Positions 1-64,000 of a stretch of 64,000 nucleotides of DNA are shown here, one piece after another. Source of the DNA: Clostridia bacterium. Lineage in GTDB: Bacteria > Bacillota > Clostridia > Christensenellales > Aristaeellaceae. The DNA is taken from the NCBI GenBank assembly GCA_017519405.1, contig JAFWSH010000023.1:62001-126000 (forward strand), given 5' to 3'. The notes beneath the pieces were generated by a model. The model was given only the letters and a program-made list of their open reading frames with translations. It did no database searches and was not told the DNA's origin. Numbering within the stretch: the stretch's first letter is position 1; each line of letters starts with the position of its first letter. The translations under genes were made by a program, and so were the position numbers.

Positions 1-463
1 CCTTCTGCCCGAGCCGCTCCTCCATGGCCCGGATGAAGGCCCGCTGGCCGGCCAGGTTGTCCGGCACCGGCAGGGCCCCCAGCATCTGGACGATGTTGCG
101 AATGTGGGGGATGGACACGGCGTCCGGGTTGGCCACCACATAGGCCCGGTGGGGGAAGGCCAGCAGGGAGGGGTAGGTGGCGTTGGGGAAAGCCTGGGTG
201 TGGTTGCCGTAGAGGAAATACCCGCCCTTCAGCCCCCGCAGGGCCTTCCGGTTCCGGACCCGCACCCCGAACCACAGCCGGTTCCCCAGCCACACCAGGG
301 GCAGCACAATGGCCCAGGCCAGGCCGGAGAGGATCCGCCAGCCCAGCCCCCGGTGGATGTAGGGATAGCTGCCGTCAATGAAAACGGGCTCCTGAATCCG
401 GGTGCCCGCAAAGTCATCCTTCATGGGGTCGGTATAGTAGACGGTCTTCCTGGGCGTTTTCAT
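1..463 (-). CDS. 1-acyl-glycerol-3-phosphate acyltransferase-like protein (partial, 3' end outside window)
   Basis: The visible N-terminal 154 residues begin MKTPRKTVYYTDP, have a hydrophobic stretch (about residues 40-60) and then the block GNHTQAFPNA, which sits where PlsC-family acyltransferases carry their NHxxxxD acyl-transfer motif; the aspartate position looks substituted. PlsC enzymes transfer an acyl chain to lysophosphatidate at the membrane. The gene starts 27 nt after the GT4 stop on the same strand, so the two are probably one lipid/glycolipid operon. The C-terminus runs off the left edge, so length and remaining motifs cannot be judged. Family call moderate, substrate unknown. 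Confidence 0.6.
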   Translation of the reverse strand, partial: MKTPRKTVYYTDPMKDDFAGTRIQEPVFIDGSYPYIHRGLGWRILSGLAWAIVLPLVWLGNRLWFGVRVRNRKALRGLKGGYFLYGNHTQAFPNATYPSLLAFPHRAYVVANPDAVSIPHIRNIVQMLGALPVPDNLAGQRAFIRAMEERLGQK

Positions 464-490
464 ATCTTCACCTTCGTGGTTGTTCTGTGG

Positions 491-1645
491 TCAGGCTTTT
501 TCCTCCGGCTGCTTCCGCGTCTTGGCCACGGTGTCCAGGAGCATCTGCTCCATGGCGGCCATGCAGCGGGACTGCTCAAACTGCCGGGTGTAGCCCTGGT
601 AATCGGCGCTGCAGGCGGCCCGCTCCGCCGGGTGCTCGATCCACCAGTCGATCTTCTCCGCCAGGTCCGCCGGATCATTGCAGCGGAAGAGGTTCTGCTC
701 CCCCCGGGCGAAGAAGCGGGTGGCGGAGCGGGGGCTGTCGGCGATCACCGGCACCAGCCCGCAGGAGATGGCCTCCAGGCAGGAGATGGCCTCGATCTCG
801 ATCTCCGCCGGATGCACATACAGGTCCGCGCTGTTGATGGTCTCCACCATCTCCTCCCGGGAGCAGAAGCGCAGCACCGGCGGGTTGGTGAGGGCGCGGC
901 CCGCCCGCTCCAGGGTGTCCCGCAGGGGGCCTTCCCCCGCCAGCACCAGCTGGATCTCCCCCTCATGGGCGGAGCGCTGCACCGCCTCCAGCAGCACGTG
1001 CTGGGATTTCTCCTTGCTGTAGCGCCCGGTGGAGAGGATCACAAACTTCCCCTCCCAGGCCGGGGGGCGCTCCACCGGCGTCTTCACGAAGCGGCTGTTG
1101 ACGCCGTTGGAGATGACATAGCCCGGGGTGGGCCCCACCTCCGCCTCAAACACGTCCCGGATGAACTGGGTGGGGTAGTGGATGGCGTCCACATACTGGT
1201 ATACCAGCCGGTACATGGCCTTGTAGGTCAGGTCGTTGGCCACTGGGCTGTTCATCAGGAACAGGTGGTTGGTGATGTTCTCCGCCTGGCAGTGGAAGCC
1301 CGCGCTCACCGGCTTCCCCAGGCGCTTGGCGCAGGTCAGGGCGGCCTTGCTCACCATGAAGGGGATCATCAGGTGGACGATGTCCGCGTCCCCGATGGCC
1401 TCCTGCAATACATTCCTGTCCGGCCGGGCGATGGAGACGCCGTTCTTCTGCACATAGCCGTTCAGCGGCCCCACATTCAGCTGGGGCATGACGTAGAATC
1501 CGTCCTCCCCCTCCCGGCTCTTGTCCGGGCACACCACCCGCACCTCGTGGCCCTGCCCCCGCAGGTAGCGGATCAGGTTCATGGCGGCGATGGTGGTGCC
1601 GTTGTTCTCCTCCCCCAGGACGTCACAGACAACCGTTACGATCAA
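491..1645 (-). CDS. Glycosyltransferase family 4 (diacylglycerol glucosyltransferase-like)
   Basis: 384 residues, GT-B fold type. The N-terminal half has the acceptor-side GENNGTT segment and an FHCQAENIT block; the C-terminal half has the donor-binding pattern STGRYSKEKS followed by the EX7E-type motif EIEIEAISCLEAISCG (around residue 295). GT4 enzymes of this layout transfer hexose from a nucleotide sugar to lipid or other acceptors at the cytoplasmic membrane face. The start is TTG at 1643-1645, with AGGAG nine bases upstream. It precedes the acyltransferase-like gene in the same direction, supporting a membrane glycolipid role. Exact acceptor unknown. Confidence 0.8.
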   Translation of the reverse strand: MIVTVVCDVLGEENNGTTIAAMNLIRYLRGQGHEVRVVCPDKSREGEDGFYVMPQLNVGPLNGYVQKNGVSIARPDRNVLQEAIGDADIVHLMIPFMVSKAALTCAKRLGKPVSAGFHCQAENITNHLFLMNSPVANDLTYKAMYRLVYQYVDAIHYPTQFIRDVFEAEVGPTPGYVISNGVNSRFVKTPVERPPAWEGKFVILSTGRYSKEKSQHVLLEAVQRSAHEGEIQLVLAGEGPLRDTLERAGRALTNPPVLRFCSREEMVETINSADLYVHPAEIEIEAISCLEAISCGLVPVIADSPRSATRFFARGEQNLFRCNDPADLAEKIDWWIEHPAERAACSADYQGYTRQFEQSRCMAAMEQMLLDTVAKTRKQPEEKA

Positions 1646-1689
1646 TCAGGCTCTCTCCTCTGCGGGTCTCTCCGCGTGTTTGGCATAAC

Positions 1690-1695
1690 AGTATA
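1690..1695 (-). promoter_or_regulatory. Probable -10 (TATACT) for the GT4-acyltransferase operon
   Basis: TATACT on the minus strand lies about 45 nt upstream of the GT4 start. No good -35 is seen 17 nt upstream, so activation or a different -35 is possible. Confidence 0.4.
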
Positions 1696-1741
1696 ACATT
1701 TCTTCGCCGTCGGGCGGATTCCTGCCTGGGGATGGAAAAGA

Positions 1742-1759
1742 TTGACGTTTATTTGTCAA
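1742..1759. promoter_or_regulatory. Inverted repeat TTGAC-N8-GTCAA between divergent genes
   Basis: A perfect 5-bp inverted repeat with an AT-rich 8-bp centre lies between the divergent GT4 and MATE promoters. It is placed like an operator for a dimeric regulator, but no regulator gene is adjacent. Confidence 0.3.
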
Positions 1760-1786
1760 AAACGCCGCCCTGCCCCCGGTCTGGCC

Positions 1787-1815
1787 TTGCAATTGGGGCA
1801 CATTGGCCGTATAAT
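1787..1815 (+). promoter_or_regulatory. Sigma-A promoter for the MATE gene
   Basis: TTGCAA (1787-1792), 17-nt spacer, TATAAT (1810-1815). The predicted transcript start near 1822 leaves a leader of about 70 nt before the MATE start codon. Confidence 0.75.
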
Positions 1816-1894
1816 CCTCCTCGCAGAAAGACCGCCCGCTTTTCAGCGGCGTTTTTCTGACTGACTGGAAAAACGGCGAAGGAGCTTCCCATCG

Positions 1895-3241
1895 ATGCGC
1901 AAGTCCGGTTCCATGACGGAGGGTCCGCTTCTTCCGGCGATTGTCCGCTTCAGCATCCCCCTCATGCTGTCCAACGTCCTGCAGGTGCTGTTCAACATGT
2001 CCGACATCGCCGTGGTGGGCCGGTTTGCCGGTCCCCGGGCCCTGGGGGCGGTGGGCTCCACCACCATCCTGGTCACGCTGTTCACCGGCTTCCTCATCGG
2101 CATGGGCAGCGGGGTGAACGTGGTCACCGCCCGGTATCTGGGGGCGGGGCGGCACCAGGAGGTCTCCCGGACCGTCCACACCTCCGCGCTGCTGCTGCTG
2201 ATCACGGGCCTGCTGCTGGGGGCGCTGGGCTTCCTGTTCACGCCGGCCCTGCTGGGGCTGCTGGGCACCAAGGGGGAGCTGATGCCGGGGGCCGTCCGGT
2301 ATCTGCGCATCTACCTGCTGGGGATGCCCGCCATGGCGGTGTTCAACTTCGGCAACGGGGTGCTGTCCGCCTCGGGGGATACCCGGCGGCCGCTGCTGTT
2401 CCTCTCCATCGCCGGCGGGCTGAACGTGGCGCTGAACCTGCTGTTTGTGATCGCCTTTCAGATGGCGGAGGCCGGCGTAGCGCTGGCGTCGGCGGTCTCC
2501 CAGTACGTGTCCGCCGGGCTGATCGTCCTCTCCCTGGCCCGCCGGCCGGAAGCCATCGGCCTGCACCGGGCCCTCCTCCGCCTGGACGGGGGGATCAGCC
2601 GCCAGGTGCTCTCCATCTCCATCCCCTCCGGCCTGCAGAACGCCATCTTCGCCATCGCCAACCTGTTTATCCAGGCGGGGGTGAACACCTTCGACGCCGT
2701 GGTGGTGGAGGGCAACGCGGCGGCGGCCAACGCGGACGCCCTGGTCTATGATGTGATGGCGGCGGTCTACCTGGCCTGCTCCAGCTTCATGAGCCGGAAC
2801 TACGGCGCGGGCCACCGGGACCGGGTGAGGAAGAGCTACCTGCTCTGCCTGGGGCTCTCCTTCGGCATCGCGGCGGTGATGAGCGCCGGGCTGGTGGTCT
2901 TCGGCCGGGCCTTCCTGTCCCTGTTCACCGGGGACGGGGCGGTGGTGGAGGCCGGCCTGACCCGGCTGCGGGTGATGGGCTGCTCCTACGCCTTTTCCGC
3001 GCTGATGGACTGCACCATCGCCGCCTCCCGGGGCCTGGGCCGGAGCATGGTGCCCACGGTCATTGTGATCCTGGGCTCCTGCGTCTTCCGGGTCATCTGG
3101 GTCTTCACGGTGTTCGCCTGGTTCCACACGATCCTGTCCCTGTACCTGCTCTACATCTTCAGCTGGACCATCACCGGCGTCGCCGAGCTGGTGTATTTCC
3201 TGCACTGCTACCGGGAAAGGATGCGGGTGCTGGAAACCTGA
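1895..3241 (+). CDS. MATE family efflux transporter
   Basis: 448 residues with about 12 hydrophobic segments and the two-fold repeated layout of MATE exporters. The opening TEGPLLPAIVRFSIPLMLSNVL and the NMSDIAVVGRFAGP block are typical of NorM/DinF-like Clostridia proteins. These carriers export cationic drugs or metabolites using Na+ or H+ gradients. It is a single-gene unit with its own promoter and a terminator directly after the stop. Substrate cannot be told from sequence. Confidence 0.9.
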   Translation: MRKSGSMTEGPLLPAIVRFSIPLMLSNVLQVLFNMSDIAVVGRFAGPRALGAVGSTTILVTLFTGFLIGMGSGVNVVTARYLGAGRHQEVSRTVHTSALLLLITGLLLGALGFLFTPALLGLLGTKGELMPGAVRYLRIYLLGMPAMAVFNFGNGVLSASGDTRRPLLFLSIAGGLNVALNLLFVIAFQMAEAGVALASAVSQYVSAGLIVLSLARRPEAIGLHRALLRLDGGISRQVLSISIPSGLQNAIFAIANLFIQAGVNTFDAVVVEGNAAAANADALVYDVMAAVYLACSSFMSRNYGAGHRDRVRKSYLLCLGLSFGIAAVMSAGLVVFGRAFLSLFTGDGAVVEAGLTRLRVMGCSYAFSALMDCTIAASRGLGRSMVPTVIVILGSCVFRVIWVFTVFAWFHTILSLYLLYIFSWTITGVAELVYFLHCYRERMRVLET

Positions 3242-3261
3242 CCCGCGGGACGACAAAAAGA

Positions 3262-3290
3262 CCCGCCGGTGCAGCAGTCCGGCGGGTTTT
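3262..3290 (+). terminator. Rho-independent terminator after MATE gene
   Basis: Stem CCCGCCGG/CCGGCGGG with a 9-nt loop followed by TTTT. Upstream A5 means it could also end the convergent PPK2 transcript. Confidence 0.85.
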
Positions 3291-3324
3291 ATCATGTCCT
3301 GTCCGGGGCTTCCGTCAGGGCGCC

Positions 3325-4185
3325 TCAGTCCTTCTGCAGGTCCGCCACCATCTGGGGGATGCGGGCGGCCTCCTCGGGATCCAGTTCCGGCCAGGCGGGG
3401 TGCATCTCCTCCAGGGTGTGCACCAGCACCTCGCTGACCAGGTAGCGGGTGTACCACTTGTTGTCCGCGGGGATCACATACCAGGGGCTGTGGGGGGTGC
3501 CGGTGGCGTTCACCGCGTCCTCAAAGGCCTCGTCGTAGGCCGCCCAGGCCGCCCGCTCCTTCATGTCCCCGGTGTTGAGCTTCCAGTGCTTCTCCTCCCG
3601 CTCAATGCGCTCCATAAAGCGCTTGCGCTGCTCCTCCCGGCTCACGTGCAGGAGGATCTTCACCATGCGGTAGCCGTTCTCCCACAGGTACTCCTCCCAA
3701 TTCCGCAGCTGGGCATAGCGCCGCTGGAAGAAATCCTCCGTCAGGCAGCGGGGCGCCAGGCGGTAGCCCTGCTCCATGTGGTGCACCCGCACCGTCAGCA
3801 CGTCCTCATACTGGCTGCGGTTGAAGACCCCGATCTTCCCCCGGGGCGGCAGGGCGGCGTGGATGCGCCACAGGTAGTCGTGGCTGAGCTCCGTGCTGCT
3901 GGGGGCCTTGAAGGAGTGCACCTCCAGGGCGGCGGGGTTCAGCCCGGAGAACACGTGCTTGATGAGGGAGTCCTTCCCCGCGGCGTCCCGGGCCTGGATG
4001 GCCATGACCAGGCCCTCCTGCCCCGCGGCATAGAGCATCTCCTGCAGCAGGGCAGCCCGCTCCAGGTTCTCCGCGGTCTTCTTCACCAGTTCCGGTTTGT
4101 TTTCCTTCTCCTCCTCCGCGGTGGTGGGGAAACGGTGCAGCACCAGCTTCTGCTGGCCGTCAAAGCGATAGTCTTCCAGCGGCAT
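3325..4185 (-). CDS. Polyphosphate kinase 2 family protein
   Basis: 286 residues, the usual length of single-domain PPK2. The P-loop is QARDAAGKDSLIKHV (residues 64-78) and the Walker B block is GVFNRSQYEDVL (119-130), followed by the arginine-rich lid MERIEREEKHWK. PPK2 enzymes move phosphate between polyphosphate and nucleotides, often making NDP or NTP from polyP. I chose the ATG at 4183-4185 because GGAGGAGAAG lies just upstream and the longer reading would begin before the promoter's -10. Class I, II or III specificity is not resolved. Confidence 0.9.
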   Translation of the reverse strand: MPLEDYRFDGQQKLVLHRFPTTAEEEKENKPELVKKTAENLERAALLQEMLYAAGQEGLVMAIQARDAAGKDSLIKHVFSGLNPAALEVHSFKAPSSTELSHDYLWRIHAALPPRGKIGVFNRSQYEDVLTVRVHHMEQGYRLAPRCLTEDFFQRRYAQLRNWEEYLWENGYRMVKILLHVSREEQRKRFMERIEREEKHWKLNTGDMKERAAWAAYDEAFEDAVNATGTPHSPWYVIPADNKWYTRYLVSEVLVHTLEEMHPAWPELDPEEAARIPQMVADLQKD

Positions 4186-4230
4186 ATTTCTCTTCTCCTC
4201 CGTGTGTGCCTGGGGCACGCTTGTGACGCC

Positions 4231-4259
4231 ATTATACACGGGGCGGGGGGAAAATGCAA
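4231..4259 (-). promoter_or_regulatory. Sigma-A promoter for PPK2 gene
   Basis: On the minus strand TTGCAT (4254-4259), 17-nt spacer, TATAAT (4231-4236), placing the transcript start near 4224, about 39 nt before the chosen start codon. Confidence 0.75.
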
Positions 4260-4370
4260 TGCGGAATTATGGCACGGCCCGTATTGGGCGGGAGACGGGA
4301 ATGGCAACGGGGAGAAAAAAAGGCCGCCGCCGGCTTTGTGGGGGCGGAGGGGCGGCCTGAGGGCGGCGGT

Positions 4371-4931
4371 TTACAGGTGCGGGGCGCGGTTGCTGCCGGA
4401 GCTGCTGCTCCGATAGGACGAGCTGCTGCCGGAGGAAGAACCGGAGGCCTTATGGGCATAGACAGGCTGGGACGTAAGGGTCAGGAAGCCGTAGACCAGG
4501 GTCAGCAGGGTGGAGATGATCATCCAGACGCTGGGCTTCAGAAAGTTTTTCAGGATGCCGGCGCCGGCTGTCAGGTACTGGGCCGCGGCGCCGATGCCCG
4601 GCAGGGTGTTGACAAACGCGAGCACCTTGTCCAGGGGGAGAATGCCGGCGGCGTTGAACAGCACCACGGCCTCCAGGATGAGGGCTGCCAGCGCCGCCCC
4701 CATGCCCGCCTTCTTCATGGAGGTCAGGCTGAGCAGGGTCATCAGCACATACACGATCACCAGGAACAGGCAGAGCGTGGCGCCCAGCGTGTACAGGTCA
4801 TGGCCTTTGAAGCCGTAGATGTCGCCCACCATGGGGATGGTGAACACGATCATGGGGGCAAAGAAGTACATCAGCAGCTTGACAATGGCAATCACGGTGG
4901 GCAGGAATACCATGGCTTCGTTCTTTTTCAT
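4371..4931 (-). CDS. Four-helix membrane protein of unknown function, last gene of LHH-toxin operon
   Basis: 186 residues; not recognised as a named family. Hydrophobic segments lie at about 8-33, 47-71, 77-98 and 134-153, followed by a serine/glycine-rich tail with runs of Ser and scattered Arg. The start ATG at 4929-4931 follows AAAGGAG at about 10 nt; the in-frame extension upstream overlaps the end of the preceding gene and has no better site. It begins 41 nt after the LHH nuclease-domain gene on the same strand. Its position is that of an immunity or export partner, but nothing in the sequence proves either role. Confidence 0.7.
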   Translation of the reverse strand: MKKNEAMVFLPTVIAIVKLLMYFFAPMIVFTIPMVGDIYGFKGHDLYTLGATLCLFLVIVYVLMTLLSLTSMKKAGMGAALAALILEAVVLFNAAGILPLDKVLAFVNTLPGIGAAAQYLTAGAGILKNFLKPSVWMIISTLLTLVYGFLTLTSQPVYAHKASGSSSGSSSSYRSSSSGSNRAPHL

Positions 4932-4972
4932 GGGGTGGTGGCTCCTTTGCTTGTATTTCTTGGTGAAATGCT

Positions 4973-6121
4973 TTACTGACCGGAGAATTGATAAGCCAGC
5001 GACTTCCAGAAATTCTGCTTTTGTTTCCTCCATGCGCTTTCTGAAATATCCTTGCCTTCGTCCGCGTAGTGAATAATGTCGTAGGTTTTGGGGGCATGGT
5101 GCTGATCGTGGGTCAGGATCGCCAGCGGGGCGTCTGCCTTCTGCCCGATATGGTGCAACTCATAGGATTTGCCCGCCTGATCAATGGGCGCCAGATCCAG
5201 CTTTGTCACCCGCTGGAGATTCGTGAAACCGTTTTCGTCCACAAGATCCCAATTGATATCCTGGACAAAAGCCCAGCTTCCATTGGTCATCTTGGTAGGG
5301 TACAGTCCAGCGGCTTCGTACACCTTGTACTCATCAACCGAGTGCAGGCTCTTGATAGCATCCAGCGGCCACTTTGTCTCCTTCTGGATCAGCGCGGCCT
5401 CATGCATGGACAGTCCGCTCAGGGTGGCGCCCTTGAGCACGCTGTAGCCTTTCAAGCCGCCCTTCACGGCACCCTCGATGGCACCCCACTTGAAGCCCTC
5501 GCTGCCCTGCAGCAGTGCCGAGTGGAACGCCTGGTCCGCGTCACCTGTCTTTACATAGGTGGAAACGCCCGCCACAAGGCCCTGGATTGCGCCGCCTGTC
5601 AGGGCTTCGACCGCTGCTCCTTTAGCGGCGGCAGCAAAAATGAAGCTGACGGCCGGGGCCCCCACGCCGCCGGACACCACGGACACGGTCACACAGATCA
5701 GGATGACGCCTGTGCCAATCGCCACGTTCCGGATGATCTCATTGTAGGGATCTTCGTATTCTTCCCAGGGAACGACAATCGTTTCGTTGTTGTCTCCCAA
5801 GGTGAAAATGTACTTCTCGCCCTGAAACTCCGCGTCCAGTTCAGCCAGCGTATAGCCGAAGTACACATTGGCTTGGGAATTGAAGGCCAGCTCGTCGATG
5901 TACTCCTGGGAGATGTAGACGGCGCTCACATTCTCGACAAGGTATTCCTCGCTGTCCAGTGCTTCCACCAGTCCCGTGTAGAACGTGTCCTCCACATACG
6001 GGGCCAGTGCCGGATCGCTCATGCTGCGGAAGGATGGTGCGGCAGAAGCTTCCCCTTCCGCGAAGCACCCGGTGCACAGCAGGGCCAGCGCCAGGGCAAT
6101 GGAGAGTATCTTCCGGATCAT
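4973..6121 (-). CDS. Secreted protein with C-terminal LHH (HNH/EndoVII superfamily) nuclease toxin domain
   Basis: 382 residues. An N-terminal Sec signal (residues 1-21; CTGC resembles a weak lipobox) is followed by a unique region, then an Ala/Gly-rich hydrophobic stretch (about 133-190) and a QGSEGFKWGAIEGAVKGG segment of the kind that precedes toxin domains in Clostridia polymorphic toxins. The C-terminus (about 285-382) carries GFTNLQRVTKLDLAPID, then ELHHIGQKADAPLAILTHDQHH (LHH at 322-324, HH at 341-342) and a terminal WRKQKQNFWKSLA segment, which match the LHH nuclease domain family. A secreted DNase toxin is inferred. It starts 15 nt after the DUF6273 gene and precedes a membrane protein; no cytosolic immunity protein is evident. 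Confidence 0.8.
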   Translation of the reverse strand: MIRKILSIALALALLCTGCFAEGEASAAPSFRSMSDPALAPYVEDTFYTGLVEALDSEEYLVENVSAVYISQEYIDELAFNSQANVYFGYTLAELDAEFQGEKYIFTLGDNNETIVVPWEEYEDPYNEIIRNVAIGTGVILICVTVSVVSGGVGAPAVSFIFAAAAKGAAVEALTGGAIQGLVAGVSTYVKTGDADQAFHSALLQGSEGFKWGAIEGAVKGGLKGYSVLKGATLSGLSMHEAALIQKETKWPLDAIKSLHSVDEYKVYEAAGLYPTKMTNGSWAFVQDINWDLVDENGFTNLQRVTKLDLAPIDQAGKSYELHHIGQKADAPLAILTHDQHHAPKTYDIIHYADEGKDISESAWRKQKQNFWKSLAYQFSGQ

Positions 6122-6136
6122 TTGCTTTCGACCTCC

Positions 6137-8083
6137 TTAGTTCAGGCGATCCTTGGAGAAACCGTGCTGGACATACTGCTCCAGAAGATCCTGCGTGCCG
6201 ACGAAGATGGTCTTCACCGTGGATTCCCCGGTATAGTTGTTTTTAACGGAGATGGTGTAGATGCCCTCGGCAGTGTATTGTTCGCCATCCGATGCCGGCC
6301 GGTTGTACCGGACATCCTCGGTGTAACCGGTGGGGCCTTCCACCATGACGGTGCGCACCACATTGATATCCAGATACCGGGACCGGGCCAGGTCCAGCCG
6401 GAACCCGTTCTCTGTGATGCTGGTGTTCTGCAGCTCTGCCCCCGTTACCACGTCGAAGGGATAGACCATGCAGTTGCCGTTGCGGACGGAAAACTTAATG
6501 AAAATGCGATAGTTGCTGTACTTCGATGTGATGTGTGTGATGTCATTGTCCACCAGCTCGTAGTCAAGGGCAATTTCGTAGTCTCCCTCTTCGTGGAGAA
6601 CAACCTTCGTGTCCGCACCGGATGTGCCTTTGGCCAGGAGATAATTGGTGTAAGTCTGGGTGTTGCTGTCTTTGCGATAGTCTGTTGACCTGACAAACAA
6701 AGCGCCACGGCCCAGGTCCGTTTTCTGTGTTTTCAGAAGGAAATCATAGCCGCCCCCATCCTCATGGAGCTTCAGGTTGGTATTTCCGTTCAGGGCCTCA
6801 ATGTCCTGCTCCAGATCAAACCAGAGGGTGACAGAATCCCCCAGATTCTTGATAAACACCGGCGCATCATTCTGGCCTGCGGTTTCCCTGGTGTAGCCGC
6901 TTACGAAGAAGCGGCCCATTCGCCAATGATAATGCTTATCATTCTGCTGGATATCACGTTTTTCACGGTAACCATCGCCGCCCGCTTCCACGGCTTCCGC
7001 ATCCATGTAAGTCCAGAGAATTCCCTGCTTTTCATAGCAGGTGCGCAGCCGCGCCATGCTGTCCTGATACTGCCCGGCCTTCTCAAACATCTGGGCGGCG
7101 GTCTTGTAGTCCCCCGCCTCCATGGTCTGCACCGCCAGGGCATAGCGGGCGGCCCGGCCCTGCAGGTAGCTGTCCCCGTAGCCCTCCAGGGACTCGTACA
7201 GCCTCAGGGCGGTGGCATATTCCCCGCTGTCCATGGCCTTTTGGGCCTGCTGGGCGCGGCAATCCTTCGCCAGGTTGTGGCTGTTGCGATAGTCGCCCAG
7301 GGTCTCATAGATATTGGCCGCATCATCCAGCAAGCCCCGATACTGGTAGTTCTCGGCCAGCTTGAACCGGGCTTCCGGGAAGAAGGAGCGGTCCGCGCCG
7401 ATGTCCAGCCAGACCATGGGCCGCACGCCCACCTTGTCACCGACGCCCTTGTTGTTGATATCCCGCACCACGCCCACATAGGCCGCCTCCTGCAGGTTGT
7501 TGCCGGGGGAGCGCAGCCACCAGTCGCAGTTTTCTGTGCCGAAGGAGGTGATCCCCAGGAACACCGCGCCCTTGCTCCGGGCATACTCCGTGCCCCGGGT
7601 CTTCCGGGCGCCCTCCTCCGGGAAGAAGGCTTTCACTTCCCTGTAGCTCAGCAGGCTGACCTTGTCCGTGGTGCTGGAGAGCTTCTGGGTGTACCACGCG
7701 GGATTCTGCTCATCCGAGTTGTTGGCCACCTCGGTGGCCAGCAGCGCGGCCTGCTCCTCGGCGCTGAACGCGGCCTGCAGGAATTCGTTGTTCAGCCAGG
7801 CGCGCAGGCTACAGCTGACCCAGGAGGTGTCCTTCTTTTCCGTGTTGAAGGGCTGGTTGTCCAGCACATATTTGCTCAGCAGCAGGGCCTTGCCGTCCCG
7901 GACCTGCAGCACCTGCCACAGGATGGCCTCCGTCCCGTTGTCCGGGTTGTTGTCCTGCTCATAGCGGCCGAATTCGATCTCATCGCCCACCGAGAGCCCG
8001 GCGGCTGCGGCCGGCTGCTGTACACAGCACAGCGCCACCGCCAAACACAGACACACCGCCGCCCAGAACCCTTTTTTCATCAT
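6137..8083 (-). CDS. Secreted DUF6273 / TPR-like / beta-rich protein, first gene of LHH-toxin operon
   Basis: 648 residues. A Sec signal (1-28, ending AAAA) leads into a DUF6273-type module (about 30-230) with the hallmarks FGRYEQ, LLSKYVLDNQPFN, LRAWLNNEF, DWWLRSPG and VGVRPMVWL, related to sulfatase-modifying/lectin-like folds. Next come helical TPR-like repeats (about 235-345, recurring Y-x2-A-x3-YE and GDY patterns), and a C-terminal beta-rich region (about 380-648) that ends in an Ig-like segment. The start ATG at 8081-8083 follows AAAGGGG. Role unknown; location outside the membrane is likely, and operon position suggests it works with the LHH protein. Confidence 0.75.
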   Translation of the reverse strand: MMKKGFWAAVCLCLAVALCCVQQPAAAAGLSVGDEIEFGRYEQDNNPDNGTEAILWQVLQVRDGKALLLSKYVLDNQPFNTEKKDTSWVSCSLRAWLNNEFLQAAFSAEEQAALLATEVANNSDEQNPAWYTQKLSSTTDKVSLLSYREVKAFFPEEGARKTRGTEYARSKGAVFLGITSFGTENCDWWLRSPGNNLQEAAYVGVVRDINNKGVGDKVGVRPMVWLDIGADRSFFPEARFKLAENYQYRGLLDDAANIYETLGDYRNSHNLAKDCRAQQAQKAMDSGEYATALRLYESLEGYGDSYLQGRAARYALAVQTMEAGDYKTAAQMFEKAGQYQDSMARLRTCYEKQGILWTYMDAEAVEAGGDGYREKRDIQQNDKHYHWRMGRFFVSGYTRETAGQNDAPVFIKNLGDSVTLWFDLEQDIEALNGNTNLKLHEDGGGYDFLLKTQKTDLGRGALFVRSTDYRKDSNTQTYTNYLLAKGTSGADTKVVLHEEGDYEIALDYELVDNDITHITSKYSNYRIFIKFSVRNGNCMVYPFDVVTGAELQNTSITENGFRLDLARSRYLDINVVRTVMVEGPTGYTEDVRYNRPASDGEQYTAEGIYTISVKNNYTGESTVKTIFVGTQDLLEQYVQHGFSKDRLN

Positions 8084-8149
8084 CCGGCACCGTCCCCTTT
8101 CAACGCCATGCATTCAACCGCACACCCGGCGGCTTGTTTTGTATTTATC

Positions 8150-8155
8150 ATTATA
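8150..8155 (-). promoter_or_regulatory. -10 element (TATAAT) of the LHH-toxin operon
   Basis: Consensus TATAAT on the minus strand about 67 nt upstream of the DUF6273 start. The -35 position 17 nt away reads as a T-run only, so strength is uncertain. Confidence 0.5.
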
Positions 8156-8261
8156 GCACAGTCCGCCCCGGAAAAAAAGCCCGAATTCCGCGGAACAATT
8201 CACCCAAAATCGGCCACCTCCCTGACTCCACCCGTCCCATCCCCTGCCCCCGTCCCCCCCC

Positions 8262-8290
8262 TTGACGTCCCGCCCCCCCGCCGCTACAAT
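8262..8290 (+). promoter_or_regulatory. Sigma-A promoter of the FAD oxidoreductase operon
   Basis: TTGACG (8262-8267), 17-nt spacer, TACAAT (8285-8290); start of transcription expected near 8297. It lies back to back with the LHH-operon promoter. Confidence 0.8.
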
Positions 8291-8330
8291 AGAGGCAGCG
8301 AAACCCACAAGGAACGGAGGTCAGGAAGAC

Positions 8331-9764
8331 ATGGCCTGTGTGTTTGATACGGATATTCTGGTGATCGGCGCGGGGGTGGTGGGCTGCGGCGTGGCCCGGG
8401 TGCTCTCCCGGTGGCAGGGGCGCGTGCTGGTGGCGGAGCGGGCGGACGACGTGGCGGAGGGCGCCTCCAAGGCCAACAGCGGCCTGGTCCACGCCGGCTT
8501 CGACGCCAGGCCCGGCACGGAGAAGGCCCGGCTGAACGTCTTGGGCGCCCGGATGTACCCGGCGCTGTGCGCGGAGCTCTCCGTGCCCTACCGCCAGAGC
8601 GGCGCCCTGGTGGTGGCCTTCTCGGAGGCGGAGCGGGCCACCCTGGAGAAGCTGGGGCGCCAGGGGGAGGAGAACGGCGTCCCCGGGCTGCGGATCCTGG
8701 AGCGGGAGGAGCTGCTGGCCCTGGAGCCGGCCCTGAACCCGGCGGCGGTGTGCGCCCTGCTGGCCCCCTCCGCCGGCATCGTCAGCCCCTATGAGCTGGT
8801 GTATGCCCTGGCGGACCAGGCGGCCCTCAACGGGGTGTGCTTCGGCTTCGGGCTGGAGGTGACGTCCCTGCGCAGGGAGGGGGAGGGCTGGGTGGCCGCC
8901 ACCCCCCGGGGGGACATCGTCTGCCGGGCGGTGGTGAACTGCGCCGGCACGGACAGCGCCTTCCTCCACAACCAGGTGAGCGACAGGCCGCTGCACATCA
9001 CCCCCCGGCGTGGGGAGTACCACGTGCTGGACCATCCGGCCCGGCCCGTGTTCACCCACAGCGTGTTCCAGTGCCCCACCGCCATGGGCAAGGGCGTGCT
9101 GGTGACCCCCACAGTCCACGGGAACCTCCTCCTGGGCCCCACGGCGGAGGACATCCCCGACGGCCGGGACGTGGCCACCACCGCCGCCGGCCTGGCCCGG
9201 GCCCTGAAGGCCGCCTGCCTCACCTGGCCCGGTGCCTCCACCCGCACCGAGGTCACCAACTTCGCCGGCATCCGGGCCCACGAGGACGGGGGCGACTTTG
9301 TCATCGGGCAGGCGGCGCCGGGGTGCTGGGAGGCGGTGGGCATCGAGAGCCCCGGCCTCACCGCGGCCCCGGCCATCGCGGAGGAGCTGGGGGGCCAGGT
9401 GGCCCGGAGCCTGGGCCTGGCGCCCAAGACGGACTGGCAGCCCCTGCCGCCCCGGGAGAAGCCCTTCAACGAGATGACGGTGGAGGAGCAGGCGGAGGCG
9501 GTGAGGCGGAACCCCCTCCACGGCCAGCTGATCTGCCGCTGCGAGGTGGTGACGGAGGCGGAGATCCGCGCCGCCATCCGCCGGCCGGTGGGCGCCCGGA
9601 GCGTGGATGGCGTAAAACGCCGCTGCCGGGCGGGCATGGGCCGCTGCCAGGGCGGGTTCTGCGCCCCCCGGGTGGTGGAGATCCTGGCGGAGGAGCTGGG
9701 GGTACCCATGACGGAGATCACCAAGGGCAGCGGGGACAGCCGGATGCTGACGGGGAGGATATGA
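8331..9764 (+). CDS. FAD-dependent glycerol-3-phosphate dehydrogenase-like oxidoreductase (GlpA-type) with BFD [2Fe-2S] domain
   Basis: 477 residues. The N-terminal FAD-binding pattern is VIGAGVVGCGVARVL, continuing as a DAO-family oxidase, and the C-terminal about 70 residues hold a BFD-type iron-sulfur motif with cysteines in LICRCEV and KRRCRAGMGRCQGGFC. In Clostridia such proteins oxidise glycerol-3-phosphate or a related 2-hydroxy compound together with the next two gene products. ATG at 8331 follows GGAACGGAGG; the upstream in-frame extension would start inside the promoter. Overlaps or abuts the next gene by ATGA. Precise substrate not proven. Confidence 0.85.
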   Translation: MACVFDTDILVIGAGVVGCGVARVLSRWQGRVLVAERADDVAEGASKANSGLVHAGFDARPGTEKARLNVLGARMYPALCAELSVPYRQSGALVVAFSEAERATLEKLGRQGEENGVPGLRILEREELLALEPALNPAAVCALLAPSAGIVSPYELVYALADQAALNGVCFGFGLEVTSLRREGEGWVAATPRGDIVCRAVVNCAGTDSAFLHNQVSDRPLHITPRRGEYHVLDHPARPVFTHSVFQCPTAMGKGVLVTPTVHGNLLLGPTAEDIPDGRDVATTAAGLARALKAACLTWPGASTRTEVTNFAGIRAHEDGGDFVIGQAAPGCWEAVGIESPGLTAAPAIAEELGGQVARSLGLAPKTDWQPLPPREKPFNEMTVEEQAEAVRRNPLHGQLICRCEVVTEAEIRAAIRRPVGARSVDGVKRRCRAGMGRCQGGFCAPRVVEILAEELGVPMTEITKGSGDSRMLTGRI

Positions 9765-9766
9765 GC

Positions 9767-11017
9767 ATGAAGGAGATCAGGAAATCCCTGGTGATCGTGG
9801 GCGGCGGCCCGGCGGGCCTGGCGGCGGGGATCGCGGCCCGGGAGGCCGGGGTGGAGGACCTGGTGATCCTGGAGCGGGAGCAGGAGGCGGGGGGCATCCT
9901 CCGCCAGTGCATCCACAACGGCTTCGGCCTGCACCGCCACGGGGAGGAGCTCACCGGGCCGGAGTACGCCGCCCGGGACATCGAGCGCGCCCGGGAACTG
10001 GGCCTGGACATCCGCTGCGGCACCACGGTGCTCAGCGTGGAGGAAAACCGCCGGGTGACCTGTGTCTCCCGGCAGGAAGGCCTCACCGTGTATGCGGCGG
10101 GGGCGGTGATCCTGGCCATGGGCTGCCGGGAGCGGCCCCGGGGCGCCCTGGGCACGCCGGGCACCCGCTGCGCCGGGGTCTACACCGCCGGCGCCGCCCA
10201 GAAGTTCGTGAACCTGGAGGGCCTGATGCCCGGGCGGCGGGTGGTGATCCTGGGCTCCGGCGACATCGGGCTGATCATGGCCCGGCGCATGACCCTGCAG
10301 GGGGCGCAGGTGCTGGCCTGCGTGGAGCTGATGCCCTACTCCTCCGGATTGAACCGCAACATCGTCCAGTGCCTGGAGGACTACGGCATCCCCCTGTACC
10401 TGAGGCACACGGTGATCGACATCCGGGGCCGGGAGCGCCTCACCGGCGTCACCGTGGCGGAGGTGGACGATCAGAGGAAGCCCATCCCCGGCACGGAGAT
10501 GGACTTCGACTGCGACACCCTGCTGCTCTCCGTGGGCCTGATCCCGGAGAACGAACTCTCGGTGCGGGCGGGGGTGGCCCTCTCCCCGGCCACCTCCGGC
10601 GCGGTGGTGGACGACACCCTCCAGACCAGCGTCCCGGGGATCTTCGCCTGCGGCAATGTGCTCCACGTCCACGACCTGGTGGACTATGTGTCGGAGGAGA
10701 GCTTCCACGCGGGGCGGGCCGCGGCGGCCTTCCTGCGGGGGGAGGACGCCGGCGGGGAGACCCTGGCGGTGCTGGACGGGGAGGGGGTCCGGGGCGTGGT
10801 GCCTCAGCGGCTCCACCCGGGCCGGGACGTGACCCTGATGTTCCGCCCCGCGGGGGTCTACAAAAACGCCGCCGTCACCGTGAAGGCCGGCGGCGTGGAG
10901 CTGGCCCGGAAGAAGGCCCTGGTCTTCACCCCCGGCGAGATGGCCGTCCTGCCCCTGAAGGGGGAGAAGACCGCCGGCCTCACCGGCGCCATCACCGTGA
11001 GCATGGAGGTGCAATAA
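9767..11017 (+). CDS. NAD(P)/FAD-dependent oxidoreductase (GlpB-like partner)
   Basis: 416 residues with two dinucleotide-binding motifs: IVGGGPAGLAAGIA for FAD near the N-terminus and VILGSGDIGLIMARRM near the middle, plus the terminal FAD block GIFACGNVLHVHDLVDYV. This is a pyridine nucleotide-disulfide-type fold without an obvious redox disulfide. It follows the GlpA-like gene with overlapping signals. GGAGG at 9754-9758 is 8 nt from ATG 9767 but only 2 nt from ATG 9761, so I prefer 9767. Likely carries electrons from the first subunit to NAD(P)+ or quinone; inferred from context. Confidence 0.85.
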   Translation: MKEIRKSLVIVGGGPAGLAAGIAAREAGVEDLVILEREQEAGGILRQCIHNGFGLHRHGEELTGPEYAARDIERARELGLDIRCGTTVLSVEENRRVTCVSRQEGLTVYAAGAVILAMGCRERPRGALGTPGTRCAGVYTAGAAQKFVNLEGLMPGRRVVILGSGDIGLIMARRMTLQGAQVLACVELMPYSSGLNRNIVQCLEDYGIPLYLRHTVIDIRGRERLTGVTVAEVDDQRKPIPGTEMDFDCDTLLLSVGLIPENELSVRAGVALSPATSGAVVDDTLQTSVPGIFACGNVLHVHDLVDYVSEESFHAGRAAAAFLRGEDAGGETLAVLDGEGVRGVVPQRLHPGRDVTLMFRPAGVYKNAAVTVKAGGVELARKKALVFTPGEMAVLPLKGEKTAGLTGAITVSMEVQ

Positions 11018-11018
11018 C

Positions 11019-11375
11019 ATGGCGGAGCGGATCATCACCTGCATCAACTGCCCCATGGGCTGCCGCATGACCGTCACCCTGGACGGGGCCGGGGAAGTGC
11101 TGGCCGTGGCGGGGAACACCTGCAAGCGGGGGGAGAAGTACGCGCGGCAGGAGGTCACCGCCCCGGTGCGGATGGTCACCGCCGTGGTGCCGGTGGCGGG
11201 CAGCCCCTGTCCCCTGTCGGTGAAAACCCGGGAGCCCATCCCCAAGGAGAAAATCTTCCCCTGCATGGAGGCCCTGCGGAGCCTGCAGCTGACCCTGCCC
11301 ATCGCGGCGGGGGACGTGGTGCTCCCGGACGTGTGCGGCACGGGCATCGACGTGATCGCCACCCGGTCGCTGTGA
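11019..11375 (+). CDS. DUF1667 domain protein
   Basis: 118 residues. The N-terminus carries CINCPMGCRM and then GNTCKRGEKYA, a CxxCxxxC...C arrangement resembling the iron-sulfur leader of molybdopterin enzymes, followed by the DUF1667 block PLSVKTREPIPKEKIF. This small protein regularly accompanies the two FAD oxidoreductases in Clostridia and is probably an iron-sulfur electron-transfer subunit. It starts 1 nt after the preceding stop, so translation is likely coupled. Confidence 0.85.
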   Translation: MAERIITCINCPMGCRMTVTLDGAGEVLAVAGNTCKRGEKYARQEVTAPVRMVTAVVPVAGSPCPLSVKTREPIPKEKIFPCMEALRSLQLTLPIAAGDVVLPDVCGTGIDVIATRSL

Positions 11376-11389
11376 AAGGAGGAAACTGC

Positions 11390-12013
11390 ATGAAGCGCAT
11401 CACGGCCCTGGTGCTGGCCCTGTGCCTGGCCCTGACCGCCGCCTGGACTGCGGCGGAGGAGCTCCCGGCGGAGGTCCGGGGCACCGTATCGGACGGCATC
11501 TACACCAACAAAATACTGGGCTTCGGCTTCCGGGCGGAGGGCTGGGTCTTCCTCACCCAGGAGGCCTTGGACGAAAACCGGGAGCGGTTCAACCGCGCCC
11601 TGGGTCTGGAGGACAGGCTGGTCATCGCGGACAGCGGCGCCACCATCCTCTCGGCCAGTCTCCCGGGCTATCAGGACAGCGTCAGTGTCATGGCTTACGA
11701 CCTGGGCGAGGACGCGCCCTTCTACGAGGACCTGGGGGAGGAGGGCATCATGGCGGCCATGCAGGACCCCTTCCGGGAGAACCTGGCCGCCGGTTACACC
11801 GTGCACGCCTTCGGGATGGAGGACATCAGCATCAACGGCTATGAGCTGCCCTGCATCCGGGCGGAGGTCAGCGATTCCAACCTCTTGTACATGACGCATT
11901 TCGCCCTGGTCCGCACCTGCTTTGTCTCCGAAAACTACCTGGTGGTGCTGGAGGCACATGCGGACACCCCGGAGGGCGCCCTGGACGCCCTGCGGCACAT
12001 CTACTGGCTGTGA
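11390..12013 (+). CDS. Small secreted protein of unknown function
   Basis: 207 residues with a clear Sec signal (1-21, cleavage after TAAWTAA). The mature part is a compact alpha/beta sequence without cysteines or recognised motifs; a DNLLYMTHFALVRTCF-like strand pattern near the end resembles small lipocalin/NTF2-like extracytoplasmic proteins, but I do not assign a family. AAAGGAGG lies at a good distance before ATG 11390, 14 nt after the DUF1667 stop, so it is probably the last gene of the oxidoreductase operon. Confidence 0.75.
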   Translation: MKRITALVLALCLALTAAWTAAEELPAEVRGTVSDGIYTNKILGFGFRAEGWVFLTQEALDENRERFNRALGLEDRLVIADSGATILSASLPGYQDSVSVMAYDLGEDAPFYEDLGEEGIMAAMQDPFRENLAAGYTVHAFGMEDISINGYELPCIRAEVSDSNLLYMTHFALVRTCFVSENYLVVLEAHADTPEGALDALRHIYWL

Positions 12014-12043
12014 ACCTGTCCCGTCCGGGCCGGGAACCTCCTC

Positions 12044-12157
12044 CACCGCAAGCGGTCCCCCTTCCCCTGCCAGGGGAAGGCAAAAGTAAGCGCGCCAACC
12101 AAAAGCCTTCCCCTCCCAGGGGAAGGTGTCCGTGCTGGCACGGACGGATGAGGTCGT
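12044..12157. repeat. Interspersed hairpin repeats, copy A (types 3 and 1)
   Basis: Type 3 (12044-12090) contains ACCGCAAGCGGT and CCCCTGCCAGGGG hairpins. Type 1 (12099-12157) contains CTTCCCCTCCCAGGGGAAG and GTCCGTGCTGGCACGGAC, ending GATGAGGTCGT. The same units recur near 17.9, 25.2 and 44.5 kb, always in intergenic DNA. They could fold in RNA and end or stabilise transcripts. Confidence 0.85.
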
Positions 12158-12244
12158 CCTCCGCCCAAACGAAAATCCCCCCACCCCGCCAACCGGCCTT
12201 CATGGAAAGCCGCGGGCGGAGCGGGGGGAATTCAGTTCAGGGGA

Positions 12245-13510
12245 TCAGCGGCCCTTGGGGGCGCTCCAGTCATAGCCGTGCTGATTGATGCTCAGGTGAC
12301 GGGGCAGGCCGGCCACCATCATGGGATTGTAGTGGCCCTGGATCAGGGGGCGCACATAGTCCAGGAAGGCCTCGGTGACATAGGTGCCGTCCTCGGAGAT
12401 CCACTCCCGGGGGACCACCTTCTCGTCGTTGGCGATACGGTGGACGTCGTAGACGCCGGTGGTGCTCTGGTAGGGGTCGTCGGAGACCCGCTCGATAACC
12501 ACCATGACGCCGGAGGCGCCCTCGTCGGCCGCCTTCACGGTGGCGCCGCCTACGTTGAAGGCCTCGTCCACGTCCACGCGGCTGGCCATGTGGGCCGCGG
12601 CGCGCTGGAGGGTGGACAGCTCGATGGCCCGGGTCTTGCAGCCCAGCTCACCGTTGATCACATGGGCCAGGTAGGAGGCGGTGCCGGTCATCTGGATGTG
12701 GCCGAAGGCGTCCTTGGAGGCGTTGGAGGTGGCCAGCTCGCACACATACTTGCCGTCCTCGGTCTTGATGCCCTCGGACACCACAGCCACCACCACGTCC
12801 TTCTCCTCCAGGAGCTGCTTCACCTTCGCCACGAAGTTCTCGGTGCTGAAGGGCATCTCGGGCAGGTAGATCAGGTCGGGGCCCGCGCAGTCCTCGCAGG
12901 CGGACAGGCCGGCGGCGCCGGTGAGCCAGCCCGCGTTGCGGCCCATGATCTCCACGATGGTCACGTTCTTCTTCTTGTAGGAGAAGCCCATGGCGTCGCA
13001 GATGATCTCCTTGATGGAGGTGGCGATGTACTTGGCCGCGCTGCCGAAGCCCGGGGTGTGGTCGGTGATGGCCAGGTCGTTGTCGATGGTCTTGGGGCAG
13101 CCCACGAACTTCTGGCGGGCGCCGGTGAGCAGGGAGTAGTCATACAGCTTGCGGATGGTGTCCATGGAGTCGTTGCCGCCGATGTAGATGAACACCTCGA
13201 TGTTCAGCTTGTCCAGCAGCTCGAAAATGCGCTCATAGACCGCCCGGTCCTCGTGGATCTCCGGCAGCTTGTAGCGGCAGGTGCCCAGGAAGGCGGAGGG
13301 GGTGCGCTTGAGCAGCTCCAGGTCCAGCTCGTTGCGGATGAAGTCGGACATGTCGATGTACTGCTCATCCATGAAGCCCTGGATGCCGTAGCGCATGCCG
13401 TAGACCTTGTTGAAGCCGCGCTCCATCGCGGTCTTGAACACGCCCGCGAGGCTGGAGTTGATGACGGCCGTGGGGCCGCCGGACTGACCGACGAGAACGT
13501 TACCCTTCAT
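12245..13510 (-). CDS. pfp: Pyrophosphate-dependent 6-phosphofructokinase
   Basis: 421 residues. GGNDSMD replaces the GGDGS of ATP-dependent enzymes and PKTIDND carries the lysine diagnostic of PPi use. Further PFK blocks are MGRNAGWLTG and the sugar-phosphate site near RAIELSTLQRAAAH. The enzyme interconverts fructose-6-phosphate and fructose-1,6-bisphosphate with PPi, saving ATP in glycolysis. It lies 75 nt downstream of purA on the same strand; adenylosuccinate metabolism and PPi turnover may simply share a promoter. Start supported by the MKGNVLVGQSGGPT opening. Confidence 0.92.
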   Translation of the reverse strand: MKGNVLVGQSGGPTAVINSSLAGVFKTAMERGFNKVYGMRYGIQGFMDEQYIDMSDFIRNELDLELLKRTPSAFLGTCRYKLPEIHEDRAVYERIFELLDKLNIEVFIYIGGNDSMDTIRKLYDYSLLTGARQKFVGCPKTIDNDLAITDHTPGFGSAAKYIATSIKEIICDAMGFSYKKKNVTIVEIMGRNAGWLTGAAGLSACEDCAGPDLIYLPEMPFSTENFVAKVKQLLEEKDVVVAVVSEGIKTEDGKYVCELATSNASKDAFGHIQMTGTASYLAHVINGELGCKTRAIELSTLQRAAAHMASRVDVDEAFNVGGATVKAADEGASGVMVVIERVSDDPYQSTTGVYDVHRIANDEKVVPREWISEDGTYVTEAFLDYVRPLIQGHYNPMMVAGLPRHLSINQHGYDWSAPKGR

Positions 13511-13545
13511 GATGTTGCCTCATTTCTTTTTTTCTGTATGTCCAT

Positions 13546-13563
13546 TGGCCGCCGGGGCGGCCA
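13546..13563 (-). other. Hairpin in purA-pfp spacer
   Basis: Perfect inverted repeat TGGCCGCC-GG-GGCGGCCA between purA and pfp. No U-tract follows on the minus strand, so it is more likely a processing or stability element than a full terminator. Confidence 0.4.
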
Positions 13564-13585
13564 GGGCACGCGGGGAAGGCCGGGC

Positions 13586-14857
13586 TCAGCCGCGGCGGAT
13601 GATGCTGTGGCGCTCGGGGCCCACGGAGATCCACTTGATGATGCAGCCTACGCTGTCCTCAATGCGCTTGACGTAGTTCTGGGCGGCCTCCGGCAGGTCC
13701 CACCAGTTGCGCACGCCGGTGATGTCGCACTTCCAGCCCGGCATGGTCTCGAAGACGGGCTCGCAGCGGCTCAGGATGGAGGGGAAGGGCATCTCGTCGA
13801 TCTCCACCCCGTTGAGGCGGTAGCGGGTGCACAGCGGGATCTCGTCCAGCTCGCTGAGGACGTCCAGCTTGGTCAGGGCGATCTCGGTGGCGTTCTGGAC
13901 CCGGACGCCGTAGCGGGTGGCCACCAGGTCGATGGGGCCAACCCGGTGGGGCAGGTGGCCGTATTCCCGGCCGATCTGCCGCAGGTGCTCCGCCTCGTCC
14001 CCGAAGAGCTCGCAGACGAAGGGGCCCGCGCCCACGCAGCTGGAGTAGGCCTTCACCACGCCGATGATCCGGCCCACCCGGGCCCGGGGCAGCCCCGACC
14101 CGATGGGCGCGTAGGCCGCCAGCACGTTGGAGGAGGTGGTGAAGGGGTAGATGCCGTAGTCCAGGTCCCGCAGGGCGCCCAGCTGGCCTTCAAAGAGGAT
14201 GCGCTTGTGGTTCCACAGGGCGTCCGCCAGGTAGGAGCCGGTGTTGCGGATGTAGGGCACCAGCGGCTCGCAGTAGGTCTTCACCCAGTTGTTGATCTCC
14301 TCCTCCGTCTCGGCCTCGTCGCCGTAGACGCCGGTGAGGATCAGGTTTTTCCACTCCAGCAGGTCGTGCAGGTGCTGCCGGAGCACGTCCGGATAGAACA
14401 GCTCCCCGGCCAGAATGGTCTTCTTGGCGTATTTGTCGGAATAGAAGGGGGCGATGCCCTTGCGGGTGGTGTCCAGCTTCTTGTCCTTGAGCCGGGCCTC
14501 CTCCAGGGCGTCCAGGCGGCGGTGCCAGGGCATGAGCAGGGAGGCCCGCTCGCTGATCATCACGTTGTCCGGGCTGATGTCCACGCCCTTGCCCCGCAGG
14601 GTCTCGATCTCCCGGGTCAGGTGCTCGGGATCCAGGGCCATGCCGTTACCCAGGATGTTCATCACGTTGGGGCGGAACACGCCGGAGGGCAGCAGGTGCA
14701 GCATGAACTCGCCGTACTGATTCACAATGGTGTGGCCGGCGTTGCCGCCGCCCTGGTAGCGGCACACAATGTCAAAGTCCTCCGTGAGCAGGTCCACCAT
14801 GCGGCCCTTGCCCTCGTCTCCCCAGTTGATGCCCACGATTGCGGTGCACGTATCCAT
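13586..14857 (-). CDS. purA: Adenylosuccinate synthase
   Basis: 423 residues. The GTP/IMP-binding opening is NWGDEGKGRMVD and the RYQGGGNAGHT block follows; further landmarks are GLPRARVGRIIGVVKAY, GVRVQNATEIALTKLDVL and the C-terminal VGPERHSII. The enzyme makes adenylosuccinate from IMP, aspartate and GTP, the first committed step to AMP. The start ATG at 14855-14857 has AAGGTGG upstream; the longer in-frame reading begins upstream of the transcription start and is rejected. A near-consensus promoter and a 112-nt leader lie ahead of it. Confidence 0.93.
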   Translation of the reverse strand: MDTCTAIVGINWGDEGKGRMVDLLTEDFDIVCRYQGGGNAGHTIVNQYGEFMLHLLPSGVFRPNVMNILGNGMALDPEHLTREIETLRGKGVDISPDNVMISERASLLMPWHRRLDALEEARLKDKKLDTTRKGIAPFYSDKYAKKTILAGELFYPDVLRQHLHDLLEWKNLILTGVYGDEAETEEEINNWVKTYCEPLVPYIRNTGSYLADALWNHKRILFEGQLGALRDLDYGIYPFTTSSNVLAAYAPIGSGLPRARVGRIIGVVKAYSSCVGAGPFVCELFGDEAEHLRQIGREYGHLPHRVGPIDLVATRYGVRVQNATEIALTKLDVLSELDEIPLCTRYRLNGVEIDEMPFPSILSRCEPVFETMPGWKCDITGVRNWWDLPEAAQNYVKRIEDSVGCIIKWISVGPERHSIIRRG

Positions 14858-14975
14858 TGTCCATCCACCTTTCGGTCTGTTCCGGCCCCTTCGGCCTGAT
14901 CCGGCTTCCAAGTCTGTTCCGGCCGCCATGCCGGAGCCGGCGCCGGTCTGCGCCGACAAAACCCCATCATGGGCA

Positions 14976-15004
14976 ATTATACCGCTGATGCCGCGGCTTG
15001 TCAA
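14976..15004 (-). promoter_or_regulatory. Consensus sigma-A promoter of purA
   Basis: Minus-strand TTGACA (14999-15004), 17-nt spacer, TATAAT (14976-14981). Transcript start near 14969 gives a leader of about 112 nt in which I see no recognised purine riboswitch. Confidence 0.85.
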
Positions 15005-15016
15005 CAAATATTCTTG

Positions 15017-15064
15017 CCCGCCAAAGTACCCGCCCAAAAACCCGCCCAAAAACCCACCAGAAAT
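15017..15064. repeat. Four tandem 12-bp repeats between purA and rpsB
   Basis: Units CCCGCCAAAGTA, CCCGCCCAAAAA, CCCGCCCAAAAA and CCCACCAGAAAT follow each other without gaps, immediately upstream of the purA -35 and upstream of the rpsB promoter. Period is close to one helical turn, suggesting a protein-binding array or upstream promoter element. Confidence 0.7.
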
Positions 15065-15066
15065 AC

Positions 15067-15095
15067 TTGCAAATCTTACAAATCTGTGATAGACT
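15067..15095 (+). promoter_or_regulatory. Promoter of rpsB-tsf
   Basis: TTGCAA (15067-15072), 17-nt spacer, TAGACT (15090-15095), leaving a GC-rich leader of about 110 nt before rpsB that could hold an S2 autoregulatory structure. Confidence 0.6.
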
Positions 15096-15212
15096 GCATA
15101 AGACTACGCACCTCTGCCCTGCGGGCGCTTGTGCCGGAGGCCGGATCTCAGCCGGCGGCCGGTGGCGGACCGTGAAACGGCAGGGGGTGGAAGCAACAAG
15201 GAGGAAGAACCC

Positions 15213-15944
15213 ATGGCAGTCATTTCCATGAAACAGCTGCTGGAAGCCGGTGTCCATTTCGGCCACCAGACCCGCCGCTGGAACCCGAAGATGGCGCAGT
15301 ACATCTTCACCGAGCGCAACGGCATCTACATCATCGATCTGCAGAAGACGGTGAAGAAGGTGGACGAGGCCTATGCCTTCGTGCGCGACGTCGCCATGAG
15401 CGGCAAGACCGTGCTCTTCGTGGGCACCAAGAAGCAGGCCCAGGAGTCCATCCGCTCCGAGGCTGAGCGCTGCAACATGTACTACGTCAACAACCGCTGG
15501 CTGGGCGGCATGCTGACCAACTTCACCACCATCCGCACCCGGGTGGAGCGGCTGAACCAGATCGACCGCATGGAGCAGAACGGCCAGCTGGAAGTCCTGC
15601 CCAAGAAGGAAGTCGCCAAGCTGATGCACGAGCGGGAGAAGCTGCAGGAGAACCTGGGCGGCATCCGCGAGATGAAGAAGCTCCCCGGCTGCCTGTTCGT
15701 GGTGGATCCCCGCAAGGAGCACATCGCCGTGTCCGAGGCCCGGAAGCTGGGCATCCCGATCGTGGGCATCGTGGACACCAACTGCGATCCCGACGAGATC
15801 GACTATGTCATCCCCGGCAATGACGACGCCATCCGCGCCGTGAAGCTCATCGCCGGCAAGATGGCCGACGCCGTGCTGGAAGGCAAGCAGGGCGAGCAGG
15901 CCGAGCCCGAGGCCGCTGAGGCTGAGGAAGCCCCGGAGGCGTAA
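15213..15944 (+). CDS. rpsB: 30S ribosomal protein S2
   Basis: 243 residues. The S2 landmarks are present in order: [22 protein letters not shown], the [16 protein letters not shown] block, [15 protein letters not shown] and the C-terminal [26 protein letters not shown]. The tail is Glu/Ala-rich, as is common. ATG 15213 is preceded by AAGGAGGAAG; the upstream in-frame reading is leader. It precedes tsf in the standard bacterial order. Confidence 0.97.
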
Positions 15945-15956
15945 GCTGTATCCCCC

Positions 15957-16001
15957 ATGCAGGCGCGTTTCCGGCCGTGGCTGAGAAGCCGCCTGCATTT
16001 T
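15957..16001 (+). terminator. Hairpin with U-tract between rpsB and tsf
   Basis: Stem ATGCAGGCG/CGCCTGCAT followed by TTTT, with a long (24-nt) loop. Probably a partial terminator or processing site that lowers tsf relative to rpsB. Confidence 0.5.
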
Positions 16002-16029
16002 CCATGAAACAGACAAGGAGAGATGAAAC

Positions 16030-16956
16030 ATGGCTGAGATTACCGCTGCCCTGGTGAAAGAGCTGCGCGAGCGTACCAGCGCCGGCATGATGGATTGCAA
16101 AAAAGCGCTGATCGCCGCCGAAGGCGACATGGACAAGGCCATTGACTGGCTGCGGGAGAAGGGCCTGGCCCAGGCGGCCAAGAAGGCCAGCCGCATCGCC
16201 GCCGAGGGCGTGGTGGCCAAGTATGTGAGCCCCTGCGGCTGCACCGGCGTCATCGTGGAGGTCAACTGCGAGACCGACTTCGTGGCCAAGACCGACAACT
16301 TCCTGAACTTCGCCAACAACGTGGCCAAGCACATCGCCAAGGCGAACCCCGCCGACGTGGACGAGCTGATGGCCCAGAAGTTTGTGGACGACGAGAGCAA
16401 GACCATCTCCGACCTGGTGTCCGAGGCCACCGTGGCCATCGGTGAGAAGATCTCCGTCCGCCGCTTTGTCCGCTTCAAGAGCGAGGGCGTCGTGGACGCC
16501 TACATCCACCTGGGCGGCAAGGTGGGCGTGCTGGTGGAGGTCGCCACCGACGAGACCGGCAAGGCCAGCGACGCCGTGAAGCAGTTCGCCCATGACCTGG
16601 CCCTGCAGGTGGCCGCCGCCAAGCCCGAGGCCGTCCGCCGCGAGGAAGTGGACGCCACCAAGCTGGAGAAGGAGAAGGAAATCCAGCGCGCCAAGGCCCT
16701 GGAGGCCGGCAAGCCCGAGAAGATCGTGGAGAAGATCGTGGAGGGCCAGATTCAGAAGTACTACAAGGAAGTCTGCCTCCTGGAGCAGGCCTTCGTGAAG
16801 GATCCCGACAAGAACATCACCCAGCTGATGAACGAGATCGCCAAGGCTGTCGGCTGCAAGCTGGACGTGGTGCGCTTTGCCCGCTTCGAGCGCGGCGAGG
16901 GCATCGAGAAGCGCAAGGACGACCTGGCCGGCGAGATCGCGGCGATGATGAAGTAA
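16030..16956 (+). CDS. tsf: Translation elongation factor Ts
   Basis: 308 residues. It has the N-terminal UBA-like block [20 protein letters not shown], then the core [15 protein letters not shown] that contacts EF-Tu, and the C-terminal [17 protein letters not shown] motif. EF-Ts recycles EF-Tu from GDP to GTP form. Good AAGGAG site seven to eight bases before ATG. A hairpin follows the stop. Confidence 0.97.
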
Positions 16957-16965
16957 GCCCTGTCA

Positions 16966-16998
16966 AACTCCTCTGGGTGGACGCCACTCAGAGGAGTT
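16966..16998 (+). terminator. Hairpin after tsf
   Basis: Stem AACTCCTCT(G)GGTGG/CCACTCAGAGGAGTT directly downstream of tsf. The following TATAGTATTGTG is only partly U-rich, so termination efficiency is uncertain. Confidence 0.55.
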
Positions 16999-17055
16999 AT
17001 AGTATTGTGTAATCAGAGTATCGGCGAGACATACCACCAGTACGGAGGATTCATC

Positions 17056-17718
17056 ATGAAAAAGAGGATGGCCCTTTATATCATTCTTGGCGTAGTGATA
17101 TTGTTGGCTGTGGCGGCAGTATTATGGTTTGGTGGCTTATTCAGCCTGAGCAGGCAGTTTGAATTGCGTAATGGAATTCACTTTGGTGAAAAGATTGATA
17201 CGGTAATCAGCAAGGAAACACTAACGCAGAAGAGTGTTAACGATGAGAGAACAACCGTTGTTTATGAAGGAACCGTTGCCGGATATGATAACACGGAAGT
17301 ATACTTCAGTTTCGATGGCAAGAACAACGGGTTGGATGAGCTGCTCTATTGGTTCGTGCCGCACAGCCAGAGCGAGTGCGACTCACAGTACAATGCTCTA
17401 TTTGAGAATCTGCAAATGAAATACGGAACCCCGCTTAGTGAATCTGATCCCAGAGCATCTCTTTATCAAGGAAACGCGACAAAAGAACTGACAGCGAAAG
17501 TTGACTTCTTCCGGAATTACCTTGGAAAAAGGGGCGAGATTCGCAACAGTGCGGGATGGTTAATAGAAAAGGGTGGGGAATGTATTAAAATCGAGATTGT
17601 AAGTTGCCAGGTTATGGGAAATTACGCATATGACTTTGAGATCCGCATCAGTTATACATACTTCTCAAAAGACGCAATCAAAGAATCGTTGGAAAACGGA
17701 GTAGGCAAAGACCTATAA
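17056..17718 (+). CDS. Membrane-anchored protein of unknown function, low GC
   Basis: 220 residues; not recognised. One N-terminal transmembrane helix (about 6-27) after MKKRM anchors an extracytoplasmic domain with mixed alpha/beta character and no cysteine pairs of note. Base composition and codon use are clearly more AT-rich than all neighbours (many AAA, GAA, TTA, ATA codons), suggesting recent transfer or relaxed codon selection. ATG 17056 follows CGGAGG. It sits alone between tsf and a repeat cluster and has its own terminator. Confidence 0.75.
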   Translation: MKKRMALYIILGVVILLAVAAVLWFGGLFSLSRQFELRNGIHFGEKIDTVISKETLTQKSVNDERTTVVYEGTVAGYDNTEVYFSFDGKNNGLDELLYWFVPHSQSECDSQYNALFENLQMKYGTPLSESDPRASLYQGNATKELTAKVDFFRNYLGKRGEIRNSAGWLIEKGGECIKIEIVSCQVMGNYAYDFEIRISYTYFSKDAIKESLENGVGKDL

Positions 17719-17781
17719 GTGGCATTATCCAGGTAAATACTCAAATCCATCTTCATGCGTCTGAGGAAAACCGAGCAATGC

Positions 17782-17822
17782 AAAAGGCTGCAGGGGCCGG
17801 AGAAGGGCCTGCTGCCTTTTGT
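17782..17822 (+). terminator. Rho-independent terminator after the low-GC gene
   Basis: Stem AAAAGGCTGCAGGGGCC/GGGCCTGCTGCCTTTT (few mismatches) ending in a T-run. Confidence 0.75.
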
Positions 17823-17863
17823 TCACAGCCCCCTTTTGGTTAGTGAGCGAGGGCACGGGGTCT

Positions 17864-18185
17864 CCTCCCTGTCCCCCCAGCTGGCTGGGGGGATGTCCCC
17901 GCGGGGACAGGGGGGGCTTCCCCGCGGCGTGCCACCAGCTAAAAGCCTTCCCCTCCCAGGGGAAGGTGTCCGTGCCTGCACGGACGGATGAGGTCGTGCC
18001 CCCGCACGGGGTTACCCCTCAGTCACCGCCCGGGTCGGGCGGCGACAGCTCCCCAGCCGGCTGGGGAGCCTTTTGGTTAGTGAGCGAGGGCGGCGGGGCT
18101 TCCCCATGTCGCTCCACTATCCAAAAGCCTTCCCCTCCCAGGGGAAGGTGTCCGTGCTGGCGCGGACGGATGAGGTCGTGCCCCC
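17864..18185. repeat. Interspersed hairpin repeats, copy B (types 4-1-2-1)
   Basis: Order: type 4 (17864-17918; CCCCCCAGCTGGCTGGGGGG and TCCCCGCGGGGA), type 1 (17941-18000), type 2 (18009-18080; GGCGGCGACAGCTCCCCAG then CTGGGGAGCC) and type 1 (18122-18185). Units are near-identical to those at 44.5 kb. No ORF with codon bias is seen from 17719 to 18237. Confidence 0.85.
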
Positions 18186-18237
18186 GAGCATTTCCTGCAC
18201 CAGTTGCCCCGCCCTTCCGCGAAGCGTAAAGAGAAAA

Positions 18238-18458
18238 ACAAAAAACCGCCTTGCGACGGTCAGATGTCCCAGGATGCCGGTGCCATCGAATCTTCACCCG
18301 CTATATAACAGCAGGCTGGCTCCCTGCCGCTGCTTGTTTGCCGTCCCCTGGCGATCGCGAAATCGGGGGCATGACATCATCAGACGAGGACCCGGGGGCC
18401 ATTTTTTGAAGTGTGGGGAAAACCGATCAGCTGCCGCACACCCCAGGAAACATCTGCT
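18238..18458 (-). ncRNA. Structured non-coding RNA, 6S RNA-like candidate (about 220 nt)
   Basis: A minus-strand transcript is bounded by a near-consensus promoter (TTGACA-16-TATAAT, 18465-18492) and a strong terminator, with no ORF inside. Its 5' end segment CAGATGT (18450-18456) is complementary to ACATCTG at the 3' end (18261-18267), and G-U pairs plus GGGGTG/CATCCT extend this closing helix to about 16 bp around a 2-nt bulge. Internal hairpins include CCCC-CGAT...ATCG-CCA-GGGG and CAG..CAGG/CCTGCTG. Size, lone position and closed rod with an open middle fit 6S RNA; I cannot confirm the family, and SRP, tmRNA and RNase P signatures are absent. Confidence 0.6.
18240..18260 (-). terminator. 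Terminator of the ncRNA
   Basis: Minus-strand stem ACCGTC/GGCGGT closed by a GCAA tetraloop, followed by TTTTTTGTTTTT. Confidence 0.8.
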
Positions 18459-18464
18459 GGTATT

Positions 18465-18492
18465 ATTATAACAAATCCTGTCCTTCTGTCAA
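18465..18492 (-). promoter_or_regulatory. Strong promoter of the ncRNA
   Basis: TTGACA (18487-18492), 16-nt spacer, TATAAT (18465-18470) on the minus strand; no gene lies downstream other than the RNA. Confidence 0.8.
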
Positions 18493-18726
18493 GTGTTTCA
18501 TTTCGTAATATTTCCCGTCATAGTTCCTGCCATATTCACTGCCGGGGTCGGGCTGCGTCCCCCGGAGTCCCTGCCCGGGGGACGGCCCGGCCGGCATGCC
18601 CCGGACCACCCTGCCGGCGTGGGCAAAGCGGATCAGCACCCGGTCGATGAGCGGCGGGGAGAGCTTGCCGTCCCGGCCGGTGTAGTGCTCCGGGAGCTTG
18701 CGGTAGTCGGCGCTGTCGATGACCAC
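18466..18726 (-). pseudogene. Possible gene fragment with strong codon bias, no recognised family
   Basis: An 86-codon frame opening with GTG reads VIDSADYRKLPEHYTGRDG and then LIDRVLIRFAHAGRVVRG. Its first 55 or so codons have almost pure G/C third positions, as real genes here do; the last 30 become AT-rich and overlap the ncRNA promoter. The frame is open only a few codons further upstream and has no properly spaced ribosome site. It may be a small gene, or the remnant of a gene truncated at both ends. No function can be given. Confidence 0.3.
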
Positions 18727-18776
18727 CTCCCCGGCGAAAAACCGCCCCGGACCCTTTTATCCGCGCCCCATCTGTG

Positions 18777-18783
18777 ATACAAT
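18777..18783 (+). promoter_or_regulatory. Extended -10 (TG-A-TACAAT) for recF
   Basis: TGATACAAT ends at 18783 with only a weak -35. It places transcription near 18790, which rules out the upstream GTG at 18774 as the recF start. Confidence 0.5.
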
Positions 18784-18803
18784 GGAAGAAACACACGAGA
18801 GGG

Positions 18804-19979
18804 GTGAGGGGCACGGTCATCGAGACGCTGCGGCTGAAGCATTTCCGCAACTACCCGGAGCTCACCCTGTCCCCCCACCCGGGGCTGAACCTGCTCTTCG
18901 GGCCCAACGGCGCCGGGAAGACCAACATCCTGGAGGCCATCCACTACTGCGCCCTGGGGAAGAGCCACCGGGCCGGCAGCGACCGGGAGGTGGTGGAGCG
19001 GGAGGAGGACGCCGGGGCCTGCGCCGTGACGGTGCGGGGCACCATGGGCCGCAGCGAGATCATGGTGCGCCTCACCCCCGGGGAGCCCCGGAAGAAAACC
19101 GTCTGGATCGACCGGAAGAAGGCGGAGCGTCTGGCGGACCTGATGGGCCATGTGCGCTGCGTGATCTTCTCCCCGGAGGACCTGAGCCTGGTGCGGGAGG
19201 GGCCCTCCCAGCGCCGGCGCTATCTGGACATGATGATCTGCCAGCTGGACCCCATGTATTTCATGGCCCTGCAGCGCTATGCCCGGGCCATGGAGGAGCG
19301 GGGCGCCCTGCTGCGGGAGGCCCGGAAGCAGGAGGCGGCCTCCCTGCCCGACGCCCTGCTGGCGCCCTATGAGGCCATCATGGCGGCGGAGAGCCGGAGC
19401 ATCATCGCCCGGCGCCGCCAGGCGATGGCGCGCCTGGCCCCCCTGGCGGCGGAGAAGTACGGGGCCATCGCCGGGGACGGCGGGGAGCAGTTCCGGGTGG
19501 ACTACAGCCCCAACGTGGCGGAGGAGGAGGACCTGGCCCGGACCCTGCGGGAGCACCGCTGGGTGGACATGAACCGGGGCGCCGCCACCCACGGCCCCCA
19601 CCGGGAGGACCTGGCCCTGAGCCTCAACGGCCGGGAGATGAAGCTCTACGCCTCCCAGGGGCAGGTGCGGACCGCCGCCCTGGCCCTGAAGCTGGCCCAG
19701 CTCCTCCTCTTCCGGGAGGAGACCGGGGAGATGCCCGTGCTGCTGCTGGACGACGTGATGAGCGAGCTGGACATGCGGCGCCGGACCCGGCTGCTGGGGG
19801 AGATCGGCGACGCCCAGACCTTTGTGACCTGCACCGACGAGAGCGACCTGGAGGGATTCCGGGACTGCCGCACCTGCCATGTGACCCTGACGGAGGACCG
19901 CCGTGCCCGCCTGGAGGAGACCCGCCCCGGGCCGCCCGTGCCCGACGCGCCGGCGGCGGAGGAGCCGGACTTCAGCTGA
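18804..19979 (+). CDS. recF: DNA replication and repair protein RecF
   Basis: 391 residues. It opens with the RecF signature IETLRLKHFRNYPEL, then Walker A FGPNGAGKTN (about 32-41), the FSPEDLSLVREGPSQRRRYLD block, the ABC-signature ASQGQVRTAALALKLA and Walker B LLLDDVMSELD. RecF is an SMC-like ATPase that loads RecA at ssDNA gaps. The GTG at 18804 is chosen from the promoter position; exact start uncertain. Unusually it is not next to dnaA/dnaN here but heads a short operon with an AAA-CYTH protein 18 nt downstream. Confidence 0.93.
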   Translation: MRGTVIETLRLKHFRNYPELTLSPHPGLNLLFGPNGAGKTNILEAIHYCALGKSHRAGSDREVVEREEDAGACAVTVRGTMGRSEIMVRLTPGEPRKKTVWIDRKKAERLADLMGHVRCVIFSPEDLSLVREGPSQRRRYLDMMICQLDPMYFMALQRYARAMEERGALLREARKQEAASLPDALLAPYEAIMAAESRSIIARRRQAMARLAPLAAEKYGAIAGDGGEQFRVDYSPNVAEEEDLARTLREHRWVDMNRGAATHGPHREDLALSLNGREMKLYASQGQVRTAALALKLAQLLLFREETGEMPVLLLDDVMSELDMRRRTRLLGEIGDAQTFVTCTDESDLEGFRDCRTCHVTLTEDRRARLEETRPGPPVPDAPAAEEPDFS

Positions 19980-19997
19980 AAGAAGGAGACGATCGCC

Positions 19998-21287
19998 ATG
20001 CCTGCCATCATCAAGAAAATCGTGCTCACCGGCGGCCCCTGCGCGGGCAAAACCACCGGCCTGAGCTGGATCCGCAACGCCTTCTCCCAGCGGGGCTGGA
20101 CGGTGCTCATCGTCCCCGAGACCGCCACGGAGCTCATCTCCGGCGGCGTGGCCCCCTGGACCTGCGGCACCAACCTGGACTACCAGCTGGGGCAGGTGCG
20201 CCTGCAGCTCACAAAGGAGGACATCTTCCTCACCGCCGCCCGCACCATGCCCGTGGAGAAGATCCTCATCGTCTGCGACCGGGGCGTGATGGACAACCGG
20301 GCCTACATGAACGAGGAGGAGTTCGCCGTGGTGGCGGACAGGCTGGGGATCAGCGTGGGAGCCGTGCTGGAGAGCTACGACGCGGTGCTCCACCTCCAGA
20401 CCGCCGCCAAGGGCGCCGAGGAGGCCTACTCCCTGGCCAACAACCAGGCCCGCTACGAGACCGCCGAGGAGGCCCGGGCCCTGGATGACCGGATCATCGC
20501 CGCCTGGACCGGCCACCCCCACATGCGGGTCATCGGCAACGAGACCGACTTCGACACCAAGATGCGCCGGCTGATCTCCGAGATCGGCGGCCTCCTGGGG
20601 GAGGGGAAGACCTACGAGACGGAGCGGAAGTTCCTCATCGCCATGCCGGACACCGCCTGGCTGGAGGCGCAGCCGGGCTGCCACCGGGTGGAGATCATCC
20701 AGACCTACCTGCACACCGAGGGCGGCGTGCAGCGGCGGGTGCGCCAGTGGCTGGAGAACGGCCGGTTCTTCTACTACGAGACCGTCAAGACCCCCATGGG
20801 GGACGGCAGGCTGGTGGAGACGGAGCGCCGCCTCACCCAGGAGGAGTACCTCACCCGGCTGATGAACGCCGACATCTCCCGCCGGCCCCTGCGGAAGACC
20901 CGCTTCGTCTGGACCTGGGAGGGCCAGCGCTACGACATCGACCTCTACCCCTTCTGGAAGCGGCAGGCCATCCTGAAGATGGAGCTGCGGGAGAAGGACG
21001 CGCCCATCGCCTTCCCGCCCACGGTGCGGGTGCTGCGGGAGATCACCGGGGAGGCGGCCTACCGCAACAGCGCCCTGGCCCTGAGCGTGCCGGCGGAGGA
21101 GGACGACAGGGCGCCGGAGGAGATCGTGGCGGACGAGGGGCTGCCCTCGGCGGTGCGTGCCGCGGCGGTGGCCCGCATCCACAGCTATGCCCTGCTGACG
21201 GAGCTGGCGCTCCACGGCGCCACCGGGGAGATCCGCCGGGCCGCCCGGGCCAGGGCGGAGGAGTTGGAGGAGAGAAACCCGGACTGA
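19998..21287 (+). CDS. AAA ATPase/kinase-like domain fused to CYTH domain
   Basis: 429 residues. The N-terminal P-loop TGGPCAGKTT (11-20) belongs to a NadR/AAA_28-type kinase-like ATPase (to about 195), with DRGVMDNRAYM as a Walker-B-like block. From about 206 the CYTH motif YETERKFLI begins, followed by basic and acidic strands typical of triphosphate tunnel enzymes (RRVRQWLENG, ETVKTPMGDG, RYDIDLYPFWKRQAILKME). A helical 45-residue tail follows. CYTH domains bind or cleave triphosphate-containing substrates; the fusion occurs in bacteria and in animal TTD14. Substrate unknown. Confidence 0.85.
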   Translation: MPAIIKKIVLTGGPCAGKTTGLSWIRNAFSQRGWTVLIVPETATELISGGVAPWTCGTNLDYQLGQVRLQLTKEDIFLTAARTMPVEKILIVCDRGVMDNRAYMNEEEFAVVADRLGISVGAVLESYDAVLHLQTAAKGAEEAYSLANNQARYETAEEARALDDRIIAAWTGHPHMRVIGNETDFDTKMRRLISEIGGLLGEGKTYETERKFLIAMPDTAWLEAQPGCHRVEIIQTYLHTEGGVQRRVRQWLENGRFFYYETVKTPMGDGRLVETERRLTQEEYLTRLMNADISRRPLRKTRFVWTWEGQRYDIDLYPFWKRQAILKMELREKDAPIAFPPTVRVLREITGEAAYRNSALALSVPAEEDDRAPEEIVADEGLPSAVRAAAVARIHSYALLTELALHGATGEIRRAARARAEELEERNPD

Positions 21288-21313
21288 GGCGAAACACAGC
21301 GTGAGGTGAGAAC

Positions 21314-22564
21314 ATGCGCCATCCCGGGAGACAGCCCGGCGCGGAAAAACCGGCGGCCCTGCCGGAGCTGATGACCCTCAGCAGCGGCGAGCCCGTGACC
21401 ACCGGGGAGGACTGGGCCCGCCGCCGGCAGGAGATCCTGGCCCTCTACAGCCGCCATATCTACGGCGCCATGCCGGACCCGGCGGGAGAGCGGATCGCCT
21501 GGCGCCTCTCGGAGGAGCCCCGCACCGGCGGCACCCTGCTGACGGTGGAGGTGACGGCTGGTGGCCGCAGCGCCTCCGTCGAGGCCCTGGTGACCCTCCC
21601 CCGGGGGCCCGCACCGGCGGGGGGCTGGCCCTTCTTTGTGGAGTACGCCCCCTGGCACTACCGGAGCTTTTTCACCAGACAGTGGGTGACGGGCATCTCC
21701 CCCAACTGCCGCTATGCGGCGGAGCGGGGCTACGCGGGGCTGCAGTATGACCCCACCCGGGCGGCGGAGGACAGCGGGAAGCGCACCGGCGCCTTCTTCC
21801 ACCTCTACCCCCACATCCCGGGGGATCCGGAGGCGGACCGGGGAGTGCTGCTGGCCTGGGCCTGGGGCGTCAGCCGGATCCTGGACGCCCTGGAACAGGG
21901 GGCCGGGGAGACGCTGGGCATCCACCCGGGGCTGTCCCTGGTGGCGGGTGTCTCCCGCTGGGGGAAGAGCGCGGCGGTGGCCGGGGCCTATGACCCCCGG
22001 ATCCGGGTCACCATCCCCGTCTGCTCGGGGCTGGGGGGCACCGCCGTCTTCCGCACCGACAACCACGGCAAGACCTACGACCTGCGGCGCCTGGGGGGAC
22101 CCGCCGACTGGGTGAACGCCTCCCGCAACGAGCCCCTGAGCAACCTCCAGGGCGGGGAGGGCTACTGGTTCTGCGGGGCCTTCGCCGGGTTTGACGGCCC
22201 GGAGTCCCTGCCGGTGGACCAGCACATGCTCTGCGCCCTGGCCGCCGGGCCGGACCGCCACCTGGTGCTGGTGACGGGCATCACCTCCGAGGGCTGGAAC
22301 AACACCGAGGGGCAGTGCCTGGCCTGGCTGGCGTCCCAGCCGGTGTGGGACCTGCTGGGGGTGCCCGGCCACAATAACCTGCTGCTCCACCTGGACGGCC
22401 ACGCCCTCCTGCCCACGGACATGGAGGCCATCCTGGACTACTGCGACAGCCGCCTGCTGGGCCGGGAGCCCCCACGGCCCCTGCCGCCCATGGACGGCGC
22501 CCTGTTCCTGGAGGACAACCGGGCGCGCCTGGACCCGCTGTTTGCGCCTTACCTCCCCCGGTGA
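21314..22564 (+). CDS. CE15-like glucuronoyl esterase (alpha/beta hydrolase)
   Basis: 416 residues. The nucleophile motif GVSRWGK (212-218, Ser214) is the CE15 GxSRxGK signature; Glu326 in TSEGWNN and His363 in LDGHALLP are candidate triad members. CE15 enzymes cleave the ester between 4-O-methyl-glucuronoyl xylan and lignin. There is no signal peptide, so a cytosolic enzyme acting on imported uronate esters is likely. It starts 26 nt after the AAA-CYTH gene. Family membership good, natural substrate inferred. Confidence 0.8.
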   Translation: MRHPGRQPGAEKPAALPELMTLSSGEPVTTGEDWARRRQEILALYSRHIYGAMPDPAGERIAWRLSEEPRTGGTLLTVEVTAGGRSASVEALVTLPRGPAPAGGWPFFVEYAPWHYRSFFTRQWVTGISPNCRYAAERGYAGLQYDPTRAAEDSGKRTGAFFHLYPHIPGDPEADRGVLLAWAWGVSRILDALEQGAGETLGIHPGLSLVAGVSRWGKSAAVAGAYDPRIRVTIPVCSGLGGTAVFRTDNHGKTYDLRRLGGPADWVNASRNEPLSNLQGGEGYWFCGAFAGFDGPESLPVDQHMLCALAAGPDRHLVLVTGITSEGWNNTEGQCLAWLASQPVWDLLGVPGHNNLLLHLDGHALLPTDMEAILDYCDSRLLGREPPRPLPPMDGALFLEDNRARLDPLFAPYLPR

Positions 22565-22569
22565 AACGC

Positions 22570-22597
22570 CCGCCCCGGACCGCCCGGGGCGGTTTTT
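22570..22597 (+). terminator. Terminator after CE15-like gene
   Basis: Stem CCGCCCC/GGGGCGG followed by TTTTT. Confidence 0.85.
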
Positions 22598-22647
22598 GCG
22601 CGGCGGACAGGGACCCGCGGCTTCCCCGGCTGTTTGTGAGGAACCAG

Positions 22648-22679
22648 AAAAGGCCCCCGTCCCGGCAGGGACGGGGGCC
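22648..22679 (-). terminator. Terminator of the family 5 solute-binding protein gene
   Basis: Perfect stem GGCCCCCGTCCC/GGGACGGGGGCC with GGCA/TGCC loop; on the minus strand it is followed by TTTT. Confidence 0.85.
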
Positions 22680-22695
22680 GCGATGTCTTGGGGGA

Positions 22696-24339
22696 TCAGT
22701 CGGCGATCTCGGCGTACTCGTAGAAGATGTGGCCGATGGGGTTGCAGATGACGCCGGTGATGTTGGGCTTCACCAGGTACTGGTTCTCATAGGAGTACAC
22801 CGGGAAGCCGGGCATCTCGTCCACCAGGTCGCGCTCGGCGGCGATGAGGGCAGCCTCACGCTCGGCGGGATCGGTCATGGTGAGGGTGGCGTTGAACAGG
22901 GCGTCATAGTCCGCGTCGTCCCAGCCGTTCTCGGAGGCGTTGGAGCCGGAGATCCAGATCTTCAGGTTGGCGCTGGGGTCGGTGAAGTCCACGGTGTAGC
23001 CGTTGCGGTCCGTGGAGAAGTAGCCCTTGCCCAGGTCGCCCCAGTAGGAGGAGGACTCCAGGGTCTGGATCTCATAGTTGATGCCCAGGTTGCCCTTCCA
23101 CATCTCGCCGATGACCTGCATCATCAGCTTCTGCTGCTCGTCGTTCTTGCAGACCATCAGCATGGTGGGGAAGCCCGCGCCGCCGGGATAGCCGGCCTCG
23201 GCCAGCAGGGCCTGGGCCTTCTCCACATCCTCGGTGAACATGTCGCCCGCCACCTCGCGGTAGGACTTGCCGGGCTGGGTCAGGGAGGGCTGGCCGTAGG
23301 GGATGAAGCCGTACACGGCGGGCTCCACCACGCCCATGGTCTCCAGCAGCTCCTGGCGGTTGAAGGCCATGGCCAGGGCCTGGCGCACCCGCTTGTCGGT
23401 CAGGGGCAGGTTGCCGTTGGCGTCCTGCATGTAGGGCTCATAGCCCTTCACCACCTCGGTGCGGCAGTTGAAGTCGCAGTACTGGATGCCCACCTTGGCG
23501 GAGGTGTGGAACTCGGGCTGGCCGGCATACTTGGCCACGCCCTCGGCGTTGAGGCTGGCGTCGATGTTCAGCTGGCCCGCCTCGTAGGCGATGAGGGCCG
23601 CGCCGTCGTCGGCGATGATGTTGAAGATGACCGCGTCGATCTTCACGTTCTCGGCGTCATAGTAGTAGGGGTTCTTCTTCAGGACCAGGCGGTTCAGGGA
23701 GCTGTACTCCGCCAGGTAGAAGGGGCCGTTGGAGACGTAGTTGGCCACGTCGGCGGTCCAGATCTCGCCCTTGGCCTCGGCGGCCTCCACCAGGTCTTTC
23801 TTCACGGGGAAGAAGGAGGTGGTGGCGGTGAGGTTCAGCAGCCAGGGGGTCAGGGTCTCCAGCTCCACCACGAAGGTGCGGGCGTCGGGGGCCTTCACGC
23901 CCACCTCCTCCGCCGTGCACTCGCCGCTGTTGTAGGCCTTGCCGTTCTTCACGATCCACAGGTCGGAGGCGCAGCGGGACTCCGGCGCCAGGGCGTGGAT
24001 CCAGGAGAAGACAAAGTCATCGGCGGTCAGGTCGGAGCCATCGGACCACTTCAGGCCCTCCCGCAGGGTGAAGGTGTAGGTCATGCCGTCCTCGGAGACC
24101 TCCACGCCCTCCGCCATGGCGGGGACATAGCTCACGCCGTCCGCGTCCAGCTTGTACAGGCCCTTGAACAGGTTCTGCAGCACGCGGGAGGAGCGGGCAT
24201 AGGAGTTGCGGGTGGGGTCCATCTGCTCGGGGTTGTCGGCGATATGGGTGTTAATGACCTTCTCCCCCTCAGCGGATGCGGTCAGGGCCAGCGAGAGCAG
24301 CATGCTCAGGGCCAGCACCAGCGCCAGGATCTTCTTCAT
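22696..24339 (-). CDS. Family 5 (oligopeptide-type) extracellular solute-binding protein
   Basis: 547 residues, full length for OppA/DppA-type proteins. Sec signal (1-23, cleavage after LTASA) without a lipobox cysteine. SBP5 landmarks are LKWSDGSDLTADDFVFSW, the VKIDAVIFNIIADDGAALIAYEAGQLNID region, VRQALAMAFNRQEL and QKLMMQVIGEMWKGNLGINYE. It binds peptides or related solutes for an ABC importer, but no permease or ATPase gene is nearby, so it must work with a distant transporter. Monocistronic between its own promoter and terminator. Confidence 0.9.
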   Translation of the reverse strand: MKKILALVLALSMLLSLALTASAEGEKVINTHIADNPEQMDPTRNSYARSSRVLQNLFKGLYKLDADGVSYVPAMAEGVEVSEDGMTYTFTLREGLKWSDGSDLTADDFVFSWIHALAPESRCASDLWIVKNGKAYNSGECTAEEVGVKAPDARTFVVELETLTPWLLNLTATTSFFPVKKDLVEAAEAKGEIWTADVANYVSNGPFYLAEYSSLNRLVLKKNPYYYDAENVKIDAVIFNIIADDGAALIAYEAGQLNIDASLNAEGVAKYAGQPEFHTSAKVGIQYCDFNCRTEVVKGYEPYMQDANGNLPLTDKRVRQALAMAFNRQELLETMGVVEPAVYGFIPYGQPSLTQPGKSYREVAGDMFTEDVEKAQALLAEAGYPGGAGFPTMLMVCKNDEQQKLMMQVIGEMWKGNLGINYEIQTLESSSYWGDLGKGYFSTDRNGYTVDFTDPSANLKIWISGSNASENGWDDADYDALFNATLTMTDPAEREAALIAAERDLVDEMPGFPVYSYENQYLVKPNITGVICNPIGHIFYEYAEIAD

Positions 24340-24405
24340 GCGGAAATCCTCCTTTTATTGGACGGATTGTTTCCATCCGCCCGATTCGCTGTATGGAATA
24401 CCATC

Positions 24406-24434
24406 CATATACCAATTTTCCCGCGGGCTGTCAA
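24406..24434 (-). promoter_or_regulatory. Promoter of the family 5 SBP gene
   Basis: Minus-strand TTGACA (24429-24434), 17-nt spacer, TATATG (24406-24411). Confidence 0.75.
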
Positions 24435-24530
24435 GGGAGGGGGGGCGGATGGGCTGTTCTTCTTTCGTTTTTTTGCAGGCGGCGCCCCCGCCCCGGCGGG
24501 AGAAATCCACCGGGAAGCCGTATCCACATA

Positions 24531-24560
24531 TTGACAATCCCTTGTTTTCCGTGCTATGAT
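24531..24560 (+). promoter_or_regulatory. Promoter of the YbjN-like gene
   Basis: TTGACA (24531-24536), 18-nt spacer, TATGAT (24555-24560); leader of about 100 nt. Confidence 0.75.
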
Positions 24561-24668
24561 GGCGGCACAGGGACTGTGCGTTTTCATGGAGGACGGGCCG
24601 GGAAGCCGAAGGCCGCCCTCTCTTGGAGCAGTCACAGCGCGTTGAGAAAAACAAAGGGAGGCAGCAGC

Positions 24669-25088
24669 ATGTTCAAAGCGACCAGAGCCATCTACGACGC
24701 CCTCACCGCCACCGGCGCCCTGAAGGGTGTCAACACCAACGAGAACGGCAAGACCAGCGCCGTTACCATCCCCTTCCAGGCCCCCGGCGGCGGCAGCTAC
24801 ACCATCATCTTTGCCAACTCCGACGACGACACCGACACGGCGGTGCGGGTCTTCAAGCTCTTCCACGTGGGCATGTTCAAGAAGGCCAAGGCCCTGGAGG
24901 CCTGCAACGAGATGAACAACAAGTTCCGCTATGTGAAATTCGTGGTGGACAAGGACGGCGACCTGAACGCGGAGTATGACATGACGGTGCGGGGCTGCGA
25001 TCCGGCGGCGGCATCGGTGGAGATGGTCATCCGCTTCTCCAAGATCATCGAGGAGGCCTACCCCGTGCTGGCGGCCGCCTGCAGGTAA
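24669..25088 (+). CDS. YbjN-like domain protein
   Basis: 139 residues, cytosolic. The sequence MFKATRAIYDALTATG, followed by an FQAPGGGSYTIIFAN strand pair, an EACNEMNNKFRYVKFVVDKDGDL block and a final amphipathic helix, matches the YbjN/type III chaperone-like fold. Such proteins are small adaptors of unclear function. ATG 24669 is preceded by AAAGGGAGG. It is a single gene closed by a repeat-derived terminator. Much longer in-frame extension upstream crosses the promoter and is rejected. Confidence 0.7.
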   Translation: MFKATRAIYDALTATGALKGVNTNENGKTSAVTIPFQAPGGGSYTIIFANSDDDTDTAVRVFKLFHVGMFKKAKALEACNEMNNKFRYVKFVVDKDGDLNAEYDMTVRGCDPAAASVEMVIRFSKIIEEAYPVLAAACR

Positions 25089-25125
25089 CACGCGCCCAAC
25101 CGCCTGCCCTCCGGGGCGGGCTGCG

Positions 25126-25152
25126 GCTCCCCGGCCCGGCCGGGGAGCTTTT
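25126..25152 (+). terminator. Terminator after YbjN-like gene
   Basis: GCTCCCCGGCC/CGGCCGGGGAGC-type hairpin followed by TTTT; it looks like half of a type 2 repeat unit. Confidence 0.7.
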
Positions 25153-25162
25153 GCAGTTCTCC

Positions 25163-25325
25163 CCCACGACCTCATCCGGACCTGCAGGCACGGACACCTT
25201 CCCCCGGGAGGGGAAGGGGGACCTCTTGCAGTGGATGGGGTTCCCCGGCGCACCAACCAAAAGGCTCCCCAGCTCGCTGGGGAGCTGTCGCCCGCCCTTG
25301 GGCGGGTGACTGAGGGGTAACCCCC
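25163..25325. repeat. Interspersed hairpin repeats, copy C (reverse orientation, types 1 and 2)
   Basis: Type 1 in reverse (25163-25220, CACGACCTCATCCGGACCTGC...) and type 2 in reverse (25256-25325, ACCAAAAGGCTCCCCAG...GGGGTAACCC). The stretch 25153-25390 holds only these repeats. Confidence 0.8.
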
Positions 25326-25390
25326 GGGGAGCTCATCATCCCCCGATTCCCCATATTCTCGCGAAGCACATCCTTTGCCAGAGCAAAACC

Positions 25391-26191
25391 CTACTCCGCC
25401 GCCTGCGCCTTCCGGGCGGCCTTCCGCTGCGCCTTCCGCAGCCGGTTGCGGAGACCGGGATTCTTCTTCTCCACCGGCTTGATGGCCTCATAGAACGCGC
25501 AGACCAACAGGCTCTGGATCACCCTCCACAGCACAGACAAAAGCGTGCTGCCCACGAGGGCGGCGGGATGGCTGATCCGGCTTATCAGGTACTGGGGAAC
25601 GAGCAGCACTGCCAGCAGCAGGAACAGCATGAACGCCTGCCACCGGTGGCCCCGCAGCATCTCCCGGGAACAGCGCATCACGCCGATGGGTCCTCTCGTA
25701 TCCCGGTCCACCGCGGCCTGGTCGATGAGCGCATAGAACAGAACAAGCAGAATGCCCCACACGGCCAGGATGAGCAGCGCAAGGGGCAGTCCCCCCCGCA
25801 CCCATGCGGGGGGCTGCTGCCCTCCCACAGCCAGCGCAATGGCCATGAACGTCAGAAAACCCACAGGGATCAGGTCACACAGCAGGGCAGCCCCCACGTA
25901 CTTCCCCGCATAGCGGAACCCGCGAACCAGGTCTGCCAGCTCCGCCTTCTCCTCCCGGAGAAGCTTCAGGCAGATGATGGTGAAGCCGGGAACGAAAAAC
26001 ATGGAGATCAGGGTGAAGACCAGGGAGAGCGCGCTGCCCGGCCAGCGGTTGGCCTGGATCACGCCGGCTGCATCCAGAACGCCGGAGATCATGCCGGGGA
26101 CCCCGGACAGGAAGGAGGCAAGCAGCATCAGCTTCCAGTCACGGCGGAAGGCGGCACGGGCCTTGCGGAAAAGGTCGGCAAAGGAGATCAT
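25391..26191 (-). CDS. Multi-pass membrane protein (DUF975-like)
   Basis: 266 residues with about five hydrophobic segments between residues 20 and 245 and a basic C-terminal tail (RKAQRKAARKAQAAE). The central helix pairs, the FVPGFTIICLKLLREEKAELADLVRGFRYAGKY-type loop and the GPIGVMRCSREMLRGHRW block resemble DUF975 membrane proteins common in Firmicutes; function unknown. Start ATG has GAAAGGA upstream. Transcribed alone, divergent from the FecCD permease gene. Confidence 0.7.
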   Translation of the reverse strand: MISFADLFRKARAAFRRDWKLMLLASFLSGVPGMISGVLDAAGVIQANRWPGSALSLVFTLISMFFVPGFTIICLKLLREEKAELADLVRGFRYAGKYVGAALLCDLIPVGFLTFMAIALAVGGQQPPAWVRGGLPLALLILAVWGILLVLFYALIDQAAVDRDTRGPIGVMRCSREMLRGHRWQAFMLFLLLAVLLVPQYLISRISHPAALVGSTLLSVLWRVIQSLLVCAFYEAIKPVEKKNPGLRNRLRKAQRKAARKAQAAE

Positions 26192-26239
26192 GGCCCTCGT
26201 CCTTTCTTCAAATCGCGGGAGACAGTTTCAACTATGGAA

Positions 26240-26268
26240 AGGATAGCACAGCCGCCTGCGGAGTACAA
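26240..26268 (-). promoter_or_regulatory. Promoter of the DUF975-like gene
   Basis: Minus-strand TTGTAC (26263-26268), 17-nt spacer, TATCCT (26240-26245). Confidence 0.5.
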
Positions 26269-26356
26269 GACAGCCGGGCGACAGTTGGAACGGGAAAAAC
26301 GACAGGTGGGGCGGCATGCCCCGCCATCGCCCCGCAGGGCGGAAGCCCCGCCCCGG

Positions 26357-26385
26357 TGGACAATTCCCGGGAAATATGCTATTCT
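26357..26385 (+). promoter_or_regulatory. Promoter of the FecCD-type transporter
   Basis: TGGACA (26357-26362), 17-nt spacer, extended -10 TGC-TATTCT (26380-26385). No Fur-box-like palindrome was clear. Confidence 0.6.
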
Positions 26386-26429
26386 GCCCCCAGAGGGGTC
26401 CGGAATCCACCCGGCCCCGGGAGGCGCCC

Positions 26430-27455
26430 ATGCAGAAACACCGTCTTGCCCCATGGCTCATGCCTGCGCTGCTGCCGGCAGTGCTGCTTTTGTGTGTGTG
26501 CGCGGGGAGCGTCTCCGTGCCACCGGGGCAGACGCTGGACCTGCTGTGGCGGGGGCTGTGGGGCCTGCCGCTGCCGGAGGGGTCCGCGGCGGCCATCGTG
26601 CTGCGGGTGCGGCTGCCCCGGGTGCTGTGCGTGGCCCTGACGGGGGCGTCCCTGTCCCTGTGCGGCGCCGCCATGCAGGGCCTGCTGCGCAACCCCCTGG
26701 CGGACGGCTCCACCCTGGGGGTGTCCTCCGGGGCCTCCCTGGGGGCGGTGCTGGCCATGGCCTTCGGCCTGAGCGTCCCCGGCCTGCCCTACGCCGGCAC
26801 CATGGGCATGGCCATGGTCTTCGCCTTCCTCTCCCTGGCCCTGATCCTCACCCTGGCCTTCGGGCTGGACCGGTCCCTGGCCACCCACTCCATCATCCTC
26901 ATCGGTGTGATCTTCTCCATGTTCGCCACCGCCCTCACCAGCCTGGTGATCAGCTTCGCCGGGGAGAAGGTGAAATCCATCACCTTCTGGACCATGGGGA
27001 GCCTGTCGGGGGTGAACTACACCCAGGCGGGGGTGCTGGCGGGCTTCCTGGCGGTGTGCGGCGGGGTGATCTTCCGCTGCCGGGAGGAGCTGAACGCCTT
27101 CGCCATGGGGGAGGAGAACGCCTGGCACATCGGGGTGAACGTGCGGCGGGTGAAGCTGGTGCTGCTGATGACGGTGTCGGTGCTCATCGGGGCCTGCGTG
27201 TCGGTGGGGGGCTCCATCGGCTTTGTGGGCCTGGTGACGCCCCATATGGCCCGGATGGTGGTGGGGCCCAACCACCGCCGCCTGCTGCCGGCCTCCCTGT
27301 GCGCCGGGGCGGTGTTCCTGATGCTGGCGGACCTGCTGGCCCGGACCATCGTGCGGCCGGTGGAGCTGCCCATCGGCGTGGTGACCTCCCTGGTGGGGGC
27401 CGTGGTGTTTGTGGTGATTTTCCTGGGAACCCGGAAGGGGGGCGCCCCATGCTGA
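26430..27455 (+). CDS. FecCD/BtuC-family ABC transporter permease
   Basis: 341 residues, about ten transmembrane helices. Landmarks are RLPRVLCVALTGASLSLCGAAMQGLLRNPLADGSTLGVSSGASLG near the N-terminus and GFVGLVTPHMARMVVGPNHRRLLP near the C-terminus, typical of permeases for ferric siderophores, heme or cobalamin. ATG 26430 follows GGGAGG; earlier in-frame codons precede the promoter. The stop overlaps the ATPase start by 7 nt. No cognate binding protein gene lies in the window. Confidence 0.9.
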   Translation: MQKHRLAPWLMPALLPAVLLLCVCAGSVSVPPGQTLDLLWRGLWGLPLPEGSAAAIVLRVRLPRVLCVALTGASLSLCGAAMQGLLRNPLADGSTLGVSSGASLGAVLAMAFGLSVPGLPYAGTMGMAMVFAFLSLALILTLAFGLDRSLATHSIILIGVIFSMFATALTSLVISFAGEKVKSITFWTMGSLSGVNYTQAGVLAGFLAVCGGVIFRCREELNAFAMGEENAWHIGVNVRRVKLVLLMTVSVLIGACVSVGGSIGFVGLVTPHMARMVVGPNHRRLLPASLCAGAVFLMLADLLARTIVRPVELPIGVVTSLVGAVVFVVIFLGTRKGGAPC

Positions 27456-28216
27456 CGGTGGAACATCTCACGGTGCGCTACGGGGATTTCACGGCGGTGT
27501 CGGACGTGTCCTTCCGCCTGGAGGCGGGGCAGTGGCTGATGCTCTGCGGCCCCAACGGCGCGGGGAAGAGCTCCCTGCTGGGGGCCCTCTCCCTGCGGGT
27601 GCCCTCCGCAGGCCGGCTGCTGATGCTGGGGCAGGACCTGCGGACCATGAAGCCGGCGGAGCGGGCCCGGCGCATCGCCGTGCTGGCCCAGCGCAACAGC
27701 GCCGCCTACGCCTACACGGTGGAGGAGCTGGTCCGCCTGGGCCGCTACGCCCACCGGAAGGGCTGGCTCGCCGCCGGGGCGGATCCCGAGGGGGAGGAGA
27801 AGGTGGAGAAAGCCCTGGCGGCGGCGGGGCTGACGGAATACCGCCGCACCAGCCTGCTGGCCCTCTCCGGCGGCGAGCTCCAGCGGGCCTTCCTGGCCCA
27901 GGTGCTGGCCCAGGACCCCTGCCTGCTGCTGCTGGACGAGCCGGTGAACCACTTGGATCTGCGCTACCAGCGGCAGCTGCTGGACCTGGTAGCGGCCTGG
28001 GCGGCAGAGAAGCCCGGCCGGGCGGTGCTGGCGGCGGTCCACGACCTGAGCCTGGCCCTGCGCTACGGCACCCACGCCCTGCTGCTGCAGTCGGGCCGGG
28101 CGGCGGGCTGCGGCACCCCGGCGGAGGTGCTGACCCCGGAGCGGCTCCACTCGGTGTGGGGCATGGACGTGGCCGGCTGGATGCGGGACCTGGCGGAGCC
28201 CTGGCAGCGGGACTGA
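27449..28216 (+). CDS. ABC transporter ATP-binding protein (FecE/BtuD-like)
   Basis: 255 residues. Walker A CGPNGAGKSS, signature LSGGELQRAFLA, Walker B LLLLDEPVNHLDL and the switch histidine in AAVHDLSLA are all present, as is the Q-loop LAQRNS. It powers the overlapping FecCD permease. The end carries a family-typical segment TPERLHSVWGMDV. Pair probably imports an iron-siderophore, heme or corrinoid; ligand not determinable without the binding protein. Confidence 0.9.
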   Translation: MLTVEHLTVRYGDFTAVSDVSFRLEAGQWLMLCGPNGAGKSSLLGALSLRVPSAGRLLMLGQDLRTMKPAERARRIAVLAQRNSAAYAYTVEELVRLGRYAHRKGWLAAGADPEGEEKVEKALAAAGLTEYRRTSLLALSGGELQRAFLAQVLAQDPCLLLLDEPVNHLDLRYQRQLLDLVAAWAAEKPGRAVLAAVHDLSLALRYGTHALLLQSGRAAGCGTPAEVLTPERLHSVWGMDVAGWMRDLAEPWQRD

Positions 28217-28232
28217 AACCGCATTTCTCCAC

Positions 28233-28261
28233 TTGCCATTTCTCATTATTTGCGTTATACT
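28233..28261 (+). promoter_or_regulatory. Promoter of the family 1 SBP gene
   Basis: TTGCCA (28233-28238), 17-nt spacer, TATACT (28256-28261), 69 nt before the start codon; separates this gene from the FecCD operon. Confidence 0.7.
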
Positions 28262-28329
28262 GGATCCAGAGAATGCCCGGCGGCTGTGCCGGGTTTTGAT
28301 CCCCCGAGACAAGACAAGGAGGTTTTTCC

Positions 28330-29874
28330 ATGACCAGAAGATGGCTTTCCCTGCTCCTGGCGATGGCGATGCTCTGTGCCCTGCTGCCCCTGGGGGCCCA
28401 GGCGGAGGGCGTCACCGGCGAGTATGAGGAGGTGGAGATCAACGGCATCACCTACCACAAGGCCACCGATCTCACCCAGGAGCCCATCACCCTGACCTAC
28501 TTCCACTTTGACCAGGATGAGACGGTGCAGTACTTGGCGGACCGTTTCATGGAGATTTACCCCAACATCACCGTGAAGGTGCAGTATGAGAACGTGGCCA
28601 CCTACAACAACACCCTGCTGAGCCTGGTGGGCAGCGGCAAGTCCCCGGACATCATCATGTTCTCCGACTGCGACTTCGCCCTGTCCAATATGCTCCTCTC
28701 CGACATCTCCACCTACTGGGACACCGATCCGGAGACCCAGAAGCTGGCCTCCACCATCAACAGCGCCGGCGTGGGCACCTACATGACCAAGGCCCGCTTC
28801 GCCGTGCCGGTGAAGTTCTTCCCCACGGGCATGTACATCGACCTGAACGTGCTGGAGACCCTGAACCTGGATGCTCCCGACCGGAACTGGACCTGGGAGG
28901 ACATGATCCAGCTGATCAAGGACGCCACCGTGCCCAACTCCCCCGACGGCATGGCCTACTACGGCTGCGGCTACTACAACCGCCTGGACTCCTACTACGG
29001 CATCGCCGCCAGCCAGCAGATCATCGGTGAGTTCGGCTTCAACGGCAGGACCTTCGACCTGGGCGTGTGGGCCGTGGGCGAGCAGGAGTTCTCCGACCTG
29101 AAGCTGGGCGGCTACATCGCCCCCTCCACCGAGACCCAGGAGATGGAGGACTGGACCGACGACTGGGAGGCCTGGTGCGGCGCCACCGGCCACGTGGCCC
29201 TCTTCACCGAGGCCTTCTGGACCTACATGGGCACCTGGGCCACCGAGGCCTATCAGCAGTACAACCTGGACATCGTGCCCTATGTGGTGCCCGCCGTGTC
29301 CGAGGAGGACGCCACCAAGGACCACCACACCATCGCCACCATCGACTTCGGCGGCATCACCCCCGCCTGCCAGCATCCCCGGGAAGCCTATGAGCTGCTG
29401 AAGTTCATGGCCTACGGCATCGACGGCTGGAAGACCCGCATCGAGATCTACAACAACGAGAGCCTGACCAACGCCTCCGGCCTGCCCCTGAAGTATGACG
29501 TCATGCCCTGCCCCATCACCACCGACGAGGAAGTGTGGGCCGGCTACATCGACATGTACTGCAAGGGCATGGACGAGGAGCACCGGACCTGCTGGGAGGA
29601 GTTCTTCGCCTCCTGCATGCAGCCCATCCCCTACGGCTGGACCTCCATCGCGGGCTACTGGAACTACTGCGATGAGTACTTCAACAAGATCGGCATCCAC
29701 GACCTGGTGGACAAGGGCAAGGCCAAGGCCGCTGACTACGCCGAGGAGGCCACCCGCATGGCCAACCTCTACCACGCCAACGCCATGCTCCGCTACTTCG
29801 GCCCCGACGGCTACAACGTGCTGAGCGAGGAAGAGATCGCCGAGTACAACCAGATGGTGGCGGACAACTCCTGA
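28330..29874 (+). CDS. Family 1 (sugar-type) extracellular solute-binding protein
   Basis: 514 residues. Sec signal (1-25, AQA cleavage) without a lipobox, then the SBP1 pattern ITLTYFHFDQDETVQYLADRFMEIYPNITVKVQ and a PDIIMFSD block. The C-terminal lobe is rich in Trp/Tyr, consistent with carbohydrate binding. No permease or ATPase is adjacent. Downstream, 75 nt away, is a secreted LamG-domain protein on the same strand, so the pair may act together on an extracellular glycan. Ligand unknown. Confidence 0.85.
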   Translation: MTRRWLSLLLAMAMLCALLPLGAQAEGVTGEYEEVEINGITYHKATDLTQEPITLTYFHFDQDETVQYLADRFMEIYPNITVKVQYENVATYNNTLLSLVGSGKSPDIIMFSDCDFALSNMLLSDISTYWDTDPETQKLASTINSAGVGTYMTKARFAVPVKFFPTGMYIDLNVLETLNLDAPDRNWTWEDMIQLIKDATVPNSPDGMAYYGCGYYNRLDSYYGIAASQQIIGEFGFNGRTFDLGVWAVGEQEFSDLKLGGYIAPSTETQEMEDWTDDWEAWCGATGHVALFTEAFWTYMGTWATEAYQQYNLDIVPYVVPAVSEEDATKDHHTIATIDFGGITPACQHPREAYELLKFMAYGIDGWKTRIEIYNNESLTNASGLPLKYDVMPCPITTDEEVWAGYIDMYCKGMDEEHRTCWEEFFASCMQPIPYGWTSIAGYWNYCDEYFNKIGIHDLVDKGKAKAADYAEEATRMANLYHANAMLRYFGPDGYNVLSEEEIAEYNQMVADNS

Positions 29875-29949
29875 CGCGCCGCCCTTCCCCCCTTCCCCCC
29901 CGTTTCTGAAGCGTGAGCTTGGAAAGATATGTAAAAGGAGGAAACAACC

Positions 29950-31428
29950 ATGAAAAAACTGCTGGCCCTGGTGCTGTGCGCCCTGCTGGCCGTCTCCCTG
30001 CTGGCCATCGTGTCGGCGGAGGACCTGCCCGAAGCCTTTGCCCACCTGACCTTCGACGGTGAGGACGAGGGCTACAAGGCCGTCACCAATGCCGAGGAGA
30101 TCCCCGCCGAGATGGACGGCGCCAACAAGGGCATCGTGCCGGTGGAGGACTACAGCTTCCGCTATGGCGAGGGCCCCGTGGGCAAGGCCCTGTTCCTGGA
30201 CGGCAAGGTGGCCGTGGACCTGGGCCTGAAGGCCACCGGCACCGACGCCTACACCGTGGCCTTCTGGATGAACGCCTCCCGCCTGTCCACCTACGGCCCC
30301 ACCCTGCAGATGGGCTACAACGTGGGCAAGAGCGACGCCGCCAACAACGTGACCTGGCTGAACATCACCCAGTCCGAGTGGGGCGCCAACAACGCCAAGA
30401 TCTTCCCCGTGGTGTGGAGCCGCAACAAGGCCAACGACACCTGGCCCTGGATGTACGCCTGGGATGACGCCATCCACGGCAAGCGGGAGTGGGTCCATGT
30501 GGCCATCGTCACCGACGGCACCGAGCCCGCCTATGTGGACGGCTCCGCCCCCCAGGTGAACGTGAAGTACTACATCAACGGCGAGCTGAAGTATGACAGC
30601 GCGGCCAACGGCCTGGCCTGGGCCAACGGCGCCCTGGCCCCCAACATCATGAAGCCCGACGAGGGCGTGCCCTTCGAGGCCTACTTCGGCGTCAACTACT
30701 GGGACAGCATGTACAAGGGCTATGTGGATGACCTGTACATCTTCGACAGCGCCATCACCGATGAGCAGGTGGCGGCCCTGTACGCCCTGGGCAATCCCGC
30801 CATCGAGTCCCCCCAGAACGGCCCCGAGGAGGCCGCTGCCGACGCTGCTGCGCCTGTGGAGGAGCCCGCTCCTGCGCCTGCGGAGATCGCCATCACCGGC
30901 ACCGCTGTGGGTGCCACCACCCTGGACACCCCCTTCTGGGGCGCCCACTCCGACATCTGGGCCGTGCCCGCCGGTGAGTCCGCGGCTGTGGCCTTCGTGA
31001 ACTATAACCCCGGCGAGGAGGCCGCCAACTGGAACAACTTCGACGTCGTGCTGCAGAACACCCCCACCGGCCATGCCGCCGCGGACGTGGAGGGCTATGC
31101 CGAGTACGCCGTGGTGCGGGCCGACAACTACGGCTGGGGCGCGGGCTATGACGGCAACGAGGCTCTGCAGACAGCCAACAACTATGACTGGAACACCTTC
31201 ACCGCCGACCTGAACGGCGCCCAGGTGGTGGTCATCGTCACCAACAACGGCGACAACGCCGACGTGATGGCCCTGATCGCCACCGCCGACGGCAAGGGCC
31301 TGTATCAGACCTACTCCGGCATCAAGGTAGACGGCGACCTGTACTTCTGCCTGGTGGTGGACAACTGCTGCCTGGACATCCAGGGCACCCTGTCCAGCGA
31401 GGAGATCAAGGGCCTCCTGGCCGAGTAA
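29950..31428 (+). CDS. Secreted LamG/concanavalin-like domain protein
   Basis: 492 residues. Sec signal (1-23). A LamG-type jelly roll (about 28-280) is marked by FAHLTFDG, VGKALFLDG, YTVAFWMNASRL, WVHVAIVTD, KYYINGEL and YVDDLYIFDSAITDEQVAALY. A Glu/Pro/Ala linker (about 285-315) leads into a second beta-rich domain (about 316-492) of carbohydrate-binding-module type (FVNYNPGEEAANWNNFDV). No catalytic motif is evident, so it is likely a glycan-binding surface or secreted protein. Preceded by AAAGGAGG and followed by a terminator. Confidence 0.8.
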   Translation: MKKLLALVLCALLAVSLLAIVSAEDLPEAFAHLTFDGEDEGYKAVTNAEEIPAEMDGANKGIVPVEDYSFRYGEGPVGKALFLDGKVAVDLGLKATGTDAYTVAFWMNASRLSTYGPTLQMGYNVGKSDAANNVTWLNITQSEWGANNAKIFPVVWSRNKANDTWPWMYAWDDAIHGKREWVHVAIVTDGTEPAYVDGSAPQVNVKYYINGELKYDSAANGLAWANGALAPNIMKPDEGVPFEAYFGVNYWDSMYKGYVDDLYIFDSAITDEQVAALYALGNPAIESPQNGPEEAAADAAAPVEEPAPAPAEIAITGTAVGATTLDTPFWGAHSDIWAVPAGESAAVAFVNYNPGEEAANWNNFDVVLQNTPTGHAAADVEGYAEYAVVRADNYGWGAGYDGNEALQTANNYDWNTFTADLNGAQVVVIVTNNGDNADVMALIATADGKGLYQTYSGIKVDGDLYFCLVVDNCCLDIQGTLSSEEIKGLLAE

Positions 31429-31497
31429 TTCCCCGACCCACGGAAGACGCACTCCGGCCACCCGCCGGGGCAGCCTTTCAACACAAGACCCCGCTGC

Positions 31498-31517
31498 AAA
31501 ACCTGCGGCGGGGTTTT
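31498..31517 (+). terminator. Terminator after LamG gene
   Basis: Stem ACCCCGC-T-GC/GC-G-GCGGGGT followed by TTTTT. Confidence 0.8.
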
Positions 31518-31528
31518 TCGGTGGCACG

Positions 31529-31566
31529 GCCTTATCCGGACCTGCGGGCAAGACGGATGAGGTCCG
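31529..31566. repeat. Degenerate remnant of a type 1 repeat (copy D)
   Basis: TTATCCGGACCTGCGGGCAAGACGGATGAGGTCCG keeps the ends of the type 1 unit but has lost the CTTCCCC hairpin. Confidence 0.4.
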
Positions 31567-31620
31567 CACAAAAACAGACGGCGCAGCGGCCGTCTGTCAG
31601 GGAAAGCTGTGGAAAGGGCT

Positions 31621-32586
31621 TCAGGCCTCCCGCTGCCGCCCGTACCAGGCCCGCACCACCGCCTCCGCCTTCTTCCCCACGATGGAAAAGCCCATCTCCG
31701 GCGTGCGCTGAGGCAGACAGGTGTACCAGTCCCACCAGAACCAGCCCCCGAACCAGGGCTCGTCCCAGAAGGCCCGGAAGCAGGACTCGTAGAAGTTGGC
31801 CTGCTCCTCCTCGTCGTAGGGGAACTCCCGGTGGGAGAAGTCGTAGGGCATCATGGCGCAGCCCGCGGCGCTGCGGCAGCCGATCTCCATGAAGATCACC
31901 TGCTTGCCCAGGCGCCGGGAGAGGTCCGCCAGCTGCTCCCGGTGGCGCTGCCAGGCGGCCAGCATGGTCGCCATGTCCGCCCCGGGGCGGTCCGCCACCC
32001 GGTAGTAGGCGGAGGTGCCGATGTAGTCCACCGCGTCCCACCAGGCCACGCTTGCCTCGTGGCCGTGGTTGGTGTTGTAGACCAGGGGGCCGTGGTACAC
32101 CGCCCGCACCCGGGCGATGGCCTCCCGCCACTGGGCCTCCCGGGCCTCCGTCCCCAGCATCTCACAGCCCACGCAGAACATCTCGCAGCCCGTCTCCTCC
32201 GCGATCTCCGCCCAGTGGCACAGGAAGGCTGTGTAGGAGGAGAACCACTCCTGCCAGTAGTCCCGGCGGCCGCTGACCTCCGGCTCCGGGAAGCTGATGT
32301 GGGCCCGCCAGACCCCGTCGGCGCAGTTCACCATGGGCTTCATGCAGACCTTCAGCCCCAGGCGGTGGAGCTCCGCCACGGCGGCGGCCACATCCCGATC
32401 CGTCACGGTGCAGCGGTAGTCCGGGCGGATCACGGTGGAGGAGAAGCTGTCCTGCAGCACCGTGAAGGCCAGGGCGGCCCAGTCGCCCCCCAGGGCGGCC
32501 ATCCGCGCCATGGAGGCCGCCGCCTCCGGGGTGCGGTACATCCCCCGCCGCCCGTCAAATCCGTAGGTAAAGCCCTTGATCAGCAT
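31621..32586 (-). CDS. Glycoside hydrolase, GH113-like TIM barrel
   Basis: 321 residues, cytosolic (no signal). It opens KGFTYGFDGRRGMY, has VCMKPMVNCADGVWRA, the acid/base-type motif FCVGCEMLGTE, NTNHGHE, and the nucleophile-type strand VIFMEIGCRSAAG, then GWFWWDWYT near the end, the order seen in GH113 endo-mannanases and relatives. ATG at 32584-32586 follows GGAGG. Probably trims an imported oligosaccharide. Exact specificity is inferred from family resemblance only. Confidence 0.75.
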   Translation of the reverse strand: MLIKGFTYGFDGRRGMYRTPEAAASMARMAALGGDWAALAFTVLQDSFSSTVIRPDYRCTVTDRDVAAAVAELHRLGLKVCMKPMVNCADGVWRAHISFPEPEVSGRRDYWQEWFSSYTAFLCHWAEIAEETGCEMFCVGCEMLGTEAREAQWREAIARVRAVYHGPLVYNTNHGHEASVAWWDAVDYIGTSAYYRVADRPGADMATMLAAWQRHREQLADLSRRLGKQVIFMEIGCRSAAGCAMMPYDFSHREFPYDEEEQANFYESCFRAFWDEPWFGGWFWWDWYTCLPQRTPEMGFSIVGKKAEAVVRAWYGRQREA

Positions 32587-32629
32587 GGGTAGCCTCCTTG
32601 CGCCCCTCTTGCGGCTGTGTTGCTGCGCT

Positions 32630-32658
32630 ATTGTACCACAGCCCGGCCCGGGGCGCAA
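32630..32658 (-). promoter_or_regulatory. Promoter of the GH113-like gene
   Basis: Minus-strand TTGCGC (32653-32658), 17-nt spacer, TACAAT (32630-32635). Confidence 0.5.
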
Positions 32659-32728
32659 CAGCGCGGCCGCGGGGGATGCCGTGACGGGCCGGCTTTATCT
32701 TTGCCTGAAAAATCGGGGGCAGCCGAGA

Positions 32729-32752
32729 GAAAAGGGGGACATGACGCCCCCC
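32729..32752 (-). terminator. Terminator after aroB
   Basis: Minus-strand stem GGGGG/CCCCC with 8-nt loop followed by TTTTCTC. Confidence 0.65.
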
Positions 32753-32762
32753 GGCCTTTCCC

Positions 32763-33773
32763 TCACCGGAAGCAATCCACGTACCGGGCCCGCAGGGTCT
32801 CCGGGGTCATGGGCGTCAGGCGGTACTGCCCCACGGTCTCCACCGTCACGGCGGTGATGGCGCCCGCCCGGGCCTTCTTGTCGTGGAGCACCGCGGCCAT
32901 CACCCGGTCCGGGTCCGCGTCGCAGGCGGTGGGCAGGCCCAGGCGCCGCAGCACCGGCAGCAGGCGCTCCCGGACGGCGTCGCTGCACATGGGCAGCATG
33001 CCCAGGGCCACGCACTCCCCGTGGAGCAGGCCGTTCTCCCCGTGGAGGCTCTCGATGCCGTGGCCCAGGGTGTGGCCGAAGTTCAGCACCTGCCGCAGGC
33101 CCTGCTCCTTCTCGTCCTGCTCCACCACGGCCTTCTTGATCCGCAGGCTCCCGGCGATGACGGGGGTGAGGTCCGCCGGCAGGGCCTCCGCCTCGAAGCG
33201 GGCGAACTCCCCCTCGTCGAAGCACAGGGCCATCTTTACCGCCTCCGCCAGGCCGTTGGCCACCTGCCGGGGCGGCAGGGTCCGGAGGGTCTCCGGGTCC
33301 GCCAGCACGCCCCGGGGCTGGTGGAAGGCCCCCACGATGTTCTTCACCCCGTCCAGGTTCACGGCGGTTTTCCCCCCGATGGAGGAGTCCACCTGGGACA
33401 GCACGGTGGTGGGGACGTTGTAGAAGTCCACCCCCCGCATGAAGCAGGCCGCCGCAAAGCCCGCCAGGTCCCCCACCACGCCGCCGCCCACCGCGGCCAC
33501 GCAGTCGTGGCGGTTCATGCCCGCCGCCAGCATCCGGGTGAGGAGCAGGCGGAAGTTCTCCAGGCTCTTGGTCTCCTCCCCTTGGGGCAGGCGGACGATC
33601 TCCGCCCGGGCGCACTGGGCCGCCAGGGTCCGGGCATAAGCCTCCGGCACCCCGTCGTCGGTGACGATGAGCACCTTCCGCCCCAGGTTCCACACCTCGC
33701 CCGCCCGACGGAGGCTTCCCGCCTCCAGCAGGATCTCATAACTGTCCGCCCCCAGGTTCACGGGGATGATCAT
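32763..33773 (-). CDS. aroB: 3-dehydroquinate synthase
   Basis: 336 residues. NAD-binding and catalytic blocks are GGGVVGDLAGFAAACFMRG, PTTVLSQVDSSIGGKTAVN, GLAEAVKMALC and LNFGHTLGHGIES (metal-binding histidines). AroB closes DAHP to 3-dehydroquinate in the shikimate pathway. No other aro gene is nearby. The start ATG has AAGGAGGG upstream; between it and the next gene lies a strong hairpin. Confidence 0.95.
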   Translation of the reverse strand: MIIPVNLGADSYEILLEAGSLRRAGEVWNLGRKVLIVTDDGVPEAYARTLAAQCARAEIVRLPQGEETKSLENFRLLLTRMLAAGMNRHDCVAAVGGGVVGDLAGFAAACFMRGVDFYNVPTTVLSQVDSSIGGKTAVNLDGVKNIVGAFHQPRGVLADPETLRTLPPRQVANGLAEAVKMALCFDEGEFARFEAEALPADLTPVIAGSLRIKKAVVEQDEKEQGLRQVLNFGHTLGHGIESLHGENGLLHGECVALGMLPMCSDAVRERLLPVLRRLGLPTACDADPDRVMAAVLHDKKARAGAITAVTVETVGQYRLTPMTPETLRARYVDCFR

Positions 33774-33795
33774 GGGCTTTCCCTCCTTGTGAAGA

Positions 33796-33827
33796 ACCCC
33801 TCCGTCCAGTGGGCCGGAGGGGTTCCT
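33796..33827 (-). terminator. Hairpin between the small secreted gene and aroB
   Basis: Stem AACCCCTCCG/CGGAGGGGTT with a 10-nt loop lies just upstream of the aroB ribosome site. It lacks a clean U-tract and could be a terminator of the upstream gene or a leader structure; its CCCTCC arm is also complementary to the aroB Shine-Dalgarno. Confidence 0.5.
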
Positions 33828-33930
33828 TTGTCAGTGTTGTCCTGTGGCTTTTTCCATTTCCATGTCTAGAGTTTTCCGGGGATGTTTTATCAAAGTCCTA
33901 TATCTACACGTACAGCAGACTCTTGTTCTG

Positions 33931-34392
33931 CTATTTTCCTTTGCTTGCTGAGACAGAAATCCTGTCTGTGAGGAAGCCTAGTCTCAATTCAACGCCATCA
34001 CTGTTTGTTGCAAAGAATGACATATAGCTACTACGCACGTCAAGCGTAAAACCAAGCTTTTGACACGCTTCGATATACGCTTCGAATTCTTCTCTTTCCA
34101 CTTCCAGAATCTCACCACGGAAGAAGCTTTCGTCATTCGCCTTTAATGTAGGATGCATTTGAATCTTCCTGCCAAATACAGATTCTGGATTTGGTAGATA
34201 GAGTCCTACTCCATAGTCATACCATCTGTCAATGTCTCCTTCTTCCTCTCTTGCCACAAGCTCGCTTTCAATCTCAGTTTTTAGCCTTATAAGTTCATCA
34301 GTGGTCATGTTCTTCAGGTTAACTTCAACTTCAGCAAGACCAGTTCCGGCACAGAACAGTACGACTAATATGATACAGATAACCCTTCTCAC
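33931..34392 (-). CDS. Small secreted protein of unknown function, low GC
   Basis: 153 residues; not recognised. Signal peptide (about 1-21) RRVICIILVVLFCAGTGLAE, then a charged helix (LKNMTTDELIRLKTEIESELVARE) and a small alpha/beta region ending with a strand pair. I start it at GTG 34390-34392 because GGGAGG lies 9 nt upstream and a -10 (TACAAT, 34424-34429) lies between this codon and the ATG at 34449. AT-rich codon use contrasts with its neighbours. Confidence 0.65.
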   Translation of the reverse strand: MRRVICIILVVLFCAGTGLAEVEVNLKNMTTDELIRLKTEIESELVAREEEGDIDRWYDYGVGLYLPNPESVFGRKIQMHPTLKANDESFFRGEILEVEREEFEAYIEACQKLGFTLDVRSSYMSFFATNSDGVELRLGFLTDRISVSASKGK

Positions 34393-34423
34393 TGTCCATA
34401 TCCTCCCTCTTGCCATTTGTGAG

Positions 34424-34429
34424 ATTGTA
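34424..34429 (-). promoter_or_regulatory. -10 (TACAAT) of the small secreted gene
   Basis: Minus-strand TACAAT, with TTAATG 17 nt upstream as a weak -35. Confidence 0.4.
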
Positions 34430-34470
34430 TTCAGGATCTTATTTGCCATTAAGAGTCACCATAAGCTCCG

Positions 34471-36675
34471 TCAAGCCTGCCCTGTAGTCTTCTTTCTCGT
34501 CCGGGGTTTCTTCTCCGCCGGGGCGCTCTCCGGGCTCTCCGCCTTCTTCGCGGGGGTCTTCTTCGCCGGGGCCTTCTTCGCGGGCGCCGCTTTCTCCGCC
34601 GGAGCGGCCTTTTCCGCGGGCACGGCCTTCTTCGCCGGAGCCGCCTTCTTCACGGGCTCGGCCTTTTTCGCGGTGGGCTTCCGGGCCTTTTTGGGCTCCT
34701 GGGGCCGGGCCAGCACCAAGGCGGTGCGGGCGGGGAGATAGAGCAGGACCTGGGGGTCCTTCTGCCCCTCCACCGGCTGGCTGAAGACGTGGTCCCGGGC
34801 GTTGCGGCCGTAGCCGCCGTAGTCCCAGTCGTCGGAGGAGAAGAGCACCTCATACTCCCCGGCCCGGTGCACCGGGATGGGATAGCTCTCGTAGCTGCGG
34901 TTGGGGGAGAAGTTGAACACGAAGAGCAGGCCGCCCCGCTCAAAGGCGATGACGTGGTCGTCCTCGTGGATCCGGCACAGGGTGGGCCAGCCCTCGTCGA
35001 AGATGCGGTAATACTTCGCCGTGGCGATCATGTCGTGGTCGAAGTGGTTCAGGTACTGGTATTTCAGGTCCGGGTTGCGCATCAGGCTCCACTGGCGGCG
35101 GCAATACTTGAAGCTGTTGCCGTTGCCGGGGCGGGGGAAGTCGATCCACTCCGGGTGGCCGAACTCGTTGCCCATGAAGTTCAGGTAGCCGTTGCCGCCG
35201 GCGGCCAGGGTCAGCAGGCGGATCATCTTGTGCAGGGCGATGGCCCGGTCGATGACCTCGGAGTGGGTGTCCTTCTGCATCTGGTCGTACATGGCCGCGT
35301 CGGCGAAGCGGAAGATCATGGTCTTGTCCCCCACCAGGGCCTGGTCGTGGCTCTCCACATAGGCGATGGTGGGCGCGTTGCGGAAGGTGAGCTCCGTCCA
35401 CAGGTAGCCCAGGTTCCAGTCCTCGTCCCGCCGCTCCTTGGCGTATTTGATCCACAGGTCCGGGATGCCCATGCCCAGGCGGTAGTCGAAGCCGATGCCG
35501 CCGTCGGCCACGGGCTCGCACATGCCGGGCATGCCGGACATGTCCTCGGCGATGGTCAGCGCGCGCGGGTTCACCTCCCGGATCAGGTCGTTGGCCAGCT
35601 GCAGGTAGGTGACGGACTCCACGTCCGTGTTCATGGTGAAATACATCCCCAGGTTGGAGAAGGCGGTGCCCAGGCCGTGGTCCCGGTAGAGCATGGAGGT
35701 GACGCCGTCGAAGCGGAAGCCGTCGAAGTGGAACTCCTCCATCCAGAACTTCAGGTTGCTCAGCAGGAAGTGGAGCACCTCCGGCTTGTCGTAGTTGAAG
35801 CACTTGGTGCCCCAGGCGCTGTGGTCCCCCCGGCCGCCCTCGTGGAAGAACTGGTAGGACGTGCCGTCGAAGAGGTTGATGCCCTCCAGGGTGTTGCCCA
35901 CCGCGTGGGAGTGCACCACGTCCAGGAGCACCCGCAGGCCCATGCCGTGGGCCTTGTTCACCAGGTACTTCAGGTCGTCCGGGTAGCCGTAGCGGCTGGA
36001 GCAGGCGAAGAAGTTGCTCACCTGGTAGCCGAAGGAGCCGTAGAAGGGGTGCTCCATGATGGCCATGAGCTGCACCGTGTTGTAGCCCATGCCCTGAATG
36101 TGGGGGAGGATGTTGTCGGCGAACTCCCGGTAGGTGGCGATGCGGTAGTCCTCGCTGGCCATGCCCACGTGGGCCTCATAGATGAGGGGCGCCTCGTCCA
36201 GGGAGAAATCCTGGTCCGTCCAGGGGAAGGTGTTCCCGTCCTCCACCACCTCGCAGCACCAGCTCTGGGTGGTCCAGTCCTGGATGGCCCGGCGGGTGTA
36301 GAGGGGGAGGTGCTGGGTGAGGCGGTCGCCGTTTTTCACGATGGTCATCACCCGGCTGCCGGGGCCGATGGTGTCCCCGGGCAGTTCCACCTCCCAGTTG
36401 CCGTTCTCCAGGCGGGTGAGGGGGGTGTCCAGCCAGTGCCAGTTGTTGAAGTCACCGGTGAGGTACAGCGCGTCCGCCCCGGGGGCCCACTCCCGGTAGA
36501 CCCAGCCCGTCTCCGTCCGGTGAAAGCCGTACCAGCGGTGGGCGTTGGCAAAGTCGTTCAGGCTGGCGGCATGCTTCAGCAGCTGGGCCTTCTTGGCCCG
36601 GTAGAGCTTCATGCGCAGCTCCAGGTCGGAGGTAAAAGGCACCAGCTCCGGATGTCTCTCCAGCATGCGGATCAT
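34471..36675 (-). CDS. glgB: 1,4-alpha-glucan branching enzyme (GH13_8-like) with lysine/alanine/proline tail
   Basis: 734 residues. CBM48-type N-domain (about 45-130; YREWAPGADALYLTGDFNNW) and GH13 barrel with NTVQLMAIMEHPFYGSFGYQVSNFFA, the nucleophile in FRFDGV (Asp323), acid Glu377 in IAEDMSG and ESHDQ (443-444). The spacing resembles eukaryote-type GH13_8 branching enzymes. It forms alpha-1,6 branches in glycogen. Residues from about 659 to 734 are an unusual AKKA/PAKK-rich tail resembling histone H1. No other glg gene is adjacent. Start ATG preceded by GAAAGGA. Confidence 0.92.
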   Translation of the reverse strand: MIRMLERHPELVPFTSDLELRMKLYRAKKAQLLKHAASLNDFANAHRWYGFHRTETGWVYREWAPGADALYLTGDFNNWHWLDTPLTRLENGNWEVELPGDTIGPGSRVMTIVKNGDRLTQHLPLYTRRAIQDWTTQSWCCEVVEDGNTFPWTDQDFSLDEAPLIYEAHVGMASEDYRIATYREFADNILPHIQGMGYNTVQLMAIMEHPFYGSFGYQVSNFFACSSRYGYPDDLKYLVNKAHGMGLRVLLDVVHSHAVGNTLEGINLFDGTSYQFFHEGGRGDHSAWGTKCFNYDKPEVLHFLLSNLKFWMEEFHFDGFRFDGVTSMLYRDHGLGTAFSNLGMYFTMNTDVESVTYLQLANDLIREVNPRALTIAEDMSGMPGMCEPVADGGIGFDYRLGMGIPDLWIKYAKERRDEDWNLGYLWTELTFRNAPTIAYVESHDQALVGDKTMIFRFADAAMYDQMQKDTHSEVIDRAIALHKMIRLLTLAAGGNGYLNFMGNEFGHPEWIDFPRPGNGNSFKYCRRQWSLMRNPDLKYQYLNHFDHDMIATAKYYRIFDEGWPTLCRIHEDDHVIAFERGGLLFVFNFSPNRSYESYPIPVHRAGEYEVLFSSDDWDYGGYGRNARDHVFSQPVEGQKDPQVLLYLPARTALVLARPQEPKKARKPTAKKAEPVKKAAPAKKAVPAEKAAPAEKAAPAKKAPAKKTPAKKAESPESAPAEKKPRTRKKTTGQA

Positions 36676-36726
36676 GGGTCATCATCATCCTTTCGGTATC
36701 AGTTATACGGGGTTTCTGCTGGGCCT

Positions 36727-36755
36727 ATTGTAACAGATCCGGCGGGTCTTGTCCA
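36727..36755 (-). promoter_or_regulatory. Promoter of glgB
   Basis: Minus-strand TGGACA (36750-36755), 17-nt spacer, TACAAT (36727-36732). Confidence 0.7.
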
Positions 36756-36797
36756 TCCCTTTTCCCGTCCGGGAGGCGCCGGAGGGGGGGAGGGGGA

Positions 36798-38282
36798 TCA
36801 CCGGGCCTGCCAGGCGGTGAACACCGCCCCGCCGTCGAAGAGGAAGTACAGGTCGTGAACGCCGCTGAGGGCCAGGGGCAGGGTGAGGGTGCCCGCCTCC
36901 GACAGGTCGCCCCAGGCCGCCACCGGCCCTGTGAGGCTGTCCGCCAGCACGTACACCCGGCCGGTGCCCGCGGCCTCCACCGTGAGGGCGGCGGTCCCCT
37001 CCCCGAAGTCTGCCCCTGCCACCCGGATCCAGCTGCCGGGGACGGTCTCCACCCGGGCATCGGGGCCGCAGCCCGTCACCCGGATCCCCGCCTGGTCCGC
37101 CATGCAGCCCGCCTCCGTCCGCTGCCGGGCGTCCAGGGGGCGCAGCTGGGGCACGCCCTTCATGGTGCCCCGCACCGACCGGAAGACCCGGCTGCCCCCG
37201 CCCAGCTCAATGCAGTCCACCTGGGGGGAGCGGTAGTTGCCGGTGATGCCCATGGCCTTCTCCACCGGCCGGCTGTGGTAGAACAGGTACCACTGGCCCT
37301 CAAACTCCACCAGGGAATGGTGGTTGTTGCCGTACAGGCCGAAGAAGCGGCCCTGGTTGGGGAAGAGCTCCCCCCCGTAGGTGTAGGGCCCCAGGGGGTC
37401 CTCCGCCGTCATGTACTGGATGGCGCCGGAGGTGAGCAGCAGGGGGTTCCCGGCGGTGTTCCAGTTGGAGCAGTAGCTGTAGACATACCGGTCCCCCACC
37501 CGGTTCAGGCCGGAGTCCTCAAAGAGCCAGGGCACGTCCAGGGTCACGGGGACGCCGTCCAGGCTCAGCATATCGTCCCCCAGCCGGACAATCCGCCCGG
37601 TGCCCGGTGCCTCGTCCTTCCCCTTGGGCACCCCGCCCCCGAAGGCCAGGTAGCCCGTGCCGTCCTCGTCCACCATCACCGCCGGGTCGAAGAGCCACAC
37701 CACCCCGGCGCAGTTGGGGGTGGAGCGGGTGATGAGCAGGTGCCCCAGCTCGTCCCGCCAGGGGCCCGTGGGGCTGTCCGCCGCCAGCACCCCGATGCCG
37801 TTGCCCCCGTTGCAGAAATACAGGAAGAACTTCTCCTTCCCGTCGATGACCTTGTGGGCGGCGCAGGGGGCCCAGGAGTTGGTGGCCCACCGGGCGATGC
37901 CCCGGGGCCCCGCCACCGGGATCTGCCCGTGGTCGGTCCAGTTCACCAGGTCCGCGGAGGACAGGCAGGTGATGGAGCGGATCTGGCTGTAGCTGTTCTC
38001 CTTCACCTCCCCGGCGGCGTCGTACTCGATGGCGTCGTCGGTGAGGTAGACGTACACCCGGCCGCCGTACACCATGGCGCCGGGGTCCGCGCCGAAGCGC
38101 TGGGTGAAGAGGGGGTTCCCCTCCCCGGGCTTCTTCAGGGATTTCAGGGGGGTGATGTTCATCTCCGCCAGGGTCATGTTTCTCTCCTCCGTCTCCACAG
38201 CCTCCGCCTGCCCCTCCGTCAGGGCCGTCCACGGGAGCAGGCACAGGGCGCAGGCAAGCCACAGGGCGATCCAGTGTCTCAT
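36798..38282 (-). CDS. Secreted GH43 glycosidase with C-terminal CBM6-like domain
   Basis: 494 residues. Sec signal (1-25). The five-blade GH43 propeller (about 55-360) shows its three acidic positions in FGADPGAMVY, WLFDPAVMVDEDG and LFEDSGLNRV, with FFGLYGNNHHSLVEFEGQWYLFYHSRP near the end. A beta-sandwich (about 385-494) of CBM6 type follows. GH43 enzymes remove arabinose or xylose from plant glycans. Start ATG follows GGAGGAG. Secreted without an evident anchor. Confidence 0.88.
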   Translation of the reverse strand: MRHWIALWLACALCLLPWTALTEGQAEAVETEERNMTLAEMNITPLKSLKKPGEGNPLFTQRFGADPGAMVYGGRVYVYLTDDAIEYDAAGEVKENSYSQIRSITCLSSADLVNWTDHGQIPVAGPRGIARWATNSWAPCAAHKVIDGKEKFFLYFCNGGNGIGVLAADSPTGPWRDELGHLLITRSTPNCAGVVWLFDPAVMVDEDGTGYLAFGGGVPKGKDEAPGTGRIVRLGDDMLSLDGVPVTLDVPWLFEDSGLNRVGDRYVYSYCSNWNTAGNPLLLTSGAIQYMTAEDPLGPYTYGGELFPNQGRFFGLYGNNHHSLVEFEGQWYLFYHSRPVEKAMGITGNYRSPQVDCIELGGGSRVFRSVRGTMKGVPQLRPLDARQRTEAGCMADQAGIRVTGCGPDARVETVPGSWIRVAGADFGEGTAALTVEAAGTGRVYVLADSLTGPVAAWGDLSEAGTLTLPLALSGVHDLYFLFDGGAVFTAWQAR

Positions 38283-38316
38283 TTTCTCTCCTCCGTCATC
38301 GGGGCGTTCTGCTGCC

Positions 38317-38345
38317 ATGATAGCACGTCTCCCCCCGCCCGTCAA
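38317..38345 (-). promoter_or_regulatory. Promoter of the GH43 gene
   Basis: Minus-strand TTGACG (38340-38345), 17-nt spacer, TATCAT (38317-38322). Confidence 0.65.
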
Positions 38346-38390
38346 CGCGGGCCCCCTCCCCGGAGTACAGGAAAAAAACAATCCCCCGTC

Positions 38391-38419
38391 TTGACAGAGA
38401 AAGGCAGCCTGCCTATAAT
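38391..38419 (+). promoter_or_regulatory. Consensus promoter of the metNIQ leader
   Basis: TTGACA (38391-38396), 17-nt spacer, TATAAT (38414-38419). Predicted start near 38426, 23 nt before the leader ORF. Confidence 0.85.
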
Positions 38420-38448
38420 GCTCCCATCCGAAGGGAAAGGAGGAGGTC

Positions 38449-38529
38449 ATGGTGAAGGGCGCGACGATGATCAGGAACTTTGTGTGCATCTGTCTGTGTT
38501 GCGTGTTTGCCGTGCCCTCCTTGGGATAA
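38449..38529 (+). CDS. Cysteine-rich leader peptide of metNIQ (26 aa)
   Basis: An ORF starting ATG at 38449 with AAAGGAGGAGG directly upstream encodes 26 residues, MVKGATMIRNFV then CICLCC then VFAVPSLG. Four of six consecutive codons (13-18) are Cys (TGC, TGT, TGT, TGC), far above chance. It sits between a consensus promoter and a terminator in front of metNIQ, which is the layout of a leader peptide for ribosome-stalling attenuation by cysteine supply. A small membrane peptide is the alternative reading. Confidence 0.75.
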   Translation: MVKGATMIRNFVCICLCCVFAVPSLG

Positions 38530-38587
38530 GGCCGCAGAAAGCAGACAGCGGCCGGAGACAGGCGGGGCAGGGCGCTCCGCCTGTTTT
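38530..38587 (+). promoter_or_regulatory. Leader hairpins 1 and 2 of the metNIQ attenuator
   Basis: Hairpin 1 GGCCGC/GCGGCC (38530-38553) begins at the last base of the leader stop codon region; hairpin 2 ACAGGCGG/CCGCCTGT (38558-38584) is followed by TTT. A ribosome finishing the leader would mask hairpin 1, one stalled at the Cys codons would not. Confidence 0.6.
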
Positions 38588-38590
38588 CAT

Positions 38591-38640
38591 ACGCGGACAC
38601 ACCGCGTCGGAAGGCAGGCAGCCGATCCGGCGCGGTTTTT
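38591..38640 (+). terminator. metNIQ leader terminator with alternative antiterminator pairing
   Basis: Terminator stem CCGCGTCGG (38602-38610) with CCGGCGCGG (38627-38635) followed by TTTTT, just before the metN ribosome site. The 5' arm can instead pair as ACGCGG/CCGCGT with 38591-38596, which would prevent the terminator. Confidence 0.7.
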
Positions 38641-38664
38641 CATTGCAGGGAGGAAGAAATTCGG

Positions 38665-39693
38665 ATGATTCACGTAGAACACGCAGTGAAAACCTTCGCC
38701 GGGGGCCAGCAGGCGGTTCACGCCCTGCGGGACGTCTCCCTCCACGTGGCGCAGGGGGACATCTACGGCATCGTGGGCTTCTCCGGGGCGGGGAAATCCA
38801 CCCTGCTGCGCCTGGTGAACGGCCTGGAGAAGCCGGACAGCGGCACCGTCACCGTGGCCGGGCAGGAGCTGGGGAAGCTGAACAAGCGGGAGCTGCTGAA
38901 GCTGCGGCGGAAGATCGGCATGGTGTTCCAGCAGTTCAACCTCCTGGAGGGCAAGACGGTCTTCCACAACGTGGCCCTGCCCCTGGAGCTGGCCGGCATG
39001 AAGAAGGAGGAGATCCGCAAGCGGGTGCGGGAGGTGCTGGCCTTTGTGGAGCTGGAGGAGAAGCAGGACGCTTACGTGAGCCAGCTCTCCGGCGGCCAGA
39101 AGCAGCGGGTGGGCATCGCCCGGGCCCTGGCCACCTCCCCGGACATCCTCCTGTGTGACGAGGCCACCTCCGCCCTGGACCCCCAGACCACCGAGGCCAT
39201 CCTCCGCCTCCTGCAGAAGGTGAACCGGGAGATGGGCGTCACCATCCTGCTCATCACCCACCAGATGCAGGTGATCCAGATGATCTGCAACAAGGTGGCG
39301 GTGATGGAGGAGGGGAAGGTGGTGGAGGAGGGCAGCGTGCTGGAGGTCTTCGGCACCCCCCGGGCGGAGGTCACCCGGCGCTTTGTCCGCACGGTGATCA
39401 ACGACCGCATCCCGGAGAAGTTCCTGGCCGTGGTCCGGGCGGAGCAGCGCAACCAGCAGGTGGAGCTGCTCAAGTTCATCGGGGACCAGGTGCAGGAGCC
39501 CCTCATCGCCCAGCTCTGCCGCACGGAGGGGCTGGAGGTCAACATCCTGGGCGCCACCATCCAGGAGATGCAGGGCAGCGTCATGAGCGTCTTCATCCTC
39601 CAGCTCATCGGGGAGGAGGCGCTGGTGGCGGCGGCGGAAAAGAAAATCGACGCGGCGGGAGCGCTGCGGGAAAGGCTGGTGTGGGACGCATGA
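38665..39693 (+). CDS. metN: Methionine-type ABC transporter ATP-binding protein
   Basis: 342 residues. Walker A GFSGAGKSTLLRLVNGLE, signature LSGGQKQRVGIARALA, Walker B LLCDEATSALDPQTT and H-loop LLITHQM are present, plus the C-terminal ACT-like NIL domain (about 265-342) that senses methionine in MetN proteins. With MetI and MetQ it imports methionine or related amino acids. The gene follows the cysteine-rich leader and overlaps metI by ATGA. Confidence 0.93.
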   Translation: MIHVEHAVKTFAGGQQAVHALRDVSLHVAQGDIYGIVGFSGAGKSTLLRLVNGLEKPDSGTVTVAGQELGKLNKRELLKLRRKIGMVFQQFNLLEGKTVFHNVALPLELAGMKKEEIRKRVREVLAFVELEEKQDAYVSQLSGGQKQRVGIARALATSPDILLCDEATSALDPQTTEAILRLLQKVNREMGVTILLITHQMQVIQMICNKVAVMEEGKVVEEGSVLEVFGTPRAEVTRRFVRTVINDRIPEKFLAVVRAEQRNQQVELLKFIGDQVQEPLIAQLCRTEGLEVNILGATIQEMQGSVMSVFILQLIGEEALVAAAEKKIDAAGALRERLVWDA

Positions 39694-40412
39694 GTACACC
39701 GGGCAATATCACGCCGGCGCAGGCGGGCTTCGACTTCGCCGCCTGGTTCAAGGACTTCTTCGGCATCAAGTTTGACAAGCTCCTGGGCTCCCTGGGGGAC
39801 ACGCTGTACATGCTGGGCTGGGGGCTGATCATCGGCGCGGCGGTGGGCTTCCTGCTGGCCCTGGTGCTGGTGATGTGCCGCCGGGGCGGCCTGTGGCAGA
39901 ACCGGGTGGCCTACGGCATCGTGAACGTGTATGTGAACATCGTGCGCTCCATGCCCTTCATCATCACCCTGGTCTTCGTCTTTCCCCTGACCAAGGTCAT
40001 TGTGGGCAAGACCTACGGCTCCACCGCCATGCTGGTGCCCCTGGTGATCTACATCAGCCCCTACCTGGCCCGGCTGATGGAGAACTCCCTGCTGGAGGTC
40101 TCCCCGGGGATCATCGAGGCGGCCCAGGCCATGGGCGCCACCACATGGCAGATCATCGCCCGCTTCATGCTGCCGGAGGCCCTCTCCTCCATGGTCCTGG
40201 CCCTGACCACCGGCACCGTGGGCCTCCTGGGCGCCACCGCCATGGCCGGCTATGTGGGCGGCGGCGGTGTGGGCGACCTGGCCCTCACCTACGGCTACCA
40301 GCGCTATAACCTCCCCCTGCTGATCCTCACCATCGTGATCCTGGTGGTCTTCGTCCAGCTGCTGCAGCTGCTGGGCAACCGGGTCAGCGCCCGGCTGCGG
40401 TCCCACCGGTAA
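39690..40412 (+). CDS. metI: Methionine-type ABC transporter permease
   Basis: 240 residues, five to six transmembrane helices. Landmarks are LGDTLYMLGWGLIIGAAVGF, IVRSMPFIITLVF and the EAA coupling loop IEAAQAMGATTWQIIARFMLPEA, as in MetI. Start ATG 39690 lies within the metN stop (ATGA), indicating coupled translation. The N-terminal 25 residues before the first helix are somewhat longer than usual. Confidence 0.93.
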   Translation: MSTPGNITPAQAGFDFAAWFKDFFGIKFDKLLGSLGDTLYMLGWGLIIGAAVGFLLALVLVMCRRGGLWQNRVAYGIVNVYVNIVRSMPFIITLVFVFPLTKVIVGKTYGSTAMLVPLVIYISPYLARLMENSLLEVSPGIIEAAQAMGATTWQIIARFMLPEALSSMVLALTTGTVGLLGATAMAGYVGGGGVGDLALTYGYQRYNLPLLILTIVILVVFVQLLQLLGNRVSARLRSHR

Positions 40413-40427
40413 CCCTGCCCCTCCCGC

Positions 40428-40443
40428 CCCTGTCCGGACAGGG
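40428..40443. other. 16-bp perfect palindrome in the metI-metQ gap
   Basis: CCCTGTCC/GGACAGGG without a spacer lies 16 nt after metI and 69 nt before metQ. As RNA it would be a tight stem that may protect or process the transcript; as DNA it could be an operator. Confidence 0.45.
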
Positions 40444-40511
40444 ACGGCAAGGATATTTCTCACCATCAAACCCTGTGCAGTGAACCGACCCGAAGAAGAA
40501 AGGAGAAACCC

Positions 40512-41333
40512 ATGATGAAGAAACTGCTTGCCCTGATCCTGGCCCTCGCCCTGGTGCTCTCCGCGGTTTCCATGGCCGCGGCGGAGGAGAAAACCCTCAT
40601 CCGCTACTCCAAGTCCCAGGGCCCCTACACCGAGCTTTTTGAGGCCGGCATCATCCCCATCCTGGAGGCCCAGGGCTACACCTTCGAGGTGGTGGAGGCC
40701 AGCGACCTGCTGGTGGCGGACAAGATGCTGGAGGACGGCGATGTGGACGTGAACGTGGAGCAGCACACCGCCTACATCGAGACCTTCTTCAACGCCAACA
40801 ACGACGGCCACCTGGTGGGCATCAGCCCCATCCCCACCGTCCCCGCCGGCCTCTTCTCCGCCAACCACGCCTCCCTGGACGAGGTGGCCGACGGCATGAC
40901 CATCGCCGTGGTGAACGACGCCTCCAACATGGCCCGGTGCCTGCTGATCCTCCAGAAGATCGGCTGGGTGAAGTTTGACCCGGACGTGGACGTCACCAAG
41001 GTCACCCCCGACGACATCATCGAGAACCCCTACAACCTGGAGATCATCCCCATGCTGAACGTGAACATCCCCACCAGCCTGGCGGACTATGACTTCGGCC
41101 TCATCACCGGCTCCATCGTGTGGAACGCCCGGGAGATCGTGGACCCGTCCAGCGCCCTGGCCCAGGAGGACATCCTGCCCCACCTGGTGCTGCAGGTGAC
41201 CGTGAAGGAGCAGGACAAGGACACCGAATGGGCCCAGGCCATCGTGGCGGCCTACCACTCCGAGGAATTCAAGGCCTACATGGACGCCAACAACGACGGC
41301 ATGTGGTGGATCCCGGAGGAGCTCTTCCAGTAA
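40512..41333 (+). CDS. metQ: MetQ/NlpA-family substrate-binding protein, without lipobox
   Basis: 273 residues. The NlpA-family pattern is clear: YSKSQGPYTELFEAGIIPILEAQGYTFEVVEASD, DVDVNVEQHTAYIETF and TIAVVNDASNMARCLLILQKIGW. The signal peptide (1-24) ends in AMAAAEE-like small residues with no cysteine, so it is not a lipoprotein as MetQ normally is. It binds methionine or a related amino acid for MetNI. A terminator follows. Confidence 0.9.
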   Translation: MMKKLLALILALALVLSAVSMAAAEEKTLIRYSKSQGPYTELFEAGIIPILEAQGYTFEVVEASDLLVADKMLEDGDVDVNVEQHTAYIETFFNANNDGHLVGISPIPTVPAGLFSANHASLDEVADGMTIAVVNDASNMARCLLILQKIGWVKFDPDVDVTKVTPDDIIENPYNLEIIPMLNVNIPTSLADYDFGLITGSIVWNAREIVDPSSALAQEDILPHLVLQVTVKEQDKDTEWAQAIVAAYHSEEFKAYMDANNDGMWWIPEELFQ

Positions 41334-41352
41334 GCGCCGATTCCCCCTTTCA

Positions 41353-41386
41353 GGCCGTCCGCCGCAGCCCCGGCGGGCGGCCTTTT
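41353..41386 (+). terminator. Terminator of metNIQ
   Basis: 12-bp stem GGCCGTCCGCCG/CGGCGGGCGGCC (one G-U) followed by TTTT. Confidence 0.85.
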
Positions 41387-41421
41387 CCGTGGCCCCGCCC
41401 CCGGCCCGCCGGCCCCCTGCC

Positions 41422-41450
41422 TTGCATTAATCCCCCGGCAATGCTATAAT
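41422..41450 (+). promoter_or_regulatory. Promoter of secA
   Basis: TTGCAT (41422-41427), 17-nt spacer, TATAAT (41445-41450); leader about 40 nt. Confidence 0.75.
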
Positions 41451-41495
41451 CAGGCGGGCGCAGTCGCCCCGGATCCATCTTAAGGAGAGAAATGC

Positions 41496-44294
41496 ATGTT
41501 TGAATTTGTGAAACGGCTGCTGGGCGGAAGCAACGACCAGCAGCTGAAGAAACTGGAAAAAACCATCCAGGCCATCGAGGACAAGGGCCCCACATACCAT
41601 GCCATGAGCGAGGAAGAGCTGAAGGGCATGACGGAGAAGCTGCGGGCGCGGCTGGCGGCGGGGGAGACGGAGGATGACATCCTGCCGGACGCCTTCGCCA
41701 CCGTGCGGGAGGCGGCGGACCGGGTGCTGGGGATCCGGCCCTACCGGGTGCAGCTCATCGGCGGCATGGTGCTGCACCAGGGGCGCATCGCGGAGATGAA
41801 GACCGGCGAGGGCAAGACCCTGGTGGCCACGCTCCCGGCCTACCTCAACGCCCTGTCGGGGAAGGGCGTCCACGTGGTGACGGTGAACGACTACCTGGCC
41901 CGCCGGGACAGCGAGTGGATGGGCAAGGTGTACCGCTACCTGGGGCTCACGGTGGGCCTGATCGTCAACGGCCTCACGGCGGACCAGCGCCGGGCGGCCT
42001 ACGCCTGCGACATCACCTACGCCACCAACAACGAGCTGGGCTTCGACTACCTCCGGGACAACATGGTCACCCGGAAGGAGCACCTGGTGCAGCGGGGCTG
42101 CCACTTCGCCATCGTGGACGAGGTGGACTCCATCCTCATCGACGAGGCCCGGACCCCCCTGATCATCTCCGGCGCGGCGGAGGAGTCCACGGACCTGTAT
42201 GCCCGGGTGGACGCGGTGGTGTGCGGATTGCGCCGGGATATCCACTTCACCGTGGACGAGAAGAAAAAGAGCGTGGCCCTCACCAACGAGGGCGCCCAGG
42301 CCGTGGAGAAGGCCTTCCGCATCGAGAACCTCAACGACCCGGAGAACGCCGACCTGAACCACCACGTGAACTGCGCCCTCCGGGCCCACGCCCTGATGAA
42401 GCGGGACGTGGACTATGTGGTGAACGAGGGCCAGGTCATCATTGTGGACGAGTTCACCGGCCGGCTCATGATCGGCCGCCGCTACTCCAACGGCCTCCAC
42501 CAGGCCATCGAGGCCAAGGAGCACGTGAAGGTGGAGCGGGAGAACCTCACCATGGCCACCATCACCTTCCAGAACTTCTTCCGCATGTATGAGAAGCTCT
42601 GCGGCATGACCGGCACGGCCAAGACCGAGGAGGAGGAGTTCCGCACCATCTACGGCCTGGACGTGGTGGAGATCCCCACCAACCGTCCCAACATCCGCAA
42701 GGACCTGGACGACCTGATCTATGTGAACAAGGAAGTGAAGTTCGCCGCGGTGGTGGAGGCCATCGCGGAGCGCCACGCCACGGGCCAGCCGGTGCTGGTG
42801 GGTACCGTGACGGTGGAGACCAGCGAGATGCTCTCCGGCATGCTCCGCCGCCGGGGCATCGAGCACGAGGTGCTCAACGCCAAGAACCATGCCCGGGAGG
42901 CGGACATCGTGGCCCAGGCCGGCCGCTGGGGCGCCGTCACCATCGCCACCAACATGGCGGGCCGCGGCACCGACATCCTCCTGGGAGGCAACCCCGAGTA
43001 CCTGGCCCGCCGCGCCCTGCGGCAGGAGGGGCTGGAGGACGAGGTGATCGAGGCCGCCGTGGGCTATGCCGAGGACGTCACCGAGGAGATCCTGGCCGCC
43101 CGGGCCCGGTATCAGGAGCTCTACGCCGGCTTCAAGAAGAAGACCGACGAGGAGCGCGCCCGGGTGATGGCGGTGGGTGGACTGCACATCATCGGCACGG
43201 AGCGCCACGAATCCCGGCGCATCGACAACCAGCTCCGGGGCCGGGCCGGCCGCCAGGGGGACCCGGGCTCCACCCAGTTCTGCCTCTCCCTGGAGGACGA
43301 CCTGCTGCGGATCTTCGGCTCCGAGCGCATCCAGGGCATCGCAGCCCGCCTGGGGGTGAAGGACGGCGTTCTGCCCTCCGCCGCCATCCTCACCAAACAG
43401 ATCGAGAACGCCCAGAAGACCGTGGAGGGCCGCAACTTCGAGAGCCGCAAGAACGTGCTGGAGTACGACAACGTGATGAACCGGCAGCGGGAGGTCATCT
43501 ACGGCCAGCGCCGCCGGGTCCTCATGGGGGAGGACGTGCGGGAGAACATCCTGGGCATGATGGACAAGCTCATCGACGCGGCCCTGGCCAGCCACTGCGG
43601 CGGGGAGGACAGCCGGGAGTGGGACACGGAGGGCCTGGGACAGTATCTGGAGACCCTGTGCGTCCCGGCGGGCTTCCTGGCGGGCCACCGCTACCTCATC
43701 GACAACGAGGACAAGGAGGCCCTGGCGGAGGCGCTGAAGGAGGCGGCCCACGAACTCTACGCCCGGCGGGAGGCCCAGGTGGCCGCCCTGGGCTTCGACA
43801 TGCGCCACATCGAGCGCCAGGTGCTCCTGGACGCGGTGGACCGCCGCTGGATGGACCACATCGACGCCATGGACCAGCTCCGGGACGGCATTGTCTACCG
43901 TGCCTACTCCGGCAAGAACCCCGTCACCGAGTACCAGATCGAGGGCGGCCACATGTTTGAGGAGCTGAACTTCCTCATCCGGGAGGACACGGTGCGGGAG
44001 CTGTGCCAGCACAGCGTGGAGACCCTGCAGGAGATGCAGGACAAGGCAGCCGCGGCGGCCGCCGCCCGGGACCGGAAGATGGCCCAGCTCAGCGCCAAAG
44101 GCAAGCAGCCCCTGGGCGGCATGCGCAAGCCCGGCACCGCCCCGGGGAAGCGCCCCGTGGCCAACCCCACCGGCCCCCAGGCCCCCCGGAAGGTGGAGCG
44201 CACCCCCGGCCGCAACGACCTCTGCTTCTGCGGCAGCGGCAAAAAGTACAAGAACTGCCACGGGCGCATCAGCAACGAGGAGCAGCCCCAGTAA
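41496..44294 (+). CDS. secA: Preprotein translocase ATPase SecA
   Basis: 932 residues. In order: the DEAD motor with MKTGEGKTLVATLPAYLNAL, VTVNDYLARRDSEWM and IVDEVDSILIDEARTPLI; the preprotein cross-linking and second motor domain with TNMAGRGTDILLGGNPEYL and ESRRIDNQLRGRAGRQGDPG; the scaffold DAVDRRWMDHIDAMDQLRDGI; and a C-terminal SEC-C zinc motif NDLCFCGSGKKYKNCHG. SecA drives secretion through SecYEG, matching the many Sec-signal proteins here. A terminator follows. Confidence 0.98.
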   Translation: MFEFVKRLLGGSNDQQLKKLEKTIQAIEDKGPTYHAMSEEELKGMTEKLRARLAAGETEDDILPDAFATVREAADRVLGIRPYRVQLIGGMVLHQGRIAEMKTGEGKTLVATLPAYLNALSGKGVHVVTVNDYLARRDSEWMGKVYRYLGLTVGLIVNGLTADQRRAAYACDITYATNNELGFDYLRDNMVTRKEHLVQRGCHFAIVDEVDSILIDEARTPLIISGAAEESTDLYARVDAVVCGLRRDIHFTVDEKKKSVALTNEGAQAVEKAFRIENLNDPENADLNHHVNCALRAHALMKRDVDYVVNEGQVIIVDEFTGRLMIGRRYSNGLHQAIEAKEHVKVERENLTMATITFQNFFRMYEKLCGMTGTAKTEEEEFRTIYGLDVVEIPTNRPNIRKDLDDLIYVNKEVKFAAVVEAIAERHATGQPVLVGTVTVETSEMLSGMLRRRGIEHEVLNAKNHAREADIVAQAGRWGAVTIATNMAGRGTDILLGGNPEYLARRALRQEGLEDEVIEAAVGYAEDVTEEILAARARYQELYAGFKKKTDEERARVMAVGGLHIIGTERHESRRIDNQLRGRAGRQGDPGSTQFCLSLEDDLLRIFGSERIQGIAARLGVKDGVLPSAAILTKQIENAQKTVEGRNFESRKNVLEYDNVMNRQREVIYGQRRRVLMGEDVRENILGMMDKLIDAALASHCGGEDSREWDTEGLGQYLETLCVPAGFLAGHRYLIDNEDKEALAEALKEAAHELYARREAQVAALGFDMRHIERQVLLDAVDRRWMDHIDAMDQLRDGIVYRAYSGKNPVTEYQIEGGHMFEELNFLIREDTVRELCQHSVETLQEMQDKAAAAAAARDRKMAQLSAKGKQPLGGMRKPGTAPGKRPVANPTGPQAPRKVERTPGRNDLCFCGSGKKYKNCHGRISNEEQPQ

Positions 44295-44310
44295 GGCATA
44301 AGGCAAGGGA

Positions 44311-44342
44311 AACCCGCCGGGAGGAGATTCCGGCGGGTTTTT
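44311..44342 (+). terminator. Terminator of secA
   Basis: Stem AACCCGCCGG/CCGGCGGG(TT) followed by TTTTT. Confidence 0.85.
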
Positions 44343-44378
44343 CGCGGGGGGAACCTCATCCACCGCAAAACCTCATCC

Positions 44379-44733
44379 ACCGCAAGCGGTCCCCCTTCCC
44401 CTGTCAGGGGAAGGCAAGAGTCAGTGCTGCTGGCCAAAACTTTTCCCTACGAAGGGAAAGCAGAAGCAAGCTCCACTCACCAAAAGCCTTCCCCTCCCAG
44501 GGGAAGGTGTCTGTGCCTGCACGTCCGGATGAGGTCGTGCTCCCACGGGGTTACCCCTCAGTCACCGCCCCGTGGGGCGGCGACAGCTCCCCTTTCAGGG
44601 GCGCCTTTTGGTTAGTGTGCCGGGGTTGCGGGGCCTTCCGGTCGGGGGCTTCCCCGTGTCGCTCCACTGACCAAAAGCCTTCCCCTCCCAGGGGAAGGTG
44701 TCCGTGCCTGCACGGACGGATGAGGTCGTGCCC
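44379..44733. repeat. Interspersed hairpin repeats, copy E (types 3-1-2-1)
   Basis: Type 3 (44379-44420), type 1 (44480-44540), type 2 (44548-44615) and type 1 (44670-44733) in the same order and orientation as copy B. A partly duplicated CCTCATCCACCGCAA precedes type 3. Nothing else is seen in 44343-44770. Confidence 0.85.
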
Positions 44734-44778
44734 CCGCCCTTATCGCAAAATAAATTTTCCCCACCCCCGTTTTCCCCC

Positions 44779-44806
44779 TTGCAATTCATGAAAAATCTGT
44801 TAAAAT
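44779..44806 (+). promoter_or_regulatory. Promoter of rpsF-ssb-rpsR
   Basis: TTGCAA (44779-44784), 16-nt spacer, extended -10 TGT-TAAAAT (44801-44806). Confidence 0.65.
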
Positions 44807-44811
44807 ACCTA

Positions 44812-44857
44812 ATTGGCACATCCTTGCGCTGCATGCAAGGTGCAGCGCCATATGTCC
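44812..44857 (+). promoter_or_regulatory. rpsF leader hairpin, candidate S6-S18 autoregulatory site
   Basis: An 8-bp stem GCGCTGCA (44826-44833)/TGCAGCGC (44841-44848) with a 7-nt loop is flanked by TGGCACA and TGTCCA, which can pair to extend it across an internal loop, just upstream of the GAGGAGG ribosome site. A conserved S6:S18-binding RNA is known in rpsF leaders of many bacteria; matching it here is inference. Confidence 0.5.
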
Positions 44858-44873
44858 ATGAGGAGGTGAAAGA

Positions 44874-45338
44874 ATGAATAGGTACGAACTGACCTACATC
44901 ATCGACGCCACACTGGAGGAGAGCGCCCGCAAGGGTCTCATCGAGAAGTTCTCCGCCCTGATCGCTGCCGGCGGCGGCAATGTGGAAAAGGTTGATGAGA
45001 CCTGGGGCAAGCGTCGCCTGGCCTACGCCATCGATCACAAGACCGAAGGCTGGTATGTGCTGGTGACCTTCACGGCACCCGCCGAGCTGCCCAGGGAGAT
45101 CGAGCGCAACTTGCGGATCAACGACAGCGTTCTGCGCTATCTGACCGTGAAGCTCGAGGAGAAGCAGTCCAAGGTCAAGCCGCGTCCCGTGCGCCCTGTG
45201 GCTGCGCCGGTGGCTGAGGAAGCCCCCGCTGCCGCGCCCGTGGCCGAGGAAGCGCCCGCCGCTGAAGCGCCTGTGGCTGAGGAAGCCCCCGCCGCTGAGG
45301 CCGCGCCCGCCGAGGCTGCCCCCGCCGACGCCGAGTAA
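44874..45338 (+). CDS. rpsF: 30S ribosomal protein S6 with Ala/Pro/Glu-rich tail
   Basis: 154 residues. The S6 core (1-95) has MNRYELTYIIDATLEE, GGNVEKVDETWGKRRLAYAI and RINDSVLRYLTVKLEE. From about 105 the protein adds a repetitive tail of (V)AEEAPAAxAP units, coded by near-direct DNA repeats, longer than typical S6 tails. S6 pairs with S18 on the 30S platform; rpsF-ssb-rpsR is the standard operon. Confidence 0.95.
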   Translation: MNRYELTYIIDATLEESARKGLIEKFSALIAAGGGNVEKVDETWGKRRLAYAIDHKTEGWYVLVTFTAPAELPREIERNLRINDSVLRYLTVKLEEKQSKVKPRPVRPVAAPVAEEAPAAAPVAEEAPAAEAPVAEEAPAAEAAPAEAAPADAE

Positions 45339-45394
45339 TCGGAAACACCATTGCCATAATCATTGTAGATGAGGTTTGAGCGAGGTAGAGAAAG

Positions 45395-45832
45395 ATGAAT
45401 AAGCTGACGATTATTGGCAATCTGACCCGTGATCCCGAACTGCGCAGTGTGAACACCGTCAATGGCCCCGTGAGCGTGTGTGACTTCACCGTAGCCGTGA
45501 ACAGCCGCCGCCGCGGCGGGCAGAACAACGGCCAGCAGCAGGACGACACCCAGTTCTTCCGCTGCACCGCCTGGCGCGGGCTGGCCGATGTGATCTCCCG
45601 CTATGCGACCAAAGGCACCAAGGTCTGTGTCATCGGCCCGGTTTCCGCCCGCACCTACACCGGCAACGACGGGAACACCCGGGTGAGCCTGGAAGTGACT
45701 GTGGAGGACTTCGAGTTCGCTTCCAGCCGCAGCGCGGAAGGCGCCGCGGCGCCCGCTCCCCAGGGAGAGATGTCTCCCACCGCGCAGAACAGCGACTTTA
45801 CCCCCGCGGCCAATGAGGACCTGCCCTTCTGA
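45395..45832 (+). CDS. ssb: Single-stranded DNA-binding protein
   Basis: 145 residues. OB fold opening MNKLTIIGNLTRDPELR, core FFRCTAWRGLADVISRYATKGTKVCVIG and YTGNDGNTRVSLEVTVEDFEF, then a disordered linker and the acidic/hydrophobic tip DLPF that binds partner proteins. Lies between rpsF and rpsR as usual. Confidence 0.97.
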   Translation: MNKLTIIGNLTRDPELRSVNTVNGPVSVCDFTVAVNSRRRGGQNNGQQQDDTQFFRCTAWRGLADVISRYATKGTKVCVIGPVSARTYTGNDGNTRVSLEVTVEDFEFASSRSAEGAAAPAPQGEMSPTAQNSDFTPAANEDLPF

Positions 45833-45882
45833 GAAGGCTGTCCCCTGCCGCTCCATGACTCTCTCGAAAGGAGGCCCACCGC

Positions 45883-46140
45883 ATGTCTGAAGAACGCGAA
45901 GAGAGAAGGCCGCGCCCCCGTGGCGGCCGCCGTCCCCGCCGGAAGGTTTGCAGCTTCTGCGTGGACAAGATCGCCTTTATCGATTACAAGGACGTGAACC
46001 GCCTGCGCCGTTACATCAACGAGCGGGGCAAGATCCTGCCCTGCCGCATGACCGGCAACTGCGCCAAGCATCAGCGTCAGCTCAGTGAGGCCATCAAGCG
46101 CGCCCGTGCCATCGCGCTGCTGCCCTACACCGCTGAGTAA
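45883..46140 (+). CDS. rpsR: 30S ribosomal protein S18
   Basis: 85 residues. After a basic N-terminus comes [47 protein letters not shown], the S18 core with cysteines of a C+ (zinc-binding) paralogue (CxxC...C...C). AAAGGAGG precedes the ATG. Final gene of its operon. Confidence 0.97.
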
Positions 46141-46155
46141 GGGAAAACCATCCAA

Positions 46156-46194
46156 CACCCCCGGGCCGGCTTGCAACGGCTGCGGGGGTTTTCT
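46156..46194 (+). terminator. Terminator after rpsR
   Basis: Stem CCCCCGGGCCG/CGGCTGCGGGGG (imperfect) followed by TTTT. Confidence 0.75.
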
Positions 46195-46215
46195 CATGCC
46201 TGCATTCCTGCGCAG

Positions 46216-46250
46216 AAAAACCGCCGGTCACCCTGAGGGGCGTCCGGCGG
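46216..46250 (-). terminator. Terminator of the ilvD-leuACDB operon
   Basis: Minus-strand stem CCGCCGG/CCGGCGG with a 16-nt loop followed by TTTTT, just after leuB. Confidence 0.75.
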
Positions 46251-46268
46251 CTGTTTGATTGAAGGGGG

Positions 46269-47354
46269 TCAGGCCCGGAGCCGCGCCAGCACCGCCTCGG
46301 TCATCCCGGTGCAGGTCAGAGGGGAAACGCCCTCGGGCAGGTCGGCAGCGATGTCCGCGGTGCGGCAGCCGTCGTTCAGGGCCTGGTCCACCGCGGCCTC
46401 GATGGCGTCGGCCTCCACCCCCAGGTCGAAGGCGTAGCGCAGCATCATGGCGGCGGAGAGGATGGTGGCCAGGGGGTTGGCGATGTTCTGGCCGGCGATG
46501 TCCGGGGCGGAGCCGTGGATGGGCTCATACAGGCCCCGGCGGGTGGCGCCCAGGGACGCGGAGGGCAGCAGGCCGATGGAGCCGCTGATCTGGCTGGCCT
46601 CGTCGGAGAGGATGTCCCCGAACATGTTGCTGGTCACCACCACGTCGAAGCGGGCGGGGTTGCGCACCAGCTGCATGGCGGCGTTGTCCACCAGCATGTC
46701 CGTCACCGTGACGTCGGGATACTCCGCCGCCACCCGGTGCACCGTCTCCCGCCACAGCCGGCTGCTCTCCAGCACGTTGGCCTTGTCGATGGACACCACG
46801 TCCCCCCGGCGCTTTCTGGCCGCCTCAAAGGCCGCCCGGGCGATGCGCTCGATCTCCATCACGCTGTAGGCCTCGGTGTCGTAGGCCTCCGGGCCGTACT
46901 TGCCCTCCCGGCGGCCCCGCTCGCCGAAGTAGATGCCGCCGGTGAGCTCCCGGACCATCATCAGGTCGAAGCCCTTCTCCACAATGTCCGCCCGGAGAGG
47001 GCAGGCGTGCTTCAGGGCGGGGTAGAGGCGGGCCGGGCGCAGGTTGGTGTACAGGCCCATGGCGGCGCGGATGCCCAGCAGGCCCTTCTCGGGGCGCTGG
47101 GCGGCGGGCAGGGTGTCCCACTTGGGGCCGCCCACGGCGCCCAGCAGCACGCTGTCGGCGGCCAGGCAGGCGTCCACCGTGCTCTGGGGCAGGGGCTCGC
47201 CGCAGGCGTCCACCGCGCAGCCGCCCATGAGGCAGGTGGTGAAGTGAAAGGTGTGGCCGTAGATTTCGCCGATCTTCTCCAGCACCCGGACGGCGGCGGA
47301 GACGATCTCCGGGCCGATGCCGTCCCCGGGCAGGAGGGTGATGCGATATTCCAT
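46269..47354 (-). CDS. leuB: 3-isopropylmalate dehydrogenase
   Basis: 361 residues. Landmarks [31 protein letters not shown], the [36 protein letters not shown] substrate/metal block and [21 protein letters not shown]. It makes 2-oxoisocaproate precursor from 3-isopropylmalate with NAD+. It starts 3 nt after leuD, using AAGGAGG inside the leuD end, so translation is coupled. Last gene of the operon. Confidence 0.96.
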
Positions 47355-47357
47355 GAC

Positions 47358-47861
47358 TCAGTCCTCCTTCTTCTCTTCCAGCTCAGCCTTCAGATAGGGC
47401 AGCAGGCCGCCCTTGGCGATGATGCCCTTGATGAAGGGCGGGAAGGCCGCGGCGTGGAAGACGGCGCCGGTGGTCTCGTCGGTGATCAGGCCGGTGTCGA
47501 AGTCCACGCTCACCCGGTCGCCGTTCTGGATGGCCTGGGCCGCCTCCGGGCACTCCAGGATGGGGAAGCCGATGTTGATGGCGTTGCGGTAGAAGATCCG
47601 GGCAAAGCTGGCGGCGATGACGCAGCGGACGCCGCTGGCCCGGATGGCGATGGGGGCGTGCTCCCGGGAGGAGCCGCAGCCGAAGTTCCAGCCCCCCACC
47701 ATGATGTCCCCGGGCTGCACTTTCCCCGCGAAGGAGGCGTCGATGTCCTCCATGCAGTGGCTGGCCAGGGCCGCGGGGTCCGGGTTGTTCAGGTACCGGG
47801 CCGGGATGATCACATCCGTGTCGATGTTGTCGCCGAACTTGTAGACGGTGCCGGTGAACAT
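47358..47861 (-). CDS. leuD: 3-isopropylmalate dehydratase small subunit
   Basis: 167 residues. [20 protein letters not shown] opening, [22 protein letters not shown] swivel-domain signature and [19 protein letters not shown]. With LeuC it isomerises 2- to 3-isopropylmalate. ATG at 47859-47861 follows GGAGGG; starts 14 nt after leuC. Confidence 0.96.
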
Positions 47862-47875
47862 GGCGTACCCTCCTC

Positions 47876-49135
47876 TCACAGTGCTCTGGGGTCGGCCACG
47901 CAGCCGGCCAGGGCGCTGGCGGCGGCGGTGGCGGGGGAGGCCAGGATAACCTCGCTGGCGGTGTGGCCCATGCGGCCGATGAAGTTGCGGTTGGTGGTGG
48001 AGACGGCGCGCTCCCCCTCGCACATGCAGCCCATATGCCCGCCCAGGCAGGGGCCGCAGGTGGGGGTGGAGAAGACGCAGCCCGAGCGGACAAAGATCTC
48101 CGCCAGGCCCTCGGCCACGCACTGGAGATACACCTGCTGGGTGGCGGGGATCACGATGCAGCGGATCCCCTCCGCCACCTGCTTTCCCTTCAGGATCTCC
48201 GCGGCGATGCGCAGATCGCTGATCCGGCCGTTGGTGCAGGAGCCGATGACCACCTGGTCGATGGGCATGCCCGCCACCTCCGACACCCGGCGGGTGTTGC
48301 TGGGCAGGTGGGGGAGGGAGACGGTGGGCTCCAGGGTGTCCAGGTCGATGGTGACGGTGCGCTCATACACGGCGTCGGGATCCGCCGCATACACGGTGAA
48401 GTCCCGGCTGACCCGGCCCTGCTCATAGGCCAGGGTGACCTCGTCCACCGGGAAGATGCCGTTCTTGCCGCCGGCCTCGATGGCCATGTTGGCGATGGTG
48501 AAGCGGTCGTCCATGGACAGGGCCGCCACCCCCTCCCCGGTGAACTCCAGGGACTTGTACAGGGCGCCGTCCACGCCGATCAGGCCGATCAGGTGGAGGA
48601 TCAGGTCCTTGCCGGAGACCATGGGGGGCAGTTTGCCCTTCAGCTCCACCCGGATGGCGGCGGGAACCTTGAACCAGTTCTTGCCCGTGGCCATGCCCGC
48701 GGCCATGTCCGTGGAGCCCACGCCGGTGGAGAAGGCGCCTAGGGCGCCGTAGGTGCAGGTGTGGCTGTCCGCGCCGATGATCAGCTCGCCGGGGGCCACG
48801 ATGCCCTGCTCCGGCAGGAGGGCGTGCTCGATGCCCGCTTTGCCCACGTCATAGAAGTGGGTGATCCCGTGCTTGCGGGCGAAATCCCGGGCGGTCTTGC
48901 ACAGCTGGGCGGACTTGATGTCCTTGCAGGGGGTGTAGTGGTCCAGCACGATGGCGATTTTCTCCCGGTCAAAGACCCGGGTGAAGCCCGCCTCCTCAAA
49001 AACCTTCACCGCCACCGGGGTGGTGACGTCGTTGCCCAGGACCAGGTCCAGCTTCGCCTCGATGAGATCCCCGGCGTGCACCTCGCTCAGACCCGCGTGG
49101 GCGGCCAGGATTTTTTCGGTCATGGTCATACCCAT
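47876..49135 (-). CDS. leuC: 3-isopropylmalate dehydratase large subunit
   Basis: 419 residues, the archaeal/Clostridia HacA/LeuC2 type. 4Fe-4S ligands lie in [13 protein letters not shown] and [41 protein letters not shown] is also conserved. Aconitase-family partner of LeuD. ATG 49135 follows AAGGAGG at 8 nt. Confidence 0.96.
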
Positions 49136-49172
49136 GGCGCTTCCTCCTTCCGGATCGGTATTCGTCCCGGGG

Positions 49173-50714
49173 TTACTGGGCGCTCTTCTGGCGCTCCACC
49201 CAGGCGTTCAGGCGGTTCAGCGCCTGGAGGTAGGCCACGATGGAGGCCTCAAAGATGTCCGTGGACAGGCCGTGGCCGGAGAAGGTGCGGCCCTCCGCCT
49301 GGAGCTTGATCCGCACGTCGCCCATGGTGTCCTTGCCCTCGGAGGTGGAGTCGATGCGGAAGACCTCGAAGGTGTGGGGCACGGGCGCCACAATGGAGTC
49401 GATGGCCTGGAAGGCCGCGTCGATGGGGCCGTCGCCCAGGGACACCGCCTGGAACTTCTCCTCCCCCTTCTTGAGGGAGACGGTGGAGGTGGCGGTGGTG
49501 AAGTTGGTGGTCTGCACGGCGAACCAGTCCAGCTGATAGCCGCCCTCCTCCTGCTCCGCCGCGGTGGTGGAGTGGGTGATGATGGCCTCGATGTCCCGGT
49601 CGGAGATGTCCTTCTTCTTGTCGCACAGGGCCTTGAACTCCTCAAAGACCCGGTTCAGCTCCTCCTCGGTGAGCTCATAGCCCATGGCCTGGAGGTGGTC
49701 GGCGAAGGCGTGGCGGCCGGAGTGCTTGCCCAGCACCAGGTTGGAGACCCGGATGCCCACGGCCTCGGGGGTGAGGATCTCGTAGGTCCGCTTGTTGGCC
49801 AGCACACCGTGCTGGTGGATGCCGCTCTCGTGGAGGAAGGCGTTGCGGCCCACGATGGGCTTGTTCAGGGGTGCGCTCTGGCCGATGATGGAGTACACCG
49901 TGCGGCTGGCCCGGGCGATCTGGGTGGTGTCGATGCGGGTGGTGTCCTCGCCGTAGATGTCCGGCCGGGTGCGCATGGCCATCACCGCCTCCTCCAGGGA
50001 GGTGTTGCCGGCCCGCTCGCCCAGGCCGTTGATGGTGCACTCGATCTGCTGCGCGCCGCCCATGACCCCCGCCAGGGAGTTGGCCACGGCCATGCCCAGG
50101 TCGTTGTGGCAGTGGACGGAGAACTCCACCCGGTCCGAGCCCGGCACCCGGGCGATGACCGTGGAGATCAGGGAGCGCATCTCGTCCGGGGTGGTGTAGC
50201 CCACCGTGTCCGGCAGGTTCACCACGGTGGCGCCGTTGCGGATGGCCACCTCCACCACCCGGCAGAGGAAGTCGATGTCCGAGCGGGTGGCGTCCTCGGC
50301 GGAGAACTCGATGTTGGCGCAGTATTTCTTCGCGTGGGCGGTCATGGCGGCGGTGCGCTCCAGGACCTGCTCCGGGGTCATGCGCAGCTTGTACTCCATG
50401 TGCAGCGGGGAGGTGGCGATGAACAGGTGGATCCGGGGATCCGCGGCCATCTTCACCGCCTCCCAGGCGCAGTCGATGTCCTTCACCGTGGCCCGGGCCA
50501 GGGACGCCACGGTGCAGTCCTTCACCGTGCGGGCGATGGTGGAGACGGACTCGAAGTCCCCGGGGGAGGAGATGGCGAAGCCCGCCTCGATCACGTCCAC
50601 CCGCAGCCGCTCCAGGCACCGGGCGACCTCGATCTTCTCCTTCAGGTTCATGGAGCAGCCGGGAGACTGCTCCCCGTCCCGCAACGTGGTGTCAAAGATT
50701 TTGATGCGGCTCAT
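49173..50714 (-). CDS. leuA: 2-isopropylmalate synthase
   Basis: 513 residues. DRE-TIM barrel with [43 protein letters not shown] (metal histidines) and [14 protein letters not shown]-type block [16 protein letters not shown], then the C-terminal LeuA regulatory domain (about 390-505) that binds leucine for feedback inhibition. Commits 2-oxoisovalerate to leucine. Fifteen nt after ilvD. Confidence 0.96.
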
Positions 50715-50729
50715 GCTCTTCTCCTCCGC

Positions 50730-52391
50730 TTACTCCAGAATCGCGCCCCGGTCCGCGCTGGTGACCAGCTTGGCATAGCGGGCCAGGTAGCCGGTTTTCA
50801 CCTTGGGCTCGGGGCAGACCCAGGCGGCCCGGCGGGCGGCCAGGGTGGCCTCGTCCACCTTCAGCTGAATGGTGCCCGCGGCGATGTCGATGGCGATCTT
50901 ATCGCCCTCCTCCACCAGCGCGATGGGGCCGCCGGCGGCCGCCTCAGGGGAGACATGGCCGATGGACGCGCCACGCGTCGCGCCGGAGAAGCGCCCGTCG
51001 GTGATCAGGGCCACGCTCTCCCCCAGGCCCATGCCGCAGATGGCGGAGGTGGGGTTGAGCATTTCCCGCATGCCGGGGCCGCCCTTGGGGCCCTCGTAGC
51101 GGATCACCACCACGTCCCCGGGGTGGATCTGCCGGTCGTAGATGGCGGCGATGGCGTCGTCCTCGGAGTCGAATACCCGGGCGGGGCCCTCGTGGACCAT
51201 CATCTCCGGGGCCACGGCGCTCTGCTTCACCACGCAGCCGTTGGGCGCCAGGTTGCCCTTGAGCACCGCGATGCCGCCGGTGGGGGAGTAGGGGTTGGAC
51301 ATGGGCCGGATGATGGTCTCGTCCAGGTTCCGGGCGCCCTCCAGGTTCTCCGCCAGGGTCTTGCCGGTGCAGGTCATGACGGAGGTGTCCAGGAGCCCTG
51401 CCTGGGCCAGCTGGGCCATCACGGCCCGCACGCCGCCGGCCCGGTCCAGATCCTCCATGAAGGTGTCCCCGGCGGGGGCCAGGTGGCAGAGGTTGGGGGT
51501 GTGGGCGGAGATCTCGTTGGCCGCCTCCAGGCTGATCTCCACGCCGGCCTCGTGGGCGATGGCGGGGAGGTGCAGCATGGTGTTGGTGGAGCAGCCCAGG
51601 GCCATGTCCACGGTCTCGGCGTTGTGGAAGGCGGCGGGGGTCATGATGTCCCGGGGGCGGATGTTGCGCCGCACCAGCTCCATCACCTGCATGCCGGCCT
51701 GCTTCGCCAGGCGGATCCGGGCGGAGAGGGGGGCGGGGATGGTGCCGTTGCCGTGCAGGGCCATGCCGATGGCCTCGGTGAGGCAGTTCATGGAGTTGGC
51801 GGTGTACATGCCGGAGCAGGAGCCGCAGGAGGGGCAGGCGTTCTCCTCATAGTCCCGCACGCCCTGCTCGTCCAGGGTGCCGGCCTTGTAGGCGCCCACG
51901 GCCTCGAACATGTGGCTCAGGCAGGTGCGCCGGCCGTCCTTGAGATGGCCCGCCAGCATGGGGCCGCCGGAGACGAAGATGGTGGGCACGTTCACCCGGG
52001 CCGCGGCCATGAGCAGGCCGGGAACGTTCTTGTCGCAGTTGGGGATCATCACCAGGCCGTCGAACTGGTGGGCGATGGCCATGGCCTCGGTGGAGTCGGC
52101 GATCAAATCCCGGGTGACCAGGGAGTACTTCATGCCGATGTGGCCCATGGCGATGCCGTCGCACACGGCGATGGCCGGGAACATGATGGGGGTGCCCCCC
52201 GCCGCCCGGATGCCGGCCTTCACGGCCTCGGCGATCTTGTCCAGGTTCATGTGCCCGGGGACGATCTCGTTGAAGGAGCTCACCACGCCGATCAGCGGCC
52301 GGGAGATCTCCTCCTCCGTCAGGCCCAGGGCAAAGAGCAGGGAGCGGTTGGGTGCGCGTTCCACGCCGCGCTTGATTTCGTCGGATCGCAT
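50730..52391 (-). CDS. ilvD: Dihydroxy-acid dehydratase
   Basis: 553 residues. Iron-sulfur cysteines in [33 protein letters not shown], then [19 protein letters not shown] and the C-terminal [21 protein letters not shown]. It dehydrates dihydroxyvalerate and methylvalerate to the 2-oxo acids. It begins 31 nt after a secreted-protein gene and is the first pathway gene after the terminator that closes ilvBNC, so it depends on another promoter. Confidence 0.96.
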
Positions 52392-52422
52392 GGTGGGTGG
52401 CCTCCTTCAAAACATGAATTGT

Positions 52423-53664
52423 TCAATAGATTTGATTTCCGGCGGGATCATAGATCTGCCAGACCCCGCCGCGCCGGACCAGACAGCCCTCGCCGTCCAA
52501 GACGGCATAGCTGGCATAGCCATCATAGTCGAAGACCGCAGGCAGAACCATGACCCCGTCCTGCCTGAGGACGCCCAGCTTGCCGTCCATGCTGACGACG
52601 GGAACGATGCCCATCGGATAGAACGGCTGCAGGCGGCCGATGCCGTCCAGGTCGTAGGCGTACCAGAGCACTTCCCGCCAGGGCTCCGGGGTCAGCGGCT
52701 GTCCGCCCGCCCCGAGGATCCGGTAACCGCTCTGTCCCGTCTCCGAATCGTCCGCACTGAACCATTCCAGCCTCGGACCCTTGGGCGGAGCGGCCTCGGA
52801 TCGGATTTCCCCGGTCTCCGGATAGAAGAAACAGGTCTGCCCGTCCTCCTCAAAGCGGTAATACGGCTCGTTTTCGGTGCGGTCGCTGAGGGTGTCCCGG
52901 CCTGTCAGGTCCAGCAGCGTCCCGCCGGTGAGCCGGACAATCCGGGCTCCTTCCAGCACGGCGGTGTCGTCCCGGTAGATCTCGCCCTGCCCGTCATAGG
53001 TGCGCCAGACGCCCTGGAAGGAAGCGATCTCCGCGCCGGTCTTCAGGTCCAGCACCACCGCCTCGGCGTCCGCCGGATCCTCCCAGGAATTCCGGTAGCC
53101 GCAGACTTTTCCGTTGGTCTCCAGCTCCCACTCCGCGTTGAACTCGAAGGCGGCATAGCCTTCCGCCACGGGTGTGCCGTCGGACCGGAGAAAGAGACCG
53201 TTCCGGGCCAGCAGGATGGCTTTTTCTGTCTCCGCGTCCCGGTAAACCCGGACGTCCGAGGTGCCGTATCCCGGGAGATCCGCGAGCGGTTTCCCGTCCG
53301 TCAGCCGGTATACGCGGAGTCTGTCGGAGGACTCGCTCAGCAGCAGACCCCAGACACATTCCTCATACCAGGCATCCGGGAGAGGCTGGATGCCGGATGG
53401 TGTCAAGGTCCCGTCGCTTTCCACCCGGAACCAGTTCTCTGCCGTCCTGGCCCAGAGGAATTCGCCGTCCCCCTGAAGATCGGTGACTCCGGTCAGCAGC
53501 ACGGTGTCCGTGTCCAGGCTGACCAGCTCCCCGGCGTCCTGGTCCAGAAAGACGGAGCCGCCGCACCAGAGCACGCGCTCCGCATCCGACAGACGGGAGG
53601 CGGAGGCGGGGAGGACCAGCAGCACCAGCAGGGCAAGCAGCGGGATCAGCAGACGCTTCTTCAT
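52423..53664 (-). CDS. Secreted beta-propeller-like protein of unknown function
   Basis: 413 residues. Sec signal (1-23, PASAS). The rest is a run of short beta repeats with paired aromatic and acidic residues (for example LGVLRQDGVMVLPAVFDYDGYASYAVLDGEGCLVRRGGVWQIYD-type units near the end, resembling WG repeats), suggesting a propeller. No enzyme motif. AAAGGAG precedes ATG 53664, 17 nt after the PASTA gene, so these two form a unit inside the branched-chain gene block. Function unknown. Confidence 0.7.
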   Translation of the reverse strand: MKKRLLIPLLALLVLLVLPASASRLSDAERVLWCGGSVFLDQDAGELVSLDTDTVLLTGVTDLQGDGEFLWARTAENWFRVESDGTLTPSGIQPLPDAWYEECVWGLLLSESSDRLRVYRLTDGKPLADLPGYGTSDVRVYRDAETEKAILLARNGLFLRSDGTPVAEGYAAFEFNAEWELETNGKVCGYRNSWEDPADAEAVVLDLKTGAEIASFQGVWRTYDGQGEIYRDDTAVLEGARIVRLTGGTLLDLTGRDTLSDRTENEPYYRFEEDGQTCFFYPETGEIRSEAAPPKGPRLEWFSADDSETGQSGYRILGAGGQPLTPEPWREVLWYAYDLDGIGRLQPFYPMGIVPVVSMDGKLGVLRQDGVMVLPAVFDYDGYASYAVLDGEGCLVRRGGVWQIYDPAGNQIY

Positions 53665-53681
53665 GGCGGCTCCTTTGAGGC

Positions 53682-54896
53682 TCAGACGATCCGGGTGTTC
53701 AGGAAGCGGACCGTCCAGGGGGTGGGCCGCTGGGTGAGGCCCGCCAGGCGTGTGACGGTGAGCCGGATCTCCTCCGGGATGGGGTCCACGCTTTTGCTGT
53801 CCGGCAGGGAGACCTGCAGGCGCAGGATCGGGACGCCGGAGACCGCCACCTTCTCCCTGCCGGCCTGGGGGATGTCCAGCTTCTCCGCGGCGCGGGTGTG
53901 GGTACCCCAGGTGACCGAGAAGCCTTTCTCGGAGAGCTTGAGCCGGGGCTGCTTTCCGCCGGTGGTCTCGCCGTAGAGGGTGATCTCCAGCCGGGCGGCC
54001 TTCCGGTCCAGCGTCATGAGGGCGTTCAGGCTGTTCAGGCCGGGATCCAGGTCCTTGAGGGGGTCCGGCTGGATGCTGCTTGGGGCCAGCTTGACGAGGG
54101 GGACGCCGGCGCTCACCACCAGACTGACGGTGCCGTCAGACGCCTTGGCCCAGGAGATGACCCTGCCCGCCGGTGTGGTGTCCGTGTACTCCTTCCCCTG
54201 CACGACGCCCACAAAGCCCGAGGCCTTCAGCTGCTCGACAGCCTCCGCCTCCGTCAGCCCCGTGACGTCCGGGATCTGCACCGCCATCTCCAGGGTGACC
54301 AGCAGGGAGACCTCGCTCTGCCGGGTGACCTTCAGCAGGGTGTTGTCCGGCACATCGGTGCGCATCACCCGCTCCACGTGCACCTGGAAGCCGGCCTTGC
54401 GCAGAACGTCCGCGGCCTGGGAGGCGGTCATGCCTGCGGTATCCGGCAGGGCGTGGCGGATGTCCAGCTCCGCGGTCATCAGCATGTCGTCGTTGCGGTG
54501 ACAGGCGTAGACCTGACCCTTGGGGGTCCCGGCGGGGTAGGTGTTCACCAGATGGATGGCGAAGCCCGCGTTCTGCAGCCGGGTGATGGCCTCATCCTCC
54601 GGTAGACCTGTCACCACGGGCATGGGATGCAGGGAGGAGATGGCGCGGGCCACCTCCTGGTGAATCTGCTGAGCCATGGAGGCCTTCAGATCACGCAGCT
54701 CCTGGAGAATCGCATCGCTGTTGGGAACAGACATGTAGGGAAGAAGATGCGAGATGTCATGGATGTCCCCTTCCACAAGGCGAATGGTTCCGCCGGACTC
54801 CTCCACTAGCACGGAATAGTTGGTTGAGTTATAGGTGGTGTCGCCGATGGTTTGGTGTGCCTCCCGGATTCCCACAATATGTGCGCGTACAATCAT
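53682..54896 (-). CDS. Soluble protein with three PASTA-like domains
   Basis: 404 residues, no signal peptide or transmembrane helix. An N-terminal domain (1-60) with a coiled segment (61-90) is followed by three PASTA-like modules (about 93-146, 150-205, 207-264; each with a conserved VTGL/TAGM/VTGLTEAEAV helix start and GF.V strand) and a C-terminal beta domain (about 290-404). PASTA modules usually bind muropeptides outside the cell on kinases or PBPs, so a free cytosolic-looking version is odd. GGGAGGT precedes ATG 54896. Confidence 0.65.
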   Translation of the reverse strand: MIVRAHIVGIREAHQTIGDTTYNSTNYSVLVEESGGTIRLVEGDIHDISHLLPYMSVPNSDAILQELRDLKASMAQQIHQEVARAISSLHPMPVVTGLPEDEAITRLQNAGFAIHLVNTYPAGTPKGQVYACHRNDDMLMTAELDIRHALPDTAGMTASQAADVLRKAGFQVHVERVMRTDVPDNTLLKVTRQSEVSLLVTLEMAVQIPDVTGLTEAEAVEQLKASGFVGVVQGKEYTDTTPAGRVISWAKASDGTVSLVVSAGVPLVKLAPSSIQPDPLKDLDPGLNSLNALMTLDRKAARLEITLYGETTGGKQPRLKLSEKGFSVTWGTHTRAAEKLDIPQAGREKVAVSGVPILRLQVSLPDSKSVDPIPEEIRLTVTRLAGLTQRPTPWTVRFLNTRIV

Positions 54897-54969
54897 GATC
54901 TGACCTCCCGGCAGTTCCTGCGGATGTTCTTGTCAGAGTAGAAAAGACAGCTGGATGAAGAGGCTTGAA

Positions 54970-55003
54970 TAAAAGGAAGGGGAGATGAACTCCCCGTTCC
55001 TTT
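54970..55003 (-). terminator. Terminator of ilvBNC
   Basis: Minus-strand stem AAGGAA-C-GGGGAG/CTCCCC-TTCCTT with TTCAT loop followed by TTTATT; immediately after ilvC. Confidence 0.85.
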
Positions 55004-55009
55004 GCTTTC

Positions 55010-56567
<1,558 letters not shown>

Positions 56568-56581
56568 GGCCTGTCCTCCTC

Positions 56582-58282
56582 TCAATAGATCATGAAGTCG
56601 GTGATGTGGCTGCCGCCGCCCACCATGGGCCGCACCATCTCGTCGATGTCGATGGCGCAGTCGATGACGGTGCCCCGGTCGGAGGCGAGGGCGTATTTCA
56701 GCGCCTCCTCAAACTGGCCGATCTCCGTGGCCCGGAAGCCGTTGAGCCCGTAGGCCTCCGCCAGCTTCACAAAGTCGGGGCCCCGGTCCAGGGTGGTCTG
56801 GCTGTAGTGCTGCTTGTAGATCAGGTTCTGCCACTGCCGCACCATGCCCAGGACGCCGTTGTTGAAGATGACGGTGATGATGGGGAGCTTGTAATACTGC
56901 TCCGTGGCCAGCTCGTTGCAGTTCATGCGGAAGCCGCCGTCGCCGGTGACGTGCAGCACGCACTTCTCCGGCCGGCCCACCTTGGCGCCGATGGCCGCCC
57001 CCAGGGAGAAGCCCATGGTGCCGAAGCCGCCGCTGGTCAGCAGCTGGCCGGGATAGTCGAAGTGGAAGTGCTGGATGGCCCACATCTGGTGCTGGCCCAC
57101 GTCCGTGGACACGATGGTGTCCTGGGGGCAGAGGGCGGCGATGGCGCTGAGGATCTGGCCGGGGGTCATGCAGCCGGGGCGCTCGTCGTAGTAGGTCTCG
57201 GTGGGGTGGGCGAAGACCTCCGCCTTCCACTCGTCATGGTGCTGCTCCGGGAGCCGCTCCATGAGCAGCTCCAGCACCCGCTTGGCGTCGCCCACGATGT
57301 GGTGGTCCGTAGCCACGTTCTTGTTGATCTCCGCCCGGTCGATGTCGATCTGGACGATCTTGGCGTGCTGGGCGAAGGTGTCGGGCTTGAGGGCCACCCG
57401 GTCGGAGAAGCGGCAGCCCACGGCGATGAGCAGGTCGCAGTTGTCCACCGCGATGTTGGAGGCCTGGGAGCCGTGCATGCCGATCATGCCGGTGGTGAGG
57501 GGGTCGGTGCCCCGGATGCCGCCGGCGCCCATGAGGGTGACAGCCACGGGGGCGTCGATGTGGTGGGCGAAGGCGGTGAGCTCCCGGTGGGCCCGGGAGC
57601 GCACCACGCCGCCGCCGCAGATCAGCATGGGCTTGCGGCTCTCCCGGATCATGCCGCAGAGGATGTCGATGTCCCCGCTGTCGGGCTCGGGGGCCTTGAA
57701 GTCCCAGCGGCTCATGAGCTCGTGGAGCTTGCCCGCGCTGGCGTGCTCCGACCGGGGCAGGGGGGTGTATTCCGCCGTCTCCCAGGTGACGTTCTTCACG
57801 ATGTCGATGAGCACCGGGCCCGGCCGGCCGGAGCGGGCGATGGCGAAGGCCTCCCGCACCGTGTCCGCCAGGTGGGTCACGTCGTGCACCTGGTAGTTGC
57901 ACTTGGTGATGGGCATGGTGACGCCGGTGATGTCCACCTCCTGGAAGGAGTCCTTCCCCAGGTAGGGCGCCGCCACGTTGCAGGTGATGCACACGATGGG
58001 GGAGGAGTCCAGGTAGGCGGTGGCGATGCCGGTGACCAGGTTGGTGGCGCCGGGGCCGGAGGTGGCGAAGCACACGCCCACCTTGCCCGTGGCCCGGGCA
58101 TAGCCGTCCGCCGCGTGGCAGGCGCCCTGCTCGTGGGCGGTGAGGATGTGCCGGATGACACCCTCATAATTCACCAGTTCGTCGTAGACATTGAGGATGG
58201 TGCCGCCGGGATAGCCGAAGATGGTGTCCACCTGCTGCTCCCTGAGGCATTCCAGCAGGATCTTCGCGCCGGTCATCCGCAT
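56582..58282 (-). CDS. ilvB: Acetolactate synthase catalytic (large) subunit
   Basis: 566 residues. Thiamine diphosphate enzyme: FGYPGGTILNVYDEL and HEQGACHAADGYARATGKVG (catalytic Glu), then the ThDP-binding GDGGFRMNCNELATEQYYKLPIITVIFNN motif. Condenses pyruvate to acetolactate or acetohydroxybutyrate. AAAGGAGG precedes the ATG at 58280-58282. It is the first structural gene after the leader/terminator described separately. Confidence 0.96.
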   Translation of the reverse strand: MRMTGAKILLECLREQQVDTIFGYPGGTILNVYDELVNYEGVIRHILTAHEQGACHAADGYARATGKVGVCFATSGPGATNLVTGIATAYLDSSPIVCITCNVAAPYLGKDSFQEVDITGVTMPITKCNYQVHDVTHLADTVREAFAIARSGRPGPVLIDIVKNVTWETAEYTPLPRSEHASAGKLHELMSRWDFKAPEPDSGDIDILCGMIRESRKPMLICGGGVVRSRAHRELTAFAHHIDAPVAVTLMGAGGIRGTDPLTTGMIGMHGSQASNIAVDNCDLLIAVGCRFSDRVALKPDTFAQHAKIVQIDIDRAEINKNVATDHHIVGDAKRVLELLMERLPEQHHDEWKAEVFAHPTETYYDERPGCMTPGQILSAIAALCPQDTIVSTDVGQHQMWAIQHFHFDYPGQLLTSGGFGTMGFSLGAAIGAKVGRPEKCVLHVTGDGGFRMNCNELATEQYYKLPIITVIFNNGVLGMVRQWQNLIYKQHYSQTTLDRGPDFVKLAEAYGLNGFRATEIGQFEEALKYALASDRGTVIDCAIDIDEMVRPMVGGGSHITDFMIY

Positions 58283-58321
58283 GGTGTTTCCTCCTTTGTT
58301 CCGTTGGCTGTCCGGGGGGTG

Positions 58322-58357
58322 AAAAACGCCTGCAATCTGGCTGTCAGACTGCAGGCG
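58322..58357 (-). terminator. Attenuator terminator upstream of ilvB
   Basis: Minus-strand stem CGCCTGCAGTCTG/CAGATTGCAGGCG: 13 bp fully paired in RNA thanks to one G-U (a mismatch on the other strand), 5-nt loop, then TTTTT. It lies 42 nt after the leader stop and 40 nt before ilvB. Confidence 0.85.
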
Positions 58358-58399
58358 CTGTCAATCGCGTGTACGAAGGCGGGCGGTGTGCGCGGCGTT

Positions 58400-58504
58400 T
58401 CAGGCGATGTTGCAGGCATGACAAGCGGCGTGGCTGGCGACGGACAGTCGCAGGACAGCTACGCACAGTCGTACCGGCAGCAGGGCGTTGACGGATCGCT
58501 TCAT
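58400..58504 (-). CDS. Leu/Val-rich leader peptide of ilvBNC (34 aa)
   Basis: ORF starting ATG at 58502-58504 with AAAGGAG 11 nt upstream. The sequence MKRSVNALLPVRLCVAV followed by LRLSVASHAACHACNIA holds five Leu, five Val and one Ile in 34 codons, including otherwise scarce GTA and CGA codons. It sits between a consensus promoter and the terminator ahead of ilvB, the classical arrangement for attenuation by charged branched-chain tRNAs. Confidence 0.8.
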   Translation of the reverse strand: MKRSVNALLPVRLCVAVLRLSVASHAACHACNIA

Positions 58505-58538
58505 GGCGGCGCGCACTCCTTTGTGTCTTTTCGCAGGC

Positions 58539-58567
58539 ATTATAACAAAGCGCCGGGGGGCTGTCAA
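58539..58567 (-). promoter_or_regulatory. Consensus promoter of the ilv leader
   Basis: Minus-strand TTGACA (58562-58567), 17-nt spacer, TATAAT (58539-58544); start near 58532, 28 nt before the leader ATG. Confidence 0.88.
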
Positions 58568-58581
58568 TGCGAGATACAGAG

Positions 58582-58613
58582 GAAAAACAAGGCGTGCCGC
58601 GGAGCGCCGCAGC
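58582..58613 (-). terminator. Terminator of the nucleotidyltransferase gene
   Basis: Minus-strand stem GCTGCGG/CCGCGGC with CGCT loop, then a short spacer and TTTTT. Confidence 0.6.
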
Positions 58614-58617
58614 GGGC

Positions 58618-59538
58618 TCAGTCCCACATCCGCTCCGGGTACAGCCCCGCGTCGGTCATGGCCCGGATGGCCGCCACCACCTGGGGCCGGTCGGCGGGGT
58701 AGGTGACGCCGTACCACTTGTCCTCGCTGGGGAGGACCCGCACCGTGGCCTTCCCCTCCGCCAGGGCGGCGTTCACCACCGTGGGGAGGAAGTACTCCGC
58801 CTTCAGGGGGTTCTTCTCCGCCGCCTCCCGCAGGAAGTCCGGGAAGCCCTCCGCCAGGCGGTCCAGGAAGGAAGAAGTGAAACCCCACATGTTCATGGAC
58901 ACCGGGGCGTCCGGGGCCAGGCGGCGGTAGGTCTCCCCGTCGTCGGTGCATAGGGGGCCGTCGCAGCTCTCCACGATGTGGGTGTGCTCGGTGACGCCGG
59001 TGAGCAGGCCGTTTTCATCCACCGCGCACACCCCCCGGGAGACGTGGCCGTTGGCGGTGGTGGTGTTGCTGAGGCGGTAGCCCACCATCATCCAGTTCCC
59101 CCGGCCGGGGGTGTCCTGGGCGGTGCTGAGGAAGTCGTAGGCCGCCCGGAAGGCGTGGGGACCGTAGTAGTCGTCGGCGTTGATGGCGGCGAAGGGCGCG
59201 TCCAGCAGCTCCCGGCAGCACAGCACGGCGTGGCCGGTGCCCCAGGGCTTGGTCCGCCCCTGGGGTACGGTGAAGGGCGCGGGAATCCTGTCCAGCTCCT
59301 GGAAGGCGTAGCGCACCTCCAGGTGCCGGGCCACCGGGTCCCCCACCTTCTCCCGGAAGTCCGCCTCGATCTCGTGCTTGATGAGGAAAACCACCCGCTT
59401 GAAGCCCGCCCGCATGGCATCGTAGATGGAATAGTGCAGGATGACCTCGCCGCCGGGGCCGATGGGGTCCATCTGCTTCAGCCCGCCGTAGCGGCTGCCC
59501 ATCCCCGCGGCCATGATCAGCAGAATCGGTTCGTTCAT
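58618..59538 (-). CDS. Sugar nucleotidyltransferase (GT-A type, unassigned substrate)
   Basis: 306 residues. N-terminal LIMAAGMGSRYGGLKQMDPIGPGGEVIL is the nucleotide-binding signature of nucleoside-diphosphate-sugar pyrophosphorylases, with metal-type AINADDYYG and RPKPWGTGHA-like block GRTKPWGTGHAVL. C-terminal part is WGFTSSFLDRLAEGF and later PSEDKWYGVTYPADRP. Probably activates a sugar-1-phosphate or phosphocholine-like group for envelope synthesis. No partner gene adjacent. ATG at 59536-59538 with GGAGG upstream. Confidence 0.85.
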   Translation of the reverse strand: MNEPILLIMAAGMGSRYGGLKQMDPIGPGGEVILHYSIYDAMRAGFKRVVFLIKHEIEADFREKVGDPVARHLEVRYAFQELDRIPAPFTVPQGRTKPWGTGHAVLCCRELLDAPFAAINADDYYGPHAFRAAYDFLSTAQDTPGRGNWMMVGYRLSNTTTANGHVSRGVCAVDENGLLTGVTEHTHIVESCDGPLCTDDGETYRRLAPDAPVSMNMWGFTSSFLDRLAEGFPDFLREAAEKNPLKAEYFLPTVVNAALAEGKATVRVLPSEDKWYGVTYPADRPQVVAAIRAMTDAGLYPERMWD

Positions 59539-59565
59539 GGTGATGCCTCCTGTCTGTGTCTGCCG

Positions 59566-59595
59566 GATGATACACCTGTTGATGATACATGTGTT
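59566..59595. promoter_or_regulatory. Tandem 15-bp direct repeat (GATGATACAyvTGTT x2), candidate operator
   Basis: GATGATACACCTGTT and GATGATACATGTGTT abut each other directly downstream of the -10, where a bound protein would block transcription. Confidence 0.5.
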
Positions 59596-59624
59596 ATTGT
59601 AGAAAAAACCCCGCAGCCTGTCAA
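59596..59624 (-). promoter_or_regulatory. Promoter of the nucleotidyltransferase gene
   Basis: Minus-strand TTGACA (59619-59624), 17-nt spacer, TACAAT (59596-59601). Confidence 0.8.
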
Positions 59625-59666
59625 GGTGGGGAGGCCGGAAAGGGGGATCCAGGAAGGTTTTACCGG

Positions 59667-59695
59667 TTGACAACCGGCGGCATTCATTGTACCAT
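59667..59695 (+). promoter_or_regulatory. Promoter of the atp operon
   Basis: TTGACA (59667-59672), 17-nt spacer, TACCAT (59690-59695); about 48-nt leader before atpI. Confidence 0.65.
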
Positions 59696-59749
59696 TAAAA
59701 TGTTGAACTGCGGCATTCCGGAGGCAGCAGCAAGGGAAGGAGGGAGCCC

Positions 59750-60190
59750 ATGGCCGGCATGAACCCCACCGTCCGGCGGGAGCTGGGCTGGGTCACCCTG
59801 TGGACCCTGGGCCTGAGCGCGCTGATGAACGGCATCTTCCTCCTGCTGGGGAAGTGGGAAATGCGGGTGCTGTGGGGCACGGCCCTGGGCTGCGCCGCGG
59901 CCATCGGGAATTTCCTCCTGATGTGCCTGACGGTGGAGAAGGCGGTGGGCCAGGAGCCCGCCCGGGCGAAGGCCACCGTGGCCTCCTCCCAGACCCTGCG
60001 GCTGCTGATGCAGGGGGCCGTGCTGGTGCTGGCCTTCACGGTGAAGGTCTTCCACCCCCTGGCGGCCCTGCTGCCGCTGCTGTTCCCCCAGCTGGCCATC
60101 CGGCTCCGGCCCCTGTGGAAGAAGGGCATGGCGCCGGGACAAAGAACGAATGATCAGACAGAGACGGGAGGAGGTGACGCCCTTGACTGA
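59750..60190 (+). CDS. atpI: ATP synthase subunit I-like membrane protein
   Basis: 146 residues with four hydrophobic segments (about 15-33, 40-60, 85-105, 107-118) and a polar C-terminus; conserved ALGCAAAIGNFLLMCLTVEKAV matches AtpI. It precedes atpB as in most F-ATPase operons and is thought to help insert the c-ring and supply ions. AAGGAGGG precedes the ATG. Its end overlaps atpB by 8 nt. Confidence 0.85.
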   Translation: MAGMNPTVRRELGWVTLWTLGLSALMNGIFLLLGKWEMRVLWGTALGCAAAIGNFLLMCLTVEKAVGQEPARAKATVASSQTLRLLMQGAVLVLAFTVKVFHPLAALLPLLFPQLAIRLRPLWKKGMAPGQRTNDQTETGGGDALD

Positions 60191-61142
60191 GACGGAAATC
60201 CCGGAGAAGCAGGAAAAGCGCAGCCTGCGCTTCCGCGTGGTGGACATCCTGCTGATCCTGATGATGGTGCTGCCCCTGGTGACGGCCGTGGCCCTGCGGG
60301 TGCTGCTGACGCCCCCGGAGGAGGGCGTGGCCATCCACGGCGCCTGGGTCTACTGGTGCGCCAACCCCGACGCGGACCTCTCCCAGGTCATCTCCACGGA
60401 CTTCATGATCACCGAGGCCCAGGTGAACTCCTGGCTGGTAATGATCTCCATCACGGGCCTGGCCCTGTTCCTGACCCACGGCCTGCGGGAGCGGGCAACC
60501 ACGGTGCGCCAGCACGTGGCGGAGTGGGTGGTGGAGAAGGTGGAGGGCCTGGTGACATCCAGCATGGGCGCCTTCCATGTGCGCCCCTTCGCCCCCTTCG
60601 TCTGCGCCATCATCGCCCTGTCGGTGTTCTCCAGCCTCATGAGCCTCCTGGGGGTCTTCACCCCCACCTCGGACATGAGCGTGGTCAGCGGCTGGGCCAT
60701 CCTGGTGTTCCTGGTGATCACCGCCTACAAGGCCTGCTGCGGCCCCCGGCTGTATGTGAAGACCTTCACCTCCGACGGCCCGGTGGTGGCGGTGCTCAAC
60801 GTCATCGGCGAGGTGGCCACCCCCGTCTCCATGGCCTTCCGTCACTACGGCAATGTCATGAGCGGCGCGGTTATCGGCGTGCTGGTGACCACCTTCCTCA
60901 CCTGGCTGTCCAGCCTGCTCCTGGGGTGGCTCCCCGGGGTGCTGGGGGAGATCCCCCTGCTGCGGGTGGGCCTGCCCGCCGTCCTGTCCGTCTACTTCGA
61001 CCTCTTCTCCGGCGCACTCCAGGCTTACATCTTCGCCATGCTGACCATGATCTATGTGGGCGGCGGCTTCCCCCTGGAGGAGTATGTGAAGCGCCATTCC
61101 GGCCGCAAGGCCCGTCAGGGCGAAACCGCCCGGGCTGCCTGA
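60183..61142 (+). CDS. atpB: F0F1 ATP synthase subunit a
   Basis: 319 residues with about six helices. The essential stator arginine is in VSMAFRHYGNVMSG (Arg220), and ALQAYIFAMLTMIYVGGGF is the last helix. I choose TTG at 60183 because GGGAGGAGG lies 8 nt upstream; ATG at 60150 is possible but has a weak site. Subunit a forms the ion half-channels against the c-ring. The N-terminal extension is longer than in E. coli. Confidence 0.93.
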   Translation: MTETEIPEKQEKRSLRFRVVDILLILMMVLPLVTAVALRVLLTPPEEGVAIHGAWVYWCANPDADLSQVISTDFMITEAQVNSWLVMISITGLALFLTHGLRERATTVRQHVAEWVVEKVEGLVTSSMGAFHVRPFAPFVCAIIALSVFSSLMSLLGVFTPTSDMSVVSGWAILVFLVITAYKACCGPRLYVKTFTSDGPVVAVLNVIGEVATPVSMAFRHYGNVMSGAVIGVLVTTFLTWLSSLLLGWLPGVLGEIPLLRVGLPAVLSVYFDLFSGALQAYIFAMLTMIYVGGGFPLEEYVKRHSGRKARQGETARAA

Positions 61143-61196
61143 CCCCACCCCACCCCGCCATCTGCCGCCCCGGCGGCTGAAATACCGACCTGATGA

Positions 61197-61493
<297 letters not shown>

Positions 61494-61505
61494 GGAGGCG
61501 GCGCT

Positions 61506-62018
61506 ATGCCACAGATCCAGCCATTGGGCGTGATCTCCATCAACGTCTGGTCGGCGCTGATCTCCCTGGCCAACCTGGTGCTGCTGTATTTCCTGCTGAA
61601 ACGCTTCCTGTTCAAGCCGGTGCACAAGGTGCTGGAGGCGCGGCAGGCCCACGTGGACAGCGTGTATGCCGAGGCGGAGGAAGCCCGGGCGGAGGCCGAG
61701 GGCGACCGCACCGCCTGGGAGGAGAAGATGCAGGGCGTCCGGGCGGAGGCCGAGGGCATTGTTAACCGTGCCAACGAGCGGGCCCGCCTGAACAGCGACG
61801 CCATGCTGGACGAGGCCAAGCGCCGGGCGGCGGGCATCGTGCAGCAGGCCCTGGAGGAGGCCCAGCTCACCCGGAAGCAGGCGGAGGCCTCCATGCGCCG
61901 GGAGATGGCGGACGTCTCCACGGAGCTGGCGGGCAAGCTGCTGGGCCGGGAGATCAACGAGAACGACCACCGGCAGTTCATCGACTCCTTTATCGAGGAA
62001 TTGGGTGAGACGCGATGA
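61506..62018 (+). CDS. atpF: F0F1 ATP synthase subunit b
   Basis: 170 residues. One N-terminal membrane helix (about 12-33, LISLANLVLLYFLLKRFLFKPV) followed by a long, Ala/Glu/Arg-rich coiled coil (about 40-150) that forms the peripheral stalk. Starts 12 nt after atpE and overlaps atpH by 4 nt. Confidence 0.95.
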   Translation: MPQIQPLGVISINVWSALISLANLVLLYFLLKRFLFKPVHKVLEARQAHVDSVYAEAEEARAEAEGDRTAWEEKMQGVRAEAEGIVNRANERARLNSDAMLDEAKRRAAGIVQQALEEAQLTRKQAEASMRREMADVSTELAGKLLGREINENDHRQFIDSFIEELGETR

Positions 62019-62551
62019 ACCAGATCAGCAAGGAGTATGCCGGCGCCCTCTACGCCCTGGCCCTGGAGCAGGGGAAGGACTGCCCGCGGCAGTGGGCGGA
62101 GGAGCTGAAAACGGCCCTGGCCGTCCTGGAGGACAACCCCGCCTACCTGGCCCTGCTCTCCTCGCCTGAGGTGGACGGGGAGGAGCGGGCGCAGCTCCTG
62201 CAGGCCGCCTTCGGGGAGAGTCTCTCCCGGGAGGTGCTGTCCTTTGCGGTGCTCATGTGCCGCCGGGGTCGGGCCCGGATGCTGCCCGACGCCATCCGCC
62301 GCTTTGCGGACATGGTGGACAGCGCGGAGCGGATCAAGCACGCCCGGGTGGTGAGCGCCTTCCCCCTCACAGAGGAGGAGAAAAAGCGCCTGACGGAGAA
62401 GCTGGAGGCCATGACACAGGCCACGGTGACCCTCTCCTGCCAGGTGGACCCCGGCCTCGTGGGAGGCATGCTGGTGGAAATCGACGGCCGGATCCTGGAC
62501 GGCACCGTGCGCACCAGGCTGCGTGAGATAAAGGAAGTGATCGGCGGATGA
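62015..62551 (+). CDS. atpH: F0F1 ATP synthase subunit delta
   Basis: 178 residues. N-terminal helical bundle starting [18 protein letters not shown] and C-terminal [22 protein letters not shown], then [29 protein letters not shown], the delta/OSCP signature. Connects stalk b to the top of F1. ATGA-type overlaps with atpF and atpA on both sides. Confidence 0.95.
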
Positions 62552-64000
62552 GCGCAAGACCCGAGGAAATCAGCGCCATTATCAAGGCGCAGATTCAGCA
62601 GTATGAGAACCGCTTCGAGATGCGGGAGACCGGCACCGTGATGCAGGTGGGGGACGGCATCGCCTCCATCTACGGTATCCGCAACTGCATGGCCGGCGAG
62701 CTGCTGGAGTTCGACGACGGCTCCATGGGCCTGGCCCAGAACCTGGAGGAGGAGACCGTCTCCGCCGCCCTGCTCTCCACGGGCAGCGGCATCCACGAGG
62801 GCAGCACGGTGAAGCGCACCGGGCGCGTGCTCAGCGTGCCCGTGGGGAAGACCCTGCTGGGCCGGGTGGTGAACGCCCTGGGCGAGCCCATCGACGGCAA
62901 GGGCCCCGTGGTGACGGACCAGAAAAAGCCCATCGAGGCCGAGGCCCCGGGCATCATCGAGCGCAAGAGCGTCTCGGTGCCCCTGCAGACGGGCATCAAG
63001 GCCATCGACTCCATGATCCCCATCGGCCGGGGCCAGCGGGAGCTCATCATCGGCGACCGCCAGACCGGCAAGAGCGAGATCGTCATCGACACCATCCTCA
63101 ACCAGAAAAACACGGGCGTGAAGTGCATCTATGTGGCCATCGGCCAGAAGCAGAGCACCGTGGCCCAGCTGGTGCGGGAGCTGAACAGCCGGGGCGCCAT
63201 GGCCTACACCATCGTGGTGAGCGCCACGGCCTCCGAGTCCGCCGCCCTGCAATATGTGGCCCCCTACGCGGGCTGCGCCATGGCGGAGTATTTCCGGGAG
63301 AAGGGGGAGGACGTGCTCATCGTCTATGACGACCTGAGCAAGCACGCGGTGGCCTACCGGGCCCTGTCCCTGCTGATCCGCCGTCCCCCGGGCCGGGAGG
63401 CCTACCCCGGCGACGTGTTCTACCTCCACTCCCGCCTGCTGGAGCGGGCGGCCTGCGTGGCGCCGGAGTACGGCGGCGGCTCCATCACCGCCCTGCCCCT
63501 CATCGAGACCCAGGCCGGCGACGTCTCCGCCTACATCCCCACCAACGTGATCTCCATCACCGACGGCCAGATCTTCCTGGAGACCGAGCTCTTCCACGCG
63601 GGCATCATGCCGGCCATCAACCCGGGCATCTCCGTGAGCCGGGTGGGCGGCTCCGCCCAGCTCAAGGGCATGAAGAAGGTGGCCGGCGAGCTGAAGCTGC
63701 TCTACAGCCAGTATCGGGAGCTGCAGGCCTTCGCCCAGTTCGGCAGCGACCTGGACGCGGACACCAAGGCCCGGCTGGCCCTGGGGGAGCGGATCGTGGA
63801 GGTCCTCAAGCAGGACCGGCAAAGCCCCGTGCGCCCCGGCTGCCAGATCGTCATCATCTACGCCGTCACCAAGGGCTACCTCAACGACCTGCCCGTGAGC
63901 CAGGTGCACGACTTTGAGCTGACCCTCTACCGCTATCTGGAGGAGTCCTGCCCCAAGCTGCTGGAGCGGCTGGAGGCGGGCTACTACGAGGAGGAGGACG
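62548..64000 (+). CDS. atpA: F0F1 ATP synthase subunit alpha (partial, 3' end outside window)
   Basis: 484 residues visible of about 500. Beta-barrel opening [23 protein letters not shown], nucleotide motif [11 protein letters not shown] (Ser where Thr is more usual), the [20 protein letters not shown] block and [42 protein letters not shown]. Non-catalytic nucleotide-binding subunit of F1. ATG overlaps the atpH stop by 4 nt. Only the C-terminal tip is cut off by the edge. Confidence 0.97.

Follow-up and report, generated by a model that had tools for sequence, protein, structure and literature searches.

How is the metNIQ operon of this clostridial DNA controlled, and what does its transporter carry? 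In Firmicutes, methionine transporters are usually preceded by a SAM riboswitch or a Met T-box. Attenuation by leader peptides is chiefly known from Proteobacteria and Actinobacteria; isolated examples come from Firmicutes. The DNA analysed here, a stretch of 64 kb that we call the window, carries the hallmarks of MetNIQ in one operon, namely MetN with a NIL domain, MetI and an NlpA-family MetQ. An initial annotation of the sequence had reported neither of the usual RNA elements in front of it and had suggested that ribosomes stalling at cysteine codons of a short leader ORF control the transporter.

We first consider the RNA elements, which would likewise control metNIQ at the RNA level. No gathering-level match to Rfam was found in the 64-kb window, so that neither a SAM riboswitch nor a Met T-box is seen at the locus, as had been claimed. 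To extend this to relatives, we sought MetN homologs in 150 genomes and took 100 of the best-scoring among the matches listed. On metN's strand, no Rfam match precedes metN in 95 of these 100 loci (L053, L081, L100, L114 and L143 lay outside the scan), nor was one found before metN in five further loci of the window's clade. SAM riboswitches as such occur in 103 of the 150 genomes searched, mostly one in each; the search found none in the genome to which the window belongs (80% complete). We also considered whether SAM riboswitches or T-boxes stand in at those metN loci that lack a leader, and rejected this, as 60 such loci contain none. Two other RNAs were observed near metN: a Fusobacteriales-1 RNA about 2 kb downstream of the gene and on its strand (L122, 504-623, minus), and a ZTP riboswitch about 330 bases before it on the other strand (L098, 485-568, minus).

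The leader region was read at positions 38380-38665 of the window, and its features are collected in Table 1. The promoter, the 26-codon ORF, its ribosome site and its Cys run are all present as initially annotated. The leader starts 29 bases downstream of the -10 box and has a strong ribosome site with the Shine-Dalgarno (SD) sequence AAAGGAGGAGG at 38436-38446. No Met codon lies inside the Cys cluster. Within 1.7 kb we found two promoter-like sites, compared to 0.1 on average in shuffles. The second site, TTGACG-17-TATCAT at 38345-38317 on the minus strand, points in the opposite direction and lies before a divergent minus-strand ORF. A leader of this kind is rarely produced by chance: when the 350 nt in front of metN were dinucleotide-shuffled 5000 times, a short SD-led ORF carrying four or more Cys within six codons arose once, and no shuffle combined such a cluster with an SD match of at least 6. 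Furthermore, among the SD-led ORFs (match of at least 5) of 12-45 codons on both strands of the 64-kb window, no other one reaches even three Cys in six.

Table 1. Features of the metNIQ locus, in positions of the window
Feature	Position	Strand	Remarks
Sigma-70 type promoter TTGACA-17-TATAAT	38391..38419	+	12/12 consensus positions
Segment 1: leader ribosome site and start codon	38436..38452	+	pairs with segment 2
Leader ORF, 26 codons, MVKGATMIRNFVCICLCCVFAVPSLG	38449..38529	+	SD-led
Control codons Cys 13, 15, 17, 18	38485..38502	+	four Cys in six codons
Segment 2: last leader codons	38509..38523	+	partners: segment 1 or segment 3
Accessory hairpin GGCCGC/GCGGCC	38530..38553	+	directly past leader stop
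Segment 3: 5' strand and loop of T1	38559..38573	+	antiterminator with segment 2
T1, terminator-like hairpin	38559-38583; with TTTT 38559..38587	+	-19.4 kcal/mol
T2, second terminator-like hairpin	38601-38636; with TTTT 38601..38640	+	
metN-type ATPase with NIL domain	38665..39693	+	
metI-type permease	39690..40412	+	
metQ-type binding protein	40512..41333	+	L, E, T, L at Y81, F98, N213, N238 positions

Folding bore out the hairpins, the terminator and the alternative antiterminator pairing that had been described, and it added a second candidate terminator (T1 and T2). The leader RNA (38426-38640) folds at -109.4 kcal/mol, which corresponds to a z of -5.6 against 200 shuffles. In a long hairpin, the ribosome site of the leader is paired with the 3' end of the leader itself. 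The antiterminator duplex between 38509-38523 and 38559-38573 reaches -23.4 kcal/mol, compared to -19.4 for T1. The T tracts of the two terminators are short, with four to five T.

We then asked whether the leader is kept among relatives. Searched as DNA, the complete upstream region had matches in three of the 150 genomes, own genome included, and we turned to MetN and MetQ homologs instead; such matches are few because layout and pairing are conserved more than the letters. An ORF was counted as a leader if it was SD-led, 12-45 codons long, contained four or more Met or Cys codons within a stretch of nine, and ended at least 30 bases before metN. This rule retrieved leaders in 36 of the 100 metN upstream regions (window included; one locus with a short upstream region was dropped), whereas the controls gave 25 of 4000 dinucleotide shuffles, none of 100 reverse complements and 11 of 795 downstream stretches. 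Leaders with Cys runs as in the window precede the genes of the four closest MetN proteins (77-83% identity). A search of named genomes with MetQ added 12 loci from Clostridia or Clostridiales, some of them from roe deer rumen, and a MetQ search of 308 genomes of the family yielded 22 with a close MetQ, including the window's own genome.

Of the 14 species whose MetQ has at least 82% identity, the window's among them, 13 have retained three or more Cys within six codons, and the terminator hairpin is present in all 14 species with a close MetQ. Examples of the relatives' Cys-run leaders are MTVRAMMCCCSMRVFAALSL, MDRRMLCCCCGGVFAAPFL and MTRHFPCCCPMCALTVLSLQE. The initial annotation had named a conserved ORF length without conserved Cys codons as the pattern that would speak against it. 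We find the opposite, as leader length in the close species ranges from 19 to 28 codons, and the flanks vary too, while the Cys run persists. In the exception, G161 (L150, L178), the Cys codons are lost and the promoter and terminator kept. A TTGA-type -35 box with a 17-nt spacer lies before 18 of the 19 leaders examined (exception L183), with scores of 10-12 of 12. Further away, Cys runs are present in G320 (MetQ 67%). Of the seven genomes of genus g27 (MetQ 63-66%), three have a leader in which the Cys codons are spread out, two (L193, L194) have lost leader and terminator, and in two no metN was found beside metQ. In L193 and L194 a promoter-like site remains before metN, as if the operon had become unregulated. 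As a separate observation, the attenuated metNIQ of L149 is directly preceded by a gene for an M20-type peptidase (1756-2943, Pfam), and similar genes were seen by eye in L151, L152 and L155.

Over 13 leaders, the Cys codons comprise 39 TGT and 8 TGC. This synonymous variation shows that the amino acid is what is kept. It bears on the view that the region is an undescribed metabolite-binding RNA, that is, a riboswitch in which the ORF occurs by chance. The strong structure (the z given above) would fit such an RNA; yet the Cys codons are kept with synonymous changes, no conserved unpaired core is visible by eye in the relatives' upstream regions, and Rfam has no match in the window. We thus regard a riboswitch as highly improbable.

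If the leader works by attenuation, segment 2 should have two partners, and both pairings should be kept across species. We compared the duplex energy of each segment with its own partner to that with the partners of other species, using 20000 permutations. For the 1:2 duplex, the own partners are favoured in 13 clade members (-20.8 vs -18.0; 1/20000 permutations as low), in 17 members of the wider clade (-20.7 vs -16.6; 0/20000) and in 31 other leaders (-15.4 vs -13.4; 0/20000). The 2:3 duplex gives -19.9 vs -18.2 in the 13 members (148/20000) and, with a wider segment 2, -20.1 vs -17.6 in the 17 members (1/20000) and -15.6 vs -14.4 in the 31 others (236/20000); when restricted to the four most distant members, the 2:3 test shows no effect (3223/20000). 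Because the species are related, these counts indicate covariation beyond shared sequence and not exact probabilities. A terminator hairpin of -12 kcal/mol or lower lies between leader and metN in 47 of 48 cases, compared to 37 of 480 shuffles. An alignment of related upstream regions had been proposed as a check, and in the comparison made here both the Cys codons and the stems are conserved; judged from the sequences, the predicted 1:2 and 2:3 pairings are mutually exclusive.

The same data bear on the possibility that the ORF encodes a working small Cys-rich protein, membrane-bound or metal-binding, with hairpins that merely end its transcript. The peptide FVCICLCCVFAVPSLG is hydrophobic and rich in Cys, and its ORF is SD-led, as expected for such a protein. 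Against this, the peptide varies among relatives outside the Cys run, its tail tracks the RNA pairing to its own ribosome site and to the terminator, and the same layout is found with Met runs before sister operons. A functional small protein is therefore very unlikely.

We next examined how the position of a ribosome on the leader would affect the competing helices. With an assumed mock footprint of about 30 nt and codon 17 in the A site, the footprint ends just before segment 2, which in the window begins at codon 21. Segment 2 starts 2-6 codons past the last Cys in 12 of 13 leaders (three in the window; in L186 the two overlap). When the leader start was masked and the RNA folded to the end of segment 3, the window had 13.5 2:3 pairs with the ribosome stalled at Cys and 0.0 with the ribosome at the stop codon; the means over 17 leaders were 10.9 and 1.1. 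The three g27 leaders did not switch under the same masking (0 and 0 pairs in two, equal numbers in the third), with stall sites that were set by rule and may be wrong.

Equilibrium folding also sets limits on the model. With a stalled footprint and the leader start left free, no 2:3 pairing appears in the window at three stall positions, and 1:2 or other pairs re-form. Thus, something such as a following ribosome has to prevent the leader start from pairing again. Once T1 is complete, still with the start masked, T1 has 9.2 pairs and 2:3 has 1.4 at equilibrium in the window, and 2:3 outnumbers T1 pairs in only 8 of 17 leaders. As T1 prevails at equilibrium in the window, the choice would have to be kinetic and fall before the polymerase has transcribed the 3' strand of T1. 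When the window's leader is folded without any ribosome, both 1:2 and T1 are present, and 1:2 has more than 10 pairs in 14 of 17 leaders (not in L045, L180 and L187). This predicts an off state without translation.

We propose the following mechanism. When cysteine is plentiful, the ribosome would reach the stop codon and cover segment 2, so that the terminator forms and the operon is off. When Cys-tRNA is short, the ribosome would stall at codons 13-18 and leave segment 2 free just downstream of its footprint. Provided that segment 1 is held off segment 2, which a following ribosome could do, segment 2 would pair with segment 3 while the terminator is still incomplete, and transcription would continue into metNIQ. 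Without translation, 1:2 would form and the terminator would stay. This mechanism is well supported by the comparison of species and less so by equilibrium folding. The initial proposal of control by stalling at Cys codons is supported too, by sequence comparison only. We conclude with considerable confidence that the leader represents a trp-type ribosome-mediated transcription attenuator that senses Cys-tRNA, placed before a MetNIQ offshoot whose cargo is likely not methionine.

The classical attenuators are those of the trp, his, leu, thr and phe operons of enterobacteria. The window's leader shares with them an ORF with control codons, competing helices and an intrinsic terminator; it differs in its Cys codons, its occurrence in Clostridia, its transporter operon and in a segment 1 that is the leader's own ribosome site. 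Cys runs in short upstream ORFs (uORFs) are known from cysteine genes of Actinobacteria including mycobacteria (Seliverstov 2005, PMC1262725; PMC13236596 citing Canestrari 2020). In the accessible sections of these papers, the uORFs are leaderless, their control is described as translational and no conserved terminator was found (PMC1262725; PMC13236596). The leader in the window lies outside this class, since it is SD-led, has a terminator and an antiterminator and precedes the transporter operon metNIQ. In Rhodobacterales, uORFC-8-2 before cysS combines tandem Cys codons with an intrinsic terminator (PMC8632094, available portion); unlike our case, it concerns a Cys-tRNA synthetase gene, another phylum and another structure. 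Leader-peptide control in Firmicutes has been described for the His leader of bacilli (PMC2965389, in the part accessible to us), which differs in that it involves histidine and aminoacyl-tRNA synthetase genes. Among the matches listed in open-access literature, we found no Cys-run leader before a metNIQ of Clostridia, in agreement with the initial annotation, and no description of Met-run leaders. The leader looks like a new form of ribosome-mediated attenuation, on what appears to be a new substrate branch of MetNIQ.

The Cys leader has relatives of a different composition. Sister metNIQ operons have Met-rich leaders of the same build; 30 of the 31 other leaders contain at least three Met in nine codons, and eight of these 30 also have three or more Cys within six. 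In the window's own clade, several leaders have Met codons next to the Cys run (MMCCC). Taken together, these leaders suggest that the device belongs to a wider sulfur-amino-acid set. In a group of MetN proteins without a leader before metN, a Met-rich leader was observed before the preceding gene in 7 of 12 loci (L272, L273, L276, L277, L279-L281). The preceding gene is of NlpA type in L272, the one tested; there (110-1021, minus) the NlpA match falls into two stretches, with the first part of the protein corresponding to profile positions 99-236, so that the protein may be circularly permuted. In another group, comprising 21 MetN rows, no leader was seen.

To learn what the transporter carries, we turned to MetQ. 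The operon belongs to the same three-gene family as the L-methionine importers, with a NIL domain and NlpA/MetQ, but four of the seven methionine contacts of its MetQ are replaced. In the MetQ of N. meningitidis, as far as the available text describes it, R156, N213 and N238 hold the amino and carboxyl groups of methionine, Y81, F98, H100 and Y103 contact the thioether, and N238A weakens L-Met binding more than 10^5-fold (PMC6739813); N229A of E. coli MetQ behaves similarly, according to the portion available (PMC12357092). We collected 106 MetQ-like proteins, of which 77 remained after removing 3 that were too short and 26 without filled Y81/F98 columns. All 22 proteins of the window's clade have L, E, T and L in place of Y81, F98, N213 and N238, while H100, Y103 and R156 are kept. 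In the 55 other MetQs, F98 and N213 are kept in all 55, N238 in 52, and position 81 is Y in 49 and F in 4.

On the MetN tree (a quick tree with long branches), the window's clade forms one branch of 20 rows with support 100 and a long stem. The MetQ pocket partitions cleanly on this tree, unlike the leader labels (Cys, Met, mixed or none), which were tried and gave no clean partition (22 changes vs a shuffled mean of 42.4). As the pocket is altered in the same clade that has the Cys leaders, pocket and leader changed in the same group. Scores against the NCBIfam methionine models are low in the window (MetN 372.6 of 499.7, MetQ 91.3 of 374, MetI 163.9 of 212). We dropped these scores as a sign of a changed cargo, since the MetQs of two sisters with Met leaders also fall below the cut-off (123.6 and 199.0 of 374), which makes low scores uninformative on this point.

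The rebuilt pocket suggests that methionine is not the cargo and that the importer takes up cystine, cysteine or some other compound that yields cysteine; we lean slightly towards this reading. The leader is what points to cysteine itself; cystathionine, lanthionine and Cys peptides may also be carried. It is also conceivable, though unlikely, that the leader senses the charging of Met and Cys tRNAs generally, that the transporter still imports methionine, and that the Cys run reflects drift within a family of Met/Cys leaders. The MMCCC runs in many leaders of the clade and the mixture of both codons in sister leaders agree with such drift, but the window's cluster contains no Met, the Cys run is retained in nearly all close species, and the window's MetQ lacks N238, the residue whose replacement by Ala is so costly for L-Met affinity in N. 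meningitidis (PMC6739813, accessible part).

Leaders rich in Met or Cys also precede other genes of sulfur metabolism. An SDF-family symporter has a Cys-rich leader before three of three copies (70-100% identity), and five remote homologs have none. In NCBIfam, this symporter has only sub-threshold matches to DctA and GltP; we presume that it resembles the cystine symporters. Met/Cys-rich leaders before MetY and the SDF-family symporter were seen in L202 (G001), L043 (G010) and L263/L264 (G001, G005). In G001, metY is followed by the symporter gene; metY has its own Met/Cys leader, and a second, Cys-rich leader lies between the genes. A further type of leader was observed about 115-170 bases before metY, which encodes O-acetylhomoserine sulfhydrylase. 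These leaders have few Met or Cys codons and carry near their end the motif SRNRM, SRGRM or [FS]R.GRM with CGA-ATG codons, which might act as a nascent-chain sensor. They occur in L233, L234, L236-L239, L244, L246 and L249-L252, where L234 is the window's own genome.

Lastly, we consider what these leaders mean for the family as a whole. It is an evenly balanced proposition that attenuators with Met or Cys runs replace SAM riboswitches and T-boxes on the operons for sulfur amino-acid transport and MetY, and that the codon run tells the cargo. Met runs would then mark true methionine MetNIQ. Cys runs would mark an offshoot, so far unnamed, whose pocket is rebuilt and whose cargo is cyst(e)ine or a compound that yields cysteine. 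Attenuation is apparently a common control of sulfur amino-acid importers in this group of uncultured rumen and gut Clostridia. The amino acid that is sensed can be read directly from the control codons, and this offers a hint at the transporter's cargo. Here, this hint agrees with the independent change in the pocket, and it predicts a cysteine-type importer within a family annotated as methionine transporters.
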